Assembly: GCA_019694295.1 (NCBI GenBank)
Contig: JAIBCG010000004.1
Span: 1 to 64,000, forward strand
Length of the DNA: 64,000 bases
Direction of reading: 5' to 3'
From: Saprospiraceae bacterium
GTDB lineage: Bacteria > Bacteroidota > Bacteroidia > Chitinophagales > Saprospiraceae
The notes beneath the pieces were generated by a model. The model worked only from the letters and a program-made list of their open reading frames with translations, was not told the origin of the DNA and made no database searches. This document shows positions 1 through 64,000 of this stretch, one piece after another. Position 1 is the stretch's first letter. Each line of letters begins with the position of its first letter. Both the position numbers and the translations under genes were made by a program.

Positions 1-2
1 TA

Positions 3-347
3 AAGAAGTGCAAAAAGTTTGACGATGTTTTGTTTATCAATGCCGTTGACCACTTTGAAAAAGGTAAACGACAAAACAGTTTACTTCCTGAGAACATTGA
101 CAAGATAGTTAACACATACAGAAACCGAACAGAAGAAACTCGTTACGCTCGTAGAGTGACAATGGACGAAATTGTTAAAAACGAATTCAACTTAAATATT
201 TCACGTTATGTAAGCACATCATTAGACGAAGAAATAATTGACTTGAAAGAGGTAAACAAAAAACTCGTTGACCTTGACAAAGACATTAACAAAGCAAGAG
301 AGACACATAATAAATTTTTAAAGGAATTGGGACTTCCACCAATATAA
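3..347 (+). CDS. hsdM: Type I restriction-modification methylase HsdM, C-terminal fragment (cut by window start)
   Basis: The reading frame is open from the first bases of the window, so the 5' part lies outside it. The residues resemble the C-terminal tail of HsdM, the N6-adenine methyltransferase subunit of type I restriction systems: a VLFINAVDHFEKGKRQN block, then LLPENIDKIVNTY, then NEFNLNISRYV, ending in a charged helix. In the family this tail follows the methylase core and contacts the specificity subunit. A TTG at position 30 could look like a start, but the frame and the family match continue upstream of it, so this is a truncated gene and not a 105-residue protein. No hsdS or hsdR follows it here; the next 700 bp is decayed DNA. 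Confidence 0.88.
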   Translation, partial: KKCKKFDDVLFINAVDHFEKGKRQNSLLPENIDKIVNTYRNRTEETRYARRVTMDEIVKNEFNLNISRYVSTSLDEEIIDLKEVNKKLVDLDKDINKARETHNKFLKELGLPPI

Positions 348-500
348 AACTCATTTTAAACCCATGCTATTTGAAAGTATAACTTGTCTGGGTTAGTTTA
401 TTTTGCTTTATGAAATGCGTCAAGGATAGAAGGCGGCACGGAGTAAGCCGGATAGCCTGACCCGCCAGGGGGACGCCCTTATGAAAGTATTGATTATTCA

Positions 501-528
501 GTAGAGACGTTGCATGCAACATCTCTAC
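501..528. repeat. REP-like palindrome (28 bp)
   Basis: Near-perfect inverted repeat beginning GTAGAGACGTTGCATG, with the mirror arm ending in ATCTCTAC; one mirrored position mismatches. It sits directly at the 5' edge of a RAYT-type transposase remnant. Y1 transposases of this class are known to act on and live beside REP palindromes. A half-like copy (gtagagac) is visible near 906. Mobility is inferred, since only one full copy is in the window. Confidence 0.6.
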
Positions 529-768
529 AACAACCGGATAAAAACGAACAAATGGCGGATATTTCCCCCAAATCCCGTTCAATATCTACCTTCATTCGGT
601 TCCTATAAATCTGCCGTTACCAAACACGCCCACCGTTTGGGTTTTGAATTTGAATGGCAAACCCGTTTTTACGACCATATCATCCGCAATGACGAATCAT
701 TTCAAAAAATATCCAATTACATCAACAACAATACTGCGAATTGGCAGGAAGATAAATTTATTAATTGA
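514..768 (+). pseudogene. Remnant of a REP-associated (Y1/IS200-like) tyrosine transposase
   Basis: The 84-residue frame begins with an ATG inside the REP palindrome. From about residue 20 it matches the C-terminal end of RAYT/Transposase_17 proteins: a SYKSAVTKHAHRLGFEFEW segment, then WQTRFYDHIIRNDES, then YINNNTANWQEDKF. The tyrosine of YDHIIR corresponds to the catalytic Tyr of Y1 transposases. The N-terminal half with the metal-binding HUH motif is absent, so the protein cannot be an active transposase. I read it as a gene whose 5' part was replaced or interrupted by a palindrome and then lost. A short expressed fragment cannot be excluded. Confidence 0.7.
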
Positions 769-1065
769 AAGCAGGCCGGTATCGAGGCTCCGGTGACGGA
801 CTATATTTTTCATAAGAGATTGCTTGAAGGGTGGGCGTATTATTGCCGGCAGGAATTTTTTTTTGGATTTTTGTTGGTAGGAATATTATTCTATAATGCT
901 ATAACGTAGAGACACCTGAGTAGGTGGAGGAATAATTTGTAATTCCTGACCGATCTTTATCGGGCCGATCAGAAATATTAGGGTTATGCAAGAAAAATGA
1001 AAAGAGGCGTGACTTTAATTATCCAAAAGTAAGATAATCAGTAAAAAGCAGATGATCGAAAAAAG

Positions 1066-1149
1066 TACCCACGACTGGATTCGAACCAGCACATCCGTAA
1101 GGACACTACCCCCTCAAAGTAGCACGTCTACCAATTTCGCCACGTGGGT
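1066..1149 (-). tRNA. tRNA-Leu (GAG)
   Basis: On the minus strand a class II tRNA of 84 nt folds cleanly. The acceptor arms ACCCACG and CGTGGGT pair perfectly, the D-loop is GAAATTGGTAGAC, the anticodon stem is CTACT/GGTAG with loop TTGAGGG (anticodon GAG), there is a long variable arm, and the T-loop is GGTTCGAATCC. No CCA is encoded; a T-run follows and may terminate transcription. Confidence 0.93.
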
Positions 1150-1164
1150 ATCGAATTGGAAGTG

Positions 1165-1172
1165 CAAATATA
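1165..1172 (-). promoter_or_regulatory. -7 box of tRNA-Leu promoter
   Basis: On the minus strand this reads TATATTTG, a perfect Bacteroidota -7 element (TAnnTTTG), 15 nt upstream of the tRNA 5' end. A TTTG that could be the -33 element lies about 22 bp further upstream (1195-1198). Confidence 0.6.
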
Positions 1173-1354
1173 AAACATTTTCACCTAATTATACCAAAAA
1201 ATAAAAGCTGAATATTTTGGCCGTATTCTAATTTATGTAGATCGGTGGTAGGCAAAACGGTACCATTGCTTAGCTAAAAGCTGCTAACAGACAACCGAAA
1301 CATATATAGATTCGTATGAATATGAGATATTTTTAAAAAATAATTAAATAAATA

Positions 1355-1385
1355 TTTGTAAATTAAATATGTTGTCGTATTTTTG
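1355..1385 (+). promoter_or_regulatory. Bacteroidota promoter before the 31-codon ORF
   Basis: TTTG at 1355-1358 and TATTTTTG at 1378-1385 are separated by 19 bp, matching the -33/-7 consensus (TTTG, TAnnTTTG). Predicted transcription start is near 1390, about 45 nt before the ATG at 1436. There is no other + strand gene it could serve before the convergent mlaF. Confidence 0.6.
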
Positions 1386-1435
1386 TAGTAACATATCAAA
1401 CATATTTTTTAAACATACATTAATCCCTTGAACAC

Positions 1436-1531
1436 ATGGAACAATTTTTACTGTTATCCGGTCTTATCTCTGTTATTGGTTTTATGACATCTTGCCTTTC
1501 AAAATCACAGACTTCTGAGGTGAAGGCATAA
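1436..1531 (+). CDS. Candidate 31-residue lipoprotein
   Basis: The frame runs ATG to TAA and encodes a short protein with a hydrophobic N-terminus (FLLLSGLISVIGFM) followed by TSC at residues 18-20, which reads as a lipobox. The mature peptide would be only 12 residues (CLSKSQTSEVKA). A consensus promoter lies about 50 bp upstream and the gene is convergent with mlaF, ending 18 bp from it. Against it: residue 2 is Glu and the n-region lacks Lys/Arg, unusual for a signal peptide. I do not recognise a family. It could be a small lipoprotein similar to entericidins or colicin-lysis proteins in size only, or a chance frame. Confidence 0.4.
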   Translation: MEQFLLLSGLISVIGFMTSCLSKSQTSEVKA

Positions 1532-1549
1532 TATTCAGAGAGCAGTTTT

Positions 1550-2311
1550 TTATAATTTTCTTGCTGCATCACGCAGACGGCGAAGGAAAGGGGAGGCAAA
1601 GATGAATTCCTGTAGGAGTTCGTTGTTGCTACCGAGTACTTGGCTTTTGTTGCCATTCCATTCGACGAGGCCATTGTGGAGGAATACGATATTGTCACCT
1701 ATCTCCATTACACTGTTCATGTCGTGCGTATTGATGATGGTGGTAATGTTGTTTTCTACTGTTATAGACTTTATCAGTTCGTCGATGAGTATGGATGTTT
1801 TTGGGTCGAGTCCGGAGTTGGGTTCATCGCAGAACAGGTATTTGGGCTCCAGAACGATGGCTCGGGCTATGCCTACGCGTTTTTGCATACCGCCGCTCAG
1901 TTCGGAAGGATACTTGTTATTGGCGTTTTCGAGATTGACACGAGCCAGGCAATAATTGACGCGGTCGATTTTTTCTTTTTTGGTCATGTTGGTGAACATA
2001 TCGAGCGGGAAGCGGATATTTTGTTCGGTAGTCAAAGAATCGAACAAGGCAGAGCCTTGGAAGAGCATACCTACCTCCATTCTTATTTTTCGCAAGGCTT
2101 TTTTATCAAGACTGAACAAGTCGGTATTGCCGTACCATATTTTACCTGAAGTTGGCTGGTTGAGGCCTACGAGTGTCTTGAGGAAAACTGTTTTGCCGGC
2201 GCCACTTCTACCAATGATGAGGTTGGTTTTGCCCGGATAAAACTCAGCGCTGATGCCTTTGAGAACCAGATTGCCGTTGAATTCCTTAACTATATTTTCT
2301 GCTCTTATCAT
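1550..2311 (-). CDS. mlaF: MlaF-type ABC transporter ATP-binding protein
   Basis: ATPase subunit of a phospholipid/retrograde lipid (Mla/Ttg2-type) ABC transporter on the cytoplasmic face of the inner membrane. Visible motifs: Walker A GRSGAGKT (34-41), Q-loop LFQG (83-86), signature LSGGMQ (138-143), Walker B YLFCDEP (158-164) and H-loop His196. The NSGLDP after Walker B and the full length of 253 residues match MlaF. It overlaps the permease gene mlaE by 4 bp (ATGA), so the two are translationally coupled. No mlaD (MCE substrate-binding) gene follows in this window; in many Bacteroidota it is elsewhere. Confidence 0.9.
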   Translation of the reverse strand: MIRAENIVKEFNGNLVLKGISAEFYPGKTNLIIGRSGAGKTVFLKTLVGLNQPTSGKIWYGNTDLFSLDKKALRKIRMEVGMLFQGSALFDSLTTEQNIRFPLDMFTNMTKKEKIDRVNYCLARVNLENANNKYPSELSGGMQKRVGIARAIVLEPKYLFCDEPNSGLDPKTSILIDELIKSITVENNITTIINTHDMNSVMEIGDNIVFLHNGLVEWNGNKSQVLGSNNELLQEFIFASPFLRRLRDAARKL

Positions 2312-3054
2312 CCTGTCAACAATACTGCGATTACATAATCTGACAATAAAATGAGAATATTGCTGTACACGACAGCACGGGTGCTAGCCTCACCGAGTTC
2401 GATATTGCCACCTTTGACGTAATAACCTTGGTAGCACGACACCGAAGTGAGAATGAAAGCAAAAACTGTCGCTTTGACATACATCATAGATACATTGCGT
2501 GGCAGAAAGAATTCGTGAAGTCCTTTGACATAGTCTGTAGAGGTAAGCCATCCGGTAGGTACACTAGAAAGGTAGCCGCCTACTATACCTACGAATGCTG
2601 CTATGGCTACCAGCATCGGGATGACGACTAAGGCTGCCAAGATCTTTGGCAATACAATATAACCGGCTGTGTTGACGCCCATTATCTCCATTGCATCGAT
2701 GTGTTCCTTTTGGCGCATGGCACCTACTTCGGCTGCAATGTTTGAGCCTACTTTTCCGGCAAGTACAAGCCCTGTGATGGTAGGGGCAAGTTCTATGATG
2801 GTCATGTCGCGTACTACATAGCCAATGTAATATTTGGGTATCAGTTGACCACCGAGTTGGTAGGCAAACTGTATGGCAGTAACCGCACCGATAAACACTG
2901 AAATAAGTATGACAATGACCAGCGAACCGATGCCTATATCGTTCATCATACGCAGCATTTCGTTCCAGTACATGTAGAACTTCTCCGGTTTGCCAAGGGA
3001 GAGTTTTAGCATTTGGACATAACGGCCAAAATGGAAAAAGAAATTTCTGAACAT
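2308..3054 (-). CDS. mlaE: MlaE-type ABC transporter permease
   Basis: Inner-membrane permease of the Mla-type lipid transporter (MlaE/DUF140 family, 248 residues). It has several hydrophobic helices and the family landmarks: GAVTAIQFAYQL, then the conserved AGKVGSNIAAEVGAMRQKEHIDAMEIMGV block in mid-protein, then a long hydrophobic C-terminal half. It is the first gene of the mlaEF pair and is followed with a 4-bp overlap by the ATPase. Partnership is certain from the overlap; the transported lipid and its direction of movement cannot be told from sequence. Confidence 0.9.
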   Translation of the reverse strand: MFRNFFFHFGRYVQMLKLSLGKPEKFYMYWNEMLRMMNDIGIGSLVIVILISVFIGAVTAIQFAYQLGGQLIPKYYIGYVVRDMTIIELAPTITGLVLAGKVGSNIAAEVGAMRQKEHIDAMEIMGVNTAGYIVLPKILAALVVIPMLVAIAAFVGIVGGYLSSVPTGWLTSTDYVKGLHEFFLPRNVSMMYVKATVFAFILTSVSCYQGYYVKGGNIELGEASTRAVVYSNILILLSDYVIAVLLTG

Positions 3055-3223
3055 ACCAGCTTGCTTATATTCTTCAGCGATTGAAGTTTCACTGGCAAAT
3101 TTAGATTATTTTTGGAAGCATCTTCTATATATTTATACTTCTATTGACTTGTGTAGTATATTTTTTTGGAAAATGATCAACAGATTCTGTATTTTTACTC
3201 AACATTCATTTCTTAATAGTTAT

Positions 3224-3931
3224 ATGAAAAAAGTAATAGCAATAACCGGAGCAACCAAGGGAATAGGCAGGGCGATAGCTGAAAAATTTGCACAAAACGG
3301 CTATCATGTAGCTGTTTGTGCCAGAAATAAAGAAGACCTTAAGCAAATGGCTATATACTGGACAGAACATTATCCGGAATCCGAAATTTTTACATTCAGG
3401 GCGGATGTCAACAGTAAAGTGCAGCTGCAGGCTTTTGCTAATCATCTACTTGCAAGGTTTCCGGTAGTGGATGTAGTGGTCAACAATGCAGGTGTGTATT
3501 TTCCGGGTGAAGTGCTGACAGCCGACGAAGGGACACTGGAGAAAATGATGGAAGTCAACCTGTACAGTGCCTATAATTTTACGCGGATGTTGATGCCGTC
3601 ACTCAAAAAGCAGCCGGCAGCGCATATATTTAATATGTGCAGTATAGCAAGCATTCTTGCATACCCTAACGGGGGTGCTTATAGTATATCGAAGTTTGCC
3701 TTGCTTGGTTTCTCAAAATGCCTGCGCGAAGAACTCAAGGATTCAACCATAAAAGTAACTGCAATATTGCCGGGGGCTACCTGGAGCGATTCATGGGCAG
3801 GAGCCGATTTGCCCGTAGAGCGCCTGGTGCAGGCAGCGGATATTGCCGATACGGTGTATGCTGCAAGCCAGCTGGGTAAATCAGCAGTCGTAGAAGAAAT
3901 AATTATCCGGCCTCAGCAAGGCGATCTTTAG
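3224..3931 (+). CDS. Short-chain dehydrogenase/reductase (SDR)
   Basis: Classical SDR of 235 residues using NAD(P). Rossmann motif TGATKGIG (8-15), NNAG (87-90) and the catalytic set Ser140, Tyr153, Lys157 (YSISK) are present. I chose the ATG at 3224 because the Rossmann strand VIAITG follows at once; an upstream in-frame start at 3149 would add 25 residues unlike the family. The substrate is unknown; it resembles the cytosolic 3-oxoacyl-ACP reductase-like group. It is convergent with fabG, from which it differs clearly, so this is not a recent duplication. Confidence 0.85.
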   Translation: MKKVIAITGATKGIGRAIAEKFAQNGYHVAVCARNKEDLKQMAIYWTEHYPESEIFTFRADVNSKVQLQAFANHLLARFPVVDVVVNNAGVYFPGEVLTADEGTLEKMMEVNLYSAYNFTRMLMPSLKKQPAAHIFNMCSIASILAYPNGGAYSISKFALLGFSKCLREELKDSTIKVTAILPGATWSDSWAGADLPVERLVQAADIADTVYAASQLGKSAVVEEIIIRPQQGDL

Positions 3932-3993
3932 TTTTAAAATAAAATATACTTTCTTGTATGCTTGTTGTCATACAATGTAAGTAATTGGATATT

Positions 3994-4737
3994 CTACACG
4001 TTGAGTCCGCCACAGATGCTGATGACCTGCCCGTTGATGTAAGAAGACATGTCTGAACCTAAGAAAACACATAAGTTTGCTACTTCTTCAGCAGTGCCGT
4101 ATCGCTTCATAGGTATGCCTGATAGAAAAGCTTCTTTTGTTTTTTCATCGAGCTCGCCGGTCATTTCTGTATCGATGAATCCGGGAGCAATCACGTTGGT
4201 ACGGATGTTTCTTGAGCCGACTTCTTTGGCAATGGACTTTGAAAAGCCGATGATACCAGCTTTGGATGCTGCATAATTGGCCTGGCCGGCATTGCCAAAC
4301 ACACCAACTACAGACGACATGTTGATGATAGAGCCGCCAGTGCGCAGCATCGCCTTCATGCAGTGTTTGGTAAGGTTAAATACCGATTTGAGGTTTGTGT
4401 GTATTACCTCATCCCATTGTTGTTCCGACATCCGGAGCATCAACGTATCACGTGTAATGCCTGCATTGTTTATTAAAATATTCACCGGGCCTAGGTCGGT
4501 CTGCACTGCAGCTACCAAATCTCCGGCTTGTTTGAAATCGGCAGCATCACTCTTATAGCATTCGGCTTTGACACCCAAGGCACGAAGTTCATCACGCAAT
4601 GCTTCGGCTTTAGTTGCCGACGACACATAAGTAAATGCAACATTGGCACCTTGTTCGGCAAATTTTTTAACGATAGCAGCACCTATTCCGCGGCTTCCTC
4701 CTGTGATGAGTGCATTCTTACCTTCCAGTAGTTTCAT
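3994..4737 (-). CDS. fabG: 3-oxoacyl-[ACP] reductase FabG
   Basis: NADPH-dependent reduction of 3-oxoacyl-ACP in fatty acid elongation. From the preferred ATG (MKLLEGK) the protein has 247 residues, the usual FabG length. Motifs: TGGSRGIG (12-19), NNAGITRD, Ser142, Tyr155 and Lys159 (YAASKAG), and the FabG-type end PMKRYGTAEEVANLCVFL...INGQVISICGG. An in-frame ATG six codons upstream (4755) is possible but adds a tail foreign to FabG. It stands alone here; fabH and accBC are about 13 kb away. Confidence 0.9.
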   Translation of the reverse strand: MKLLEGKNALITGGSRGIGAAIVKKFAEQGANVAFTYVSSATKAEALRDELRALGVKAECYKSDAADFKQAGDLVAAVQTDLGPVNILINNAGITRDTLMLRMSEQQWDEVIHTNLKSVFNLTKHCMKAMLRTGGSIINMSSVVGVFGNAGQANYAASKAGIIGFSKSIAKEVGSRNIRTNVIAPGFIDTEMTGELDEKTKEAFLSGIPMKRYGTAEEVANLCVFLGSDMSSYINGQVISICGGLNV

Positions 4738-4834
4738 GTTGTGGTGTTTTTTCAAGGCTAAAGTACGATTTTTCTTCAGTTTTTGATAAAAATTGAAGGA
4801 AGTAAAATATTTTTTAAAAAAATTAAAAAAACAT

Positions 4835-4866
4835 TTTGTTTATAAATACAAGTTGTTTTATATTTG
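4835..4866 (+). promoter_or_regulatory. Promoter of the membrane-anchored HTH gene
   Basis: TTTG at 4835-4838 and TATATTTG at 4859-4866 are separated by 20 bp, an excellent -33/-7 match. Predicted start near 4872, giving a 34-nt leader to the ATG at 4906. Confidence 0.65.
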
Positions 4867-4905
4867 CATTGATAAAAACATTTTACAATTAAAAAGCATT
4901 AAATT

Positions 4906-5178
4906 ATGAAGAAGTCAAGCATCATCAGGTTATTTATCATTGGATTATTGGCAGTTTTGTTTGTATTGCCTTTGAGGTCACAGTTTCAGTTACCTTCCAA
5001 TGAAGGTGTTGGATATAGGGTCAAGCAGTTAAGGCAGTCGTATCAACTAACAACTGCTGAGCTTGCAAAATATACAGGCCTTAGCAAACAGTATCTCGAA
5101 GGTATAGAATGTGGAAAATATGCAGTCGGTGATACCGAGTCACGAATCATTTCAGAGTATTTTGGTCAGGAGTTGTAA
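4906..5178 (+). CDS. Small protein with signal anchor and XRE-type helix-turn-helix
   Basis: 90 residues in two parts. Residues 1-25 are KKSS followed by the hydrophobic stretch IIRLFIIGLLAVLFVLPL and then RSQ, which reads as a signal peptide or membrane anchor. Residues 35-88 look like a Cro/CI-type HTH: RVKQLRQSYQLTTAELAKYTG, LSKQYLEGIECGKYAV, then a short helix. XRE domains normally bind DNA in the cytoplasm, so an export-type N-terminus directly in front is odd. If it is an uncleaved N-in anchor the HTH would be periplasmic; if inverted, it would be a membrane-tethered regulator. A strong promoter precedes it and a strong terminator lies about 300 bp downstream. Family unknown to me. Confidence 0.7.
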   Translation: MKKSSIIRLFIIGLLAVLFVLPLRSQFQLPSNEGVGYRVKQLRQSYQLTTAELAKYTGLSKQYLEGIECGKYAVGDTESRIISEYFGQEL

Positions 5179-5384
5179 TCGTGTTTCAGGGTTTACTTGT
5201 TATTAGATTACCGGTCTGTTTTTGAAGAAAAGATTGTGGGACATGGCAGGTAAGGGTATAAAAGAATGTACTGATGTCATTTTGAGTCTTTCAAGTTGTG
5301 GTTAATTATTGACTGAGTTTTGTTTTAGATAAACAGAGTTTTTGTAATGTGGGATGGGGCAGAAGTAATGTTAAAATTTGGCAT

Positions 5385-5506
5385 TACATTTGCTTGGTAT
5401 TGGTTACTTATTAGAAGAAACATGTATATGTTAAGATAAAAATTAACAAACTTCTGAGATAACCACCAAACCCATCCCCACAGGTTACAACCTTTGGGGA
5501 TTTTTT
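5385..5506 (+). ncRNA. Candidate ~110-nt small RNA or attenuated leader
   Basis: A -7 motif TACATTTG (5385-5392) predicts a start near 5398. A nearly perfect hairpin ends the unit: ATCCCCA-c-AGGTT, 2-nt loop, AACCT-t-TGGGGAT followed by six T (5474-5506). Between them is only a 5-codon frame (ATG at 5420). No -33 TTG is visible at the right distance, which weakens the promoter. The hairpin could instead simply end the mRNA of the HTH gene 300 bp upstream. Confidence 0.3.
5474..5506 (+). terminator. Strong intrinsic terminator
   Basis: Stem ATCCCCA/TGGGGAT extended by AGGTT/AACCT with one internal C/T mismatch and a 2-nt loop, then TTTTTT. Only the + strand copy is followed by a T-run, so it acts on + transcripts. 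Confidence 0.75.
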
Positions 5507-5626
5507 GTGTGTACTGCTCCCTTTACATCCATCTTCAGGTTCTGTTATGTGATAGGACAAATATTTACCGATAGGTAAAAATATGGGCAGATTTTTTATA
5601 CAGGCAGGTAGGGTTCGCAAGTTGAG

Positions 5627-5730
5627 CACACAGGTTAGGAGCATAATTTATGAACTTAGGTTAAGAATACAGATTAATAACTCAGGTTAGCAACCCAGGT
5701 TAGTAACTCAGGTTAGTAACTCGGGTTAAA
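5627..5730. repeat. 13-bp tandem repeat, 8 degenerate units
   Basis: Exactly 104 bp = 8 x 13. The last four units are closest to the consensus AACTCAGGTTAGT (5679-5691, 5692-5704, 5705-5717, 5718-5730); upstream units (5653-5665, 5666-5678 and the two before) are more diverged. 13 is not a multiple of 3 and the array crosses stop codons, so it is not a protein repeat. Confidence 0.75.
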
Positions 5731-5800
5731 TTTTGAGAGTGTGATTTGGTGGCGACTTTTAGCGGCTGAATGTTGGTTGTAATGATTTTCAGGCATTGCT

Positions 5801-5825
5801 TGTAGTGTAGTGTAGTGTAGTGTAG
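5801..5825. repeat. TGTAG pentanucleotide microsatellite (x5)
   Basis: Five perfect tandem copies of TGTAG in non-coding DNA, about 300 bp downstream of the stop codon of the minus-strand barrel gene. Such tracts change copy number by slippage, but no gene start lies close enough for an obvious phase-variation role. Confidence 0.8.
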
Positions 5826-6129
5826 CGGTGTTAGTGCTACTCACCGACTGAGGCCAGGTTATTTTTTGTTCGGATGGTAGAGTATTGATATAGCCTTAAA
5901 GATTATTGACTATGAGTATCCGGTGTATTGTTTGATAGTCAGATACCTCAAAGGTATTTATATAGCAGAGAATGAATGGTCAGAACGGTAATTTGGTCTT
6001 GTATCTTCAATCAAATACACGTGGCAAGTTGAGTCAAGAATAAAAGTTCAGAGCATAAAATTCAAAGCTTGATACAAAGCCGCAGCCATAGAAAGCTTTG
6101 GTATATGAGCACTGAATGGATGATTATAA

Positions 6130-7008
6130 TTAGAACTGGAAACCAAGCATGAATTGTAGCGCAAAATTACGGTCAAAATCATTTCGCTTGATAAATTTGC
6201 CAGCGTCAAGTTTTTGTAATGAGATATCGTATGTTTCGCGACTTACATCTTTAAGGCCATAATACATATTAGCGCCAAGATAAAGTGAACTGTTGAAATA
6301 GTAAGCAAGACCTAGCAAGGCTCCAAGATCAAAGCTTTCATAGTATCCGCCGGATTTTTCTGTAAAGTTTTCGTAGGCATTCAAGATGCTCCGAGTAGCT
6401 ATGGCTTCGGTGTTCAGGTTAAAGTTTACCGGATTGCCGGCTATGGAGCCGATTTTGTCACTCCCGTAGTTATAGTCGAGCTCTTGTACGAGTGTATTGT
6501 CTTTTAAAGTGGTAGTACCGTTGAATACATGCTTTATTTCGCCTGTTCCTGTTGATGAAATGAGAAAGCCAGGGCTGATGCCGGCTGATATTTCTATTTT
6601 TTTGAAGAGTTTGGCATACAAGCTCACGGGCAATTGGATATAGCTGTTGAAGGTGTTCAGATTATATCGTTTGTAGCCGGTGGTAACAATTGGCTTAGAG
6701 TCAATAGTGGTAAACTTTTGATATGCATTTTGCGATTCGAATAGTCTTCTACCTCCGTTGATACTGTATTGGAGCTCCACTCGCGCGCCAAATATATTGT
6801 TAAATGGAAAGCCGGCATTGACACCAACCAGAAAGCCTGTATTGTTACTGAATTTTTCGAGTGTATTTCCGTCGTTGTCTGTTTCGGCAGGACCAAGGAA
6901 TCTGGAAGCATTTAGTCCGGCTTTAAAGCCAAGTTTGAATGGCAATTGCGCTTGGGCGAAATTGACAGAAATCAGCAAGATACAGACAACAAACAGATTT
7001 TTTTTCAT
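6130..7008 (-). CDS. Outer-membrane beta-barrel protein (OMP_b-brl/PorT-like)
   Basis: 292 residues with a cleavable signal peptide (MKKNLFVVCILLISVNFAQAQ) and then alternating amphipathic strands typical of an 8- to 12-strand barrel: GFKAGLNASRF, GFLVGVNAGFPF, ARVELQYSINGG, YIQLPVSLYAKL and a last strand FALQFMLGFQF ending in Phe, the usual outer-membrane assembly signal. The family (outer membrane protein beta-barrel domain) is abundant in Bacteroidota and mostly of unknown function. On the minus strand a TATCTTTG motif (7028-7035) about 20 bp upstream of the ATG probably is its -7 box. It is divergent from rlmN. Confidence 0.8.
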   Translation of the reverse strand: MKKNLFVVCILLISVNFAQAQLPFKLGFKAGLNASRFLGPAETDNDGNTLEKFSNNTGFLVGVNAGFPFNNIFGARVELQYSINGGRRLFESQNAYQKFTTIDSKPIVTTGYKRYNLNTFNSYIQLPVSLYAKLFKKIEISAGISPGFLISSTGTGEIKHVFNGTTTLKDNTLVQELDYNYGSDKIGSIAGNPVNFNLNTEAIATRSILNAYENFTEKSGGYYESFDLGALLGLAYYFNSSLYLGANMYYGLKDVSRETYDISLQKLDAGKFIKRNDFDRNFALQFMLGFQF

Positions 7009-7081
7009 TTTTTTTACTTTAAAGGCACAAAGATAAACCTATGAATCCATAACAGAACGTCCCAAATGATAAAATTGTTTG

Positions 7082-7089
7082 TAATTTTG
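7082..7089 (+). promoter_or_regulatory. -7 box just before rlmN
   Basis: TAATTTTG fits TAnnTTTG and ends 7 nt before the rlmN ATG at 7097, so transcription would begin at or within a few bases of the start codon, giving a leaderless or near-leaderless mRNA. No good -33 TTG is seen at the expected distance. Confidence 0.45.
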
Positions 7090-7096
7090 CAACACA

Positions 7097-8137
7097 ATGG
7101 GTAATTTGACTGATATAAGAAAGATTTCTGAACAGGAACTGAAGGCTGCCTTAGCAGCTAATGATGAACCGTCTTTTAGGGTAAAGCAGATTCAGGAATG
7201 GATGTGGAAAAAGTCGGTCGTATCATTCGATGAAATGACCAATTTACCTAAATCTTTAATTCAAAAGCTAAAAGAGCAGTTTGCATTTTACCCATTGGTA
7301 CTTGACACAGCACAGTTTAGTATGGATGGTACTATAAAGTCAAGATTCAGATTGAGCGATGGTTACCTTATAGAATCTGTGCTGATACCAGTGCCCGAAG
7401 ATGATCGTTTTACGGTTTGTGTATCCTGTCAGGTGGGGTGTTCTCTTGCCTGTACTTTTTGTGCTACGGGCCGTATGGGTCGAATACGAAATCTTTCACC
7501 TGCCGAAATATACGATCAGGTGGTAATGGTCAATACTCAATGCCTGCACCAATACGGAAAGCCTTTGACTAACATTGTATATATGGGTATGGGCGAACCT
7601 ATGTTAGCTTACCGCAATGTGCTAGATAGTATTCGTCTTATTACATCGCCTGATGGGCTTAATATGTCGCCCAGACGTATCACAGTAAGCACTGCAGGTA
7701 TATCGAAGATGATCTGTAAACTGGCCGATGATGAGGTGAAGTTTAATCTGGCTGTCTCGCTTCATGCACCCGATGATGTGAAGCGAAATACCATCATGCC
7801 AATAAATGAAACGAATGACCTGAAATCGCTAATTGAGGCTTTAAGGTATTTCCAGCAGAAGACCAACAATCGTTTGACATTTGAATACATTGCATTGCGT
7901 GACTTTAATCTTGAGGACGAGGATGCAGAGAATCTCATAAAAATATATAAGAAAGTGCCCGCGCGTATTAACATTATCGAATACAACCCGATAGAGAATG
8001 CGCCCTTTGGTCATGCACCTGATGATAAGGTTGATGAGTTTGCTCAAAAATTGCGAAATGCCGGTGTTATGGTAACAGTACGCAAATCGAGAGGCAAGGA
8101 TATTGATGCAGCCTGCGGTCAGTTGGCTAATAAGTAA
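7097..8137 (+). CDS. rlmN: 23S rRNA (adenine-2503-C2)-methyltransferase RlmN
   Basis: Radical SAM enzyme that methylates C2 of A2503 in 23S rRNA (and A37 of some tRNAs). 346 residues, normal for the family. The 4Fe-4S motif CxxxCxxC is at Cys115, Cys119, Cys122 (CSLACTFC); the C-terminal methyl-carrying Cys is in AACGQL (Cys340). GMGEPMLAY and RRITVSTAGI are RlmN signature stretches. It is a single-gene unit between divergent and convergent neighbours. Confidence 0.95.
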   Translation: MGNLTDIRKISEQELKAALAANDEPSFRVKQIQEWMWKKSVVSFDEMTNLPKSLIQKLKEQFAFYPLVLDTAQFSMDGTIKSRFRLSDGYLIESVLIPVPEDDRFTVCVSCQVGCSLACTFCATGRMGRIRNLSPAEIYDQVVMVNTQCLHQYGKPLTNIVYMGMGEPMLAYRNVLDSIRLITSPDGLNMSPRRITVSTAGISKMICKLADDEVKFNLAVSLHAPDDVKRNTIMPINETNDLKSLIEALRYFQQKTNNRLTFEYIALRDFNLEDEDAENLIKIYKKVPARINIIEYNPIENAPFGHAPDDKVDEFAQKLRNAGVMVTVRKSRGKDIDAACGQLANK

Positions 8138-8169
8138 TCAACTGTATAATTGGCTTTTATACCGACGTT

Positions 8170-9114
8170 TTATTCATCATCATTACTATCATAATTCAAT
8201 TTGATATTAAACTTTGTGAGTTTTACAAATTCATTGAGTCTGTCAACAATCTCATCGTGCGTAAGCGTTTGTATCTTTTGCAGACTGAATTCTTCTACAC
8301 AAAGTGATGCCATAGCCGAACCGTAAATCATAGCACGTTTCATATAGTTGTACTGAATATTGTCCGATTGTGCGAGGTATCCGATGAATCCACCGGCAAA
8401 TGTATCACCTGCACCGGTTGGGTCAACGACATCCTGTAGAGGTAGGGCAGGTGCAAAGAAAATTGAATTGCGGTAGAACAGTAGAGCACCATGCTCACCT
8501 TTTTTGATGACCAAATAACTCGGCCCCATTTTGAGGATAGCATTTGCAGCTTTCACCAAAGAATGCTCTCCGGATAGCTGTCGTGCTTCATCGTCATTGA
8601 TAGTAAGTAAATCAACCTTACTCAGCACTTTCTTCAAAGAAGGCATTGCTACATCCATCCAATAGTTCATGGTGTCCATTACGATGAGCTTAGGTCTTGC
8701 TGTTAGTTGTTCTAAAACCCTCAGTTGTATATCCGGCGTTAGGTTGCCAAGCATCACATACCTTGATTTTTTATACGATTCTGGTAGTATGGGGTCAAAG
8801 TCGGCAAGAACATTGAGGTCGGTGGCCAATGTGTCTCGCGAGTTCATATCGTTGTTGTATTTGCCTTCCCAGAAAAATGATTTCTGGCCTTTTCTTATCT
8901 GTAACCCTTCGGTATCTACTCCTCTTGCTCTCAAGTGGTGGATTTCAGTTTCCGGCCAGTCGTCACCTATGACCGAAACAAGTTTTACATTTCGATAATA
9001 GAAAGTTGCAGCCCATGAAATGTATGTTGCTGCTCCACCTATTACTTTTTCAACACTTCCAAATGGCGTTTTTATAGAGTCAAATGCCACTGTTCCTACA
9101 ACTAATAAGCTCAT
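8170..9114 (-). CDS. PfkB-family sugar/nucleoside kinase
   Basis: Ribokinase-like fold, 314 residues. Start VVGTVAFDSI and the glycine pair VIGGAATY (24-31) form the substrate site; DPTGAGDTFAGGF (231-243) is the PfkB signature with catalytic Asp237. The enzyme would phosphorylate a sugar, nucleoside or related alcohol with ATP. The substrate cannot be assigned; close homologues in Bacteroidota are annotated only as sugar kinase or PfkB. It shares a short AT-rich intergenic region with the divergent tRNA-Asn. Confidence 0.85.
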   Translation of the reverse strand: MSLLVVGTVAFDSIKTPFGSVEKVIGGAATYISWAATFYYRNVKLVSVIGDDWPETEIHHLRARGVDTEGLQIRKGQKSFFWEGKYNNDMNSRDTLATDLNVLADFDPILPESYKKSRYVMLGNLTPDIQLRVLEQLTARPKLIVMDTMNYWMDVAMPSLKKVLSKVDLLTINDDEARQLSGEHSLVKAANAILKMGPSYLVIKKGEHGALLFYRNSIFFAPALPLQDVVDPTGAGDTFAGGFIGYLAQSDNIQYNYMKRAMIYGSAMASLCVEEFSLQKIQTLTHDEIVDRLNEFVKLTKFNIKLNYDSNDDE

Positions 9115-9148
9115 AAAAAATTTTTTTTAAAAAATGATTCTGCAAATA

Positions 9149-9179
9149 TTGCAAATTATTTTTAATTGTCATACATTTG
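9149..9179 (+). promoter_or_regulatory. tRNA-Asn promoter
   Basis: TTG at 9149-9151 and TACATTTG at 9172-9179, 20 bp apart, match -33/-7. Predicted start near 9185, 14 nt before the tRNA. Confidence 0.65.
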
Positions 9180-9198
9180 CATCGCTTTTGAAGCAATT

Positions 9199-9275
9199 GC
9201 ATCTTTAGCTCAGTCGGTTAGAGCGGCGGACTGTTAATCCGTAGGTCCTAGGTTCAAGTCCTAGAAGATGCGCCA
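9199..9275 (+). tRNA. tRNA-Asn (GTT)
   Basis: Acceptor GCATCTT pairs perfectly with AAGATGC. The anticodon stem GCGGA/TCCGT encloses CTGTTAA (anticodon GTT). T-arm CCTAGGTTCAAGTCCTAG. Discriminator G at 9272 is followed by a genomic CCA (9273-9275), which may be coincidental since the other tRNAs here lack it. An intrinsic terminator follows at once. Confidence 0.95.
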
Positions 9276-9308
9276 AAGGCTTTCCAGATTCTGGAGAGCC
9301 TTTTTTTA
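9276..9308 (+). terminator. Terminator of tRNA-Asn
   Basis: Twelve-pair stem AAGGCTTTCCAG / CTGGAGAGCCTT with a 3-nt loop and a run of T. Starts on the base after the tRNA CCA. Confidence 0.9.
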
Positions 9309-9337
9309 TTTTTATTCCCATGGTATTATTGCTAAAG

Positions 9338-10312
9338 CTATTTTCCATAATACCTTATCAAATATTGTCCGGACAAATGCCGTACTTCGCTGATGGTGAC
9401 ATAGCTTTTTCCATTCAGATCCCAGCAGATTCCTTCACCCTGAGGCTCTATTGTGTAAGATGATTCAACTGGTATGGTCTTGATGAGGCTATCTGTCGGT
9501 ATGGAATGAATGTTCTTCCACAAATATACTCTGGTATAATCTTTAATGAGTATGTCGCCTTTGGCTGAAATGTCGGCACCTGTTACTTCGGCTATAGGCA
9601 AATCTGTAATGTGTTGTGCAATAATATTGCCCAAAGGTGTTGCTGGCAATGTAAGCGAATATACTGAACTGTACTTTGACTTGGTGATAATATATGATGC
9701 GCCGGTTGTTTTGTCGGTCATAAATGCTTCTGCATTGTAGCTGACTTTGTCTGGATAACTGAAGGTAAATTTACTTATATCGCTTACAATGAATTCCTTT
9801 GGGAATTTTCCTACCGGAATCTTGGGTTCTTCAAAACGGTAGATATTGTATTTTCTGTGGATGTACTGGTTATCGCCGATATCGCTCAGGTAAATATAAT
9901 TTTTCCCTTTTTCTGGTCCGGGTCCTGTACAGATGTCTTCCCAGTCACGGTTTTTTATTCCTTTCAGTAAAATTTTTACTTTCAATGCACCCAGACTGTC
10001 TATCAGATAAATTTCTTCAGGATTGCCACTGTCATTATGTACGTAATAATGCCCGGGTGAGTATGCACTGGCAGCTATACCGGAGGCTTCTTCAAGTTGA
10101 TCCGACTGAATCCGGAACAATTCGCCTTTTGAGAAATTAGTATCGTGATCTAATTTAATCGGGTTGTAGTGAAATTCTGCAGAATCTCCAATATTAGCCG
10201 TACATCCGTTCATTGCGCGAATACTTATTGCGATAACAAGTATTTTCAATATGTTGAAAATGCGTTGCTTTAAAAGTTTTAATACCAAGTTGTTATGCAT
10301 CTGTTGTTGCAT
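9338..10312 (-). CDS. Beta-propeller-like lipoprotein, unknown function
   Basis: 324 residues. The N-terminus has basic residues, then ILKILVIAISIRAMNGC, suggesting a lipoprotein acylated at Cys37. The rest is repetitive beta structure with motifs of a widespread uncharacterised family: ASGIAASAYSPGHYYVHNDSGNPEEIYLID, NRDWEDICTGPG, YIYLSDIGDNQYIHRKYNIYRFEEP and QGEGICWDLNG. These resemble blades of a six-bladed propeller of the SdiA-regulated/phytase-like type. No catalytic residues are recognisable. It probably sits on the periplasmic or outer-membrane surface. It is preceded by one copy of the dispersed inverted-repeat element. Confidence 0.65.
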   Translation of the reverse strand: MQQQMHNNLVLKLLKQRIFNILKILVIAISIRAMNGCTANIGDSAEFHYNPIKLDHDTNFSKGELFRIQSDQLEEASGIAASAYSPGHYYVHNDSGNPEEIYLIDSLGALKVKILLKGIKNRDWEDICTGPGPEKGKNYIYLSDIGDNQYIHRKYNIYRFEEPKIPVGKFPKEFIVSDISKFTFSYPDKVSYNAEAFMTDKTTGASYIITKSKYSSVYSLTLPATPLGNIIAQHITDLPIAEVTGADISAKGDILIKDYTRVYLWKNIHSIPTDSLIKTIPVESSYTIEPQGEGICWDLNGKSYVTISEVRHLSGQYLIRYYGK

Positions 10313-10371
10313 TTTCGTCCGTTTTTTACCCTATGTCATCAAAGTTTAGATTGTTACAAGCTTCATCTTGT

Positions 10372-10526
10372 CAAGCCCATTCAACGAATTAGACTCTTTA
10401 CTTCAAATCATTATTCATTCATTTCCATTTCCAAAACTCATTACCCAGCGTTCACTTTAATTTTTTTATGGATTTTCTTGTACGAATTCTTTCTGTTAAA
10501 ATTCATAATGCGTGGTCTGGATTAAA
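10372..10526 (+). repeat. Dispersed TIR-bounded element, copy A
   Basis: About 155 bp similar over its length to copies at ~26583-26739 and 55682-55843. Left inverted end CAAGCCCATTCAACGAATTAG (10372-10392) matches at about 14 of 21 positions the reverse complement of the right end of copy C. Shared internal blocks: TCCATTTCCAAAACTC, GATTTTCTTGTACGAAT, and right end AATGCGTGGTCTGGATTAA. The central hairpin has decayed in this copy. Its right edge overlaps a TAAATTTG promoter box. Confidence 0.55.
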
Positions 10527-10530
10527 TTTG
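10523..10530 (+). promoter_or_regulatory. -7 box at the right end of repeat copy A
   Basis: TAAATTTG fits TAnnTTTG; predicted start near 10537, 14 nt before the ATG at 10551. Its first bases belong to the repeat element. Confidence 0.45.
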
Positions 10531-10550
10531 TGCCCAAATTAGGAATAATT

Positions 10551-10982
10551 ATGATGAAACTCTGCTTCATTTTTATTGGTTTTATACATTCAGTTACTTC
10601 TATTGGCCAGCCCAGTGCCAATGTGAAAGCATTTGCACCGGAAGAGCTTCGAATGCAGATGATGACAAAATCAGATGTTCTAATGCTTGACAAGTTATTG
10701 TGTGACAATCTTTTATACATACATTCGAATGCAGTTGAAGAAGATAAGGCACTACATCTGGCCAATATTGCATCAGGCAAAATCCGGTACCGGACGATGG
10801 ATATAGAGCAAACTGCCTATTTTACAAAAGGAAAATTTACCTTTACAAATGGCATCCTCAGAGTAAACGGAGTATATGATTCGAAAGATTTTGATATACG
10901 GCTTAAATATACCGCCGTTTACCAAAAACAAAAGTGTAGGTGGAAACTGCTCAGATGGCAAAGCACAAAAATTAACAACTGA
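10551..10982 (+). CDS. Secreted DUF4440/NTF2-like protein
   Basis: 143 residues from the ATG-ATG pair at 10551; the frame opens upstream but those residues are foreign and lie on the promoter. Signal peptide MMKLCFIFIGFIHSVTSIG. The mature part fits the SnoaL/DUF4440 cone fold: LDKLLCDNLLYIHSNAVEEDKA, a GKIRYRTMDIEQTAYF strand pair, then ILRVNGVYD and YTAVYQKQKCRWKLLRWQSTKI, with the RWKLLRWQST C-terminal strand typical of the family. Members bind small ligands or act as cyclases or isomerases; function here is unknown. Expression probably starts from the promoter at the end of the repeat element just upstream. Confidence 0.7.
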   Translation: MMKLCFIFIGFIHSVTSIGQPSANVKAFAPEELRMQMMTKSDVLMLDKLLCDNLLYIHSNAVEEDKALHLANIASGKIRYRTMDIEQTAYFTKGKFTFTNGILRVNGVYDSKDFDIRLKYTAVYQKQKCRWKLLRWQSTKINN

Positions 10983-11049
10983 CCTTCTTTAACGACACGT
11001 CCGCTTGTTAGTACCCATTTATGGGTAAAATATTTCTGTGTATTAAGTT

Positions 11050-11096
11050 TTAACTTATTCTTATTCCGGCGCTATGCCGGCATAAGAATAAGTTAA
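11050..11096. terminator. Long hairpin between convergent genes
   Basis: 21-bp arms (11050-11070 and 11076-11096) with a single mismatch and the 5-nt loop GCTAT; arms start TTAACTTATTC and contain a GCCGG/CCGGC core. It lies between the 3' ends of the NTF2-like gene (+) and the SprB-like gene (-). Neither side has a clear T-run, so termination is inferred from position. Confidence 0.6.
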
Positions 11097-11123
11097 GAAA
11101 TGCAGTTTCGATCAAAGAATATT

Positions 11124-14100
11124 TTACCGGATGATATTTATTTCGCCTCTGTATAATAGTTTTACACCATCGAGGAATTCTACTTCAATGATATATACTA
11201 CCACACATGGATTTAATCTTTGTCCGTTTACTTTTCCGTCCCAGCCCGTAGTGTAGTCACCTGCAGGTATATCTTTGGCTTCATACAGCAATGCTCCCCA
11301 ACGGTCGAAGATTTTCATGTAATTGATTTTGACAACACCGGTGCCGGTACCTACCCTGAATACATCATTAATGCCGTCAGCATCAGGTGAAAATGCATTC
11401 GGAATATATACATTGCGGTTGTTATCTACATCAATAAATAGTACATCTGAACCGATACATCCTTTGTCGTCGGTGATAGTAAGTTTTACTTCAATTGGTT
11501 CTGTCGGATAAATATACGGATTAAGTGTATTGGGGTTGTTGAATGCTTCAGCAGGTGTCCATGTTATGGTAGCCATGTTTGATGGTAGCCCCTGAGGGTT
11601 TAACTGTATGCTGTCACCGAGTTCTACCTCTATATCCGGTCCAAGGTTAACGGATACAGGTGCTGGCTCACTTATACTGACTACCTCATCAATATAGCAG
11701 CCTTTTTTATCAAACACCGTTATCAGGTGATCTCCGGCAAAAATGGATACCAGCTGACCAATAGGTAATGCAGGTCCGTTGTCAACTGAGAATGTATAGT
11801 CCGGTCCACTGCCACCTGCTGCTGAAGTCACTGTCACAAAGGTCTGGAAACCATTACATTCAGGTTCTTCAGGGGTAGGAATGACTGCCGTGAGTGGCGA
11901 TGGTGGCTGGATGGTATAAGATACAGAATCTGTACAACCCTTGGCATCGGTAACAGTTACAGAGTAGATACCTGCACCTAGATTGCCTGCGTATTCGGTA
12001 GTGGATACATTCGGGCTCCAGGTGTATGTGGTAACACCAGAGTTGCCTCCGGTGAAAAATACCTGAATTTCACCATCAGAATCACTGGAGCAAGTGATAC
12101 CGTGTGTAATATTCGGATCTAACTGTGCTTGAAGTACAGGTGGCTCATTGATGATATATGGTATAGAAATACTGCTGCATCCCTTAGCATCCGTAATAGT
12201 AAGCTGGTAGGTGCCGGGTGCGAGGTTACCAAGTATATTTGTAGTAGAAGTGCCGGTTGACCAGTTATAAGTATAGGGCGCTACTCCTCCGTTAAGATTT
12301 ACCGTGATGGAACCGTCTGTCAGGCCATTGCACGTAGTGTTTTTTATCTCTGCCGGTATGATTTCTATTTCCTGAGCGGCAGGTATCAATACTGAGTCAA
12401 TGATACCACAATTGTTGTCAGTGACTGTTACGGATTGCCATCCGGAGCATAGCTGTAGGGCAACACTAGCATTCACACCGGTAAATATTTCGGCTGATTC
12501 CCAAACGAACTTAAATGTGCCCGGGTTGCCATCGCTGTACAGAGCATCTGCAAATGCCGTTCCGGTACAAGTACCTGTAGCACACGTTGGTGCGGCAATG
12601 TTAAGAAACTGAAGTGTTATCTTTGGCGGGTCGTTGAGCACAATAGTTTCTATGTATGGCCCACAGTTCTTGGCATCTGTGACAGATACATAATATGTGC
12701 CTGCACCAAGACTGGCTATAACCGCCTGTGATGTAGGGACTCCCGGATTGGTACTCCATGTGTATGAATATGGTGGGGTGCCACCTGACATTTGTACGGC
12801 TATCGAACCATTTTTATCGCCAAAGCATTTAGGGCTTACGAGGGTTTTGTTTAAAAGTGAAATGGGTGCCGGGCTCCACAACGTTGCGGAGTCAATAGCG
12901 GCACAACCATTATTGTCAGTAATGGTAACAAAATACTTTCCAGATTTCAAATTAGTAATCGTAGCGGTATTGGTAGTGGCGGATGGACCGCTCCATGAAT
13001 ATGATACTATGGTAGAACCGGTTGGGATATTGGTTTTAACAGTCAACTGGCCATTTGAGTCTTCACCACATTTTACACTAACAGAATCAAATCCTGTGAT
13101 AGTAATACCAGATACCTGAATGATAGTAACATTTAGAGTGTTCGAACATCCCTCAACGTCGGTTACTGTGACACTGTAATTGCCGGCATCAAGATCTGTT
13201 CGTGTAGGTCCTGAAATATTGCCATCATTCCAAAGAAAATCGTAAGGTGCTACACCTCCGGTGATGTCCAGAGTGGCGGATCCTTTACCTGTACCGCCGC
13301 ATCCTATGTCCTGCTTGCTTGCGAGGCTGACAATTACTTCTGCCTTATTGAGCACATTGGTAAATTCTGCAGTACATTGGTTAGAGTCTGTAATGGTAAG
13401 CTTGTAACTGCCGTTGCCGATGTTTGACAGCGAAGTAGCATTGGGCCCGTTGAGCCCGGTACTCCAAGAATAACTGTATGGTTGAGTGCCTCCATTGGTG
13501 AGTATTACATCAATGAAACCGTCGTTTGCATCATGGCAGGTAGGCTGCTGTATGTTGAATTGAGGTGTAATAACACCAGGTTGCTGTACCTGTATGGTAA
13601 GGGTTTGAGTTTCTATGGGTTGACTGTTGTCGGTAACAGTAATGGTATAAATACCTGATGCCAGACCGTTGATGATGCCTGCACCACCGAGTGCCGGAAT
13701 ATTGCCATTGCCATTGACTCCAGGTGAGCCTACTTTTACCCAGTTGTATGTATATGGTGCCTTGCCACCAAGCGTTACGAGTTGTATGCTGCCATCTGTA
13801 CTGCCATTGCAGATAGGCTGTACAACTGTTGTAGCCACCTGCAGACCAGTATTTTGAGGTAAAATACAGATTTCACCTTCGATGAAGTTCTGCAGTGCAT
13901 CAGTATAGTTAAAACTGCCGTCTGTAACAGAAGTGTTTGGTACTTCAGTAGGGCTGAGCTCATCTATATATATCTTGCTGCAATCTAATGGATTGCCGAT
14001 AAGCTTAAAGCAAAGCTCAAATAATTTGGAACCGTCGGGCAAGGTATATCCATTGTCTGTATCACTTGCTACAAAAAGATTAATTACTTCACCTTTTGTA

Positions 14101-15158
14101 TTTTCATTAAAAAGTATAGTCGAATTATTGAAGTCACTTACAAATTTGCCGCTTACATATTCGAGTACATTTGTGTCATAGAAGAAATAAAGTGTTTGTC
14201 CTACTACTTTTTCCCAGTTATCAACTGTAATGTCTATACATACTGTATCATTTTTGTAACCAAGGCCCTGACCAATAGTATATGTAACAGCCGGAAACTG
14301 GACCTCAGACTTGAATTCGCAGGTTTTGCCGTCTGAGATTTCGATGACGTAGGTGCCACCTTGTGGAACGTTGTAAGAAACAGATGAGCCGTGTTTTGCA
14401 GGACCAGAGGTAATATTGCCTTTGATAGCCGGATTGGCTTTAAGGTAAATATTAATGGTATAATTCTGTGCACCAAGATATTCAGGAAGACCGCCTTTTA
14501 CAATGAATGTGCCTTGAAAGCTACCCCCCATACCGGTTGTAGATGTAAAGTTGGCGTAGGTGATTTTATTTAAATAAACTACCGGAAATGCATTATTTAT
14601 ATTTACATCGACACAATTTCCGGCGGGTGTGCCTTCAAATTTTTTATTGGCCCAGTCATCAAGTGTAATAGGTGCGAACCATATTTGTACAGGTTTGCCG
14701 CCATTGAACAGCAATTGCAGACTACCGTTGTTCTTAAAATACATATCACCCGAAGGAGTTTTGCCGGTGGCTACCCACAGACCACCCGGAGCGGGCGGAA
14801 TATTTAGAACTGAAGGATCTGAAAGGATAGCACTTAATGTCTGGCCAGGTACGGTAGGCGCGTTTTTATAAAATGCATACCCAATACCGGGTGGTGTAGC
14901 TGGTACAGGGTCTCCGGCAAGGTCCTGGCCGCCTTGATGGTCTATGAAAAGCGAATCGCCAAAACAAAGATATACCGGGTCATTGGACTGTACACCTGCA
15001 CCCAGGCTGACTGTTGCAGTGCCTGCATTATTGCATTTAAGCTCTTTTAAAGATATGGGGGCTGCTTTGCCATCGAAAGATATAGAATAAGGAGTTTGAG
15101 CAAATATCAATACAGCAAAAAATTGCAATACGACAATTGGGATTATTCTTTTTATCAT
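11124..15158 (-). CDS. SprB-repeat adhesin with T9SS type B C-terminal domain
   Basis: 1344 residues, the largest gene here. Signal peptide 1-20. Residues ~290-420 resemble a cohesin/dockerin-receptor-like fold (NDTVCIDITVDNWEKVVGQTLYFFYDTNVLEYVSG). Residues ~435-1110 are eight or more SprB-type repeats of about 80 residues, each with C.G..DGSI.....GG..PY.Y.WS and YSVTVTD..GC motifs. The end (~1255-1344) has VYIPNAFSPDADGINDVF and IFDRWG, the gliding motility-associated CHU_C/T9SS type B sorting domain. SprB-type proteins are surface adhesins moved by the gliding machinery. Exported by Sec, then by T9SS; probably attached to the cell surface by PorV/SprF-type partners. Sorting via type B usually needs a dedicated PorP/SprF protein; one is cut by the right end of this window but is not adjacent. 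Confidence 0.85.
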   Translation of the reverse strand: MIKRIIPIVVLQFFAVLIFAQTPYSISFDGKAAPISLKELKCNNAGTATVSLGAGVQSNDPVYLCFGDSLFIDHQGGQDLAGDPVPATPPGIGYAFYKNAPTVPGQTLSAILSDPSVLNIPPAPGGLWVATGKTPSGDMYFKNNGSLQLLFNGGKPVQIWFAPITLDDWANKKFEGTPAGNCVDVNINNAFPVVYLNKITYANFTSTTGMGGSFQGTFIVKGGLPEYLGAQNYTINIYLKANPAIKGNITSGPAKHGSSVSYNVPQGGTYVIEISDGKTCEFKSEVQFPAVTYTIGQGLGYKNDTVCIDITVDNWEKVVGQTLYFFYDTNVLEYVSGKFVSDFNNSTILFNENTKGEVINLFVASDTDNGYTLPDGSKLFELCFKLIGNPLDCSKIYIDELSPTEVPNTSVTDGSFNYTDALQNFIEGEICILPQNTGLQVATTVVQPICNGSTDGSIQLVTLGGKAPYTYNWVKVGSPGVNGNGNIPALGGAGIINGLASGIYTITVTDNSQPIETQTLTIQVQQPGVITPQFNIQQPTCHDANDGFIDVILTNGGTQPYSYSWSTGLNGPNATSLSNIGNGSYKLTITDSNQCTAEFTNVLNKAEVIVSLASKQDIGCGGTGKGSATLDITGGVAPYDFLWNDGNISGPTRTDLDAGNYSVTVTDVEGCSNTLNVTIIQVSGITITGFDSVSVKCGEDSNGQLTVKTNIPTGSTIVSYSWSGPSATTNTATITNLKSGKYFVTITDNNGCAAIDSATLWSPAPISLLNKTLVSPKCFGDKNGSIAVQMSGGTPPYSYTWSTNPGVPTSQAVIASLGAGTYYVSVTDAKNCGPYIETIVLNDPPKITLQFLNIAAPTCATGTCTGTAFADALYSDGNPGTFKFVWESAEIFTGVNASVALQLCSGWQSVTVTDNNCGIIDSVLIPAAQEIEIIPAEIKNTTCNGLTDGSITVNLNGGVAPYTYNWSTGTSTTNILGNLAPGTYQLTITDAKGCSSISIPYIINEPPVLQAQLDPNITHGITCSSDSDGEIQVFFTGGNSGVTTYTWSPNVSTTEYAGNLGAGIYSVTVTDAKGCTDSVSYTIQPPSPLTAVIPTPEEPECNGFQTFVTVTSAAGGSGPDYTFSVDNGPALPIGQLVSIFAGDHLITVFDKKGCYIDEVVSISEPAPVSVNLGPDIEVELGDSIQLNPQGLPSNMATITWTPAEAFNNPNTLNPYIYPTEPIEVKLTITDDKGCIGSDVLFIDVDNNRNVYIPNAFSPDADGINDVFRVGTGTGVVKINYMKIFDRWGALLYEAKDIPAGDYTTGWDGKVNGQRLNPCVVVYIIEVEFLDGVKLLYRGEINIIR

Positions 15159-15260
15159 TTTTTATTACTTGTTAAGGCTTTTTTTGCCAGGTCTGTTGTG
15201 ATAGAATCTAAAATTGGCTTAACGTCTTTTACTGATTTTTATTTCCATTCCGGGAATATT

Positions 15261-15300
15261 AATTACAATAAAATTACTTAGACATAATTTTATTGTAATT
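15261..15300. terminator. Perfect 16-bp inverted repeat overlapping the hutI stop codon
   Basis: Arms 15261-15276 (AATTACAATAAAATTA) and 15285-15300 are perfect complements around an 8-nt loop. The hutI stop (15290-15292 on the minus strand) lies inside the arm next to the gene. A/T-only pairing and the lack of a T-run on the minus strand make it a weak intrinsic terminator. Confidence 0.55.
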
Positions 15301-16531
15301 TTCCTTTTAAGATGACTTTGTCAACCAAATCGCTGCCAAAAGAATAGGGTAAATATGCCAGTGAAGGAATATTTTTTGTAATGATGATACTACCTTCATA
15401 TCCTTTAGCTATCATGCCGTATGTATCTTGTACTTCCATGGCACAAGCACCGTTGATGGTCGCTGCATTTATTGCTTCTTCAGGTAACATTTTCATATAA
15501 ATACAAGATAATGAAATAACGAAACTCATCCTTCCGGAAGGACTCGAACCCGGGTTGTAATCTGTTGCTATAGCTACAGGCAGCCCGGCATCAATCATTT
15601 TACGTGCAGGTGCATATTCGAGTTTCAGAAAAAAGGCTGTAGATGGTAAAAGAGTTGGTATGGTGGTGCTGTTGAGTAGTGCATTGATTTCGTCTTCTCC
15701 AACGCATTCAAGATGATCGACTGAAATAGCTGAGTGTTTTACACCTGTCTGTATGCCACCTGAAAAGTCCAGTTCATTGGCGTGTATTTTGGGTTTCAAC
15801 CCATACTTCCAGCCAGCTTCCAGTAATCTGTCGGTATCTTCTGTGGTAAAAAAGCCTCTGTCACAGAACACATCCATATAGTCGGCAAGTCCTTCGCCTG
15901 CTACTTCCGGCAACATATCGTTGATGATGTGCGATACATATTCCGCCTGTCTGCCCTTGTACTCAAGTGGTACTGCGTGTGCAGCCAAAAAAGTGGATTT
16001 GATAAGACAGTCGGTGGATTGTTTCAGCCGGCGAATGACCCTGAGCATTTTAAGTTCACTGTCTTTTGACAAACCATATCCGCTTTTTATTTCGAGAGCC
16101 CCCGTCCCGTATCCGATGACTTCTTTAAGTCGTGCAGAAGCCTGGTCAAATAATTCATCTTCTGTAGCGGTTCTGAGCCTTGCAGCCGAATTGAGAATGC
16201 CACCTCCTCGTTTTGCAATGTCTTCATAAGAAAGTCCGTGTATTTTATCAACGAACTCGGCCTCACGACTACCGTCATACACTATATGTGTGTGCGAATC
16301 ACACCATGCGGGCAACACGCTCTGTCCTGTACAGTCAATGATAGGTACATTTAAGCTTGGCAGAGAAGACATCGAACCAAAATCTTCTATCTGTCCGTCT
16401 TTGATGAGCAGAAATGCATTATTAATCGAAGGAAGTACAGAAAGATCCTTGCCTTTAACCGGAGTTTTTAGGTCAGTTCGGGTCTGGAAAAGTGACCGGA
16501 TATTAGTAAGCAGAACGGTATTGGAAGCCAT
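15290..16531 (-). CDS. hutI: Imidazolonepropionase HutI
   Basis: Third step of histidine degradation: hydrolysis of 4-imidazolone-5-propionate to N-formimino-L-glutamate. Amidohydrolase fold, 413 residues from the preferred ATG (MASNTVLLTN); an upstream in-frame start at 16561 adds 10 residues. Signatures: PAWCDSHTHIVYDGSREAEF (metal His pair), GGGILNSAARLR, EIKSGYGLSKDSELKMLRVIRRL, KIHANELDFSGG, ISVDHLECV, and ATDYNPGSSP near the C-terminus. No hutH, hutU or hutG is within the window, so the pathway genes are scattered. Confidence 0.93.
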   Translation of the reverse strand: MASNTVLLTNIRSLFQTRTDLKTPVKGKDLSVLPSINNAFLLIKDGQIEDFGSMSSLPSLNVPIIDCTGQSVLPAWCDSHTHIVYDGSREAEFVDKIHGLSYEDIAKRGGGILNSAARLRTATEDELFDQASARLKEVIGYGTGALEIKSGYGLSKDSELKMLRVIRRLKQSTDCLIKSTFLAAHAVPLEYKGRQAEYVSHIINDMLPEVAGEGLADYMDVFCDRGFFTTEDTDRLLEAGWKYGLKPKIHANELDFSGGIQTGVKHSAISVDHLECVGEDEINALLNSTTIPTLLPSTAFFLKLEYAPARKMIDAGLPVAIATDYNPGSSPSGRMSFVISLSCIYMKMLPEEAINAATINGACAMEVQDTYGMIAKGYEGSIIITKNIPSLAYLPYSFGSDLVDKVILKGKLQ

Positions 16532-16582
16532 GGCATTAAAATTCGCCACAAAGCTAACCAAACTTTATATTTTTTTCAATAT

Positions 16583-17374
16583 TTAAAGTGAAGAAAGGTC
16601 TTTAACGAAGCCATCTAAACCGTTTTCTTTAAGTTCAGCCTTAATTTTTTGAGCAGATTCCTTACTTATGTAAACACCGATGACCAATCTTATCTGGTTT
16701 TGCTTGTTGAGTATTAGAATGTCACGGTCTGCCAACAGTTTTTGTATCCGGATAGTTTCGGCCAAGGCTGTCTCGATATTTGAAAATACACCAATCTGTA
16801 CACCATAAGTATTCGCTGCAACGTTCGGCACTTTGCTTTGATTTTGAACATTGACCACCGGAACCGATGGAGTTGTACCGGATTTGGTAGTATTGGTTTC
16901 TTGGATTCTTTTTTCAGCTTTGTTAATAGTGTCTATATTTGCTTTTTTGCTTGTAACATTTGTTGTTGCAGATGCTACAAATTTTAACATTGCTGTAGAA
17001 GATAAGAATTCCTTCTTTCTGGCTATTTCAGTACCATTTTCATCAAGAATGATAACAGATGGCAATTCCTTAACTTCAAACTCCGACATCAGCCTGAACC
17101 CTTCGCGTGTGTCGATGTCAACTACGGAGTTGATGGTATTGTCGTTCAGAAAACGGACAACTGCACCATCAGTCAGCGTGTTCTCCTTCATTTTTATACA
17201 AGGTGCACACCATTTGGCTGAGAATATCAGGACCTGTGCCTTCGATAGTTGTTTCGATTTGGCAGTTGCTGTATTGAAATCTGCTTCGATGGAGAGTGTT
17301 TCGTTGACCGGTTCTGTTGCCAGAGCTGCCGTTGCTGTCAATATACAAACCGTTAGAATGATTATCCCTTTCAT
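16583..17374 (-). CDS. Periplasmic thioredoxin-SPOR fusion
   Basis: 263 residues. Signal peptide MKGIIILTVCILTATAALAT. Residues ~30-135 are a thioredoxin-like domain with active site Cys56-Ala-Pro-Cys59 (AKWCAPC) and a cis-Pro in VKELPSVIIL. A Thr/Ser/Asn-rich linker follows (~136-185). Residues ~188-263 look like a SPOR domain: YGVQIGVFSNIETALAE, then IRLVIGVYISKESAQKIKAELKENG. SPOR domains bind denuded septal peptidoglycan, so the predicted role is a disulfide or redox activity placed at the division site. Both halves are read by eye; the SPOR assignment is the weaker. Confidence 0.7.
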   Translation of the reverse strand: MKGIIILTVCILTATAALATEPVNETLSIEADFNTATAKSKQLSKAQVLIFSAKWCAPCIKMKENTLTDGAVVRFLNDNTINSVVDIDTREGFRLMSEFEVKELPSVIILDENGTEIARKKEFLSSTAMLKFVASATTNVTSKKANIDTINKAEKRIQETNTTKSGTTPSVPVVNVQNQSKVPNVAANTYGVQIGVFSNIETALAETIRIQKLLADRDILILNKQNQIRLVIGVYISKESAQKIKAELKENGLDGFVKDLSSL

Positions 17375-17550
17375 TTTACTTATTTGTTTAATACATATTT
17401 CTTAAAACCTTAAATATAGTAACTTAAATATATAAATAATTGTTACATGAAATTTGTTAAATTTTAGATTATTTTCTTGTCAGGCTTTTCTGTTATTTAT
17501 TTGACAAGTTTGTTTATCTTCGATTCCCGAATTATTTTTTGAGAGTATAA

Positions 17551-17558
17551 TATGTTTG
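17551..17558 (+). promoter_or_regulatory. -7 box just before fabH
   Basis: TATGTTTG fits TAnnTTTG and ends 6 nt before the ATG at 17565, so a transcript from it would be leaderless or nearly so. No clear -33 TTG at 20 bp. Confidence 0.4.
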
Positions 17559-17564
17559 TTGTAA

Positions 17565-18584
17565 ATGAATGGAGATAAAAAAATCAGGGCTGCTATAACC
17601 GGGATACAGGGCTATGTTCCGGAAACCGTGCTTTCAAATATCGATCTGGAAAGAATGGTAGAAACGACTGATGAGTGGATAACAACTCGTACAGGTATCA
17701 AGGAGCGCAGGATACTGAAGGAGCCAGGCAAGGCACTATCCGATATGTGTACAGAGGCGGTCAATGGCTTGTTGAGGAAGACCAATACAGCTGCAGACGA
17801 TATTGAGTTGCTGATATGCGCTACTGTTACTCCAGATATGGTTTTTCCGGATACTGCCAACATTATTCTGGACAAAGTAGGCGCTAAAAATGCTTATGGT
17901 TATGATATAAGAGCTGCTTGTAGTGGTTTTCTGTATGCACTTTATACCGCTTCAAAACTTGTAGAAAGTGGTGCATACAAGAAAGTGATTGTAGTAGGTG
18001 GCGACATGATGTCTTCTATCATTGATTATACAGACCGTGCTACATGTGTCATATTCGGTGATGGTTGTGGTGCTGTTCTACTGGAGCCAACAACAGACGA
18101 AACAGGCATTGTAGATGCTGTACTCAAGGCAGATGGCGCAGGACGTGTTCATCTTCACATGAAGGCTGGCGGGTCGCTCAAACCTGCAAGTATTGAAACG
18201 GTCATGGCTAAAGAGCATTATGTGTATCAGGAGGGTCAGGCAGTCTTTAAATTTGCTGTAAAAGGCATGGTTTCGGCCATAGAAGAAGTACTTGCCAGAA
18301 ATAATATGACAACAGATGACATTAACTGGCTGGTACCTCACCAAGCTAACAAACGGATTATTTCCTCTGTGGGTGATTTTTTAAATATCCCTTCACAAAA
18401 AGTGATGGTGAATATAGAAAAATATGGAAATACCACATCAGGTACTATTCCATTGTGCCTGTGGGAATGGGAAAACCAACTAAAAAAGGGAGATAATATT
18501 ATGTTGACAGCTTTTGGTGGCGGATTTACCTGGGGTGCATTGTTGTTAAAGTGGTCGTATGATGGTTCTGCACAGAACAGATAG
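17565..18584 (+). CDS. fabH: 3-oxoacyl-[ACP] synthase III FabH
   Basis: Condenses acetyl-CoA with malonyl-ACP to start fatty acid synthesis. 339 residues with the catalytic triad Cys119 (RAACSGFLYAL), His259 (VPHQANKRI) and Asn289 (YGNTTSGTIP); GDGCGAVLLEP is also diagnostic. In Bacteroidota FabH also uses branched primers. It precedes efp-accB-accC in the same direction (gap 76 bp to efp, which has its own promoter). The usual rpmF-plsX genes upstream are missing here. Confidence 0.95.
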   Translation: MNGDKKIRAAITGIQGYVPETVLSNIDLERMVETTDEWITTRTGIKERRILKEPGKALSDMCTEAVNGLLRKTNTAADDIELLICATVTPDMVFPDTANIILDKVGAKNAYGYDIRAACSGFLYALYTASKLVESGAYKKVIVVGGDMMSSIIDYTDRATCVIFGDGCGAVLLEPTTDETGIVDAVLKADGAGRVHLHMKAGGSLKPASIETVMAKEHYVYQEGQAVFKFAVKGMVSAIEEVLARNNMTTDDINWLVPHQANKRIISSVGDFLNIPSQKVMVNIEKYGNTTSGTIPLCLWEWENQLKKGDNIMLTAFGGGFTWGALLLKWSYDGSAQNR

Positions 18585-18592
18585 ATATAGCA

Positions 18593-18624
18593 TTTGCTAC
18601 AAAAAATTAAAATTCGTACATTTG
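18593..18624 (+). promoter_or_regulatory. efp promoter
   Basis: TTTG at 18593-18596 and TACATTTG at 18617-18624, 20 bp apart. Predicted start near 18630, 31 nt before the ATG. It lies just after the fabH stop and gives efp-accB-accC its own transcription. Confidence 0.7.
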
Positions 18625-18660
18625 CGGCGAAATTTAAATTTTTAACAAATAAATAATTGA

Positions 18661-19224
18661 ATGGCAACTACAGGAGATATCAAAAACGGACTTTGTTTTG
18701 TGTATAATAACGACATTTATACTGTTGTAGAGTTTCAACATGTTAAACCAGGAAAAGGTGCTGCCTTTGTTCGGACAAAAATGAAAAGCCTTACCAACGG
18801 TCGTGTCCTTGAAAATAATTTTCCTTCAGGACACAAAATAGAGGTGGTAAGGGTAGAAAGAAGGAAAAGCCAATACCTTTTCAAAGATGAGGCAGGATAT
18901 AATTTTATGGATAATGAATCTTTTGAGCAGTTTACCATTCCGGATGGCATGATAGAAAATGCTCAGTTGATGAAAGAAGGTATCGAAGTAGAGATCTTGT
19001 TTCATGCTGAAAAAGAAACTGCTCTCACCGTTGACCTCCCGCTACATGTTGTACTGCAGGTTACATACACAGAACCTGGCCTCAAGGGTGACACTGCAAC
19101 CAATGCAATGAAACCTGCAAAACTCGAAACAGGAGCAGAAATTAGAGTACCTTTGTTCGTTAACGAAGGTGATCTGATAAAGATAGATACACGGACCAAT
19201 TCTTACATGGAAAGAGCTAAATAA
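18661..19224 (+). CDS. efp: Elongation factor P
   Basis: 187 residues, three-domain KOW/OB protein that rescues ribosomes stalled at polyproline. The tip loop carries Lys32 in HVKPGKGAAF, the position of post-translational modification in Lys-type EF-P. C-terminal signature KGDTATNAMKPAKLETGAEIRVPLFVNEGD is present. It leads efp-accB-accC; accB starts 8 bp after its stop. Confidence 0.97.
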   Translation: MATTGDIKNGLCFVYNNDIYTVVEFQHVKPGKGAAFVRTKMKSLTNGRVLENNFPSGHKIEVVRVERRKSQYLFKDEAGYNFMDNESFEQFTIPDGMIENAQLMKEGIEVEILFHAEKETALTVDLPLHVVLQVTYTEPGLKGDTATNAMKPAKLETGAEIRVPLFVNEGDLIKIDTRTNSYMERAK

Positions 19225-19232
19225 TTAAAATC

Positions 19233-19739
19233 ATGACTTATAAAGAAATTCAGGAACTGATCAATCTGGTAGCAAAGACCAATTTGTCTGAAGTAAAGCT
19301 CATAAACGGGGATTTTAAACTGATTATCCGCTCGAAGGAGTTTTCATCCGGCAAAGCAGTACAAGTAGTAGCCCCTGCACCTGCTTCTCAACCGGCCACT
19401 CAGGTCGCGGTGGCACCACCCGTCTCTACCGAGCCGGCAATATCGACGGTAACTGAGAAGACAGTACAGCCAACAGTACCATCAACAGGCGGAAATTACA
19501 TCGAAATCAAATCTCCGATGGTCGGTACTTTCTACAGAGCTTCAGGCCCGGATAAACCAGCTTTTGTTCAGGTAGGTGACAATGTGAGCAAAGGGCAACG
19601 CATTTGCATAATTGAGGCTATGAAACTCTTTAATGAAATAGAAAGCGAAGTGTCAGGTAAGATTGTGAAGGTTTTGGTTGATGATTCTACTCCGGTTGAA
19701 TATGACCAGCCTTTGTTCCTGGTTGATCCTGCAGGGTAG
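19233..19739 (+). CDS. accB: Biotin carboxyl carrier protein of acetyl-CoA carboxylase
   Basis: 168 residues. N-terminal helix region, an Ala/Pro/Thr-rich mobile linker (~45-85) and a C-terminal biotinyl domain with the biotinylation motif EAMK (Lys131). The thumb-like KSPMVGTFYRASGPDKPAF is the bacterial AccB signature. Works with AccC encoded 47 bp downstream; the carboxyltransferase genes accA/accD are not in the window. Confidence 0.96.
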   Translation: MTYKEIQELINLVAKTNLSEVKLINGDFKLIIRSKEFSSGKAVQVVAPAPASQPATQVAVAPPVSTEPAISTVTEKTVQPTVPSTGGNYIEIKSPMVGTFYRASGPDKPAFVQVGDNVSKGQRICIIEAMKLFNEIESEVSGKIVKVLVDDSTPVEYDQPLFLVDPAG

Positions 19740-19786
19740 CCTGTGCTTCCAATTTCACCCAATTAACAAACCAGCAATAATTAACT

Positions 19787-21133
19787 ATGTTTAATAAAAT
19801 CCTTATCGCCAACAGAGGGGAGATCGCCCTTCGGATAATCAGGACATGTAAGGAAATGGGCATCAAAACTGTAGCTGTATATTCTACTGCCGACAGAGAG
19901 AGCTTGCATGTTAGATTCGCAGATGAAGCCGTATGTATCGGTCCGCCAAGTTCAACAGAATCATACCTGAATATTCCAAGGATTATGGCTGCAGTAGAAA
20001 TTACTAATGCTGATGCACTCCATCCGGGTTATGGATTTTTAAGTGAAAATGCAAATTTTGCAGAAGTATGCCAAGAGTACGGCATTAAGTTTATCGGTCC
20101 TACAGCAGCGCAGATCCGAAAAATGGGCGATAAGGTAACTGCCAAAGAAACTATGATTAAAGCGGGTGTACCAGTTGTTCCAGGATCGGACGGACTGCTA
20201 AAAGATACTACCAAAGGAAAAAAACTCGCCAAAGAAATCGGATATCCGGTGATACTCAAAGCTACAGCCGGTGGCGGAGGCCGTGGTATGCGCATAGTGT
20301 GGAAAGAAGAAGAGTTCGAAGATGCCTGGAACTCGGCCAGACAGGAAGCCAAAGCTGCCTTTGCCAATGATGGTATCTATATGGAAAAATATATCGAAGA
20401 ACCACGACACATTGAATTCCAGATAGCAGGTGACCAATATGGTAATGTTTGCCACCTTTCTGAACGTGACTGCTCTATACAACGTCGCCATCAAAAACTG
20501 GTTGAGGAGGCGCCCTCACCTTTTATGACAGATGAACTTCGCCAAAAAATGGGGGAAGCTGCCGTTAAAGCCGGCAAATCAATCAAGTATGAAGGTGTAG
20601 GCACCGTCGAATTCCTGGTGGATAAATACAGGAATTTCTACTTCATGGAAATGAACACTCGTATTCAGGTGGAGCACCCTGTGACGGAGGAAGTAATCGA
20701 CTATGATTTGATTAAAGAACAAATAAAAATAGCTGCCGGTGTTCCTATTTCCGGAAAAGACTATTACCCAATCATGCACGCCATCGAATGCAGAATCAAT
20801 GCCGAAGATCCAAAAAATAATTTCAGACCTTCGCCAGGCCTTATCAAAACACTGCACATAGCCAAAGGTCATGGTGTAAGGGTTGATACCCACGTTTATA
20901 CGGGCTATAAAGTACCGTCTAACTATGACTCGATGATAGCCAAATTGATTGTCAAGGCTCGTACAAGGGAAGAAGCTATCACGAAAATGGAAAGAGCACT
21001 TGACGAATTTATAGTGGAAGGTATCAAAACGACTATACCATTTCATAAAAAACTGATGCGAGATCCGAAATTCATAGCAGGTGATTTTAATACTGCGTTT
21101 CTGAATGATTTTGACTTCTCTGATCTGGACTAA
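19787..21133 (+). CDS. accC: Biotin carboxylase subunit of acetyl-CoA carboxylase
   Basis: 448 residues, normal length for AccC. ATP-grasp enzyme that carboxylates biotin on AccB using bicarbonate. Landmarks: [21 protein letters not shown] loop [45 protein letters not shown] with the catalytic Arg, and [12 protein letters not shown]. Immediately upstream are efp and accB. Confidence 0.97.
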
Positions 21134-21165
21134 AATATTGTCGGGTAGATAACTAAATAAGATAC

Positions 21166-22983
21166 ATGTCAAAGTTGTCCAGGCTGTTGGGTTATGTAAA
21201 AAAATACAAATACCTGGTAGCTTTGAATATTTTTTCGAATATTCTTCTGTCACTGTTTACAATAGCGACCATACCGGCTATCATCCCATTTTTACAGATA
21301 CTGTTCAGACAAACACCGCGTAAGACCATACCCGTAGAACTAAAGTCTAACCTCAGCAATCTTATTGAATTCGTTGAATGGAAATTCAGCTACCTGATAA
21401 CCAGTGTAGGTGAAGAAAAGGCTGTGTTTTTTGCCTGCGGAATGCTCATAGTGCTGTTCTTTTTCTCCAATCTTTTTCGCTATGCGGCTTTGTATTTCAT
21501 AAGCCCGGTACGTTATGGTGTTATTGGTGATATACGCGAATCCGTCTTCTCAAAAATCATGCGATTGCCGATGTCATATTTTAGCGAAGAAAGAAAAGGT
21601 GACCTGATGTCGAGAGTTACGGCAGATGTTCAGGAAATAGAAGTGAGCATACTGAGTGTGTTGGAGGCAATATTCCGGGAGCCACTCATGATCATTGGCG
21701 CATTGACCTATATGCTTTATACTAGCCCTACGCTTACATTGTTTGCCTTCGGAATGATACTCGTTATTGGGTTTGTAGTGTGGGTCATTTCAAAAACACT
21801 GCGCAAACATAGTAGTGAGGCACAGCAAAGACTCGGTTCTGTAACAAGTATCATTGAAGAATCTTTAGGCGGTCTCCGTGTTATCAAGGGCTTCAATGCA
21901 GAACAGTACCAGCAGAGTAAGTTTGAAGCAGAAAATCTTTTGTACAAAAAGACGATGGTGAAAATACTTCGTAAAAGAGACATGGCCTCTCCACTCAGCG
22001 AATGGCTTGGCGTCACCATTGTTGCTTTACTTATTGTCTATGGGTCTTCTCTTGTGTTTAAAGGTGACATGCAGGCGTCGGCATTCCTGGCTTTCTTGTT
22101 TGCCTTCTTCAGGGTCATAGATCCTGCCAAAAGCCTTTCAAGTGCATGGACCAATATCCAGAAGGGTTATGCTGCGATGGATAGAATAGATATGATTATG
22201 CATGCTGATGAAGCAATCAAAGATGCACCAGACGCATTGCCGATTCAAACATTCAACTCAGCTATAGAATTTAGAAATGTTCATTTCAAATATAAAAATT
22301 CGGAAACCACCGTTCTGAAAGATATCAATCTTGTCATTCCGGCAGGGAAAACAGTTGCATTGGTAGGAGCTTCCGGATCCGGTAAAAGCACATTACTTGA
22401 CCTTATACCGCGTTTTCATGATGCTACACAAGGCACGATTCTTATAGACGGTACTGACATCAAACAACTAAAGATATATGATCTGCGTGAACTGTTGGGC
22501 ATTGTAACTCAAGATGCCATCCTGTTTAATGATACGGTGTACAATAATATTGTATTTGGCCAGAAAGATGTAACGCGTCAACAGGTGGAAGATGCTGCCA
22601 GAACAGCGAATGCACATAACTTTATCGTGGCTATGGAAGACGGATACCATACCAATGTAGGTGACCGAGGATCGAAATTGTCTGGCGGACAGAGACAACG
22701 CATCACCATCGCCCGCGCAGTATTGAAGAATCCTCCGGTTTTGTTGCTTGACGAAGCGACATCTGCTCTTGACAGCGAGTCAGAAAAATTGGTACAACAA
22801 GCATTGAACTACCTGATGAAGAATAGAACCAGTCTCATTATTGCACACCGACTTTCTACCATCATGCAGGCTGACGAAATACTCGTCATGAGTGAAGGTA
22901 ACATCATAGAACGAGGTACCCACGACCAACTTATGGCACAGAATGGCGAATACGCAGCTTTGGTACAACTGCAGAGCATCTGA
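21166..22983 (+). CDS. MsbA-like ABC exporter (fused permease-ATPase)
   Basis: 605 residues: six transmembrane helices (~1-310) and one nucleotide-binding domain. Motifs: Walker A GASGSGKST, Q-loop VTQDAILFND, signature LSGGQRQR, Walker B VLLLDEATSALD and H-loop IIAHRLSTI. It works as a homodimer. Length and the EERKGDLMSRVTADVQEIE intracellular loop resemble lipid-A flippase MsbA, but drug or peptide exporters look alike. It follows accC by 32 bp and may be cotranscribed. Confidence 0.87.
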   Translation: MSKLSRLLGYVKKYKYLVALNIFSNILLSLFTIATIPAIIPFLQILFRQTPRKTIPVELKSNLSNLIEFVEWKFSYLITSVGEEKAVFFACGMLIVLFFFSNLFRYAALYFISPVRYGVIGDIRESVFSKIMRLPMSYFSEERKGDLMSRVTADVQEIEVSILSVLEAIFREPLMIIGALTYMLYTSPTLTLFAFGMILVIGFVVWVISKTLRKHSSEAQQRLGSVTSIIEESLGGLRVIKGFNAEQYQQSKFEAENLLYKKTMVKILRKRDMASPLSEWLGVTIVALLIVYGSSLVFKGDMQASAFLAFLFAFFRVIDPAKSLSSAWTNIQKGYAAMDRIDMIMHADEAIKDAPDALPIQTFNSAIEFRNVHFKYKNSETTVLKDINLVIPAGKTVALVGASGSGKSTLLDLIPRFHDATQGTILIDGTDIKQLKIYDLRELLGIVTQDAILFNDTVYNNIVFGQKDVTRQQVEDAARTANAHNFIVAMEDGYHTNVGDRGSKLSGGQRQRITIARAVLKNPPVLLLDEATSALDSESEKLVQQALNYLMKNRTSLIIAHRLSTIMQADEILVMSEGNIIERGTHDQLMAQNGEYAALVQLQSI

Positions 22984-23046
22984 ACAAAATCGATATATAG
23001 TATTAAGTGTTTCAAGAAAAGATGTATATTTGAAAAAAATTTATTG

Positions 23047-24168
23047 ATGATGAAGAAATTTACTTTTCTTATAGCGTTTGTCTGTAGTATGGTGAATGTA
23101 AATGCACAGATAATCGTTACAAATGCAGCGTGGCCAAAGGCAGGTGATACAACCAAATTAGCCAATGATTCAGAGTCCGGTTATTTATTAGCTCCGGCAC
23201 AGGCGACTAATGGCAATTGGGATTTTTCAAAGCTCAAGGAAGAAAGTATCGACCTTACATCATTTGCTCCTGCAAGTCAGGGAAACGGTTTTGCAGATTT
23301 TCCGACAGCAGAACTGTATTCAAAGTCAAATTTTGCTGATGTATATTATAACGTTACTAACAGTGCTTTTGAGATTCTTGGATACAAAGGAGATATTCTG
23401 GGATTCGGATTCCCGCTGGTAGTCAAAGGAAAGCCGGCTGCTGTAGAAAGAAGAAACCCGATGAAGTATTTTGACATAAGCAATACCGAATACACTTTCG
23501 GAGCCACCTTCAGTGCAGAATTACTTCCTGACTCCTTGTTCTCAGGCATTCCCTTTACACCAGACTCTGTTAGGTTTGGCCAAAATATCAAAAGGCTTGA
23601 TGTAGTAGATTCATGGGGCAAGCTTAAAATTCCACTCGGAACGTATGATGTACTTCGCGAAAAAAGAACAAGCATCCAGACTATCAAATTGGAAGTAAAG
23701 ATACCTGTGCTCGGCTGGACAGATGTTTCGAATTTCTTCGGCGGTGCCGGTGGTACTCCTGATACTTCTGTTGCTTACCATTATATAGCAAATGGTAGTA
23801 CGGAGCCCATTATGGTCTTAAATTGTACAGCTACAGGCGATACCATACAGGATATAGATTTCAAAACCAATAAAACAAAAGTTGGTATATTCAGCCCATC
23901 ACTATCTATTGGAAAACTCAATATCTTCCCAAATCCGGCTAATAATTTTATCGAGTTTAATACCACAGGCATCATTGAAGGCAAAGCACATTTGATGATT
24001 ACAGACTTGCTGGGCAAGACAATGAGGGAAGAAACCGATATTCTGACCAAAGAACCATATAATTGGTTTATCAATCTTGATAATTTTAATGTCGGGATGT
24101 ATTTTGTATCGCTTAAGGATGAGAAAGGTAATATCAAAGCTTCCGGTACTTTTAGCATTGTCAGATAA
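23047..24168 (+). CDS. Secreted protein with T9SS type A sorting domain
   Basis: About 373 residues from the ATG pair at 23047/23050; signal peptide MMKKFTFLIAFVCSMVNVNAQ. The middle is beta-rich without a domain I recognise: NAAWPKAGDTTKLA...WDFSKLKEESIDLTSFAPASQG, and later a repeated LDVVDSWGKLKIPLGTYDVLREKR motif seen in many uncharacterised Bacteroidota secreted proteins. Residues ~290-374 form the type A domain: LNIFPNPANNFIEFN, LLGKTMREE, NVGMYFVSLKDEKG, ending FSIVR. Exported by T9SS; function unknown. A TATATTTG (23025-23032) upstream is a likely -7 box and a good terminator follows. Confidence 0.8.
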   Translation: MMKKFTFLIAFVCSMVNVNAQIIVTNAAWPKAGDTTKLANDSESGYLLAPAQATNGNWDFSKLKEESIDLTSFAPASQGNGFADFPTAELYSKSNFADVYYNVTNSAFEILGYKGDILGFGFPLVVKGKPAAVERRNPMKYFDISNTEYTFGATFSAELLPDSLFSGIPFTPDSVRFGQNIKRLDVVDSWGKLKIPLGTYDVLREKRTSIQTIKLEVKIPVLGWTDVSNFFGGAGGTPDTSVAYHYIANGSTEPIMVLNCTATGDTIQDIDFKTNKTKVGIFSPSLSIGKLNIFPNPANNFIEFNTTGIIEGKAHLMITDLLGKTMREETDILTKEPYNWFINLDNFNVGMYFVSLKDEKGNIKASGTFSIVR

Positions 24169-24193
24169 TTTATTTTACAATTAAAATATTCTT

Positions 24194-24227
24194 AAAGCCA
24201 TCGTATGCTGAACGGTGGCTTTTTTTA
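24194..24227 (+). terminator. Terminator after the T9SS cargo gene
   Basis: Stem AAAGCCA-TCG / CGG-TGGCTTT (one T-G pair) with a 9-nt loop, followed by a T-run. It lies only 6 bp before the next ATG (24233). Confidence 0.85.
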
Positions 24228-24232
24228 TAAAA

Positions 24233-25192
24233 ATGTTCGGACAGTTTCATTTGCCGACCCCACTCGTCAGACTCGACGGATTCAGTTCTCATCATGAAGT
24301 GTTCATGAAAAGAGATGATCTTACACATCCTGTGATATCCGGCAATAAGTATCGAAAATTAAAGTACAATCTGCTTGCATTCAAAGAAGGAAATTATGAG
24401 GCTTTGATGACAAAAGGCGGATATTACTCCAACCATATTGCAGCGGCTGCTGCCGCCGGAAAATATTTTGACATAAAAACTATCGGGATAATACGTGGAG
24501 AGAAACCTCTGAATCCCGGAGTGACGCTCAATTTCGCCCAGAGTGCAGGAATGCAGCTCAGTTACATGTCCAGGGCAGAGTTTAGAGAATTTTCACACCA
24601 GCCTGGTCATCCTGAGTTCGAGAACATTTATTTTCTACCGGAAGGTGGTACCAATGAGCTTGCACTCAAGGGTTGTGGTGAACTTGCTGAGGAGCTTGCT
24701 TTACAGATCGATCTGAACAATACGCTTATCTGCTTGGCATCTGGTACAGGTGGCACCACAGCCGGTCTTGCTGATGTGTTGCCCGAAAATGTGAAGGTGT
24801 TATCTTTTTCGGCACTCAAAGGTAAGTGGTTAAAAGATGAAATAAACAGCCTACTTCACAAGAATGTAAGTCATGTGGATGTGACAGATGAATATTGCTT
24901 CGGTGGTTATGCAAAAGCAGATGACAGGCTTTTTCATTTTATCAATAACTTTTATAATAAGTATGGCATACCGCTGGATCCGGTCTATACTGCAAAGATG
25001 ATGTATGGGCTTGAGGAAATGTTAAACCAAGAAAGGATAACACCCGGCAAAACCATAATAGCCATCCATACTGGCGGATTGCAGGGCGTTTTTGGATTTC
25101 AGGGTAGCAAAGTACCCATTCATTGGTACAATGATCCATTTTGCAGGGAGGCATCATCACTTAAGAGTAGCATGTTGTCATGCACAGGTTGA
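24233..25192 (+). CDS. PLP-dependent D-cysteine desulfhydrase / ACC deaminase family protein
   Basis: About 319 residues of the tryptophan-synthase-beta fold type II PLP family. PLP Lys39 lies in ISGNKYRKLKYNL, the landmark of this branch; KGGYYSNHIAAAAAAGKYF forms the phosphate/substrate loop and IHTGGLQGVFGF is the C-terminal signature. Members split D-cysteine to pyruvate, H2S and ammonia, or open aminocyclopropane carboxylate; D-cysteine desulfhydrase is the safer guess. I chose ATG 24233. A GTG at 24215 is in frame but lies inside the terminator stem. Confidence 0.85.
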   Translation: MFGQFHLPTPLVRLDGFSSHHEVFMKRDDLTHPVISGNKYRKLKYNLLAFKEGNYEALMTKGGYYSNHIAAAAAAGKYFDIKTIGIIRGEKPLNPGVTLNFAQSAGMQLSYMSRAEFREFSHQPGHPEFENIYFLPEGGTNELALKGCGELAEELALQIDLNNTLICLASGTGGTTAGLADVLPENVKVLSFSALKGKWLKDEINSLLHKNVSHVDVTDEYCFGGYAKADDRLFHFINNFYNKYGIPLDPVYTAKMMYGLEEMLNQERITPGKTIIAIHTGGLQGVFGFQGSKVPIHWYNDPFCREASSLKSSMLSCTG

Positions 25193-25346
25193 TTCATTTT
25201 ATGTCAATATTTTCAATATTGTTTATTTTTTTTTCTTTTCGATTTTCATTTCTAAAAATTTTAGCTTTTCTTTGTTTTGAACAATACTTGGAAGATCATT
25301 CCGCATTATTGTGGGTTCAGAAAATTAACAAATCAAGGAAAAGAAC

Positions 25347-26606
25347 ATGAGTACACCTGTCATCATCATCGTTATGGGCTTTTTCATTTTTTGGGGACAT
25401 TATATGAATGGTGTCTTTGAGAGGAGGAGCATACCCGATGTGTTGGGCCTGATGATACTAGGTTTGTTGATAGGCCCGATTCTTAATCTTGTAGATACCT
25501 CCACATTTGGCCAGTTTGGTTCTATTTTTTCGAATCTGGTACTATTATTCATCCTGTTCGAGAGTGGTACAGACCTGAAGTTTGCGGAGGTAAAGAACTC
25601 GCTGAGGGCGGCGGCTACCATCACTACCATTGGGTTTCTTTTTACATGGATGACCCTCACACCCTTGTGTTATTTTATGCTTGAAATACCTATTTTACCT
25701 TCACTATTTATTGGTGCAGCGCTCGGTGGTACCTCTTCTGCCGTAGTGGTTGGCTTAGTGAAGAAAATCAATGTCAGGCCTAAGACCGCTGCCACACTCA
25801 TCATGGAGTCAGCGGAAACAGATGTTTTTACACTCGCTATTCCGCTGAGTATTCTAGGTTTGATGACCTCCGCCAATGTACAGGTGAATACCGTGTTGTC
25901 AAGCTTTATTTCGAGTATCATACTTTCGCTTATTATTGGTATAGGTGGAGCTTTTCTTTGGACATTTATACTAGGCAGGTACAAAGACCTGAAGAATACC
26001 AAGTTTATGACACCTGCTTTCTTGTTCATATTATATGGCATTACAGAATATTTGCACTTTAGTGGGCCATTGACGGCATTGTCCTTTGGTATTGCATTGG
26101 GCAATCTTGATTATTTTGAACCAAAAATGCTCGAACGAATTATCCCCAATCAAGATATTGCATTGAAGAAGGACGAAAAAGATTTTTTTAGTGAAATGGT
26201 TTTTCTGCTACGCACCTTCTTTTTTGTATATATTGGTCTGAGTATTAAAATCGACGATCTTTTCTGGCTTACCTGGGGAGCTGGTTTTACAGGCATTTTG
26301 TTTCTGGTGCGCATCATAGCGGTCAAACTGGTAATGCATCGAGATACACCGGTACTGGATAAGGGCGTTATCAGTTTTATGATACCAAAAGGTTTGGGTG
26401 CAGCAGTAATAGCTACACTTCCGTTGCAGGAAGGCCACCCTTATGGTTCTGCTATACAGGCATTGTGTTTTTCTATTATATTGTTTAGTACAATTTATAC
26501 CTCGATCCTATTTTTCCTCACCAAGCGAGGAATTACCATTCCTTTATATAAAATAATATTCGGAAAGGACAAGAATAGTACAGTGACAAACGATACAGCA
26601 ATGTAA
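25347..26606 (+). CDS. CPA-family cation/proton antiporter (NhaP/Kef-like)
   Basis: 419 residues with about 12 hydrophobic helices: WGHYMNGVFERRSIPDVLGLMILGLLIGP, NLVLLFILFESGTDL, FIGAALGGTSSAVVVGLV and IMESAETDVFTLAIPL. The last segment is the ion-binding region; the family usually has ESxxND or ND, here ETD, so the conserved Asp is kept and the Asn is replaced by Thr. Probably exchanges Na+ or K+ for H+ at the inner membrane. The last codons may have been supplied by repeat copy B, which begins near 26583. Ion specificity cannot be read. Confidence 0.85.
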   Translation: MSTPVIIIVMGFFIFWGHYMNGVFERRSIPDVLGLMILGLLIGPILNLVDTSTFGQFGSIFSNLVLLFILFESGTDLKFAEVKNSLRAAATITTIGFLFTWMTLTPLCYFMLEIPILPSLFIGAALGGTSSAVVVGLVKKINVRPKTAATLIMESAETDVFTLAIPLSILGLMTSANVQVNTVLSSFISSIILSLIIGIGGAFLWTFILGRYKDLKNTKFMTPAFLFILYGITEYLHFSGPLTALSFGIALGNLDYFEPKMLERIIPNQDIALKKDEKDFFSEMVFLLRTFFFVYIGLSIKIDDLFWLTWGAGFTGILFLVRIIAVKLVMHRDTPVLDKGVISFMIPKGLGAAVIATLPLQEGHPYGSAIQALCFSIILFSTIYTSILFFLTKRGITIPLYKIIFGKDKNSTVTNDTAM

Positions 26607-26739
26607 GCTGCAAATAATTATAGCTTCATGTCCATTTCAAAAGCTCAAAACCATAGTTCACTATGTTATGATCTTTTTTTTATGGATTTTTTGCATGAAT
26701 CAATTTCGCTTAAATTCTTCATCCGTTATCTGGGTTAAC
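26583..26739 (+). repeat. Dispersed TIR-bounded element, copy B
   Basis: Clear similarity to copies A and C from 26610 on: CTGCAAATAATTATAG, TCCATTTCAAAAGCTCAAAA, hairpin CATAG-TTCA-CTATG (26652-26665), TTTTTTGCATGAATCA, TTCGCTTAAATT and right end CGTTATCTGGGTTAA. The left end (GATACAGCAATGTAAG) is diverged and overlaps the 3' end of the antiporter gene. No promoter is visible at its right end; it lies between two 3' ends. Confidence 0.6.
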
Positions 26740-26741
26740 TC

Positions 26742-27641
26742 TTAATGGCAGTCAAGTGAAATCATTGCCACACAAAAGGCATCATCTTCACGGTTGATGT
26801 CTATCAGATGTTTGGCATAACGCTGCAGCTCCATTGAAGGATTGGGTTGTCCCAATATATCTTTCACTTTAGAATCATTCGTCTTTATTTCTTTTATTTT
26901 TTCCTTATCAGGAAATTCTGTCTTGCTCGCAAATACACCAAGGTCATGACCTGTGAAAACCGGACTTGTTCGTATTGCTTCAGGCAGATTATCGTAGCCT
27001 ACCGGAATGATATTTACCGGTTGGTGATGCGAAAATATGCAATCGCCCTTAATCCGTGCGTACCATGCTCGCCCAAGTCTGCCTACTAAGTCAGCTTTTT
27101 GGGGATCTATTCTGTTGTTTTCATCCAGTATAGATGTAGAGATGTGCATCCTGCTCACTTGGCAAATAATGAGATGGCCTGCTCCGCCTTTTTCACCCAA
27201 AGGTATCACCTCTTTGACTGAACATTCCATTTGTACGGGCGATTCTTTGACGCGGTATGGTTTTACAGTCTCAGAAGGTATAGGTGTTAAACCGGTTTTT
27301 TCGAATTCGTTAACATCCGGAGCATACTCCACGCTCGAGATGGCTACTTGCCTTGCAATGGCATAATTGACAACATTGATGACTACTTCTTTTGTGGCAA
27401 GCACATTATGTAGCGTGTCTTTTGTTTTGTTATCTGCTACTTTGCGGTTTGAAGAAAATACCAGAATCGGCGGATTTGAACTGAACGCATTAAAAAAGCT
27501 ATAAGGAGCAATGTTCGGAATTCCGTTTTCATCCATTGTGGATGCAAAGGCTATAGGGCGTGGTGCAATTGACCCAACAATATGTTGATGCAGATCTTTT
27601 ACAGGCAAATCCTTTGGGTCGATAGTCAGTAATTCGTCCAT
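26742..27641 (-). CDS. Flavin reductase-like (FMN split-barrel) protein
   Basis: 299 residues. The N-terminal two-thirds carries the flavin reductase-like domain with FMN motifs: IVGSIAPRPIAFASTMDENGIPNIAPYSFFNAFSSNPPILVF and the later HLIICQVSRMHI. The C-terminal part (~190-299) is charged and extends beyond the minimal family (~180-200 residues). Reductases of this group use NAD(P)H to reduce FMN for a partner monooxygenase, or bind flavin without a known partner. No monooxygenase is next to it. It is divergent from the TlpA-like gene, with a 43-bp gap. Confidence 0.85.
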   Translation of the reverse strand: MDELLTIDPKDLPVKDLHQHIVGSIAPRPIAFASTMDENGIPNIAPYSFFNAFSSNPPILVFSSNRKVADNKTKDTLHNVLATKEVVINVVNYAIARQVAISSVEYAPDVNEFEKTGLTPIPSETVKPYRVKESPVQMECSVKEVIPLGEKGGAGHLIICQVSRMHISTSILDENNRIDPQKADLVGRLGRAWYARIKGDCIFSHHQPVNIIPVGYDNLPEAIRTSPVFTGHDLGVFASKTEFPDKEKIKEIKTNDSKVKDILGQPNPSMELQRYAKHLIDINREDDAFCVAMISLDCH

Positions 27642-27684
27642 ATTTCAAAAATTTTGCGAAATTTACAATTATTTACGGATATAC

Positions 27685-28215
27685 ATGCAAAGAACAATCA
27701 TTACAGTCTTTATTTTGTTAAGTATTTGGGCGGCCTTTAAGCTTGCTCGCGATTATTATTTCAAACCAAATGTGTCTGCAGGTGAACAAATACCCAAAAC
27801 AATTGTACAACTAAAGGATGGAAAAGAGCTTGACCTGGCTGCCTGGAAAGGTAAATATGTACTACTTCATTTCTGGGGGAGTTGGTGTGGTCCTTGTAGA
27901 AGAGAAAGCCCCGAAATTCGGACACTTTATGAAAATTTTCATACAAAACAATATAATAATGCTGATGGATTTGAAATATTGAGCATTGGCATTGAAAAGG
28001 ATGAATCAAGATGGAATAGTGCCATTATAGCTGACCGCCTGACTTGGGACTACCATACAACAGAGCTTAATGGTTTCGAATCGCGAATGGCAAAACTTTA
28101 TGGTATAAGGCAGATACCTATACTGCTATTGGTAGGGCCTGACCAACGTATGATAGGTTCAGCACAAACACCTGACTCAGTAAAAGAAATATTGACCGAG
28201 AAAATCAAACAATAA
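27685..28215 (+). CDS. TlpA/ResA-like membrane-anchored thioredoxin
   Basis: 176 residues. An N-terminal helix (ITVFILLSIWAAFKLARDYYF) anchors a periplasmic thioredoxin fold. Active site WCGPC (Cys68, Cys71) in HFWGSWCGPCRRESPEI; cis-Pro in IRQIPILLLV. Disulfide reduction in cytochrome c maturation or envelope folding is the family role. It begins a likely transcription unit with grpE (25 bp), dnaJ and gldH. Confidence 0.85.
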   Translation: MQRTIITVFILLSIWAAFKLARDYYFKPNVSAGEQIPKTIVQLKDGKELDLAAWKGKYVLLHFWGSWCGPCRRESPEIRTLYENFHTKQYNNADGFEILSIGIEKDESRWNSAIIADRLTWDYHTTELNGFESRMAKLYGIRQIPILLLVGPDQRMIGSAQTPDSVKEILTEKIKQ

Positions 28216-28240
28216 CTGACAAATTGACACAATAATTCAG

Positions 28241-28849
28241 ATGGCAAGTAAATTGATACATAAATTGTTTAAAACAAGAAAGCAAGCAATGACACAGAAG
28301 AATAATGAAGGTACAAACCTGCACGCAGATGATCAGGAAATGGTGGAGGTCAGAGAAGAAGAGCATAATATTGCTGAAGATGTTGAACAAGTAGAACATC
28401 CGGACCCCAATGAAAGTCTGAATGCACAGATAGCCGAGTTAAAGGACAAATACCTTAGGCTCGTAGCCGAATTTGACAATTTCAGAAAACGTACTGCAAG
28501 AGAACGGATAGAGCTTGAGCAAGTGGCATCAAAAGAAGTGATGTTGGCACTATTACCGGTGCTGGACGATTTCGAAAGAGCAAGAAAGATAGCTGATGAA
28601 GAAGCCAGTCCGGAGCCATTCTCAGAAGGTATCCGACTGGTATATAATAAGTTGACTCAAACTTTAAAAAGTAAAGGCTTGCAAGCTATGGAAACGGATG
28701 GAGCCAACTTCAATGAAGAGATGCACGAAGCCATTACTGAGCTTGACCTAGGAGGGGCCAATACAGGCAAAATTATAGATACCATCGAAAGAGGCTATAC
28801 ACTTAATGAACAAATTATTAAATATGCAAAGGTTGTAGTAGGTAAATAG
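28241..28849 (+). CDS. grpE: GrpE, nucleotide exchange factor of DnaK
   Basis: 202 residues. Acidic, disordered N-terminus, a long coiled coil ([32 protein letters not shown]) and the beta-rich head ending in [17 protein letters not shown]. The DNFRKR and PVLDDFERA segments are GrpE signatures. The first 16 residues ([16 protein letters not shown]) are atypical, so MTQKNNE at 28289 may be the real start. In an operon with dnaJ and gldH; dnaK is elsewhere. Confidence 0.93.
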
Positions 28850-28890
28850 TATGCCCCTTGGCAAATACTCCTGCAACAGACACAAATATT

Positions 28891-30063
28891 ATGGCAAAAA
28901 GAGACTATTACGAAATACTCGGTGTAGATAAAAATGCTGATGCCGATACTATAAAAAAAGCATACCGCAAGGTGGCAATGCAGTATCACCCCGATCGAAA
29001 TCCTGGAGATAAAGCGTCTGAAGAAAAATTTAAAGAAGCAGCAGAAGCTTACGATGTGCTCAATGACCCTGACAAAAAGGCAAGGTATGACAGATATGGT
29101 CATGCCGGTGTTGACCCAAATATGGGGGCAGGCGGGTTTCGTGGTGGCAATGGCGGAATGACAATGGATGATATTTTCCAGAATTTTGGAGACGTATTCG
29201 GAAGTGATAATCCGTTTGAAAGCTTTTTTGGAGGCGGATCATCAAGAGGAGGTCAACAAAAACAAGGGCAGCGTGGAAGCAATCTGAGGATTAAAGTAAA
29301 AATGACCCTGGAGGAAATAGCTAAGGGTGTCTCTAAAAAGATTAAAGTAAGAAAACAGGTAAAATGCACAAGCTGCAAAGGCTCCGGTGCAAAAGACGCT
29401 CAGAGTACCAGCACATGCTCTACTTGTCGGGGGTCGGGCTATGTCAGGCAAATAAAGAATACATTTCTGGGGCAGATGCAGACCACTACTACCTGTCCAA
29501 CTTGTAGCGGAAGTGGACAGGTCATAACAGCACATTGTAATACCTGCAAAGGAGATGGCCGAATGTGGGAAGAAGAAACAATAGAGATTGACATACCGGC
29601 AGGCGTAGAAGACAACATGCAGCTGTCTTTGCGCAATAAAGGTAATGCCGGTCCGAAAGGCGGCCCGTCGGGTGATCTGCTCATACACATCGAAGAGGTA
29701 AAACATGAATATTTGACTCGTGACGGTATGAATCTGGCCTATGAACTGAACCTTAATTTTGCCGATGCTACCTTGGGTACGAGTGTTGAAGTACCTACTA
29801 TTAACGGTAAGGCTCGAGTAAAAATAGACCCGGGAACACAGGCCGGAAAAGTACTTCGCCTCAAAGGTAAAGGCCTGCCTTCGGTGCATAATGCATATTC
29901 TACTGGCGACCAACTCATTTATGTCAATATATATACACCTAAAGATATTACAGCTGAAGAGCGCACTTTGCTTGAAAAGATGAGAAATATGCCTAACTTT
30001 CAGCCGAAAAGTGAAAAATCAGAGAAAGGCTTCTTTGAACGTATGAAGGATATCTTCAGTTAA
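28891..30063 (+). CDS. dnaJ: Chaperone DnaJ (Hsp40)
   Basis: 390 residues from ATG 28891; upstream in-frame residues from 28858 do not fit the family. J domain with HPD (33-35 in [10 protein letters not shown]), Gly/Phe-rich region (~75-135), four zinc-finger repeats CxxCxGxG ([32 protein letters not shown]) and the C-terminal substrate domain. Delivers clients to DnaK and stimulates its ATPase. It follows grpE after 41 bp. Confidence 0.96.
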
Positions 30064-30076
30064 ATCTCTAAATTAC

Positions 30077-30592
30077 TTGGTATTGAAAGTTAAAGTTATC
30101 TTGTCGGTTGGTCTTGTCTTGCTTCTTGCCGGATGCGGCCCAGATTATATTTTTAAAGATTATCAAACCATAGATTCCAAAGGTTGGGATTATAATAAAC
30201 GCATTGATTTTCAATTCGAAATCAATGATACTTCAAAGGTGTATAATCTCATTCTTGATGTGATGCATGCAGATACTTTTGCTTCTGAAAATGCATACGT
30301 TAAGGTTTATACTACTTTCCCCGATGGCAAAAAGACCGAACAACAACTCTCTCTGGAACTAGCCTCCAAAACTGGAAACTGGTTCGGCAAATGTTCGTCG
30401 GGTAGCTGCAATCTGCTGATAGGTCTCCAAGAAAATGTCGTTTTCGCTCAGTCGGGTACTTATAAATTCAGCCTCGAACAATTCGGGCGTAGCAACCCAT
30501 TGACCGGATTGTCAAAAATAGGGCTCATCATTGAAAACACCGGACAACTAAGGTCAAAACTCAATTCAGGCAACGACAAAACCAAAAAATGA
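30077..30592 (+). CDS. gldH: Gliding motility lipoprotein GldH
   Basis: 171 residues. Lipobox LLAGC with acylated Cys20; the mature part has the GldH pattern of beta strands: DYIFKDYQTIDSKGW, FEINDTSKVYNLILDVMHADTFASENAYVKVYTTFPDG, TGNWFGKCSSG, and SGTYKFSLEQFGR. GldH is one of the lipoproteins needed for gliding motility in Flavobacterium and is widespread in gliding and non-gliding relatives. No ATG opens the frame before the signal peptide; TTG 30077 (or TTG 30083) is the probable start. It is 13 bp behind dnaJ, so heat-shock and motility genes share an operon. Confidence 0.82.
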   Translation: MVLKVKVILSVGLVLLLAGCGPDYIFKDYQTIDSKGWDYNKRIDFQFEINDTSKVYNLILDVMHADTFASENAYVKVYTTFPDGKKTEQQLSLELASKTGNWFGKCSSGSCNLLIGLQENVVFAQSGTYKFSLEQFGRSNPLTGLSKIGLIIENTGQLRSKLNSGNDKTKK

Positions 30593-30624
30593 TTTAACCA
30601 TTATAGTCGGCTTGACTTGCTGGT

Positions 30625-31359
30625 TCAGATTTCTGATATTTTTCTGATTACTTTGTAGATTCTGGTAAACTCATTCACTTCTTCTTCAAATGGGTCGTGT
30701 TCAAAATGATTGGCTGATATGAGCTTCAAATGTGTGACCCTGCCGGATGAATCAGTCATTTTTTTAATGTATTTTACCCAAAGAGAACCATTGGCTTTTA
30801 TGGCGTAGATTTCATTTTCCTTAATATTGTTTATCGAATTTACTTCACGACACACAACAATATCGCCATTCTGAATCACTGGCTCCATGCTGTTTCCTTT
30901 TATTGGGAATGCTACAAGGCCTGTACCTGACACACCCGGAATGGAAAAGCTATCGAATTCTTCACGCTCGAAGCTGCCCTGCCCAAGTGTAGAACCTGCG
31001 AATGCTTCAACAGTAGTATAAAGTATGTTGGCCTTGGTACCGGCATCAGGCAAATGCAGCCCTGGGGTGGTAAGCTCTATGCCAAAAGGTGCGCCCTTTC
31101 CTTCAAGCAAATACTTTTCATTAATACCGTATTCCTGACAGATGAGCCTGGCATGGTGATAGTCGATAACGCGTTTATCATCAGGATTCAGAAATGCCCT
31201 AACGATGTGGCCATATCCCTTATTGCCAAGAATGCGCTCAGCAAAATCCTTCATTCCCTTACCATCGCGGTCATTTTTCTTTATCACACCACGCTCTTCA
31301 AGGAGCGTAAAAACTTTGATGAATCGCTCATTAAGCAGGATACGGTCAGGCGTTATCAT
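30625..31359 (-). CDS. LexA/CI-like repressor with S24 peptidase domain
   Basis: 244 residues from ATG 31359 (a TTG six codons upstream is in frame). N-terminal ~90 residues: a putative DNA-binding head, helical with RILGNKGYGHIVRAFLNPDDKRVIDYHHARLICQEYGI. C-terminal S24 domain: Ser157 in KGNSMEPVIQNGDIVV and Lys196 in LWVKYIKK form the Ser-Lys dyad, and FAGST at 120-124 gives an Ala-Gly bond where LexA and CI cleave themselves. So SOS-type self-cleavage is plausible. The -7 box TATATTTG (31395-31402) sits upstream. It is divergent from parA across 246 bp, which may hold its operator. Confidence 0.8.
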   Translation of the reverse strand: MITPDRILLNERFIKVFTLLEERGVIKKNDRDGKGMKDFAERILGNKGYGHIVRAFLNPDDKRVIDYHHARLICQEYGINEKYLLEGKGAPFGIELTTPGLHLPDAGTKANILYTTVEAFAGSTLGQGSFEREEFDSFSIPGVSGTGLVAFPIKGNSMEPVIQNGDIVVCREVNSINNIKENEIYAIKANGSLWVKYIKKMTDSSGRVTHLKLISANHFEHDPFEEEVNEFTRIYKVIRKISEI

Positions 31360-31394
31360 AATCTTATTTATAAACAATTATTTGAATAATGTTG

Positions 31395-31402
31395 CAAATA
31401 TA
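31395..31402 (-). promoter_or_regulatory. -7 box of the S24 repressor gene
   Basis: Reads TATATTTG on the minus strand; predicted start near 31389, 30 nt before the ATG at 31359. Confidence 0.45.
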
Positions 31403-31538
31403 AAACAATTTATTGATTATTGTAGTATTTTCGTATCTTAAAAAAATGTTGAACCCATATTATTTTGAAAATCAAGATTATAGCTTTTAAAATTTATTTA
31501 AATTGAATTTAAAATTTTTTATTCAGCTCCATTTTTTG

Positions 31539-31546
31539 TAATTTTG
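31539..31546 (+). promoter_or_regulatory. -7 box of parA
   Basis: TAATTTTG; predicted start near 31552 with a 54-nt leader. The -33 region is T-rich but lacks a clear TTG. Confidence 0.45.
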
Positions 31547-31605
31547 TGTTGAGTAAAACCATGATTTATATTTAAACAAACAGGAACAACCAGAAATTTT
31601 TAACT

Positions 31606-32385
31606 ATGGCAATTGTAATCTCATTATTAAACCACAAAGGTGGCGTAGGTAAAACGACTTCAGCCATCAATATAGGAGCCGGACTTGTAGAACAGGGCAA
31701 GAAAGTACTACTCGTTGACCTTGATCCACAGGCTAATCTTACGCTTTCATTAGGCATTCCACGCCAGAAAAACTCTATTTATGAATCAATTAGAGGTGAA
31801 TCGGAGCTTGATCCTTATCATGTTAAGGAAAACTTAGATGTCATCACCTCATCACTTGACCTGTCAGGTGCCGAAATGGAGCTGATCAATGAAGCCGGGC
31901 GCGAATATATATTGCGTGAGCTTTTTGTGCCTGTAGCCGAGGAATACGACTACATCATCATTGATTGTCCGCCGTCACTTGGTTTGCTTACATTGAATGC
32001 CCTCACGAGCAGCCAGTATGTTCTGATTCCGCTTCAGACCGAATTCCTTGCTATGCAGGGGCTTGCAAAAATTAAACAAATCATTGATAAAGTGAAGTTT
32101 AGACTCAACAAAGAGCTTGAGTTGGGTGGTGTAATAGCTACTATGTACGATTCAAGAAAAGTACTGAACCGTGATGTAGTGGATACCATCATTAAACACT
32201 TTGGTGAAAAAGTGTTTAAAACTATGATTAGAGATAATGTTGCACTTGCCGAAGCGCCTGCTCAGCGCAAAGATATATTTGCATACAGCCCAAGAAGTAT
32301 AGGAGCAGAAGATTACCTTAACCTTAGTAAAGAAATCATCCAACGTACCGGTGCTGAAGTACTGGCAGGTGTTGAATCAAAATAA
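31606..32385 (+). CDS. parA: ParA/Soj-family partition ATPase
   Basis: 259 residues of the MinD/ParA deviant Walker type: NHKGGVGKTTSAINIG (P-loop 11-17), VDLDPQANLTLSLGI, YDYIIIDCPPSLGLLTLNAL, and a C-terminal basic helix region. ParA binds nonspecific DNA as an ATP dimer and moves cargo when a partner triggers hydrolysis. The downstream gene (18-bp gap) is not parB but a small RHH-like protein, so this is a second, non-canonical system rather than the chromosomal parABS. I see no parS-like palindrome nearby. Confidence 0.92.
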   Translation: MAIVISLLNHKGGVGKTTSAINIGAGLVEQGKKVLLVDLDPQANLTLSLGIPRQKNSIYESIRGESELDPYHVKENLDVITSSLDLSGAEMELINEAGREYILRELFVPVAEEYDYIIIDCPPSLGLLTLNALTSSQYVLIPLQTEFLAMQGLAKIKQIIDKVKFRLNKELELGGVIATMYDSRKVLNRDVVDTIIKHFGEKVFKTMIRDNVALAEAPAQRKDIFAYSPRSIGAEDYLNLSKEIIQRTGAEVLAGVESK

Positions 32386-32403
32386 TCCTTTGAAAGTTTA
32401 GCC

Positions 32404-32910
32404 GTGAAAAAAACAATTAGAAATAAAGAGCCTTTGGCAATAGGTAATGATCTTGAATGGACAGAGACAAGTGAAGATTTGGCAGTAACCACTACAGTCG
32501 CTTTACCAAAGAAAGCCGGTAAAAAATTCTTCAATGATCTGGATGCTTTTTTTGAATCTGCTATAGATGATTTGTGGAAGGAACCAGTAGAAGAACGGCT
32601 CGAAACAAACCAAAATAAAGAAGAACCAGTAAAGCAAGATAGAAAAGGCAACAAGAAATCATTCTTCAGTGGGCTTGATGCTTTGTTTTCAAATACAGCC
32701 ATGCCGACCACTGTGTCAACTGAAGAAGACCTTAGAGCATTCGACGAAGAAACCCTAAAAAGGGTAACATTCCTCTTTAAAAAGGATAAGCTCGATGCAC
32801 TTAAGAATATGGCTAAGAAAGAAAAACTATATCTGCGTGATATCATCTCCAGGGTGCTTGACCAATACATCGAAGAAAAGGGAATTTCAGCCAGCAAGAA
32901 CCAAAAGTAA
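32404..32910 (+). CDS. Small ParA-partner candidate with C-terminal ribbon-helix-helix
   Basis: 168 residues from GTG 32404. Residues 1-110 are mostly disordered and charged but contain a duplicated motif: KKFFNDLDAFFE (40-51) and KKSFFSGLDALF (84-95). Residues 119-158 read as a ribbon-helix-helix: strand RVTFLF, then KLDALKNMAKKEKLYLRDIISRVLDQYIEE. Layout (N-terminal motif plus C-terminal RHH) is like ParG/Omega-type centromere binders, although in those the ParA-stimulating segment is a single Arg finger. It lies 18 bp after parA and 3 bp before a gamma-carbonic anhydrase gene. Cargo or DNA site is unknown. Confidence 0.7.
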   Translation: MKKTIRNKEPLAIGNDLEWTETSEDLAVTTTVALPKKAGKKFFNDLDAFFESAIDDLWKEPVEERLETNQNKEEPVKQDRKGNKKSFFSGLDALFSNTAMPTTVSTEEDLRAFDEETLKRVTFLFKKDKLDALKNMAKKEKLYLRDIISRVLDQYIEEKGISASKNQK

Positions 32911-32913
32911 CAA

Positions 32914-33426
32914 ATGGCATTTATCCTCCCTGTCAAAGGTATCTATCCTGAATTCGGCAAAAATTGTTTCATAGCTCCGAATGCTACTATCGTCGGCGAT
33001 GTCATCATGGGCGACGACTGCTCGGTGTGGTTCAATGCTGTTGTGCGGGGTGATGTCAATAGCATCAAATTTGGTAATAAGGTTAATATTCAGGATGGTG
33101 CAGTTATACATTGCACATACCAGAAGACCATCACTACATTGGGTGACAATGTCTCAGTAGGTCATAATGCCATCGTTCATGGCTGCCAAGTGGGCAATAA
33201 TGTATTGATAGGTATGGGCGCTATCGTTATGGATGATGCAGTCATTGAAGATAATGTACTCATAGCAGCAGGAGCAGTCGTACTCGAAAAAGCTCATCTT
33301 AAATCAGGAATGATATATGCAGGTGTACCTGCCAAACCCGTAAAGGAATTGACAGTCGAACAGTTTGGACACTATGTAGAGCGCATTGCTAACAACTATA
33401 CCATGTACGCCGACTGGTTTAGGTAG
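32914..33426 (+). CDS. Gamma-class carbonic anhydrase-like hexapeptide protein
   Basis: 170 residues of left-handed beta-helix repeats (VSVGHNAIVHGCQVGNNVLIGMGAIVMDDAVIEDNV). Zinc-ligand histidines of the YrdA/CamH type are kept: His66 (DGAVIHC), His84 and His89 (GHNAIVHG). Trimer expected; some relatives lack activity. Begins 3 bp after the RHH gene, probably cotranscribed with parA. Confidence 0.88.
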   Translation: MAFILPVKGIYPEFGKNCFIAPNATIVGDVIMGDDCSVWFNAVVRGDVNSIKFGNKVNIQDGAVIHCTYQKTITTLGDNVSVGHNAIVHGCQVGNNVLIGMGAIVMDDAVIEDNVLIAAGAVVLEKAHLKSGMIYAGVPAKPVKELTVEQFGHYVERIANNYTMYADWFR

Positions 33427-33453
33427 CTAAGTTTTTTCTGTACATAATGGGCT

Positions 33454-34341
33454 TTACTGCCAGTCTGCTTCCTGTTCATAAGCCTGGTCGGCAGTAAGTA
33501 TCTTCAGGTGTCTTGTGCCTAGATAGAAGGTGTCGGTGTTAGCCATTACGTGTACGATCATATTTCCAATAGATATCGGTGTCCCCTCATCTAAGTCAGG
33601 TACTTTGTTGTGGCTGAGATGCTCACCGTCAAAGACAAGAACCATTCCCGAGCCAATGGTGGTACAGATGTTGCCTTCTTTGATAATGACACCAGTATCT
33701 TCGCCCAGGCCTATGCCCAGCAATTTTGGAAATTTGGCAACAGCCTCCGTAAGCCTGCCAAACCGGCCTCTGTTAATAAAATGAGAATCAACTATTACCT
33801 CTTCAAGGAAGCCAAAGCCTTGCATCATGCTTACATTGCCTTTAAGCATAGCCGTAGTACTCGACCCGCCACTTATCATTTCTTTAGACATTGCCATAGC
33901 GCCCGCACTCGTACCTGCTATAATAAAATCATCTTCCTGATAGCGTTGTTTAAGTATTTTATGTATTTCAGACCCGCCAATAATGTGCACCAGCCTGCGT
34001 TGGTCACCACCAGATAACATGACAACATCACTCTTTTTTATTAAGTTAATATTGTCTGCTTTTTTTACATCAAACTTATTGCGGATGTCCAGAATATTTA
34101 CGTTTTTACAACCAAGTTTGCCAAATGCTGTAAGATAATTCTTGGCTACCTGTTGCGGAATGCTCGATGCCGTTGTTACGACAGAAATGTTGGCATCTTT
34201 TCCACCGGCTTCTTTTACAATACGGCTTAGAATGCCATCTTCAATAAAATCAAGTGAATATTGCTCCGATTGTTCTATGCCTTTGTCTTCATTTCCGCCT
34301 ACTGCTATCAAGGTTCCTTTTGGTGGATGTGGTTTTGCCAT
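33454..34341 (-). CDS. Cyanophycinase-like peptidase (family S51)
   Basis: 295 residues. Starts with PKGTLIAVGGNEDKG, then the S51 nucleophile Ser145 in IAGTSAGAMAMS and the GGDQRRLV segment. The DSHFINRGRFGRLTEAV block is diagnostic for cyanophycinase, which cleaves multi-L-arginyl-poly-aspartate to dipeptides. No cyanophycin synthetase is in the window; intracellular or exported beta-Asp-Arg peptides may be the substrate. No signal peptide. Confidence 0.85.
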   Translation of the reverse strand: MAKPHPPKGTLIAVGGNEDKGIEQSEQYSLDFIEDGILSRIVKEAGGKDANISVVTTASSIPQQVAKNYLTAFGKLGCKNVNILDIRNKFDVKKADNINLIKKSDVVMLSGGDQRRLVHIIGGSEIHKILKQRYQEDDFIIAGTSAGAMAMSKEMISGGSSTTAMLKGNVSMMQGFGFLEEVIVDSHFINRGRFGRLTEAVAKFPKLLGIGLGEDTGVIIKEGNICTTIGSGMVLVFDGEHLSHNKVPDLDEGTPISIGNMIVHVMANTDTFYLGTRHLKILTADQAYEQEADWQ

Positions 34342-34439
34342 CTTAGATTATGTCTTTTTTTGAATCGCAAAGTTAAATTTTTCTGCTCAATAATAGCAAC
34401 AGCATGTTGGATCAAATGAAATTATATAATAAACATTGG

Positions 34440-37400
34440 TCAGAAATCTGTACCAAATGCAAGATACAATACTGGTTTGCCTATGATCCTAGATTCAATA
34501 CCATATCCATAATCAGCCCTTATAAAATACCCAAGAAGGGAAGTGCGCACACCGAAACCGACTCCCGCCACAAGTGGGTCTCTGTAATAATTTACCTTTA
34601 CTTTAACTGTCGGTGGATTTTCGAGGTAAATAGTGTTGATCGGACTGTCTTTGCTGAATGGCGAAAAACCGTCCCAAGCCATTCCTGCATCAAAGAATCC
34701 AACAACCTGAAAATTTCTTATGATGGACGACCGGATTTTTTCTGAAAAATACCTGAATACAGGAATCCTGAGTTCGGCACTCATTAACCCGTAGCTACTA
34801 CCATTGCGGATGTTGTACGTGAATCCTCTAAGGCCGGGCACTATTGCCTGATAGGCAATGTTATCACCTGTGGGCAAAGGAATATTTGGGTTAAAACTAG
34901 GTACGAGCCAGTTGTCAACGCCTCCGAGTATGTTCAGCATCTTTTCCGTACCAAAGGAAATTTCTCCGGCAAATCTTACGGCAATGACGCTTTTTTTCAG
35001 GATAGGCTCATAATGTCTGAAGTCAAGTCCAATTATTCCCATAAAGCCATTCTTAAGATTGAATGCCAAAGGGTCTTCAAACTGTATCTGTAAGCCTTTA
35101 ATAGCTTCGGTATATGCTTTGTACCTTGTACCGTTCAAGAGATTGATGCCCGTGGACAATGTGTTGTCGAATACGTATTCTATTCTTTGGGAAATACGTT
35201 GTTCGGTATAATTTCTTGTATTGAGCGAATTCTTTTCTGTTGCTTTCCAATGCATTTTATCATTTCTGAATGTGGTTCTAAACCTGATACTTCTGAATAA
35301 ATCAAACGGATACCTGAATTCGGCCTGAACCAGATTGGTAATCACCTTAGTCCGGAATTGTGGAAATCCGGCAAAATTGCCCGGTAGCTGAAACTGTAGT
35401 GCTTTAGGTAGATTTTTAAAATAATTGTTGTCAATGAGTGTTGGGTCAATGATGCTTTGCTGCCCGGAATAATAATAGGAATATGCTTTGTCCCAGCGGA
35501 ATTTTCTGTCGTGGAATGTCATAAAATATTCGCCTCCTCTAAAACTTGTAGGGAACCTGGCACCTACATCAAACACATAGTCTTCAAGCACATCCTTAAA
35601 GTTGGTTGTAAGCAATATGCCTAAAGGTATGTATGAAAAATTATCGGCGGTACCGCTGGCGTTCAACTTACGCCCGATATAATTGTCAAGTCCTCCAAAC
35701 AATGGCGAATTGTCAAGTCGGGTGGTGATATAGTCTGTTTTGAAGGCGAGCCTGTACGGTACTATCCTTGCATTTTTGACCACGAACTTTTTATTGCTCT
35801 CTACACTTATTTCAGACTTTTCTTCAATGAATGGTTCAGTGGGCTTTTCGAATTTTATAACAGTTTCATCATCTTCAAACTCCGACTGGAAGTACGATAT
35901 CTTTTTTTGGGAACTGGTGTCAGCTTTAGTCTTTACAGGTACAACTCTGACGGCTGAGACGGTGTCAGGTTTGGCAGAAGGTATAGGCACTCCGGGAGCC
36001 TTGGTCAGATGCTGGCTTATATACCATTGTTTGATCCAGTCTTCGTGGTAAGAAGTGTTGGCAGGAAGCAAGATTCCTTTTTTTGGGCTTTTGTCGAAGG
36101 CGGCTTTTATTTTCTGATTCTCCCGAAAAAACACCATTTCAGATTTACCGCTGTACCTTATGGGCACTACACTTTGAGTATAGTCTGATGCCCATGCTGA
36201 GGAGGCTTTTATTTCTTTAAATGGCTCAAATGTTATGGTATCTATTGCTTGCCGGTTCAATTGCGGAATCAGGCTGTCGATTGATACTGTTATCTTTGTT
36301 CCGTCTTTGAAATATATCGATTGTACGGTATCGCTTACTATTTCTTCCAGATAACCGGTTTTTCTGTTCCAATTACCGTTTTCTTCTGTCAAATAAGTAA
36401 AATGTGTTGAATCTATCCATTGCGGATTTGCCTTATTGTACTGTGGGTTGTCGGTAAGTTTGATAATAAGCGGATTCGGATTGTCAATTTCAATAAAATA
36501 GAGATCGGGCTTCTGCAATGGCATAATGGAATCGGGTCGATTGCTTAAATTTGTAGCAGTAGGTCGGTTTGATAGAAATATTACACCTTTCCTGCCCATA
36601 AATTGAGCGAAGCGTGCATCAAGGTCGTCATAATAATCATTGGTTAGCCTGACTGTTTGCTTGGTGGATAAATAATAAACGAATATATCCGATACTCCTC
36701 CTACTGTAGCTGAAAACACAAGTCTGCCCTTGTCTAATAGATCAGCAGAATGTATCCTTTCGTAGTAAGGGGCAATTTTATCCCAGGTCCATTTACCGGT
36801 TTTTGTATTGTATTGGCCAATGAGTTGCTTGTCTCTGTGTTCTCTTATGCAAATCAGCTCATTGCCATCAGCTGACCACACTATATGCGGATATTCTTTA
36901 TCTGCCAGCTGAAACAGATTTCGAAATCCCTTTTTGAGTATCAATTTCCTTTTTCCTGTATCTGCTTGTTGTAGATATATTCTTTCTTTTCCGTTCTGAT
37001 TGGTTACAAAAGCCAGTGTTCCGGTGAATGGTTTTTTTGCCATTATGGTCAAGGTTTCATCCTTTCTTGTTGGCAATTTTACAAGTAACAGCGAATCGGG
37101 CTTTGCATTCCGAAAATCCTTTCTGTACCTTTCGTGGAAGAAATTGAGCATATTTTCTCCGGTTATTTTCCGGTCATGCCCAAGTACGTATATAAAGCCC
37201 GCATCTACCGAACGATTGATGCGTACCAGGTAAAGCAGGTTGGCAACTGAAGTTTGACCATATTCTTTTGACACATAATACCAAAAAGCATGACCAGCAA
37301 GTTGCGGATTGGTACGAATGAGCTGTTCGAATGTCTTTATGTGGCTTTTGGTGAGTAGGTCGCGAAGTTCGTTGTCAAGATTTACTGACCATTCTTCGCC

Positions 37401-37943
37401 GACATAAGCTATAAGCCCGCTCTTGAACCAGTCAGGCAGATTGAACGAAACGGCATTTTGCACTATTTCCTGCAAGCTACTGCCGTAGAGGATTGATTCG
37501 ATATATACACCTGCAATGCCTTGCCGTATAAGCCGGTGAAGGTGTCGGTGATTACCATCAAAGTAGAGGAATATTTTGTTGTCGAGTATTTTTGTAGATC
37601 CACCCGAATATTCGAATGCATCTTCGAGTCCGATATTTGATTGCTTGAGGTCGGTGAGATCGGTATAAACTATGATTTCGATTTTATCACTGATGCTGTG
37701 TTCGAGCAGATCCCGGATGCCGTCCATTTCTGTTTCGGCTATGTGTGCTGCGGCAAGTCCTACATTTCGGCCATCGCCGTACCAGTACACAATGGTTCTG
37801 TCGCCTTCATAATAGGTCCACTCTTTGAATTTTTTGTGAAACTGAACACGGTTTTTACCAAACTCCACACGAGAAGTTTGTGCATCAAGCGATACGTTTC
37901 CAACAATCAAATACAACAAGCATGTCAGACAAAATAACCTCAT
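34440..37943 (-). CDS. Degenerate peptidase - propeller - Omp85-type barrel fusion
   Basis: 1167 residues. Signal peptide (MRLFCLTCLLYLIVGNVSLDAQ). Residues ~25-270 resemble the MA-like gluzincin lead of Bacteroidota envelope proteins, with LPDWFKSGLIAYV (169-181). Where HExxH should be, HRLIR (136-140) stands: the first His is kept but the catalytic Glu and second His are Arg. Residues ~290-560 are TolB/PD40-like propeller strands (IVWSADGNELICI, LVFSATVGGVSDIFVYY, VIFLSNRPTAT). Residues ~740-1167 form a C-terminal barrel of Omp85/bacterial surface antigen type (FNPNIPLPTGDN, LRGFTYNIRNGSSYGLMSAELRIPVF, DPLVAGVGFGVRTSLLGYFIRADYGYG) ending in Phe. Predicted as an outer-membrane protein with a periplasmic binding or chaperone head. 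Confidence 0.8.
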   Translation of the reverse strand: MRLFCLTCLLYLIVGNVSLDAQTSRVEFGKNRVQFHKKFKEWTYYEGDRTIVYWYGDGRNVGLAAAHIAETEMDGIRDLLEHSISDKIEIIVYTDLTDLKQSNIGLEDAFEYSGGSTKILDNKIFLYFDGNHRHLHRLIRQGIAGVYIESILYGSSLQEIVQNAVSFNLPDWFKSGLIAYVGEEWSVNLDNELRDLLTKSHIKTFEQLIRTNPQLAGHAFWYYVSKEYGQTSVANLLYLVRINRSVDAGFIYVLGHDRKITGENMLNFFHERYRKDFRNAKPDSLLLVKLPTRKDETLTIMAKKPFTGTLAFVTNQNGKERIYLQQADTGKRKLILKKGFRNLFQLADKEYPHIVWSADGNELICIREHRDKQLIGQYNTKTGKWTWDKIAPYYERIHSADLLDKGRLVFSATVGGVSDIFVYYLSTKQTVRLTNDYYDDLDARFAQFMGRKGVIFLSNRPTATNLSNRPDSIMPLQKPDLYFIEIDNPNPLIIKLTDNPQYNKANPQWIDSTHFTYLTEENGNWNRKTGYLEEIVSDTVQSIYFKDGTKITVSIDSLIPQLNRQAIDTITFEPFKEIKASSAWASDYTQSVVPIRYSGKSEMVFFRENQKIKAAFDKSPKKGILLPANTSYHEDWIKQWYISQHLTKAPGVPIPSAKPDTVSAVRVVPVKTKADTSSQKKISYFQSEFEDDETVIKFEKPTEPFIEEKSEISVESNKKFVVKNARIVPYRLAFKTDYITTRLDNSPLFGGLDNYIGRKLNASGTADNFSYIPLGILLTTNFKDVLEDYVFDVGARFPTSFRGGEYFMTFHDRKFRWDKAYSYYYSGQQSIIDPTLIDNNYFKNLPKALQFQLPGNFAGFPQFRTKVITNLVQAEFRYPFDLFRSIRFRTTFRNDKMHWKATEKNSLNTRNYTEQRISQRIEYVFDNTLSTGINLLNGTRYKAYTEAIKGLQIQFEDPLAFNLKNGFMGIIGLDFRHYEPILKKSVIAVRFAGEISFGTEKMLNILGGVDNWLVPSFNPNIPLPTGDNIAYQAIVPGLRGFTYNIRNGSSYGLMSAELRIPVFRYFSEKIRSSIIRNFQVVGFFDAGMAWDGFSPFSKDSPINTIYLENPPTVKVKVNYYRDPLVAGVGFGVRTSLLGYFIRADYGYGIESRIIGKPVLYLAFGTDF

Positions 37944-38017
37944 CTGTTTATAACGTTCATTTTTGCTGAAGTGTATGAATATTTGTACATAAGTTCAGGT
38001 GTTTTGTTTGAAAATAT

Positions 38018-40099
38018 TTAATTGATTTTCAGAAAAGATTTTACAGTCTTTGCCTCGTCATTTAATATGATACTATAAAATCCTGCCACTAAACCTGATA
38101 TGTCAATAGTCATTTGTTTTTCTTTGTCAAAATAAATGTTCTTAACCACTTGTCCGTAGGTATTGATGATTTTCATTTCAGGCCGGTTGGCGAAGCGGAT
38201 ATCGCCGAATCTTATTGTCAGGTTGTTGGTAGCCGGTGAAGGAGACAACTGCACCGAGGCTTGCGAAATTGATATAGTACTCGTAGTACTGCAGTACTCG
38301 TCCTTGTATGGTAGATTTTCATCCATCCATAACAATCTGCCGGCTATCCAGGTTTTCAGTTGTTCAATTTCTTCGGGATAATTTTGTGCTATTGGCCAGG
38401 GATTAGGCCATACATAATTGCCTAATATCGGCCATCTTTCAAAATTCCGGTCAACAGCACCGTTGAGTTCTGTTACCCATGTGTCAATGGTATAATTTAA
38501 GCTGTCGCTCGTTAACAAACCATCTCTGAGGTCATTCCACCGGCACCTTAGTTCCTTCCAGAATATAGAATCGTTCATCATCTTAAACATGAACATTGGT
38601 GGTGGGAAATAATCAAAATCACACTCTTCGGCGAATGACCACCCCTCGATAAGGGCACCATTGCAAAAATCTGAATTGCGGAAACTGAGGTCAAAATCCC
38701 ACATCGGTCCGGCCTTCAGTTTGTTGCCGTCTTGTATGTGTTCTTTATGGAAATAAGTGCTGAGCCTGTAACCATCAATGTTTCTGCTTAGCTCATTCAT
38801 GATAAAATTATCTATGAACGATGACAGATCGAGGTAATCAGTGTAATGTTTGCCGGCCGAATTTCTGAAATCAGGGCTATATAATGCTTCCTCAAGGCTG
38901 TCTATGAATGCCTGTATGTAAGTCTGCTGTTCGGGTTGGATGTCACTTAATTTCGGATAAACATATTGGTAATAACAATGTGTGTTCGGTTTTACACTTT
39001 CTCTGGTGCTTGTCCATCCACCATCATCTCCTTTATCCACTTTGAGGATATATCCGCCGGTGACATTTTTGCCACTTACATCAGTTGATTTTAATTTTTT
39101 GACATTCACACGGTTTTTGTCGCGCTTTATTTTTTCAAGTAAAATATACGTTCCTTGATATTCTTCATCTATAAATACTTCAACAAATCTTTTTCTGCTT
39201 GAATAATGCCCCATTTTATTAAATAAATCATGTGCCAAGACATTCCTGAGCAATGTTTTGTCAGAAAATGATGCGTTCAACACCCAATCGCTTTCAGAAG
39301 GCATGCCCAATATAGTGAAAGAAGTATCGTTACCTACTTCATCTGCTGTTTCTATACCGTAGCTTTTTTTAGGAAATGACTGGCTCGACTGCCCTCTAAT
39401 TCGGATGTTGGTAAAGCCATTGTACACATTGGGTAAACCATTCGGATAATTAAGTGCACCGGTTGAGTCACTTATTATTTTCATTTTTACCAATACATGA
39501 GGGTCAGAAACAATGGTTTTGCCTTCGGTCTCAAAACACACAAGTGGTAGTTTGCTGCCTGAGAAGATGATTGGTCCGACAGCATCAGGGCCAAATTCGA
39601 TACTCCACGATGTTATTTCTCCATCATCGGCTCCGGGGTAGTTGTCCGACACTTTCAAATACCATGTACCATTCGGATTTTTACCATTGTTGAAATTCTG
39701 CATTGTCCCCATCGGTAAGAAGCTTCCCGTAAATGGATAGGAGCCCATGCCTATCGACGTGCTTGATTTTGGATCAAAACATGTATTTGCAAAGCCATCC
39801 TGATCATAGCCTACTGAGGTGACTACCTGTATCTTCTGACCATCAGGTGCTACCAAAACAATGTTGAGGTCTTCCATCCAGGTGTGTGTGGCGTTGATGC
39901 AAAGCCTTAGTAAACCAAAGTCTTTGTTCATTACATTGGGCAAGCCCTGTACATCAACCGGTAATAATGCAGGCGTACCATCGGGTGGCACAAGCCCCGG
40001 GCTACCTGTAAATGTCTGTGCAAATGAAGTGATTGTGCCTACTGACATGAACAGTAAGCAAGTTATTGCTGAAAGTACAGAACGTAAATTGGATGGCAT
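38018..40099 (-). CDS. Secreted CotH-kinase-like protein with P-domain and T9SS type A tail
   Basis: 693 residues. Signal peptide 1-28. Residues ~50-170 look like a proprotein-convertase P-domain (LCINATHTWMEDLNIVLVAPDGQ, NPNGTWYLKVSDNYPGADDGEITSW). Residues ~205-600 match the CotH atypical kinase fold: IRIRGQSSQSFPKKSYGIE, WVLNASFSDKTLLRNVLAHDLFN, GTYILLEKIKRDKNRV, and KAGPMWDFDLSF with the catalytic DxD-like Asp. The C-terminus (~615-693) is a T9SS type A domain ending SFLKIN. CotH proteins phosphorylate secreted proteins in spore formers and eukaryotic pathogens; the bacterial T9SS-exported ones have no known target. Confidence 0.85.
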   Translation of the reverse strand: MPSNLRSVLSAITCLLFMSVGTITSFAQTFTGSPGLVPPDGTPALLPVDVQGLPNVMNKDFGLLRLCINATHTWMEDLNIVLVAPDGQKIQVVTSVGYDQDGFANTCFDPKSSTSIGMGSYPFTGSFLPMGTMQNFNNGKNPNGTWYLKVSDNYPGADDGEITSWSIEFGPDAVGPIIFSGSKLPLVCFETEGKTIVSDPHVLVKMKIISDSTGALNYPNGLPNVYNGFTNIRIRGQSSQSFPKKSYGIETADEVGNDTSFTILGMPSESDWVLNASFSDKTLLRNVLAHDLFNKMGHYSSRKRFVEVFIDEEYQGTYILLEKIKRDKNRVNVKKLKSTDVSGKNVTGGYILKVDKGDDGGWTSTRESVKPNTHCYYQYVYPKLSDIQPEQQTYIQAFIDSLEEALYSPDFRNSAGKHYTDYLDLSSFIDNFIMNELSRNIDGYRLSTYFHKEHIQDGNKLKAGPMWDFDLSFRNSDFCNGALIEGWSFAEECDFDYFPPPMFMFKMMNDSIFWKELRCRWNDLRDGLLTSDSLNYTIDTWVTELNGAVDRNFERWPILGNYVWPNPWPIAQNYPEEIEQLKTWIAGRLLWMDENLPYKDEYCSTTSTISISQASVQLSPSPATNNLTIRFGDIRFANRPEMKIINTYGQVVKNIYFDKEKQMTIDISGLVAGFYSIILNDEAKTVKSFLKIN

Positions 40100-40174
40100 A
40101 AGCTATGCTAGTCTGGTTTCAATAAAAATATCATACGAATATAGTATTTTGGTGAAACATTACCAAATAAAACA

Positions 40175-40206
40175 AAAATCCCCGGATAGCACTACCCGGG
40201 GATTTT
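40175..40206 (-). terminator. Terminator of the M36 peptidase gene
   Basis: Eleven-pair stem AAAATCCCCGG / CCGGGGATTTT with a 10-nt loop. On the minus strand it is followed by TTTTTGTTTTATTT, so it ends the M36 transcript. Confidence 0.85.
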
Positions 40207-40227
40207 GTGTTCAAATGAGCTGGTATG

Positions 40228-43200
40228 TTATTGTTTTACAATGATTTTGTTTACAAAATATTCCTTCTCATTCTGTATTTTGATAAGATAACATCCTGCA
40301 GGTACGCCCTGAACACTGACTGTTTGGTTATTCGTTCCTTCTATCAGGCCTATACTTGCCGATTTTACGATTTTTCCGTCGAGCGTCAGTATGTTTACAT
40401 TATAATTGCCTGTGGTGCCAGCTTTAAGTGAGATGTTAAGATAATTTTGGGCTGGGTTAGGGAAGATGCCCAATTCGCCTTGTTTGAGATCGTTGGCAGA
40501 TACTAATTGAGATTCAACGATTGTTCCTTCTTGTGGAGCCATTGCACAGACATTGTCTCCTTCAGATGTAGTGGCACAAGCTTCGCTGTTGTATGTTTTC
40601 AAGTCCATATATTCGAAGTCGTCAATAAACCATCCAATACCGCCTATTGCATCATTAGAGCCGTATTTCCATCTCACGATGATATCCTGGCCTTTATATT
40701 CAGATAAGTCGATATAACTGGCGATCCAGCCATTTGAGTTTCCTGAGAAACCTTCTATGTTAGGCAGTGTGAAGGTGGCATACGCCATTTTGCTCACATA
40801 TCCGTTTCTGATAAATTTGTCTTTCAGGCTTGTCCATGTGCTGCCATTATTGGTGGAAACTTCGACATATCCACCGTCGTTGCCTGCTTCTGTGTTGAAA
40901 TTATGATAAAATCGCATAACAGGCCGGTCGCCGCTCACGTTATATGATTTCAAGAACTTCAGGCTGTGCTTGTTGACCTGGCCTACGTCAGAAATACCGA
41001 AGCTTGCGGATGGTGAATGGCTTTCAACAGTGGTTGGTTCCCACCCATTGAATCCCTGTCCTGTTTCGATATCCCAATTATCAATGTTTTCACAGTTGTC
41101 AAAAATCTGTCTTTGTGACCAAATTTTGAAAGACGAACTCACTGAGTATGTGATGATTTTGGTCTCATTGGATGCGAGTGTACCGAGATCAAAAGAAATG
41201 ACATCACCGGTGACTGTACCACCGTTGGCATTACTTACTGTAGCACCTTCAGGTATTTGGTCAGTGACAACCGTTCCGGTGGCGGGTACTGATTTATAGT
41301 TGCTTACTGTTATGGTGTATTCTATTTCCTCACCTGCCTTTATCAGCGGAGTTGCTTCCTTTTTGATAGTGATGGTGTTCAGGCAAAGTGGTTTTATGTC
41401 GAAATTTTCTTTACCGTCACCTGCGGAGTTAGAATTTCCCTGATTTGCCAAATGTCCAAGACCTCTTTTTGCAAACACGTCCCAGATGAGGCATCCGTTT
41501 TCGCCATTGTAGTTTATGATATCAGCTGCAAGAATAGCATCTCGGCCATCTGCAAAGCCAGGACTACAAGGCTGTATCTTCAGGGCATCCATCACCAGAC
41601 GTACCGCTTTGTACGAACCTGAGTTAACATCCTTGTAGGTAGGGTCGAGACCATATTTATCTACAAATGCCCAATATAGGTCCCACAGCATGCTGTTCCA
41701 TACTTCACCTACATAATGCACTTCGGTATTACCTGCGATATCTCCATAGGTATGTGGGTTGATACTGAAATCAGTAGAGTACTGATAAGTACGGAATCCT
41801 TTACCATTGTCATTCTCTTTGGTGACATAAGTGCCAACACCTCTTGGTTTATCTTTGGTATCGCCAGGTTTGACGGTAGTGACAAGAGCCAAAAAATCGC
41901 TCCAACCTTCGCCCATTTGTTCGCCATTGTTCAAACAACCGCTGTTGGCGGGACCGCCTGTTAGTCTTATTGATACACCATGGCCCAGCTCATGAGCCAT
42001 GATGCCATTATCGAGCGAACCATCAAGCAGTGCAGGCCCTGATAGTGAATCAGGTGGACCTTGAATGGTAATCATGAGCCCACCGGCACCTTGGTATTGC
42101 TTCAGCTTATCGCATACAGATTTCTTAACGCTGAGTACGGGTATAGTCACTTTACCACCATCAACACCTTTCCCCATACTTATTGTTGCTTCTTCAAAAT
42201 TGCAGATGATACATCCTATTGCTCCGGCATTTTGTGCATTGAGTGCTTTTGTGCCAAACTCACACAATCCTCGGTCAATGATTGCTATTTTACCATTTAC
42301 TTCTGCACCATTACCTTGGGACAATGGCTCACAACCAAATGTAGGATTTTCAAGAGCACCATCGTTCACTACAATGGCGGCACCGGATACCGGATTTGCA
42401 TAAGTAATATTGGCACCTAATTCACCTTTTTTGCTTTCATACGCTCCTGCTATATTAAATGGAGCTGTTACTTTGATATTTTTGGCTTCCGATAAGCTAT
42501 TGTCCCACAAAAACATTCTTACTCTACCATTTCCTCCATCTGCCGGAGTAGAGAAATCAGCATTATTTACATTGGCAAGTGTGTTGCCGTCAAACTGGCT
42601 TAAGGCTATAACATGATCGTTGCCCAGACCATTGCCGGTATAATTTTTTTGCTGGAAATTGGCAAATTCATCAAAGCCAAAATTGTATGTAAAATCGTGC
42701 ATAAAGTTCATGGCATAAAACAACTGAACTACAGCCGAGTTGGTAAATGTATCCGGTTCCCAGGCAGAAGAGTATGGAAAATCGAAAATCAGATTGCTGC
42801 CACCGTTTGGTTCATCACCGGCACTCGTATAATCTGCATTTCTATCCTGAAAGGCATGCACGTTATTGCCACGGGTAATGGTGGTTTCGTTGCCGGGTAC
42901 GCCATTGAGGTCATGCCAACCGTAAGGAGAGGCCACAGGGTCAGCCGGATTGTCAATTAATTTCGCATTCGACTGGTTTGGGTTTTCAAAAGGGAATGGA
43001 ATAACTCTGTACTGATTATCTGCCAGTGCAGCATGTGCCTTAGCTACTGCTTCAGATACTGTTAGGTTCTTAGGGAAAGTAATATCGTGTGGGTGGCATC
43101 CATTGTCTGCGGCATCATATTTACCCTTGACATGATTGCAATGAACTGTAAAACTGTTTTTGTCAAGTAAATCTCCCGTAAGGGCATCTATGCGCATTGA

Positions 43201-43773
43201 CCAGTAGTCATTGGCCCCTTTATAGTCTATGGCAAGATCCCAGGCCAACTTTACCGAACCATCTTTCATCAGCTGATATCTTAATTTGACCGGTATGTCA
43301 GACCTTGATAACTCACCTTTGTCAAAAACAAAAGAATGGTCAGAGGACTGTGTCAATAGTCGAGGCTTGTCGATATTGCCTGCACCAAGAATCTTTGCTG
43401 CCGCAAGTATAGCTTTCTGGGGCGTGAGTGTTGGTTTGTTTGTATTGATTTTTGAAGAAATAGCAGGAATAAACCTGTTGCCGGTATAAATTATTTTACC
43501 GTCCTTTGATATTGTGTAATTGAGTATAGCATTATATACTTCGATTCCTGCATGACGCTGGATGAAATAAATATTAGTCATGCCATTATGCGCTGTACGT
43601 ATTTGATCACTTACTGCAATGTCACGCACATCATCTGAGGTGAGTCCCAGATTTTTGTACTCAGACTCGATGCTTCTGAGTGCAATGTCAAGTGGTAGCT
43701 GGGTCTGAGAAAATACAGGAAAAATGAAGAGGAGTCCGGACAAGACACCAATAATCTGTAGCAATTTTTTCAT
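40228..43773 (-). CDS. M36 fungalysin-type metallopeptidase with PA and T9SS type A domains
   Basis: 1181 residues. Signal peptide 1-22; propeptide with repeated FTP/PepSY-like features to ~220; M36 catalytic region with zinc motif HELGH at 594-598 (IMAHELGHGVSIRLTGG) followed by the GEGWSD glutamate. A PA insert lies in front of it (GAEVNGKIAIIDRGLCEFGTKALNAQNAGAIGCIICN). Then a DUF11-like repeat (TVSNYKSVPATGTVVTDQIPEGATV), a jelly-roll module with YNSEACATTS, and a T9SS type A tail (GIFPNPAQNYLNIS ... YFVNKIIVKQ). It is an extracellular protease for protein feeding. With the CotH gene it forms a T9SS-cargo pair, though each has its own terminator. Confidence 0.92.
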   Translation of the reverse strand: MKKLLQIIGVLSGLLFIFPVFSQTQLPLDIALRSIESEYKNLGLTSDDVRDIAVSDQIRTAHNGMTNIYFIQRHAGIEVYNAILNYTISKDGKIIYTGNRFIPAISSKINTNKPTLTPQKAILAAAKILGAGNIDKPRLLTQSSDHSFVFDKGELSRSDIPVKLRYQLMKDGSVKLAWDLAIDYKGANDYWSMRIDALTGDLLDKNSFTVHCNHVKGKYDAADNGCHPHDITFPKNLTVSEAVAKAHAALADNQYRVIPFPFENPNQSNAKLIDNPADPVASPYGWHDLNGVPGNETTITRGNNVHAFQDRNADYTSAGDEPNGGSNLIFDFPYSSAWEPDTFTNSAVVQLFYAMNFMHDFTYNFGFDEFANFQQKNYTGNGLGNDHVIALSQFDGNTLANVNNADFSTPADGGNGRVRMFLWDNSLSEAKNIKVTAPFNIAGAYESKKGELGANITYANPVSGAAIVVNDGALENPTFGCEPLSQGNGAEVNGKIAIIDRGLCEFGTKALNAQNAGAIGCIICNFEEATISMGKGVDGGKVTIPVLSVKKSVCDKLKQYQGAGGLMITIQGPPDSLSGPALLDGSLDNGIMAHELGHGVSIRLTGGPANSGCLNNGEQMGEGWSDFLALVTTVKPGDTKDKPRGVGTYVTKENDNGKGFRTYQYSTDFSINPHTYGDIAGNTEVHYVGEVWNSMLWDLYWAFVDKYGLDPTYKDVNSGSYKAVRLVMDALKIQPCSPGFADGRDAILAADIINYNGENGCLIWDVFAKRGLGHLANQGNSNSAGDGKENFDIKPLCLNTITIKKEATPLIKAGEEIEYTITVSNYKSVPATGTVVTDQIPEGATVSNANGGTVTGDVISFDLGTLASNETKIITYSVSSSFKIWSQRQIFDNCENIDNWDIETGQGFNGWEPTTVESHSPSASFGISDVGQVNKHSLKFLKSYNVSGDRPVMRFYHNFNTEAGNDGGYVEVSTNNGSTWTSLKDKFIRNGYVSKMAYATFTLPNIEGFSGNSNGWIASYIDLSEYKGQDIIVRWKYGSNDAIGGIGWFIDDFEYMDLKTYNSEACATTSEGDNVCAMAPQEGTIVESQLVSANDLKQGELGIFPNPAQNYLNISLKAGTTGNYNVNILTLDGKIVKSASIGLIEGTNNQTVSVQGVPAGCYLIKIQNEKEYFVNKIIVKQ

Positions 43774-43873
43774 TTAGCTTAAGCGTTTTTTTTATGTGAA
43801 TAAAAATTTTCCTAAAAAGGAAATCAAAAATAGTGTAAAATAGTTTACCTTCAACAGAATTATACGCATATAA

Positions 43874-44623
43874 ATGTCAAATGTTAATAAAAATCTGCTA
43901 ATAAAGGGCAGGAATCCGGTGCTCGAAGCGCTGAATGAAAGTACAGATATCGAAAGGGTTTATCTACTACAGGGCATAACAGGAGAGTTTGAGAAGGTAC
44001 TACGCCATCTTTGCAGGAAAAAAGAAGTGCCACTTCAGGTGATTCCGAAGGAACGGATGTCACGATTCGTGTCTGATAACCATCAGGGAGTTGTAGCTAT
44101 CAAGACATCCATACCTTATTACAATGTAGAAGATATTGTAGCACACTGTTTCGAAAACGGTAAGATGCCACTTATCGTAATACTCGATGAGGTCACGGAT
44201 GTAAGAAATCTGGGAGCCATCGCCAGGTCGGCACTTAGTTTTGGAGCAGATGCGCTGGTAGTGCCAACAATCGGTAGTGCACCCATACAGGCAGATTCTA
44301 TCAAGGCCTCGGCCGGAGCTTTGCTCAAGGTAAACGTATGCCGCTCTGCAAGCCTTGTCAATACAGTCAAATACCTTCAGGATTCAGGAATGACGGTGAT
44401 AGCTTCGAGTCTGGAGGCCAAAACACCACTTGACTCACTTGATCTTACTGTACCGCTAGCCGTTATCGTCGGCTCGGAAGACCACGGCATTAGAGAACAT
44501 CTGTTGCGCGCCTCAGATCAGCGGTTTATTATACCACAGTCGGCCGAAATGGAGTCACTGAATGTGTCGGTTGCTGCGGGCATTATGCTATACGAAGTGT
44601 ACAAGCAACGAGCTAAGGTGTAG
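43874..44623 (+). CDS. rlmB: 23S rRNA (guanosine-2251-2'-O)-methyltransferase RlmB (TrmH family)
   Basis: 249 residues. Small N-terminal substrate-binding domain (KGRNPVLEALNESTDIERVYLLQG) and SPOUT knot with the three motifs: LDEVTDVRNLGAIARSALSFGADALV, AVIVGSEDHGIREHLL and ESLNVSVAAGIMLYEVYKQR. RlmB 2'-O-methylates G2251 in the P-loop of 23S rRNA; the TrmH paralogue is similar, but the substrate-binding domain favours RlmB. Confidence 0.92.
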   Translation: MSNVNKNLLIKGRNPVLEALNESTDIERVYLLQGITGEFEKVLRHLCRKKEVPLQVIPKERMSRFVSDNHQGVVAIKTSIPYYNVEDIVAHCFENGKMPLIVILDEVTDVRNLGAIARSALSFGADALVVPTIGSAPIQADSIKASAGALLKVNVCRSASLVNTVKYLQDSGMTVIASSLEAKTPLDSLDLTVPLAVIVGSEDHGIREHLLRASDQRFIIPQSAEMESLNVSVAAGIMLYEVYKQRAKV

Positions 44624-44737
44624 GTGACAGATGCGTATCTTTAAGAAAAATTCACAAGTGGTAGTTTCCAATTATTTTTGCTCTATTATATATATGTGGC
44701 AGATAAGCGTTTAACTTTGTAAAATAATTAATGTAGT

Positions 44738-45262
44738 ATGAATTTTTTTCTTGAATTATTGAAATATACTCTTCCCGGCCTAATTGTTTTTCTGACAGCT
44801 TATTTTGTTCTCAGACAATATCTCAGACACCAGGAACAGATGAAATTAATGGAATTAAAACAGAATGCCAATGCTGTAACTTTACCTCTCAAATTGCAAG
44901 CTTATGAAAGACTTTCCTTGTTTTGTGAACGAATATCCATTCCTTCTCTGATACTCCGACTTAACCAGCCCGGCATGAACACCCAGGCATTGCGCTATGC
45001 TATGCTGATAAGCATCCAAAAGGAGTTCGAGCACAACATTACTCAGCAAATGTATATATCTGAGCAATTGTGGAAGATTATAAAGATAGCAAGTGACCAA
45101 GTTGTAGATACCATTAACCTTATTTCATCCCGTATAGGGAATGACAGCCCTTCAGAGGTATTTGTCGAATCTTACTACAAATTTTCTGAAGAGCTAAAAT
45201 TCGATTCACTCGAAAAAGCTCTTGCAGCCATCAAGCAGGAGGCCGCCCTTTTGCTTGCTTAA
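44738..45262 (+). CDS. Conserved Bacteroidota membrane protein of unknown function
   Basis: 174 residues. One N-terminal membrane helix (LLKYTLPGLIVFLTAYFVLRQYL) then a cytoplasmic helical part with charged heptads (HQEQMKLMELKQNANAVTLPLKLQAYERLSLFCERI) and FEHNITQQMYISEQLWKIIKIASDQV. I recognise the pattern as a recurrent Bacteroidota hypothetical but have no function. Its -7 box TAACTTTG is at 44712-44719. The next gene starts 16 bp downstream. Confidence 0.6.
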   Translation: MNFFLELLKYTLPGLIVFLTAYFVLRQYLRHQEQMKLMELKQNANAVTLPLKLQAYERLSLFCERISIPSLILRLNQPGMNTQALRYAMLISIQKEFEHNITQQMYISEQLWKIIKIASDQVVDTINLISSRIGNDSPSEVFVESYYKFSEELKFDSLEKALAAIKQEAALLLA

Positions 45263-45277
45263 AATAATGATTGCAAA

Positions 45278-46021
45278 ATGAAAAATCTGATATTCATAGG
45301 CTTTTTGTTGCTGACGGCATGTACACCCAAAGTGTGGCATACCTCAGGAGTTTATCATGCCAATACCAGGATATACAACGAAACAATCACCGATGACGTT
45401 GCAATGCTTATGTTGATACAACCCTACAAACAATTGGAAGAAAGCAAGATGAAAACAATTGTCGGTATGACACAGACACAACTCATCAAAGCAAAACCGG
45501 AGTCACCACTCACCAATATGCTGGCGGACATGGTACAAGCTTCTGTTATGCTAAAGACCAATGACAAAATTGATGCTACCTTTATCAATTATGGTGGTGT
45601 AAGACTTGGGGCATTGCCTGAAGGCGAAATAAGCTTAGGAAAGATATACGAGCTCATGCCATTCGATAATATGGCTGTCATTTTGCGCATTTCAGGTGCT
45701 CAGTTGCAAACATTCTGTAACCACATAGCAAAATCAGGCGGATGGCCGGTAAGCAAATCGATACGTTTTGAGATAAAAAACCAACAGGCAGCCAATATTA
45801 CCATACATGGCAATGGACTCGACCCTGACAAGATTTACCGAATATGTGTGCCTGATTATGTTGCCAATGGCGGGGATGATTGTTCTTTCCTCACAGCAAT
45901 CCCACAGACTACTTATCAATACCTTTTAAGAGATGCCATTCTGGATGGATTCAAGAGAGTGTCACAAGACGGAGGTAAAGTAGAGTCGTCAAATGATGGC
46001 CGTATAACTACTTCAAATTAA
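45278..46021 (+). CDS. 5'-nucleotidase C-terminal-domain lipoprotein
   Basis: 247 residues. Lipobox LLLTACT with Cys15. The body is the C-terminal substrate-binding domain of UshA-type 5'-nucleotidases: SPLTNMLADMVQASVML, DATFINYGGVRLGALPEGEISLGKIYELMPFDNMAVILRISG, and YRICVPDYVANGGDDCSFL. It has no metal site. The metallophosphatase half is a separate gene 4 bp downstream, so the enzyme is a two-gene complex here. Confidence 0.88.
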   Translation: MKNLIFIGFLLLTACTPKVWHTSGVYHANTRIYNETITDDVAMLMLIQPYKQLEESKMKTIVGMTQTQLIKAKPESPLTNMLADMVQASVMLKTNDKIDATFINYGGVRLGALPEGEISLGKIYELMPFDNMAVILRISGAQLQTFCNHIAKSGGWPVSKSIRFEIKNQQAANITIHGNGLDPDKIYRICVPDYVANGGDDCSFLTAIPQTTYQYLLRDAILDGFKRVSQDGGKVESSNDGRITTSN

Positions 46022-46025
46022 TACA

Positions 46026-46952
46026 ATGAAAAGAAGGCAGTTTATAAAAAAAATCAGCATTGGCTCTCTACTGGCCGGCAGCGGGTTCATTACTCCTGAG
46101 GTGTTTGCCCAACCACAAACATTCAAACTCACCATTCTGCATACCAATGATACACACAGCAGGATAGAACCTTTTCCGATGGACGGTGGTTCTCATCAGG
46201 GTCTCGGCGGAGTTGCCAGACGTGCCGCACTTATTAAAAAAATACGTTCAGAAGAGCCGAATGTCTTGTTGCTTGACAGTGGAGACATTTTTCAGGGAAC
46301 GCCTTATTTCAACATGTTCGGTGGCGAACTTGAGTTTAAGGCTATGTCGGCAATGCAGTACGATGCAGCTACTATGGGTAATCATGATTTTGATGCAGGA
46401 CTTGAAGGTTTTGTAAAACAACTGCCACTTGCTACCTTTCCTTTCTTGTGTTCAAATTATGATTTTAATGATACAATTGTTGCCGGCAAAACATCCGAGT
46501 ATAAGATATTCAGGAAAGGAGGTTTGAAAATTGGTGTATTCGGTTTGGGTGTTGAACTTGAAGGCCTGGTACCAAGAGATAATTTTGGCAAAACACGGTA
46601 CCTCGATCCGGTAATCAAAGCACGTGAAGTAGCAGGCAAACTCAAGCATGACTATAAATGCGACCTCGTAATCTGCCTATCACATCTCGGTTACAAATAC
46701 AAAACCAGCAAAATTGACGATGTAAAGCTTGCAGGTAACTCAGAAGATATTGACATCATACTTGGTGGGCACACACACACATTTCTAAATAAACCAGAAG
46801 TACAAACCAATACTAAGGGGAAGAAAGTTGTAATATCGCAAGTGGGTTTTGCAGGAATCGTACTTGGCCGACTTGATATATTTTTCGAAAGAAACAAGAA
46901 AGATGTATGTATAAGTTGTGCTAACCACGAGATAAATAACCTTATTGATTGA
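46026..46952 (+). CDS. 5'-nucleotidase metallophosphatase domain protein (Tat-exported)
   Basis: 308 residues. Twin-arginine N-terminus MKRRQFIKKISIGSLLAGSGF. Metal motifs of calcineurin-like phosphatases: LHTNDTHSR (Asp42, His44), DSGDIFQGTPYF, MGNHDFDAG, SHLGYKYK and GGHTHTFL. Together with the preceding gene it covers one complete 5'-nucleotidase/2',3'-cyclic phosphodiesterase in two chains; many bacteria have it as one polypeptide. The Tat signal on the catalytic part and the Sec/lipoprotein signal on the other mean they are exported separately. Confidence 0.88.
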   Translation: MKRRQFIKKISIGSLLAGSGFITPEVFAQPQTFKLTILHTNDTHSRIEPFPMDGGSHQGLGGVARRAALIKKIRSEEPNVLLLDSGDIFQGTPYFNMFGGELEFKAMSAMQYDAATMGNHDFDAGLEGFVKQLPLATFPFLCSNYDFNDTIVAGKTSEYKIFRKGGLKIGVFGLGVELEGLVPRDNFGKTRYLDPVIKAREVAGKLKHDYKCDLVICLSHLGYKYKTSKIDDVKLAGNSEDIDIILGGHTHTFLNKPEVQTNTKGKKVVISQVGFAGIVLGRLDIFFERNKKDVCISCANHEINNLID

Positions 46953-47253
46953 AGATCAGGATGATAGTGTAGCGAACATCAAGTGAAATGTTAAAACATA
47001 CTGCACATTTGCTGATTATCAAATGAGTATGTATGAGCATATTTTTTTTCTGAAAATTAATTCATTTTACATTTTTTTATTCAGAAAAATTTTCCAAAAT
47101 TTGCATCCCCATGAACGTGTGATGGAGTCTTATAAATGAAATATACAGAGGGAATATCCCGGAGTCTGAGATGATTCCACCGAGGCTTAGGTCTCAAAAC
47201 AACAGTTAAGTATTATTATAAAGCCCTAAAAGGCACAATCGATCTGAGAAAAC
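46953..47253. promoter_or_regulatory. dnaA upstream region
   Basis: About 300 bp. A near-consensus -7 (AAAATTTG, 47096-47103) predicts a leader of about 145 nt before the dnaA ATG, with a small GGGA-ATA-TCCC hairpin near 47152. I see no clusters of TTATCCACA-type DnaA boxes, so no evidence for oriC here. Confidence 0.4.
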
Positions 47254-48669
47254 ATGGTAAACGACCACAACATCGTATGGGAAAACTGTCTGAAAACTAT
47301 TCGGGGTAACATTTCGCCTCAGAGTTTCAAAACCTGGTTTGAACCCATCAAGCCTATAAGACTGGAGAATGAAGCGCTTACCATACAGGTGCCCAATAAG
47401 ATTTTTTATGAATGGCTTGAAGAACACTATGTTGGTCTGTTGAAGTCAACAATCAGGCAGGAGATAGGTCAAAAAGCCAAGCTGGAATATCAGATACCTA
47501 TCGGCAAAACTCAGGAGACGAACATATCTGCAAGAAAACCAACTCACAACACAAGCAATACTGCATTTGTAGCAGCCGATCATATCAAAAATCCTTTTGT
47601 AATACCAGGAATCAAGAAAGTTAAGATAGACCCTCAGTTGAACCCCGACTATGTGTTCGATTCACTTATTGAAGGTGATTGTAATAAACTCGCGAGGTCA
47701 GCAGGCATGGCGGCAGCCCGACAACCCGGAGGTACGGCATTCAATCCACTAGTGGTATATGGTAGTGTAGGTTTAGGGAAAACCCATCTGGCACAAGCTA
47801 TTGGCAACGAAATAGTCAAAAATTTTGAGAACAAAAATGTGCTGTATGTAGTGGCAGACAAATTTACCAACCAGATTATACAAGCCATCAAGAATAACGC
47901 CATCGATGAGCTCATCAATTTTTACCAGATGGTAGATGTGTTGATTGTAGATGATATCCAGTTTTTAGCTAATAAACAAAAGACACAAGAGATTTTCTTC
48001 CATATATTCAACCAACTACACCAAAGTGGCCGACAGATAGTGCTTACATCCGACAAACCACCCAAAGATCTGGAAGGAATGGAGGAGCGACTCATTTCAA
48101 GATTTAAGTGGGGCTTGTCGGCCGATCTTCAAATGCCGGATTTTGAGACACGTGTAGCTATATTGGATGCCAAAGCACAGCAGATGGGCGTGGAGATTCC
48201 GTATCCGGTACTTGAGTATCTGGCATTTAATGTAAAAAATAACATTCGCGAACTCGAAGGTGTAGTCAAGTCTTTGATTTTTTCTGCATCTATACATAAA
48301 AGGCATATTGATAAAGAACTTGCAAAAGAAGTAATCTCTAATCATGTATCCACTGTTCATAAAGAAATTACAATAGAGTTTATACAGCAAATGGTATCTG
48401 ACCAGCTAAATGTACCTTTGGATAATATGAAAGGTAAAACACGTATGCGTTCAGCCGTACTTGCAAGGCAGTTGTCAATGTTTCTTGCCAAAAATCACAC
48501 TGCCAAATCACTCAAAACAATCGGAGAAACCCTCGGTGGCCGCGACCATAGTACTGTTATCTATTCTTGCAAGGCCGTACAAGATCTGATGGATACAGAC
48601 CCCGGCTTCAGAAAAACAGTAGAAGAACTCGATAAAAAAATATCAATTAATGCTACTGTATCAGCTTAA
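47254..48669 (+). CDS. dnaA: Chromosomal replication initiator DnaA
   Basis: 471 residues with all four domains: domain I (NCLKTIRGNISPQSFKTWFEPIKP), short linker, AAA+ with Walker A GSVGLGKTHLAQAIGNE (~170), Walker B VLIVDDIQFLANK, sensor II arginine region, and domain IV HTH ending in GGRDHSTVIYSCKAV. Initiates replication by binding oriC. It is followed closely by two tRNA genes. dnaN and other origin genes are not adjacent. Confidence 0.97.
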   Translation: MVNDHNIVWENCLKTIRGNISPQSFKTWFEPIKPIRLENEALTIQVPNKIFYEWLEEHYVGLLKSTIRQEIGQKAKLEYQIPIGKTQETNISARKPTHNTSNTAFVAADHIKNPFVIPGIKKVKIDPQLNPDYVFDSLIEGDCNKLARSAGMAAARQPGGTAFNPLVVYGSVGLGKTHLAQAIGNEIVKNFENKNVLYVVADKFTNQIIQAIKNNAIDELINFYQMVDVLIVDDIQFLANKQKTQEIFFHIFNQLHQSGRQIVLTSDKPPKDLEGMEERLISRFKWGLSADLQMPDFETRVAILDAKAQQMGVEIPYPVLEYLAFNVKNNIRELEGVVKSLIFSASIHKRHIDKELAKEVISNHVSTVHKEITIEFIQQMVSDQLNVPLDNMKGKTRMRSAVLARQLSMFLAKNHTAKSLKTIGETLGGRDHSTVIYSCKAVQDLMDTDPGFRKTVEELDKKISINATVSA

Positions 48670-48691
48670 TGAAATTATTTAAAAATATTTC

Positions 48692-48722
48692 TTGCAAATT
48701 CTAAAAAGCTGTTATATATTTG
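48692..48722 (+). promoter_or_regulatory. tRNA-Ser promoter
   Basis: TTG at 48692-48694 and TATATTTG at 48715-48722, 20 bp apart. Predicted start near 48728; the ~48-nt leader has a small AGGGAA-TTCCCT hairpin. Confidence 0.65.
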
Positions 48723-48776
48723 CGTCCGCTTTGGAAAACTATCAGGGAAGAAAGATTCCCTATAAAGATAAGAGCA

Positions 48777-48863
<87 letters not shown>

Positions 48864-48923
48864 CAAAAAAAAATTAGAAAAAACGGAACATAACCATAAA
48901 ATGTTCGTTTGATATAAAAGTTT

Positions 48924-48998
48924 CGGGGTGTAGCGCAGCTCGGTTAGCGCACCTGCTTTGGGAGCAGGGGGTCCCAAGTTCGAATCTTGGTACCCCGA
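48924..48998 (+). tRNA. tRNA-Pro (TGG)
   Basis: 75-nt tRNA. Acceptor CGGGGTG pairs with TACCCCG (one G-T), anticodon stem CCTGC/GCAGG with loop TTTGGGA (anticodon TGG), and T-arm CCCAAGTTCGAATCTTGG. Follows tRNA-Ser by 60 bp; probably cotranscribed. Confidence 0.95.
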
Positions 48999-49006
48999 CT
49001 TCATTC

Positions 49007-49038
49007 AAAAGAGGAATAGCAATGTTCCTCTTTTTTTA
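49007..49038 (+). terminator. Terminator after tRNA-Pro
   Basis: Stem AAAAGAGGAA / TTCCTCTTTT around an 8-nt loop, followed by T-rich DNA. Confidence 0.88.
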
Positions 49039-49217
49039 TTTTTGGCTGTTTGATAAATTTTTCCTACGTGTGTTATTCAGTATTTTGCAAATTGTGTTTG
49101 GCCTCCTAAATACCTATCAGAGATATTTTAGCATTTTAATAAGTTTTTTTTCTCATGAGAAATCAATACTGAAGCATTTTATGTATTTTGCAGCATTAAC
49201 GACTATCGGATAACTGT

Positions 49218-50990
49218 ATGCATTTGCCATCTATTTCTGTATTGCTCACGAGCTTCAAAGACGCCTTCATCCGATTCCCGATGTCGATGTTGTTTGCTAT
49301 GCTCACCTGTATTTTGTCGGTCTATATGGTCGAATACGACATTAACGAAAAATCACCGGTATTCAAGCTGTTGACCATGAGTATCATAGGCGTACCGCTG
49401 ATGATTAGTGCAAAGATATTTTCCGAGCGTTTCAATAGAAATGGTATTGCCAAGTGGATTGCCTATGCTTTGGGTCTTGTAGTTTTGTTGCTCTACATGT
49501 ATTTCATCGCTCCCGATTTTGAATCGAGCAAGGTCGTAAAGCCAATAAGGTTTGTCTCTGTTCTTATTTTTTCTCACTTACTGGTATCGGTGGCTCCTTA
49601 CTTGCGGGTAGGTCAGGTCGAAGACTTTTGGGAGTATAATAAACAGATATTTGTCAATTGGTTGTTCGGTGCGGCTTATGGGCTGATTATTTTCCTTGGT
49701 ATCGCAGTTGCCTTTCTTGCAGTAGATAATCTTTTTGGTGTGCATATTGAGTTCGATTGGTATGTAGAGATTTTTCTGATCATTGCTTCGGTATTTCATC
49801 CGGTTTATTTCTTAGACCATTTTCCGGAGAATTTTCACCGTATTGCCGATGATGGAAAGTATTCAAAGGTCATTCTCAATATTGTAAAATTTATATTGAT
49901 ACCGTTAAGTTTGCTATATATCACTATACTTTATCTTTTTAGTATAAAAATAGGAGTAGAGATGGCTTTGCCCAAAGGTTGGGTGGCAAGCTTGGTAATT
50001 GGCTTCTCTATCACAGGCATGCTTACTTATTTGCTCAATTACAGACTACCGGATGTTTTTCCTCAAGAAAGCCCTTTGTTGGCTTGGTTTAAGAAATGGT
50101 TTTTTTACCTGATGGTACCTTTGGTAATGTTATTATTTGTAGCCATCATCAAGCGTGTGATGGATTATGGTTTTACACCACCCAGATATTTTGTCATGCT
50201 CACTGCAGTATGGCTTGGATGTATTCTGCTTTATTTTATTATTTCAAAAAAAGACAAAATTAAACTCATTCCTATGAGTCTTATTGGTTTTCTTGCAGTA
50301 GGCAGCCTTAGCCCAATAGATGCCTTCAGGGTTTCTGCCCAGAGTCAGTACAATCGTTTAATGAGAATGTTTGAAGAAAAGAATCTTGTAATAGACGAAA
50401 TCATTCATGTCGATACTACAAAGCTTATGCTCAGTGTGCCCCAACAAGAACGTGCTGCATCAATGGTGCAGGTACTTGACGCTATGAATTCACTTAATAA
50501 TCTGAATGAACATCTTCATGATAAAATACACCAGGATTCACTCAACTCTGCTAATGCCGGGTTGATGATGATGAACAAGCTCGGGCTTACTAAAGCAGGC
50601 CATGTAATACAACCGGAAGAGTTTTATACATATAGTGTAAATGTAAATGATGCCCTGCATGTGGAAGGATATTCGGTATTGCTTCCGCTGAATATTTTCT
50701 CGGGCGAAAAACGAAAAGACGGTTTTGAATTTTCAGATGACCAGACAAAAATACTTTGGAAAAAAAATAACCAGGTGCTTGCAACGCTCGAGTTTAAAGA
50801 ATTGATGAAAAATCTTGCCGAAAAGTATGGTAATGGTAAATACGATATACCAAGAGCTGAGCTTAGCTTTACATTCGAAAATGAACAATACAGAATGAAA
50901 CTTATGCTCAATGCGGTGTCCTTTGGTTTGATAGGTACTGAACGTCGGGTAAACAGCATCGACGGGTATTTCTTATATGCCGAAAAATGA
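49218..50990 (+). CDS. DUF4153 membrane protein
   Basis: 590 residues. About ten to twelve hydrophobic helices in the first ~390 residues (for example MSMLFAMLTCILSVYMV, IAYALGLVVLLLYMYFIAP, LIIFLGIAVAFLAVDNLFG, SLLYITILYLFSIKIGVEM), fitting DUF4153, then a periplasmic or cytosolic C-terminal part of ~200 residues with QYNRLMRMFEEKNLVIDE. Function unknown. Starts 18 bp after a weak AT-rich frame that I do not believe is coding. Confidence 0.75.
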   Translation: MHLPSISVLLTSFKDAFIRFPMSMLFAMLTCILSVYMVEYDINEKSPVFKLLTMSIIGVPLMISAKIFSERFNRNGIAKWIAYALGLVVLLLYMYFIAPDFESSKVVKPIRFVSVLIFSHLLVSVAPYLRVGQVEDFWEYNKQIFVNWLFGAAYGLIIFLGIAVAFLAVDNLFGVHIEFDWYVEIFLIIASVFHPVYFLDHFPENFHRIADDGKYSKVILNIVKFILIPLSLLYITILYLFSIKIGVEMALPKGWVASLVIGFSITGMLTYLLNYRLPDVFPQESPLLAWFKKWFFYLMVPLVMLLFVAIIKRVMDYGFTPPRYFVMLTAVWLGCILLYFIISKKDKIKLIPMSLIGFLAVGSLSPIDAFRVSAQSQYNRLMRMFEEKNLVIDEIIHVDTTKLMLSVPQQERAASMVQVLDAMNSLNNLNEHLHDKIHQDSLNSANAGLMMMNKLGLTKAGHVIQPEEFYTYSVNVNDALHVEGYSVLLPLNIFSGEKRKDGFEFSDDQTKILWKKNNQVLATLEFKELMKNLAEKYGNGKYDIPRAELSFTFENEQYRMKLMLNAVSFGLIGTERRVNSIDGYFLYAEK

Positions 50991-50997
50991 TCGTCAG

Positions 50998-51951
50998 CTA
51001 ATTTTTACCAATAAGAAATGGGTATTTTTTCGTGAGATGCATTTCGAGTTCAGATATTTTATTCTGAAACTGCTGATAATGTCTTGTATCGGGGTACAAG
51101 GGTCGGTGATTTTTCATATTGGCCAGTGTCTGCATATCAGTATTGAAGGTCAAAGCCTCAGGTGTAAAATAACTTTTCTCAAATTTGTCCCAGATATAAT
51201 CTATTGCCTGGTTGTTGGGGTGCACAAGGTCTTCTTTTGTAAAGCGATAATCGCGTAGGTCGTCTAAGAATAACTCATACGCCGGAAAATAATAAACACC
51301 ACGCTGCCGCTCAAGTACTTCATGTACAGCGGTGACCAGATGCCCCTTGCTTCTGGCATTTTCTACAAAACCATCTCTCAGATATCTTACAGGACTTACT
51401 GTAATGATAATCCTTATGTCGGGATTCATGTTTTGTAAGGCAATAATTGTTGATTGAATAATCTCTGTTAGTTGCAATACACTTAGCAATTCTTTGGTGA
51501 ATTTTTTTTGAGGTACCTTGTGGCAATTACTCACAATCTCACCAGAAGAAAGAAGCCTATAAATCCACGCAGTGCCGTAGCTTAGTATGCACCATTGTGC
51601 TTCCTTTATATAATTTGAGGCAAGGCTGATATGATGGTTGATATTGCTGCATACGTTGGAGGCATCAGTACCTGAGTACATGCCATGGTGACGGAAACTA
51701 TGGAAAGTTCCATCTGCTTCAAATAAGTCGGCCGGTGTGTAACTTTTCTTTTCACCAATATCCTGAATACAATGGTCAACAGAAGCAGGATTGAACAAAA
51801 TGCCGTGTGGATTGAGCAGTATTTGCCACCGAAGTGAGGTGAGTTTACTTGCTATATTCTCTGCAAAACAAGATCCGGCCAGTAATATTTTATCACCGGG
51901 TTTTATTTGGGCAGATGCCGGAGGCGGTGTCAATTCGGTCCTGAATTTCAT
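50998..51951 (-). CDS. GSCFA-domain protein
   Basis: 317 residues of a Bacteroidota/Alphaproteobacteria family named for the motif near the start: KILLAGSCFAENIASKL (LLAGSCFAENI at 23-33). Other marks are WQILLNPHGILFNPASV, FRHHGMYSG, and YFPAYELFLDDLRDYRFTKEDLVHPNNQAIDYIWDKF with conserved Asp and His. The fold resembles SGNH hydrolases, with Ser in GSCFA, Asn, and the D..H pair near 220, so an esterase or acyl-transfer role is inferred. No signal peptide. Confidence 0.85.
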   Translation of the reverse strand: MKFRTELTPPPASAQIKPGDKILLAGSCFAENIASKLTSLRWQILLNPHGILFNPASVDHCIQDIGEKKSYTPADLFEADGTFHSFRHHGMYSGTDASNVCSNINHHISLASNYIKEAQWCILSYGTAWIYRLLSSGEIVSNCHKVPQKKFTKELLSVLQLTEIIQSTIIALQNMNPDIRIIITVSPVRYLRDGFVENARSKGHLVTAVHEVLERQRGVYYFPAYELFLDDLRDYRFTKEDLVHPNNQAIDYIWDKFEKSYFTPEALTFNTDMQTLANMKNHRPLYPDTRHYQQFQNKISELEMHLTKKYPFLIGKN

Positions 51952-52090
51952 TTGTGATTAAACTTTTAGGGACATTTTTTAATCTGAATAATAAGAATAG
52001 TAAGTAAAAAGCGTATTATATTAATGTTAAGAAAACTTTATTGACCGACAAATATATCAACTAAACGTTTTGAAAGTGTAACTTTACCAA

Positions 52091-52738
52091 ATGAACTTCA
52101 AGCTCATTTTTTGTATGATTGGCTTTATGCTCATTGCTCGTAACGGAAGCTTACAATCACAGACTTCTGATACGAGTATTGTTCAGCTATCAGGTCTTGT
52201 GCTGGATGGTTCAGGCGAAATTCTGTTGCCGGTGGCTTACACCAACGTTTTTATCAAAGGTAGAAGCTCCGGTACATTTGCCGACTTGAAGGGCTTTTTC
52301 TCCATTGTAGCACGTAAAGGTGAGTCTGTAAGGTTTACAAGTGTAGGTTATAAGACGGTTGAGTATCAGGTGCCAAAGGTACTCGCATCTGACCGTTACT
52401 CGATTGTGCAACTGATGACCAAAGATACCATTAATCTCCCGGAAACGATCATATTTCCATGGCCGAGTCGTGAGCGTTTTACAACAGATTTCCTTGCCAT
52501 GGATGTTTCGCATGCTATCCAAGAGAAGGCGAAGGAAAATCTTGCCAGAGAAAGCCTCGAAAAGCTCAGGTTTGAAGTACCCAAAGATGCACGCGAATAT
52601 ACTAGCTATTATTCTCAGCAGTTTAACCAGAAATATTACTACATGGGCCAGACACCACCTATGAATATTTTTAATCCGCTTGCCTGGGCACAATTCTTCA
52701 AGGAATGGAAGCAAGGAAAGTACAAGAAGAAAAAATAA
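52091..52738 (+). CDS. Secreted carboxypeptidase-regulatory-like domain protein
   Basis: 215 residues. Signal peptide MNFKLIFCMIGFMLIARNGSLQSQ. Residues ~30-115 are a CarboxypepD_reg/CNA-B-like beta sandwich (LSGLVLDGSGEILLPVAYTNVFIKGRSSGTFADLKGFFSIVARKGESVRFTSVGYKTVEYQV). The C-terminal 100 residues are charged and not typical of TonB-dependent receptors. It may be a stand-alone adaptor for a receptor elsewhere. Confidence 0.72.
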   Translation: MNFKLIFCMIGFMLIARNGSLQSQTSDTSIVQLSGLVLDGSGEILLPVAYTNVFIKGRSSGTFADLKGFFSIVARKGESVRFTSVGYKTVEYQVPKVLASDRYSIVQLMTKDTINLPETIIFPWPSRERFTTDFLAMDVSHAIQEKAKENLARESLEKLRFEVPKDAREYTSYYSQQFNQKYYYMGQTPPMNIFNPLAWAQFFKEWKQGKYKKKK

Positions 52739-52747
52739 TACAACTGC

Positions 52748-55657
52748 TTACTTAATTACGATTTCATCTGCAAATATCCATGGCTTATTACCTGCGCCTA
52801 AGTGCCATTCAGGTATTTTGCCCATTGACTTGGCATTGACACGTACAAACCTCACAGACTGCTCTTTCTTTACTGTTAGCTCTTGCAAAATGGCTCCATC
52901 CCTGTCGGCCGGTATTTGGTTTATGACCGTTCCATAGTCGGTATAGTTAACACCATCTGTACTGGTCTGAATGCTTAGGGACACCGGGAAGAATATCCAC
53001 GACTTCTGGTCTTGCAGAACACTCAGACCAATAGAGTTTACATTTTTGATGCTACCCAAGTCAACTTCGTAAGCCAGATCATTGCCCTCATAGCCTTGCC
53101 ATGCCAGGCTTCTGTAGTCATTACCACCTTTGACCAGATCTACAAGCGCATAGTCGCCACCACCCGGGTATTGGTTGCTGTATGTCGAATGCGACAGTAC
53201 CTTTATTCTGGGGTCGAGTTTGCGGAATTCTGTACTGACGACATTGCTGATAGAGCCGTCGGGCATTTTTGCATAATAATAGACGATCTTGCTGTCTTCA
53301 ACCACTACCGGTTTTGTGTATTTTATATATTTACTGATGAGGGCTTCTTTGTCAAAGCTATACCAAAGACTTGCTGCTGGCTCAAGGTCATGTAGGCTGA
53401 AGCTTGTGTTATTGACAAAAACTGTCTGAGGTGCCGAAACAAAAGGTAGTGGCACGATTTTGTTTTTGGTGATAGCTGACGGGCTTCTGTTTTCGGCTTT
53501 TGTCCATAGATTTTTATTTGGTGTTTTGTCAAGCAAGAAAGTAAGGGGGGCAGCATTCAGGATTTCAGAATACATAATGTAAGACCTGTCAAGCGGCCTT
53601 CCTGCTATCGTTACTTCCTGAATATATGGATTGAAATGTGCATTGCCTTTGGTGAGCAAGCGGAATGTCTTGCCATTCTCAAGCCTGATATTTGCTTCAT
53701 CAAACAAGGGTGAGGTAAGCTCAAAATAATCATTGCCAGGGCTCAGCGGATAAAGCCCAAGTGCACTCATGATATACCATGCCGACATTTGTCCGCAATC
53801 TTCATTGCCACATAAGCCTTCTACAGCGTCATTTTTGTAGAGTTCGGTCACTATCTTTCGTGTCAGTTCTTGAGTTTTCCAAGGAGAGGCGGTCTGGTTG
53901 TAAAGATAAGCTATGTGATGACTTGGTTCATTGCCATGAGCATACTGCCCGATCAGACCGGTTACGTCCGATTGTTCACGGCCGGTAAGTTTGTTTTTAT
54001 TATTGAACAGTTCGTCCAGTTTTTGTTCAAGAGCCTTCTCTCCACCTAGGAATCGCTTGAAATTGTCAATATCCTGGACAGCCGTAAAACTGTAGTGCCA
54101 CGAATTGCCTTCGGTATAATGCATATTGATGTCGGTAGGCAAAAATGGTTCGAGGAAGATATTGTTGGAACGGGCGCGCATGAACCCCGATTTCGGATCC
54201 ATCAGGTTTTTGTAATACTGTGCACGTTTCATGTATTGGTTATATACTTCCATGTTGCCAATGGCGTTTGCAAACTGTGCTATACACCAGTCGTCATAGG
54301 CATACTCCAGTGTTTTTGAGACAGATTCGCCCGATTTTTCGGCAGGTACATAACCGTTGGCCACATAATGATCAATACCAAACCTTTTGGCATTGGCCGA
54401 TTCGATCATGGCTTCGAGTGCCAGTTTGGTATCAAAGTTGGTGATTCCCTTGACATAAGCATCTGCAATGACGCTGACGGAGTGATAACCAATCATACAC
54501 CATGTTTCATTGCCATCGAGCTCCCATACGGGCAGATGTCCGGCTTTTTTGTAATGGTCGAGCATGGTTTTGATATAGTCTTCTGTCCTTTTTCTGTCAA
54601 TAATGGTAAAAAGAGGATGAGCAGCACGGTAGGTGTCCCACAGAGAGAAGACCGTGTAAGGTGTAAAGTCTTCGGCCTTGTAGGTTTTTCCATCCATTGC
54701 AAGGTACATACTGTCAACGTCACAGAAGATATTGGGCGCTATGTGCAAGTGGTACATTGATGTGTAAAAATTTACCAGGTCTGTACGGACATCTGATTTA
54801 ACAACTATTTTTGAAAGTTCTTTTTCCCAACGTTGGTCGGCGGCCTTTACAACTGCATCAAAATCCCAACCCGGTGATTCAGCATTCAGATTTTTTCTGG
54901 CTCTTTCTATACTTACAGCCGATATTCCTACTTTTATTATCAATGGGACACCGGTTTTGACTTCGGGTTTTAGTATCAATGAATATGGTCCGGCTGATTT
55001 GTCGGTGATTTCGATATTTTCGGAAAATTGCATGACGAAATACAAATGTTGGCGTCTTGCCCAGCCTTCTGAAATACGGTGGCCGGTTATTTCCTTCATT
55101 CCGGTTTGTTGGAGGGATGCTTCTAAGAGTTTATCGCGATGCTCGAGGTCGATGAAAATTTTTGCCTGTGCAGCATCATTGAATGAATACCTGTGCCAGC
55201 CAACTCGATCGGTACAACTGAGTTCTGCTGTAATGCCGGCATCCGGAAGCAATACGCTATAATATCCGGGTGATGCTTTTTCCGATTTCTTGTCTATTGC
55301 TTGCTTTATAAATGGCTTTCCGTTTGCATATTTTTTGATTTTGGCAGTACCTGTCAATGGCAATATGAGTAAGTCTCCCAGATCTGGTACTCCGGTGCCA
55401 CTCAGGTGAGTATGGCTGAATCCGAGTATTTCCCGGTCAGGGAAATAATAACCGGCGCAACTTTCCCATCCTTCTGTTCTTGTGTCCGGGCTCAGTTGAA
55501 CCATTCCGTGTGGCAGGGTCGCGCCCGGGAAAGTGTGTCCTGTGCCACCTGTACCTATAAAGGGGTCAACGTAAGAGGTGAGCTTGGTAGCAGATGGTTG
55601 TGCAATGGTGAAATTTGCCAGAAATATAAAAGAGATAAAAGTGAAAAAACTTCTCAT
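52748..55657 (-). CDS. GH92 alpha-1,2-mannosidase with C-terminal discoidin-like domain
   Basis: 969 residues. Signal peptide MRSFFTFISFIFLANFTIAQ. GH92 landmarks: DPFIGTGGTGHTFPGATLPHGMVQLSPDT, SHTHLSGTGVPDLGDLL, AHPLFTIIDRKRTEDYI, DITGLIGQYAHGNEPSHHIAYLYN-like block, and catalytic NEDCGQMSAWYIMSALGLYPLSPG. Residues ~820-969 form a CBM32/F5-F8 type C-like module (DYALVDLVKGGNDYRSLAWQGYEGNDLAYEVDLGSIKNVNSIGLSVLQ). GH92 trims high-mannose glycans with Ca2+. A lone gene without a PUL (no SusC/SusD beside it). Confidence 0.92.
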   Translation of the reverse strand: MRSFFTFISFIFLANFTIAQPSATKLTSYVDPFIGTGGTGHTFPGATLPHGMVQLSPDTRTEGWESCAGYYFPDREILGFSHTHLSGTGVPDLGDLLILPLTGTAKIKKYANGKPFIKQAIDKKSEKASPGYYSVLLPDAGITAELSCTDRVGWHRYSFNDAAQAKIFIDLEHRDKLLEASLQQTGMKEITGHRISEGWARRQHLYFVMQFSENIEITDKSAGPYSLILKPEVKTGVPLIIKVGISAVSIERARKNLNAESPGWDFDAVVKAADQRWEKELSKIVVKSDVRTDLVNFYTSMYHLHIAPNIFCDVDSMYLAMDGKTYKAEDFTPYTVFSLWDTYRAAHPLFTIIDRKRTEDYIKTMLDHYKKAGHLPVWELDGNETWCMIGYHSVSVIADAYVKGITNFDTKLALEAMIESANAKRFGIDHYVANGYVPAEKSGESVSKTLEYAYDDWCIAQFANAIGNMEVYNQYMKRAQYYKNLMDPKSGFMRARSNNIFLEPFLPTDINMHYTEGNSWHYSFTAVQDIDNFKRFLGGEKALEQKLDELFNNKNKLTGREQSDVTGLIGQYAHGNEPSHHIAYLYNQTASPWKTQELTRKIVTELYKNDAVEGLCGNEDCGQMSAWYIMSALGLYPLSPGNDYFELTSPLFDEANIRLENGKTFRLLTKGNAHFNPYIQEVTIAGRPLDRSYIMYSEILNAAPLTFLLDKTPNKNLWTKAENRSPSAITKNKIVPLPFVSAPQTVFVNNTSFSLHDLEPAASLWYSFDKEALISKYIKYTKPVVVEDSKIVYYYAKMPDGSISNVVSTEFRKLDPRIKVLSHSTYSNQYPGGGDYALVDLVKGGNDYRSLAWQGYEGNDLAYEVDLGSIKNVNSIGLSVLQDQKSWIFFPVSLSIQTSTDGVNYTDYGTVINQIPADRDGAILQELTVKKEQSVRFVRVNAKSMGKIPEWHLGAGNKPWIFADEIVIK

Positions 55658-55681
55658 GATTCTTAAATTGAATTTTGCATG

Positions 55682-55843
55682 TTTAACTCAGATACGCATT
55701 AGGGTTTTTACTGCACATAATGATTACTTAAATCCATTCCAAAAGCTCAAAAAACATAGGTCACTATGCATTCTATTACTTCTTTAAGAATTTTTTGTAC
55801 GAATCATTTTCGTTTAAATTACTAATGCGTTATCTGGGTTAAA
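55682..55843 (+). repeat. Dispersed TIR-bounded element, copy C (best preserved)
   Basis: 162 bp with terminal inverted repeats: left TTTAACTCAGATACGCATTAG (55682-55702) and right end at 55822-55843, matching at 20 of 22 aligned positions in inverse. Internal blocks are shared with copies A and B. A central hairpin CATAG-GTCA-CTATG lies at 55755-55768. No target-site duplication is obvious. Confidence 0.75.
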
Positions 55844-55848
55844 ATTAC

Positions 55849-55856
55849 TAATTTTG
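55849..55856 (+). promoter_or_regulatory. -7 box just right of repeat copy C
   Basis: TAATTTTG; predicted start near 55862, 12 nt before the acyltransferase ATG. The -33 region would fall within the right inverted repeat. Confidence 0.45.
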
Positions 55857-55873
55857 GCAGTCATTCCTACATT

Positions 55874-56749
55874 ATGAAGTTTATTTCGTATATTTTTATT
55901 CGTCTTTTGGTTTTTATCTTTTCTATTCTGCCATTCCGGGTATTGTATTTGTTTTCTGATTTTATCAAATGGGTATTAAAAGACCTGATAAAATACCGTA
56001 CCCACGTAGTAGAAGATCAGCTTAGAAAATGTTTTCCACACATGTCAGATCAGGAAATAGAGAACATCAAGGATGAAAATTACCGCAACCTGGCAGACCT
56101 GGTTGTAGAGAGCATCAAGGGCTTTTCGATGAGTGAAGATGCGTTGAAGACCAGATGGAAGCTAATCAATGCAGAAAAAATAGAGGCATTTCTCAAACAA
56201 GGCAGACCAGTGATTGTTAATACTGCTCATTATAACAACTTCGAATGGGGGACACTAGCATTTGCACTTCAGTCACATTATCCGGTAAAAGGGGTTTATA
56301 AACCATTGACCAATCATTTTATTGAAAATTATTTAAAAAGGAATAGAGCAAAGACAGGAATGGAGTTGTTGCCAATGCAGAATGTAGGACAAAAAATATC
56401 ACAGTTTAAAGAACAGGCAAGTATCTTTATTTTTATATCTGACCAAAGCCCATCCAAAGTGGAGAAAGCTCACTGGATTAATTTTTTTGGGCATGAGACG
56501 GCATTCATTCATGGTGTAGGCCAATATTCAAGTGAATACAACATTCCTGTTTTTTATTGCGACATCCAAAGGGTAAAACGTGGTTATTATGAAGCTACGC
56601 TTACAGAGTTGGTGGCAGAACCTAAGCTATCATCAGCTTATGAAATCACACGCACATTTGCTGCCAAAGTAGAACAGGTCATCGTCCAAAAACCTGCACC
56701 CTGGCTCTGGACACACAAAAGATGGAAACACAGGCGATATCCTGAATAA
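55874..56749 (+). CDS. Lipid A lauroyl/myristoyl-type acyltransferase (LpxL/HtrB family)
   Basis: 291 residues. N-terminal membrane helix, then the LPLAT HX4E motif at His119-Glu124 (NTAHYNNFEWG). Followed by the usual PVKGVYKPLTNHFIENYLKRNR and FIFISDQSPSK blocks. Adds a secondary acyl chain to lipid A or a related lipid at the inner membrane. Its promoter seems to lie at the end of repeat copy C. The MscS gene starts 17 bp downstream. Confidence 0.87.
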   Translation: MKFISYIFIRLLVFIFSILPFRVLYLFSDFIKWVLKDLIKYRTHVVEDQLRKCFPHMSDQEIENIKDENYRNLADLVVESIKGFSMSEDALKTRWKLINAEKIEAFLKQGRPVIVNTAHYNNFEWGTLAFALQSHYPVKGVYKPLTNHFIENYLKRNRAKTGMELLPMQNVGQKISQFKEQASIFIFISDQSPSKVEKAHWINFFGHETAFIHGVGQYSSEYNIPVFYCDIQRVKRGYYEATLTELVAEPKLSSAYEITRTFAAKVEQVIVQKPAPWLWTHKRWKHRRYPE

Positions 56750-56766
56750 AATAGCTAATATTCGTT

Positions 56767-57582
56767 ATGGAGAAATATATTGACAATTTATTGATAAAAG
56801 CCGTCGAGTTTGCACCAAAACTTGCTATGGCACTCATTACACTGTTTGTTGGGTTTTGGCTCATCAACAGGCTTACACGGCTCATGGTAGCAGTAATGAA
56901 AAAACGCGAACTCGATGAAACAGTGGTTCCTTTTCTAGAATCAATTGTGACGGTCATCCTTAAAGCTTTGGTGCTGGTAAGTGTGGCCGGCATGTTTGGT
57001 ATCGAAACCACCTCATTTGTTACCATTCTTGGTGCTGCGGGTCTTGCTGTAGGTCTTGCATTGCAGGGTAGCCTCGGGCATTTTGCCAGTGGTATTTTGA
57101 TTCTGTTGTTTAAACCATATAAGGTAGGTGATACCATACGAGTGAAGGAGTTTGAAGGTGTGGTTGAAGAAATACAAGTATTCAACACATTGCTCCGCAC
57201 CAATAACAATAAAAAAATCATTATACCAAATGGTGTGATAACCGCTGACCCTATTATCAACATAACGGGGCAAGGCACGCTAAGGGTAGTGGCAGATTTC
57301 GTAGTTGCTTATGAAGAAGATATTGACAAAGTCAGGAAAATCATCCTGGAAGTCATCCGCTCAAACGAACGTATATTCAACGATCCGGCACCTGAAGTGC
57401 AATACAACACAAAGGGTTTTGGGCTGGCAGTGTATGAATGTACTTTCTGGTGTCATGCCGAAGAACAGAACCAGGTATATTATTTTGTACAAGAGCACGT
57501 ACGCAAATCATTTGACCGAAATGGTATTAAAACTCCTGAAATAGGCTTTGAATACGGTAGTACTAAGGGAAAAACTATTTAA
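56767..57582 (+). CDS. mscS: Small mechanosensitive channel MscS
   Basis: 271 residues. Three N-terminal helices, with pore helix TM3 in ILGAAGLAVGLALQGSLGHFASGILILLFKPYKVGDTIRV, the MscS signature; then the beta domain and ab domain. Opens at high membrane tension to release osmolytes. Length like E. coli MscS (286). Probably cotranscribed with the acyltransferase gene. Confidence 0.93.
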   Translation: MEKYIDNLLIKAVEFAPKLAMALITLFVGFWLINRLTRLMVAVMKKRELDETVVPFLESIVTVILKALVLVSVAGMFGIETTSFVTILGAAGLAVGLALQGSLGHFASGILILLFKPYKVGDTIRVKEFEGVVEEIQVFNTLLRTNNNKKIIIPNGVITADPIINITGQGTLRVVADFVVAYEEDIDKVRKIILEVIRSNERIFNDPAPEVQYNTKGFGLAVYECTFWCHAEEQNQVYYFVQEHVRKSFDRNGIKTPEIGFEYGSTKGKTI

Positions 57583-57605
57583 GCTGTTGTAAGCGAATTC
57601 CTTTA

Positions 57606-59309
57606 TTACAACAATAGCGGCTTACTTCCAATATTAATCTTGAATCCGGCACCGGCATAATGGAGCGTTTGTTCGTTATATCCTGTCTGCCTTCGATAAC
57701 TGTATTCTCCAAATGCATTCATGTTGTGAAAAAATTTCCATTCGAGCCTGAATGTCAAGCGGGTAACATTGGTGCGCAGTCCCTGCAATAACTTATTGCC
57801 GTAGTCGCTCACACGGCTTGTATTGGTGGTGAGGATGTTTTCGCCCCAGTTAGATGTGTTGCTGTCAAGACCTTGTTTGTAATGTTGCAGCCAGCATTCT
57901 GCCTGCAGATTTGGCAATATTCGGTATTTGACCCTTGCGATACCCTCGACAAGGTTGGCTCCAAGTGGGTGTGCCAATGCTTGGTTATAATGTGTATAAG
58001 ATGCGGTCGAATCGGCATGTGTATAAGTATATGGCATCACCAGATTGGCCTCCAGTTGTAGATCGAGATGGTCCACACCGAGAACATTTATATACTTTAT
58101 GCCACCTTGTAGCCCAAACTTGTTGGCCCACCAGCCCCGATTGTCTTTGATGAGCTCACGAAACAAGAATTCATCAAGCATAAGCTGGCCGTATAGCTGC
58201 ACGGTGTGAGCAATATTGCCTGATACGTTAAAGCCGATGAGTACATTGTCCGGACTACCGAGAGCTGCCTCAACAGATCTGTAAAGTATCACCGGGTTGA
58301 GGTACTGGAAATCGAAATGATCTTTTCTGGCAAATACAACCGTTTCGAATATGCCGGCATGCCAGTTTTTGTTAATGGCATAGCTCAGATAGTGTGCAGC
58401 AAAATATTTTTTCGGGATGAGTACGTCACCAATGTCGTCTCTGGCACCTGCAGCCTGCAATTCTCCAAAAATATTTTGATAATGAAATCTGCCTACCTTC
58501 GTATTTAATTTGAAGTATAAATAATTATTACTGTAATCAGAAAGCAACAAGGAACGAATGCCATTGCCTATAAAATTGTTGCCATAGCCAAACTGCGCAC
58601 CTATGTGTTTTGTAACATTGAAGCCGATATAAGCAGTCGCATTATTGAAGTCAAAACCATTCTTTACATCAAAGATACTGCTGTTGTAATTCTTGTAAAA
58701 TCCATTGCCGGGCACTGCATTGAACCTGTTGATCCTGTCTGTAATATAATTTTCAAATCGCTGCTGCGTCTCCAGGATTCTGCTGTAGAAATATACCTTT
58801 GAGTCTATGCCACCTCGCAACTCTATGCCACGGCTGTTTTCAAATATATTGCTTTCATTTCCTTTCTCTTTACCTATCGTCATACCGAATACAGGATTTA
58901 ATTTCAGATAAAAATAATCGGATTTGAATTCTAACAGATCTGCCGGAGTTTTGTAAAAATATGTAAGGAGTGGTTTTCGACTTTTCAATACCGGTTTACA
59001 GCTATCACAGTTGATGAAATCCTGATTTTCGATCATGCTGTATAGTAGGTTGGTAGAATCTTTAGGGTTGAGATGTGCGTTTATCTTTTTTTTCAGAATG
59101 AGTTGTGCCCAGTCATTGCGGTTAAATGGTCGTATGGCAGGGTGAATGTCTTTGGAGGAATTACTGATAAGCCATCGCTCCACCACATCGTTTGCGGGAT
59201 GGTCAGCCGGTATGTTGAGATTTTGTGTAAGCCCCGTCGTTGTTACTCCTAAAAGCAGAAGCAAAAATATACCATTGAGCCCGGTGGTTAAATATTTCAT
59301 CATTAACAT
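57606..59309 (-). CDS. RemB/Wzi-like outer-membrane beta-barrel protein
   Basis: 567 residues with signal peptide (to ~28). A long run of beta strands with motifs of the RemB/capsule-assembly Wzi-like group: QFGYGNNFIGNGIRSLLLSDYSNNYLYFKLNTKVG, YLNPVILYRSVEAALGSPDNVLIGF, WWANKFGLQGGIKYINVLGVDHLDLQLEANLVMPYTYTH, HYNQALAHPLGANLVEG. The last strand ends INIG-SKPLLL without terminal Phe. In Flavobacterium RemB is a mobile surface protein linked to gliding, but the sequence alone does not tell a gliding from a capsule role. Confidence 0.75.
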   Translation of the reverse strand: MLMMKYLTTGLNGIFLLLLLGVTTTGLTQNLNIPADHPANDVVERWLISNSSKDIHPAIRPFNRNDWAQLILKKKINAHLNPKDSTNLLYSMIENQDFINCDSCKPVLKSRKPLLTYFYKTPADLLEFKSDYFYLKLNPVFGMTIGKEKGNESNIFENSRGIELRGGIDSKVYFYSRILETQQRFENYITDRINRFNAVPGNGFYKNYNSSIFDVKNGFDFNNATAYIGFNVTKHIGAQFGYGNNFIGNGIRSLLLSDYSNNYLYFKLNTKVGRFHYQNIFGELQAAGARDDIGDVLIPKKYFAAHYLSYAINKNWHAGIFETVVFARKDHFDFQYLNPVILYRSVEAALGSPDNVLIGFNVSGNIAHTVQLYGQLMLDEFLFRELIKDNRGWWANKFGLQGGIKYINVLGVDHLDLQLEANLVMPYTYTHADSTASYTHYNQALAHPLGANLVEGIARVKYRILPNLQAECWLQHYKQGLDSNTSNWGENILTTNTSRVSDYGNKLLQGLRTNVTRLTFRLEWKFFHNMNAFGEYSYRRQTGYNEQTLHYAGAGFKINIGSKPLLL

Positions 59310-59335
59310 TTAATATCCGGCGGTAAAGCTACGAA

Positions 59336-60187
59336 TTACCTTACATACTTTTCAGCACGTTGACGAGCCATATTGTCTTTCATTTTCATCCATTTACTTC
59401 CAAGCAGGTGATTGAGGCTTTTGTCAACGATAAAATGTCTTGCAATGTTGAATGCTCCTTTTACCTGAGTCATTACAGAATCATTGGAACGAAGCGCCAT
59501 GGAGTAGCCACCATCAGTATATTCTATATAATGCCAGAATCCTGAAGGCATAAAGATGGTTTCGCCCGGATGCAGCATACATTCGTAGCCGGTAACATTT
59601 CTGAGCGCAGGATGTTTTTTGTAATCCGGATTGTTGACATCAATATAAGATGCAACCGTAAAAGGATACTGATATATTTTTTCTGAATCATCATGTGAGA
59701 AGAGCACAATGCGTTTTCGTCCGTGAAACTGATTGAGGAATACATGAGAATAGTCAATATCATAGTGTAATGCCACTTTTGAGCCTTCGCCACCAAAAAA
59801 CATGAAAGGAAAACTCTTGATCCAGCCGTCCATGATGGTAGGTGTTGAAAAATCTTTTATCAGCTCGGGTGCGTGTTTGAAAATATTGAAAAGAAACATT
59901 CTGTATTGTGTCGGGCCGGATTCAAGCATTTCAAGATATTGCTTAAAGGGCATGAAAGTATCAGGTGTCATGTATTTTTTACCCGGATTGGAAGATTTTT
60001 CGGAAAACAACGGCACTATCAAGTCACCATATTTTTCCTTAAAAAAATCGTTGTTCCATTTTTCTTTAGCAGGCCAGGCATCCATGAAATCAGTAAAAAC
60101 AACAGGTTTGGATGGTTTGAGGTACTCGTTTTTGAAAGTTTCCCTGTTTAAGCCTGTTCGACGGTCAACTGGAAATAGTTTCATCAC
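59336..60187 (-). CDS. JmjC/cupin-8 2-oxoglutarate oxygenase-like protein
   Basis: 283 residues (start at the ATG pair 60187/60184). Double-stranded beta-helix with iron ligands His141-x-Asp143 (LHYDIDYSH) and His219 (SGFWHYIEY) and a Lys/Arg in RKRIVLF for 2-oxoglutarate. The cupin-8 family includes hydroxylases of ribosomal proteins and other substrates; target unknown. No signal peptide. The flanking genes do not explain it. Confidence 0.85.
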   Translation of the reverse strand: MMKLFPVDRRTGLNRETFKNEYLKPSKPVVFTDFMDAWPAKEKWNNDFFKEKYGDLIVPLFSEKSSNPGKKYMTPDTFMPFKQYLEMLESGPTQYRMFLFNIFKHAPELIKDFSTPTIMDGWIKSFPFMFFGGEGSKVALHYDIDYSHVFLNQFHGRKRIVLFSHDDSEKIYQYPFTVASYIDVNNPDYKKHPALRNVTGYECMLHPGETIFMPSGFWHYIEYTDGGYSMALRSNDSVMTQVKGAFNIARHFIVDKSLNHLLGSKWMKMKDNMARQRAEKYVR

Positions 60188-60264
60188 AATATGTTTTGAA
60201 ATTCAGAAAATTAAAACTCCAAATATCGGGCTAAAATAAAATATCTTTTTTTTATCAGGAAATT

Positions 60265-61455
60265 TTAAGACCAAATTAACATCGACAAAAATAAAATCAT
60301 ACTAACAACAAATCCAAACATAAATACATTGTAAGAGAATACCAGGTAACGGTTTTTGGTGTCTAATATTTTACCAAGGTAATAGAGTTCTTTTTTTAGA
60401 TTCGTTTTTACCAGATCCCGACTTGCAAACATTTGATCGAGTTTTTCTTCGTATTGTTCGACCGACAGATTTGCGAAGTCGGAGTAGGAAGTAAGATGCT
60501 TTAGTATTTCTTCTTCGCTGCTGTGCTTGGTGATATTTCGCCACATCCTAGGTTTGGCAGCCAAGATGGCAAAGATGAGCGAAGTCATGCCGGTAATGAT
60601 AAATACTACTACCGGGAACAAGAGGGAAGGGTTGGTAGCCGGCAGATTTTGGTATGTAATGAATGAGATCATGATGCCCATCATGATCGAATTAACGCTT
60701 ATCATGATATGGCTTCGGTTGTCAGCCATAGCGCTTAATTCTATATGATTGCGGAAGCTTATCCTGAAAAAATTATAGATGGTGGGGTTGAAATTGTTTT
60801 TGGGTTTTGCCGGTTTATTGTCTTGAGCAAGTATGGCTGTTTGTTGCCTTAAGTTGAGCAAGGCAAGGTTATATCGGCTACTGAAATGACGGACACCCCA
60901 AGATGTACAGAGTTGCTTGTTGCTGAGGTCGTGATAGCTTATGTTGTTCCATTCTTGGTCTGAGTAGGTAATGCCGAAAGTATCTTCTGTTTCTTTTTTT
61001 AAGATTTCGGGAGAATGGTAATCTGCAAGGCCGTGCCGTATGACAGTAAGCGAATCTTTGAGTACCCCTACGGCGAGATGGTCGTCAATACCTGAATCAT
61101 CAAGCCTAAAAAAATCGTAAGAAGGCATGTCTGCCGGTGCTATGTCATAGGCCGAAAGGTATTCCTTCATTAGTCTGTGGCTGTCAGGCAAGAAATTTTC
61201 ATATTCGAACAGCCTGCCTACTGCATAAAACCAGGCAACGATCCTGAGTTTGAATGCAGATTCAGGGTTGATGTTGAGTTCTGCGGCTCCATTCATTACC
61301 AAATTGGACAAATGAACACAATAATCGTAACTATGGAAGTACAATCTTTGTTCAGGTTGCTCGGCAAATAATCCGGCTACATACTCCGGAGCCTGATGAA
61401 GAGCAGCAGAATACAATGAACTGAGAGCAGATTTTTTATCTTTAGCAGATGCCAT
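60265..61455 (-). CDS. Degenerate HD domain fused to a PycTM (Pycsar effector) domain
   Basis: 396 residues. Residues ~30-210 have HD-domain layout: His41 in YFHSYDYCVHLSNLV is kept but the HD pair is replaced (RIVAWFYAVGRLF, 71-83), and other metal residues are altered, so it is probably inactive. Residues ~225-396 match the PycTM effector domain of Pycsar systems (formerly DUF5706): FFRISFRNHIELSAMADNRSHIMISVNSIMMGIMISF, with membrane helices ~252-268, 279-300 and 370-394. Pycsar effectors damage the membrane on cyclic nucleotide binding. No cyclase gene flanks it. HD-PycTM proteins are common chromosomal genes in Bacteroidota, and many may not be anti-phage. Confidence 0.75.
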   Translation of the reverse strand: MASAKDKKSALSSLYSAALHQAPEYVAGLFAEQPEQRLYFHSYDYCVHLSNLVMNGAAELNINPESAFKLRIVAWFYAVGRLFEYENFLPDSHRLMKEYLSAYDIAPADMPSYDFFRLDDSGIDDHLAVGVLKDSLTVIRHGLADYHSPEILKKETEDTFGITYSDQEWNNISYHDLSNKQLCTSWGVRHFSSRYNLALLNLRQQTAILAQDNKPAKPKNNFNPTIYNFFRISFRNHIELSAMADNRSHIMISVNSIMMGIMISFITYQNLPATNPSLLFPVVVFIITGMTSLIFAILAAKPRMWRNITKHSSEEEILKHLTSYSDFANLSVEQYEEKLDQMFASRDLVKTNLKKELYYLGKILDTKNRYLVFSYNVFMFGFVVSMILFLSMLIWS

Positions 61456-61508
61456 ATTAACTGTAAAACTAATACATCTTTAGCTGACAGCCAATAAAAC
61501 AAGGAGTA

Positions 61509-63602
61509 TTATCGCGATGTACCCTGAGTTTTTTTAGCATCAATGATTTCCGGGCCTTTGTTGCCGTATCGTATTTCTACAGGATCACCAAGACTTACAA
61601 CCTTTACTTCTGTACGTCTGTTGTACTGGTGTTCTTCTTCTGTACATTCGACACCATCTGCGCATTTATTGCGGAGCTGACTTTCGCCTTTGCCTATCGC
61701 TGTTATTCTATTTTCTTCGATACCTCTTGCTACGAGATAATTTTTAGCTGAAAATGCGCGCTGAGTTGACAATTCTTGATTATAAGCATTGTCGCCACGG
61801 CTGTCTGTATGCGAATAAAGTTCGATCCTCATTGCCGGAAATTGCTTCAACAAACGGTAGAGCGCATCGAGCTCTTTAGCTGCACCCGGTCTTATAAGAG
61901 CCTTATTGTAGTCGTAGTATATGTTTTCGAGTACAATGACGCTCCCTTCTGCTATCGTGCCTGTTCCTTCGGCCTCTATCTTATCTGCAGGCGTGTTGTT
62001 GAAAGGAAGTAGCTTTACTTCGGCAGTAAGCTGGTTGATATTGCCTTTAGGGTTTGTCACATTAATGAGGCCTTGTATGTATCCGTGTTTCTCAGCGCGG
62101 AATGTGGCACTACAAGTCTGTGGCAAGCAGATTTCGAATTTTCCTTCCCCATCAGCAGTCATTGGTATGACCTCACCTGTACATGATTTGGAGATTTTTA
62201 AGTCGGCGAATGGAATTGGTGCCCCTGTTTTTTGGTTGGTGACTATGCCAGCTACGGTAGCACAATCTTTGAGTTTAATTGGAATGCTTATGTTATGGCT
62301 CCCCGGTTTGCTGTTTGTGGCATAAAAATGCTCCTTCAAGTCATAAGCTTGTTTTTTTAGAAAAAACACGTAATTTTGATTAGGCTCGAGTGTAAGGCTT
62401 ATTTGCCCGTTATCATTTGTAAATCCTGCTGGCTCGCCGAGGTCCATGGTTTTCTTTCTTGTGAGTTGTATTTGGGTAGTGTTTGTGTTTTCCTTTACAA
62501 GCTCTACATCATAGAATTCTTCATCCTCTAGCGAACCGTCTTTTCCGGCTTTGACCATATATACTGCTGTGCCCGGTATTATTTGATTGTTAGCATTGTC
62601 CACTACGGTAATATTGAGTTTGGTATCCATGTTTACCTTATTGAGCAATGTACCATCTTTTACCTCGAAAGAATAAATATCGTCACTGCCATTGCCGGTT
62701 GTGCGGTTAGATGCGAAGAAGCCTCTCTGGCCATTGTTTTGCATTATAAACCCAACATCATCCTTGGCTGAGTTTATCGGTTCGTCGAGCAATACCGGTT
62801 CAAAATTTTCTGCATCTGTAAGATCCGTGAACAAGATATCCAAGCCGCCTAAACCCTTGTGGCCTGACGAAGAGAAGAAAAGCACATCATTGCCATATAC
62901 AAATGGGAATAACTCCTTGCCATCAGTGTTTACTTTGGGCCCGAGATTTTTGGGTGGTCCCCAGCTATTACCTGTTTTTTCTGATACATAAATATCCATA
63001 CCACCCTGACCACCAGGCCTGTCTGATGCGAAATACAATTTTGTGCCATCTGCAGACAGTGATGGGTGTGCCGTATTGAAATTGTCAGAACAGAAAGGCA
63101 ATTCCTGAACATTAATCCAGTCATCGGTACCACGTTGTGCCTGGAATATTTTTAATACTACACCCGATTTGCCGTTTGATTTAGCTACACCATTCTGCTG
63201 ATTGTTGCTAGTAAAATAAAGGATGCTTTCATCATTATTAAAACAAGCCGCCCCTTCATTATAAGGGCTGCTGATGAACTTTGAAAATCTGTCAGAAGGT
63301 AAGGCATTGCCATTTTTATCTATTTCAGAATAATACAAGTCAAAGTAACGCAAACCTGTTTTTCGGTCAATAGGGCCCGTTTTCTTTTCTCCAACAAACA
63401 AAAGCCCATTATTGTAAAAACAAGGTGATGTCTCAAGACCTTTGGTGTTAATACGTGCTGCATTGTTGACCAATATCAGTTTTTCACCACGTTCGTAAAG
63501 TTTTGAAGCCGATTTGGACTTAGATGACTCCTGCGCTTGAATGTTAAAAGATGTAAAACAAACAAGGATAACAATAATAATTGAAAGCTGTTTTTTAATC
63601 AT
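61509..63602 (-). CDS. OmpA-family protein with PD40 propeller and CRD, PorE-like
   Basis: 697 residues. Signal peptide 1-23. Residues ~50-320 are PD40/WD40-like strands (SKFISSPYNEGAACFNNDESILYFTSNNQQ, AHPSLSADGTKLYFASDRPGGQGGMDIYVSEKTGNSWGPPKNLGPKVNT), then a carboxypeptidase-regulatory sandwich (~445-535: VAGIVTNQKTGAPIPFADLKIS), and an OmpA_C peptidoglycan-binding end (~560-680: ALIRPGAAKELDALYRLLKQFP, SHTDSRGDNAYNQELSTQRAFSAKNYLVARGI). PorE of the T9SS has TPR-propeller-CRD-OmpA order; here no TPR is visible. It lies beside a PorP/SprF gene (same strand, 179 bp from its stop), the usual neighbour of PorE-like genes. Confidence 0.85.
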   Translation of the reverse strand: MIKKQLSIIIVILVCFTSFNIQAQESSKSKSASKLYERGEKLILVNNAARINTKGLETSPCFYNNGLLFVGEKKTGPIDRKTGLRYFDLYYSEIDKNGNALPSDRFSKFISSPYNEGAACFNNDESILYFTSNNQQNGVAKSNGKSGVVLKIFQAQRGTDDWINVQELPFCSDNFNTAHPSLSADGTKLYFASDRPGGQGGMDIYVSEKTGNSWGPPKNLGPKVNTDGKELFPFVYGNDVLFFSSSGHKGLGGLDILFTDLTDAENFEPVLLDEPINSAKDDVGFIMQNNGQRGFFASNRTTGNGSDDIYSFEVKDGTLLNKVNMDTKLNITVVDNANNQIIPGTAVYMVKAGKDGSLEDEEFYDVELVKENTNTTQIQLTRKKTMDLGEPAGFTNDNGQISLTLEPNQNYVFFLKKQAYDLKEHFYATNSKPGSHNISIPIKLKDCATVAGIVTNQKTGAPIPFADLKISKSCTGEVIPMTADGEGKFEICLPQTCSATFRAEKHGYIQGLINVTNPKGNINQLTAEVKLLPFNNTPADKIEAEGTGTIAEGSVIVLENIYYDYNKALIRPGAAKELDALYRLLKQFPAMRIELYSHTDSRGDNAYNQELSTQRAFSAKNYLVARGIEENRITAIGKGESQLRNKCADGVECTEEEHQYNRRTEVKVVSLGDPVEIRYGNKGPEIIDAKKTQGTSR

Positions 63603-63781
63603 GTCTTTATCAATATTATACTAAGAACGAAAATCAATTCACAAATATTATAAAATACTACCAAACCGTAGCAAATCTATTAAAGATTAACGGATAAAAA
63701 TCTCATTTCTCAAATAAGTGTCAAGGAGAAAATCTTTATGATACGGCTTCGTCTTTTGTTAAACTTCTCTGTGCGTTTTTA

Positions 63782-64000
63782 TCAAAAAAATCGAGGGTTG
63801 GCCACTTCTCTGTTTGAAAATTTGCCTGTACAGTACTGCAGTGCAGCTTCTACCGAACCATTGTTGTATTTTCTTAATTTGGAGAGTGTAATATCGTATG
63901 CTACAGCAAACATAAATCTGTCTGATAACTGAACACCGAATACTATATCAGCCGAATCGCCTGAACCGGCTTTTATTTCACCACCTGCCCTGTAGTTTAA
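63782..64000 (-). CDS. PorP/SprF family T9SS membrane protein, C-terminal fragment (cut by window end)
   Basis: 72 codons ending at the TGA (63782-63784 on minus) are in the window. The tail matches the PorP/SprF family: YRAGGEIKAGSG, then DIVFGVQLSDRFMFAVAYDITLSKLRKYNNGSVEAALQYC, ending NPRFF. Proteins of this family are outer-membrane barrels that help export or attach a type B cargo such as SprB and are often beside a PorE-like OmpA gene, as here. The 5' part lies beyond the window. Confidence 0.85.
   Translation of the reverse strand, partial: LNYRAGGEIKAGSGDSADIVFGVQLSDRFMFAVAYDITLSKLRKYNNGSVEAALQYCTGKFSNREVANPRFF

Follow-up and report, generated by a model that had tools for sequence, protein, structure and literature searches.

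A 90-residue protein encoded in the window, the 64,000-nt stretch of DNA analysed here, which sits in a 3.08-Mb draft genome, is on balance probably a secreted periplasmic module of the XRE fold that would bind a protein or an envelope component, and not a transcription factor. The ORF runs from ATG to TAA on the forward strand. Its product consists of MKKSSIIR, a hydrophobic run to L23, the residues R24-S25-Q26, an eight-residue linker and a Cro/CI-type HTH domain. The ORF and its export-like N-terminus, the fold, the conservation of the promoter and a shift in net charge are all read from the sequence. The features of the gene are as follows.

4906-5178, forward strand: 90-aa gene for a putative signal peptide and a Cro/CI HTH (ORF; PF01381, 26.7 bits; congener orthologue with 52% identity)
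4906-4980, forward strand: predicted signal peptide, residues 1-25, with n-region MKKSSIIR, h-region 9-21 and c-region PLRS (hydropathy, conservation, Q-rule sample)
4981-4983, forward strand: Gln26 codon, predicted N-terminus after signal peptidase I and pyroglutamate by the Q-rule (LxSQ kept in the congener; rule as given in a part of PMC5837995)
5008-5175, forward strand: XRE/Cro-CI HTH domain, residues 35-90 (Pfam, AlphaFold2 helices, Foldseek)
5086-5109, forward strand: third HTH helix, at the recognition-helix position, residues 61-68 (AlphaFold2 secondary structure)

The identification of the HTH domain is safe. In Pfam, PF01381 (HTH_3) matched residues 39-87 of the window protein with 26.7 bits, above the cut-off of 23, and the congener protein with 33.2 bits. 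The AlphaFold2 model, for which the input was a two-row alignment, had a mean pLDDT of 76.8, with pLDDT of at least 90 across 43 residues and block means of 90-94 in the HTH region (blocks 41-90). Its helices at residues 31-45, 50-57, 61-68 and 76-86 give a compact all-helical XRE fold. The best PDB fold matches in Foldseek included C.AhdI, C.BclI, HipB, ClgR and SinR with a probability of 1.00 and E-values of only about 0.006-0.05, which are weak taken alone because the domain is short. The Pfam score over the cut-off, the predicted fold and the structural matches agree with the initial annotation, which had placed an HTH domain in a protein of 90 residues. The HipB/Y4mF antitoxins, C.AhdI and C.BclI resemble the window protein in HTH fold and size, but they are cytoplasmic DNA binders. 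TIGR03070 (HipB/Y4mF) scored 23.8 bits on the window protein against a cut-off of 71.65, and inspection of the neighbouring ORFs by eye revealed none that looked like a toxin or restriction gene. The protein also showed a weak sequence resemblance to RamB-type NF038139.

The hydrophobic segment ending in RSQ, likewise described earlier, was confirmed: residues 9-23 have a mean Kyte-Doolittle value of 3.04 and run into P22-L-R-S-Q26. The positive charges K2, K3 and R8 of the n-region lie ahead of the segment, and the h-region is short, about 13-15 residues, with P22 at its end. The LxSQ end is conserved in both orthologues, as LPLRS followed by Q26 in the window protein and as LPLPSQ in the congener. 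With a basic n-region, an h-region and a small residue followed by Gln, the window protein has the features of a Q-rule substrate, and according to a part of PMC5837995, Gln is the residue exposed in the majority of Bacteroidetes proteins cleaved by signal peptidase I. A sample of 98 ORFs of at least 120 aa, from the window and four stretches of the same genome, contained 37 ORFs with an N-terminal h-region; [ASGTC]Q was found in 25 of these and a lipobox in 4, and SQ, as in the window protein, was present in some of them. This sample supports the prediction that the segment is a cleaved signal peptide, a call based on hydropathy and the Q-rule, with residues at -3 (Leu) and -2 (Arg) of the site that are less typical than A-x-A. 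Following the positive-inside rule, a positive n-region directs the HTH outward.

The same segment might remain uncleaved and act as a signal anchor that holds the HTH at the inner membrane's outer face. R24 at -2 could lower cleavage, and 6 of the 36 proteins of a second exported family, described below, start with a hydrophobic stretch for which no clear cleavage site was recognised, but the shortness of the h-region, its end at P22 and the LxSQ kept in both orthologues make an anchor unlikely. For the window protein we infer export, cleavage, a periplasmic site and a function other than DNA binding. Its N-terminus would take it through Sec, signal peptidase I would cut between Ser25 and Gln26, and Gln26 would probably be cyclised to pyroglutamate. 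In the periplasm, the mature product of 65 residues would then be a Cro/CI-fold domain on its own, which would most likely serve as a protein- or envelope-binding module with its DNA-binding role lost or never used.

Homologues of like architecture were sought in 398 family genomes, and the sole full-length one among the matches listed was the gene of the congener, which encodes 93 aa (contig JAEUUM010000306.1, Saprospiraceae, locus L009/L068; L009:1489-1770, reverse strand) and is 52% identical from residue 1. The genus comprises two genomes in the collection, and the gene is present in both. The congener protein starts with MKK and retains the ATG, the frame, the hydrophobic segment and the HTH domain, and the first 78 nt of the two genes show no indels. 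The window and congener genes differ at codon positions 1, 2 and 3 by 11, 9 and 17 substitutions in the signal part and by 16, 15 and 36 in the HTH part, respectively; taken by itself, the surplus at position 3 of the signal part (17 of 37) is weak. When 37 substitutions were placed in the 78 nt as in the congener, in 200,000 simulated variants, the frame was open in 17.8%, the frame was open and residues 9-23 were free of K, R, D, E, H, N and Q in 0.65%, and 0.11% additionally attained the hydropathy of the congener. The hydrophobicity of the segment is retained beyond chance.

Homologues beginning downstream of the segment were also sought and none was found. Other than the congener gene, which begins at the equivalent ATG, no full-length homologue appeared among the matches listed for the 398 family genomes (to about 8e-6) or in two contig scans. 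The two-row profile matched 246 of the 398 family genomes at E ≤ 0.001, and besides the two orthologues the matches listed covered chiefly the HTH, mostly inside frames of XRE proteins of about 500 aa, or crossed stop codons. A mis-assigned start was rejected because the sole full-length homologue found keeps the ATG, the hydrophobic segment, the LxSQ end, the HTH and the conserved promoter. The evidence from conservation is thin, with two orthologues among 398 family genomes in the matches listed.

The promoter that the initial annotation had assigned to this gene was found again in the congener. The elements upstream of the ATG are given below.

4829-4866, forward strand: promoter, with TTTG at 4835-4838, 20 nt and TATATTTG at 4859-4866 (sequence, congener block, consensus as given in a part of PMC6847099)
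4829-4841, forward strand: palindrome AAACA-N3-TGTTT, a possible operator and one of a pair (0 mismatches, identical in the congener)
4846-4858, forward strand: second palindrome, 17 bp from the first (1 mismatch; congener counterpart without mismatch)

The arrangement of TTTG, 20 nt and TATATTTG fits the Bacteroidetes consensus TTTG/TANNTTTG presented in that part of PMC6847099. The congener carries this promoter block almost unchanged, and conservation is higher here than in the coding sequence. A sigma-70 scan missed this promoter, as is expected in this phylum. Both palindromes overlap the promoter and could be operators, bound either by the window protein or by a different regulator; they form the chief reason to consider that the protein binds DNA in the cytoplasm. 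In that role, the product would start at the TTG of codon 23 or stay in the cytoplasm and would be an autorepressor of the divergent fabG/HTH promoter, and the hydrophobic stretch would be untranslated or a by-product. A divergent gene pair is an arrangement typical of autoregulators, the two palindromes are kept in the congener, and the TTG at codon 23 is present in both orthologues; in the window gene it lies at the end of the segment and is the sole ATG, GTG or TTG between the segment and the HTH. We nevertheless regard such an autorepressor as doubtful, since the ATG, the open frame, the hydrophobicity and the LxSQ are kept across 78 nt and the operator-type motif AAACANNNTGTTT, taken singly, was not enriched genome-wide, with 12 sites versus 22 for the reversed control. 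With these counts, the motif was rejected as the operator of a regulon. The base at -3 also argues against a start at codon 23: it is A for the ATG and C for the TTG, and in Flavobacterium johnsoniae, according to a part of PMC6847099, initiation is favoured by A at this position.

Two neighbouring genes are shared with the congener.

3994-4737, reverse strand: fabG-like short-chain reductase, divergent neighbour, also beside the congener gene
6130-7008, reverse strand: barrel-like protein of outer-membrane type (by eye) that itself carries a Q-rule signal, FAQAQ; a neighbour in the congener too

In both genomes, the HTH gene is divergent from fabG and the gene for the barrel-like protein adjoins it. 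Among 30 fabG loci, 28 of them from other genera and with the window's own locus (L069) left out as evidence, only the congener locus had a sequence matching the window protein in the 1.5 kb upstream, and fabG was rejected as a shared ancestral neighbour. Downstream of the HTH gene, a stretch of about 950 bases without a recognised gene contains 4.5 copies of the 13-bp tandem repeat CAGGTTAGTAACT at 5653-5728 and 5 copies of the 5-bp repeat TGTAG at 5801-5825. A hairpin-like ATCCCC...GGGGAT followed by a T run at 5470-5510 was terminator-like by eye and was not reported by the scan that also missed the promoter. In the same genome, locus L108 carries an apparent duplicated pair of secreted-protein genes with near-identical Q-rule signal peptides (2-1510 and 3404-4936, with 1544-2668 and 4965-6095).

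A second group of exported HTH proteins in the Saprospiraceae, the PTRDII type, is represented by a weak match to the window protein (G034, 34% identity), a 92-aa protein with the lipobox LSSC ahead of its XRE domain. The G034 protein used as query matched 167 of the 398 family genomes at E ≤ 0.001, with ordinary XRE proteins among the weaker matches. Among these matches, 30 loci were read, together with the flanks of 20 of them, and 36 non-redundant proteins scored above 45 bits with the family HMM (L099_980, a duplicate of L149_7380, was left out). In every one of the 36, a hydrophobic segment at the N-terminus precedes the XRE domain, and the sites comprised 21 lipoboxes, 9 signal peptidase I sites of the xAQ type and 6 cases without a clear site, where the classes of L152_5158, L143 and L158 (lipobox) and of L161_2915 (no site) were settled by eye. 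Three proteins, L165:6075-6440, L157:5981-6271 and L163:6009-6317, have a hydrophobic start without lipobox or xAQ and are possibly anchored HTH proteins. Both forms occur in tandem at several loci, for example L149, L150, L151, L152, L153, L155 and L156, and L161 has two HTH genes, one of them with a signal ending in AQ.

An S24 repressor and a glucosaminidase, as cluster proteins whose identity was checked by Pfam on two members each, were present in 16 and 15 of the 20 loci, respectively, and the gene maps show the S24 and HTH genes in divergent orientation. Loci L149, L150, L151, L152 and L153 share one layout: a divergent S24 repressor, a glucosaminidase whose enzyme domain follows a hydrophobic segment, a lipoprotein HTH and a periplasmic-type HTH. 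The latter carries a TYEEAVxLLTA linker and is followed by a gene which we take to be RlmH-like. No NCBIfam model scored over its cut-off for either HTH form. This gene content suggests that the locus may be an envelope module around a peptidoglycan hydrolase. The family alignment matched 285 of 395 phylum genomes at E ≤ 1e-5; in the 30 best phylum loci no hydrophobic N-terminus before the HTH was found, and all were ordinary XRE proteins, many of them short and HipB-like or long.

The window protein resembles the PTRDII-type proteins in its small size and in having an export signal directly before the XRE domain. However, those proteins mostly carry the motif PTRD and, at the C-terminus, EIxLD, are acidic, are encoded beside glucosaminidase and S24 genes and form a clade of their own (98/96), whereas the window protein has AVGDTESRIISEYFGQEL in place of the PTRD motif and the EIxLD tail, and its neighbours are fabG and the barrel-like protein. 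With the family HMM it scored 22.9 bits, at rank 119 of 124 counted from 0 (congener 120), below cytoplasmic-type XRE domains. Membership of the window protein in this family was rejected by motif, HMM rank and tree. The presence of a PTRDII module in its own genome was rejected as well: the lipoprotein of the second family had no match there, and the two glucosaminidases lie elsewhere and have no HTH partner in the stretch read. An S24-like protein of this genome (window 30625-31377, reverse strand) shares only 32% identity with the family's S24 repressor; its gene adjoins a ParA-like gene, and none of the ORFs listed next to it encodes an exported HTH.

The nearest HTH domains to that of the window protein, by HMM and tree, are those of the XRE regulators of about 500 aa in Saprospiraceae; no relative was found on viral contigs or plasmids. 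In a tree of 66 domains and 58 columns, with rows gathered by similarity to one or the other query and 22 of the 36 exported-family domains included, the window pair grouped with the long XRE domains (97/94) and the exported PTRDII family formed its one clade. This topology, drawn from few columns, supports but does not prove a separate origin of the two groups, and because the window gene falls in a different clade, export seems to have arisen at least twice. The grouping with the regulators would also be seen if the window gene were a decaying fragment of one of them after a hydrophobic stretch, or no working gene, but this is highly improbable, as the two genes differ most often at third codon positions, the promoter has been conserved and a clean full-length frame exists in both species.

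The regulators are long and have a basic HTH, whereas the window protein has 90 aa, a signal peptide and a net charge of 0. The domain net charge was 0 in the window and congener proteins and +1 to +8 in the long XRE domains (n = 42), so that the window and congener values lie below all 42. The HTH domains of the exported family had a mean charge of -2.2 (n = 36) versus +3.3 for other XRE domains (n = 76, in part checked for an N-terminal signal), with a Mann-Whitney p of 2.7e-12 that is only a guide for sequences related by descent. Net charge was 0 or less in 13 of the 76 non-exported domains and above 0 in 4 of the 36 exported ones; rows of fewer than 45 residues and identical domains were dropped from these counts. 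A periplasmic or extracellular DNA-binding protein, acting in DNA uptake or on matrix DNA, would agree with the intact HTH fold, but the net charge of 0, below that of every long relative, and the acidity of the second exported family render it improbable.

The initial annotation left two readings, a DNA binder tethered to the membrane and a domain put to a use other than binding DNA. We favour reuse and not the tether, because the n-region charge, the short proline-ended h-region and the Q-rule site point to a cleaved, periplasmic product, because the net charge is unlike that of the cytoplasmic relatives, and because an independent Saprospiraceae family of HTH proteins with lipoprotein signals or signal peptides exists. 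RodZ provides a likeness, in that its Cro/CI-type HTH has a role other than DNA binding. RodZ binds MreB, and its HTH is N-terminal and cytoplasmic, ahead of a membrane segment; the order in the window protein is reversed, with the hydrophobic segment followed by the HTH. ToxR and CadC likewise combine a domain of DNA-binding type and a membrane segment in one chain; in these proteins, the DNA-binding domain is of the winged type and lies at the N-terminal end, in the cytoplasm.

As a tentative reading, less probable than the periplasmic role of the window protein itself, the Saprospiraceae may have moved the Cro/CI fold to the cell envelope at least two times. One move, in this genus, would have given a free secreted domain, and the other a widespread and often tandem pair, lipoprotein and periplasmic, which might regulate or activate the adjacent membrane-anchored peptidoglycan glucosaminidase, and the operon would be under the control of the divergent S24 repressor. 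No exported Cro/CI HTH family was found in the open-access literature, a scope that is no proof of absence, and in parts of PMC11237479 and PMC12419801 HTH domains are said or implied to be cytoplasmic.

The Cro/CI HTH, among the best-studied DNA-binding folds, is taken as a mark of gene control in the cytoplasm. If a recurring, conserved exported set exists, the annotation "transcriptional regulator", given by domain name, would be wrong for those proteins. The fold would then have a function in the envelope, and the link to glucosaminidase would give a first target.

Follow-up and report, generated by a model that had tools for sequence, protein, structure and literature searches.

The genome of this Saprospiraceae bacterium contains a previously unrecognised family of repeats, amounting to approximately 0.3% of its length. 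The repeats are MITEs of 152 base pairs, and an IS1380-type transposase of the same genome very probably moves them in trans. No gene is found within copies of the element. The original prediction described three dispersed copies (A, B, and C) in a window of 64,000 base pairs, which is the whole stretch of DNA analysed and part of contig C97. All three are real. They align from end to end in the window sequence. When up to three mismatches were allowed, a 20-mer from the right end occurred 3 times there, compared to 0 times in 100 shuffled sequences.

The three copies represent a much larger family. The host genome consists of 3.08 Mb, in 139 contigs. Comparing copy C with the whole genome, using BLAST, produced approximately 40 matches with 76-88% identity. 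The terminal repeat pattern TTAACCCAGATAACGCATTAG was matched at 51 genomic positions (3 mismatches or fewer) and a reversed control at none. Hence, terminal inverted repeats are conserved between copies. We also built a sequence profile from 39 oriented copies. Searching the genome with this profile identified at least 71 distinct loci, 57 of which are 135 bp or longer, so the family is not confined to the three copies in the window. The summed length of the loci is at least about 10.2 kb. We examined the surroundings of 30 copies, and in 27 cases the copy lies between ORFs without overlap. All orientations, relative to genes, occur.

The consensus of the aligned copies is 152 bp in length, begins with CCC, ends with GGG, and is flanked by AT-rich DNA. 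It runs from CCCAGATAACGCATTAG to CTAATGCGTTATCTGGG. Copies matching the consensus have terminal inverted repeats of 17 bp, reading CCCAGATAACGCATTAG, and the element is an imperfect palindrome along its entire length. Divergence of individual copies from the consensus ranges between 1 and 23%. In the alignment, no copies have decayed further than A and B (22-23% from consensus); copy C differs by 9%. Internally deleted short forms are found at C102:2287-2387 and C55:35957-36047. Features within the window are listed below, as placed from the sequence and, where indicated, from the profile, the folds, or the 5-bp register of 27 copies.

55687-55838, forward strand: MITE copy C, element proper (CTC...GGG, 152 bp); 9.4% from consensus, 88% identity to best genomic relative, model match of 114.9 bits
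55682-55686, no strand: left target-site duplication of copy C, TTTAA; 5-bp register from 27 copies
55839-55843, no strand: right target-site duplication of copy C, TTAAA, the same as the left at 4 of 5 positions; 5-bp register
55755-55768, forward strand: apex of the copy C palindrome, CATAG GTCA CTATG; sequence and folds
10376-10521, forward strand: MITE copy A, element proper, decayed and with a small internal deletion; model match of 84.9 bits, 22% from consensus
10522-10526, no strand: right flank duplication of copy A, TTAAA, giving the TA of the TAAATTTG box at 10523-10530
26602-26734, forward strand: MITE copy B, left terminal repeat not recognisable; model match at 26602-26737 (model positions 24-160), 23% from consensus
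26735-26739, no strand: right flank of copy B, TTAAC, a worn target duplication

Two details of the original prediction need adjustment. For copy C, bounds of 55682-55843 had been given. A copy is present, but the mobile unit extends from 55687 to 55838 and the outer TTAA bases belong to the 5-bp duplication. Similarly, ends that are mutual inverted repeats, claimed for all three copies, are a feature of the family but not of copy B, where the left repeat is not recognisable and similarity begins near position 26602. The expected left end of copy B (window positions 26581-26606) is occupied by the last codons, and stop codon, of an ORF for a Na+/H+ antiporter (25347-26606). It is possible that the insertion shaped the C-terminus of the antiporter. 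A different observation concerns copy A. In the congener G001 (G001:C247), an additional ORF (417 amino acids at most) lies between homologues of window genes 9338-10312 and 10551-10982. At this position the host genome has copy A only. Either a gene was lost near the insertion or one was gained in the congener.

The element duplicates its target. When CCC and GGG are taken as the ends, the sequences flanking the element to the left and right both resemble TTWAA. In 27 well-preserved copies, the strongest coupling between flank columns was for left -3 and right +3. Next was left -5 and right +1. Both pairs are in a 5-bp register, and this register alone gives clear coupling of left and right flanks. 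Hence, while the original prediction reported no clear target duplication, the family does have one. The preferred target is TTWAA, over 5 bp. The duplication was previously missed because the copies viewed were worn. Indeed, most duplications in the family are worn, and exact 5-bp duplications were found for 9 of 33 copies compared to 3.5 expected. The copy at L007, with TTCAA on either side, is a clear single case. For a few single copies, such as L010 (TTGA), 4 bp is the better fit. We also considered whether piggyBac-like ends might go with a duplication of 4 bp, TTAA. This was rejected on account of the 5-bp column coupling, in conjunction with the ATAAT and TTTAA pairs.

A candidate for the mobilising enzyme is encoded outside the window. 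At the ends of four contigs (C134, C62, C30, and C111) TTTAA or TTAAA is followed by CCCGGATTATGCATTAG and fused to the reverse-coded C-terminus of a transposase. These contigs stop about 105-235 bp inside the repeat. Two further contigs stop inside the opposite end of the insertion sequence, CCTGAATTATGCAATAG. Contig breaks within a repeat are what a multi-copy insertion sequence causes in an assembly. The terminal repeats of this IS are CCTGAATTATGCAATAG on the left and CCCGGATTATGCATTAG on the right, with TTTAA on both sides. A full-length relative of the transposase, 88% identical across the C-terminal 73 amino acids, is found in Bacteroidetes bacterium OLB9 (locus L132). The OLB9 element carries both of the same terminal repeats. 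Its transposase scores 264 bits against the NCBIfam IS1380 model NF033539, for which the cut-off is 180, and 153 bits against Pfam DDE_Tnp_1_4. Note that IS1380 membership is assigned via this OLB9 relative, with the host's own IS copies known from their ends alone. A Pfam search of the host assembly (G000) detected no complete IS1380 copy; the contig-end fragments are all that is assembled. The assembly seems to have collapsed the insertion sequence, so that an intact transposase gene cannot be read. The original prediction, which recognised no matching transposase in the window, has nonetheless been overtaken by the contig ends. Separately, a stray fragment inside a contig, at G000:C53:41023-41091, resembles the start of an IS1380 transposase gene and is probably a dead IS remnant.

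The insertion sequence and the MITE also meet directly. A MITE copy on contig C134 has the sequence ...CATTTCCG-TTTAA|CCCGG, with the right end of the IS starting after TTTAA. The reverse complement of contig C56 has the left end of the IS, CAGG|TTTAA-ATTCC..., and then the remainder of a MITE right arm (TTTAA-ATTCCTTATGGG...). These are probably two halves of one site, judging from the sequences on either side. The MITE consensus holds a single TTTAA at the nesting site (CATTTTCGTTTAAATTCC). Therefore, the IS duplicated TTTAA upon insertion. The host MITE itself has TTTAA flanks at both sides. A second IS end, on contig C42, is also within a MITE copy.

Taken together, these features are best explained by movement in trans. 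The architecture proposed originally, that of a MITE-like element, is strongly supported, and a copy number, a 5-bp duplication, and a likely IS1380 partner can now be added. In our model, the resident IS would encode an IS1380-family DDE transposase able to act in trans. The transposase would recognise and bind the 17-bp terminal repeats of the MITE. Subsequently, the 152-bp unit would be inserted into an AT-rich 5-bp target, preferably TTWAA, with duplication of the target. Most copies would now be in neutral decay. The source of the enzyme would be the resident IS1380 element or a close relative, and transposition would take place at the DNA level.

Could another transposase be responsible? 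The MITE repeat and the IS share 14 of 17 terminal bases at the right end and only 11 of 17 at the left, and a complete IS1380 copy is missing from the host assembly. Conversely, the IS right repeat occurs exactly (17/17) in some MITE copies, for instance L027. Furthermore, MITE and IS use the same 5-bp TTWAA-type target. From a comparison that covered a subset of the insertion sequences in the genome, we consider mobilisation by an enzyme other than that of the identified IS1380 element unlikely. In a separate comparison, we asked whether the MITE could be a deletion derivative of the IS. By eye, there was no similarity past the 17-bp ends, and this candidate was rejected.

A quite different reading is that the repeats are a structured or regulatory RNA, with a hairpin selected for function, as the original prediction allowed. 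Such a role would fit the intergenic location of copies and their folding. L002, which lies at C27:8406-8563 and is closest to the consensus (1.3% away), folds end to end with an energy of -50 kcal/mol (z -9.5), and the z score for copy C is -5.6. However, pairing was retained at 80.2%, compared to 80.4% in shuffles, and compensatory changes were not in excess (0.802 versus 0.805 expected). The lack of covariation in hairpin pairs argues against a conserved RNA element. Likewise, RNAalifold returned no consensus pairs or structure, tRNA is the only Rfam family in the window, conservation is nearly even from end to end of the element, and copies lie in either orientation to genes. A selected RNA is therefore a most improbable explanation. 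The copies look like DNA in neutral decay.

Scarcely more probable is that the element is a mobile promoter cassette, retained because genes downstream obtain a -7 box from its right edge. Copies A and C, which the original prediction had described as ending in such a box, are indeed each followed by a TAnnTTTG sequence immediately beyond the right edge, and the target duplication of copy A contributes the TA of its box. However, the copy C box is outside the element. Congener G001 conserves it at the aligned position, although no copy of the element can be recognised at that locus, and the box thus most probably belongs to the gene itself. Across the family, a box was found at 5 of 60 element edges and in 15 of 350 nearby windows, a small difference and no clear enrichment. 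Promoter donation is thus unsupported as a family property, and mobilisation of the MITE by an IS1380-type transposase remains our preferred reading.

We compared the family with genomes of relatives. In a DNA search of 60 relatives, full copies of the family were confined to the host genome. Elsewhere matches were weak or partial, chiefly in G003 and G054. The profile matched nothing in congener G001 or in G003, one locus in G054, and five weak but full-length loci in OLB9. The transposase of OLB9 is closely related to that of the host, yet its MITEs match weakly, which counts against our model. The OLB9 elements (L167, L169, L171, L173, and L175) are palindromic, mostly 178 bp in length, and have similar ends with TTTAA-type flanks; those of L171 are TTTAA on both sides. 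In G003, which belongs to another genus of the family, an element of approximately 190 bp (L062, L163) lies near positions 92751-92950 of contig C79. Its ends read CCCAGATTATGCATTGG and CTAATGCGATATCTGGG, and each is flanked by TTAAA. Thus, related small elements recur in several genera.

A second small family is present in the host genome (G000). Its members, of about 245 bp, are at C125:1842-2090, C9:5573-5821, C63:3011-3251, and C42:15436-15677. Their ends, CCCAGATAATCCATTAGG...TTTTTGGG, are nearly identical to those of the main family. Three copies (C125, C9, and C63) share 97-99% identity, and this family probably moved more recently than the main one. Two copies have exact duplications, TTAAA/TTAAA in one case and ATAAT/ATAAT, which does not match TTWAA, in the other.

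The locus of G001 homologous to copy C provides a partial view of a site without the element. Homology of the flanks continues up to both element edges and then stops, and the sequence between the flanks has no similarity to the element (the local score is below the shuffled mean). No recognisable element is present, but the site is not clean, with approximately 79 bp of unrelated sequence between the flanks. To account for it, one has to suppose that one lineage underwent a deletion or that the sequence is a remnant no longer recognisable.

The element is a MITE, and so of a known kind, while the family is new. ERIC-type repeats are also imperfect full-length palindromes, of about 130-160 bp, between genes. 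Their sequence differs, and ERIC is not generally assigned an autonomous partner, unlike the present family, which has a candidate. The closest documented parallels within the phylum are MITECca01 and the MITEs of Porphyromonas gingivalis. MITECca01, from the Bacteroidota member Cardinium cOegib, is about 240 bp in length, derived from IS982, and present in 169 copies (PMC9769881). Like the element described here, it is gene-less, high in copy number, mostly intergenic, and accompanied by a second smaller family, with ends as in a parental IS of the same genome. Unlike our element, its parent is IS982 rather than IS1380 and some parental sequence is retained past the ends (PMC9769881). The P. 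gingivalis elements BrickBuilt, MITEPgRS, and MITE239 are also intergenic, with terminal repeats like those of an IS in the same genome (PMC4596501). In this case, however, the ends are of the IS5 family, and BrickBuilt has an internal minisatellite and promoter activity in assays (PMC4596501).

Members of the IS1380 family, such as ISEcp1, IS1247, and ISPme1, resemble the system described here in the transposase family of the presumed partner, 5-bp duplication, and short imperfect terminal repeats. Such duplications are documented for ISEcp1, reported at the target TATGA (PMC2887853), and for IS1247 (PMC3281130). The differences are that our element is a 152-bp MITE without a transposase gene and that the target is TTWAA, rather than the TATGA of ISEcp1 (PMC2887853). 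Passages of papers mentioning both IS1380 and MITEs contained no link between the two, subscription papers and ISfinder being outside this search. On the strength of those passages, the IS1380 connection of a MITE may be undescribed so far.

Apart from the IS1380 link, and the comparison of targets, these results are ordinary genome annotation. A broader, and more tentative, proposal is that IS1380-type transposases of Bacteroidota have repeatedly spawned, and still move, palindromic MITEs that share only their ends and have a 5-bp TTWAA target, with related families in several genera. We regard this as possible, though somewhat short of an even chance. Published trees use IS1380 as the prokaryote outgroup of piggyBac (PMC10813416). 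Eukaryotic piggyBac elements also have ends that often start with CCC, and a TTAA target (PMC10813416). The difference is that piggyBac duplicates 4 bp, TTAA, whereas the register here spans 5 bp, with a variable central base. The occurrence of 5-bp TTWAA beside 4-bp TTAA bears on target choice in two related groups of transposases. If the broader proposal is true, MITEs repeatedly derived from IS1380 would be a bacterial parallel to the targeting of TTAA by piggyBac.
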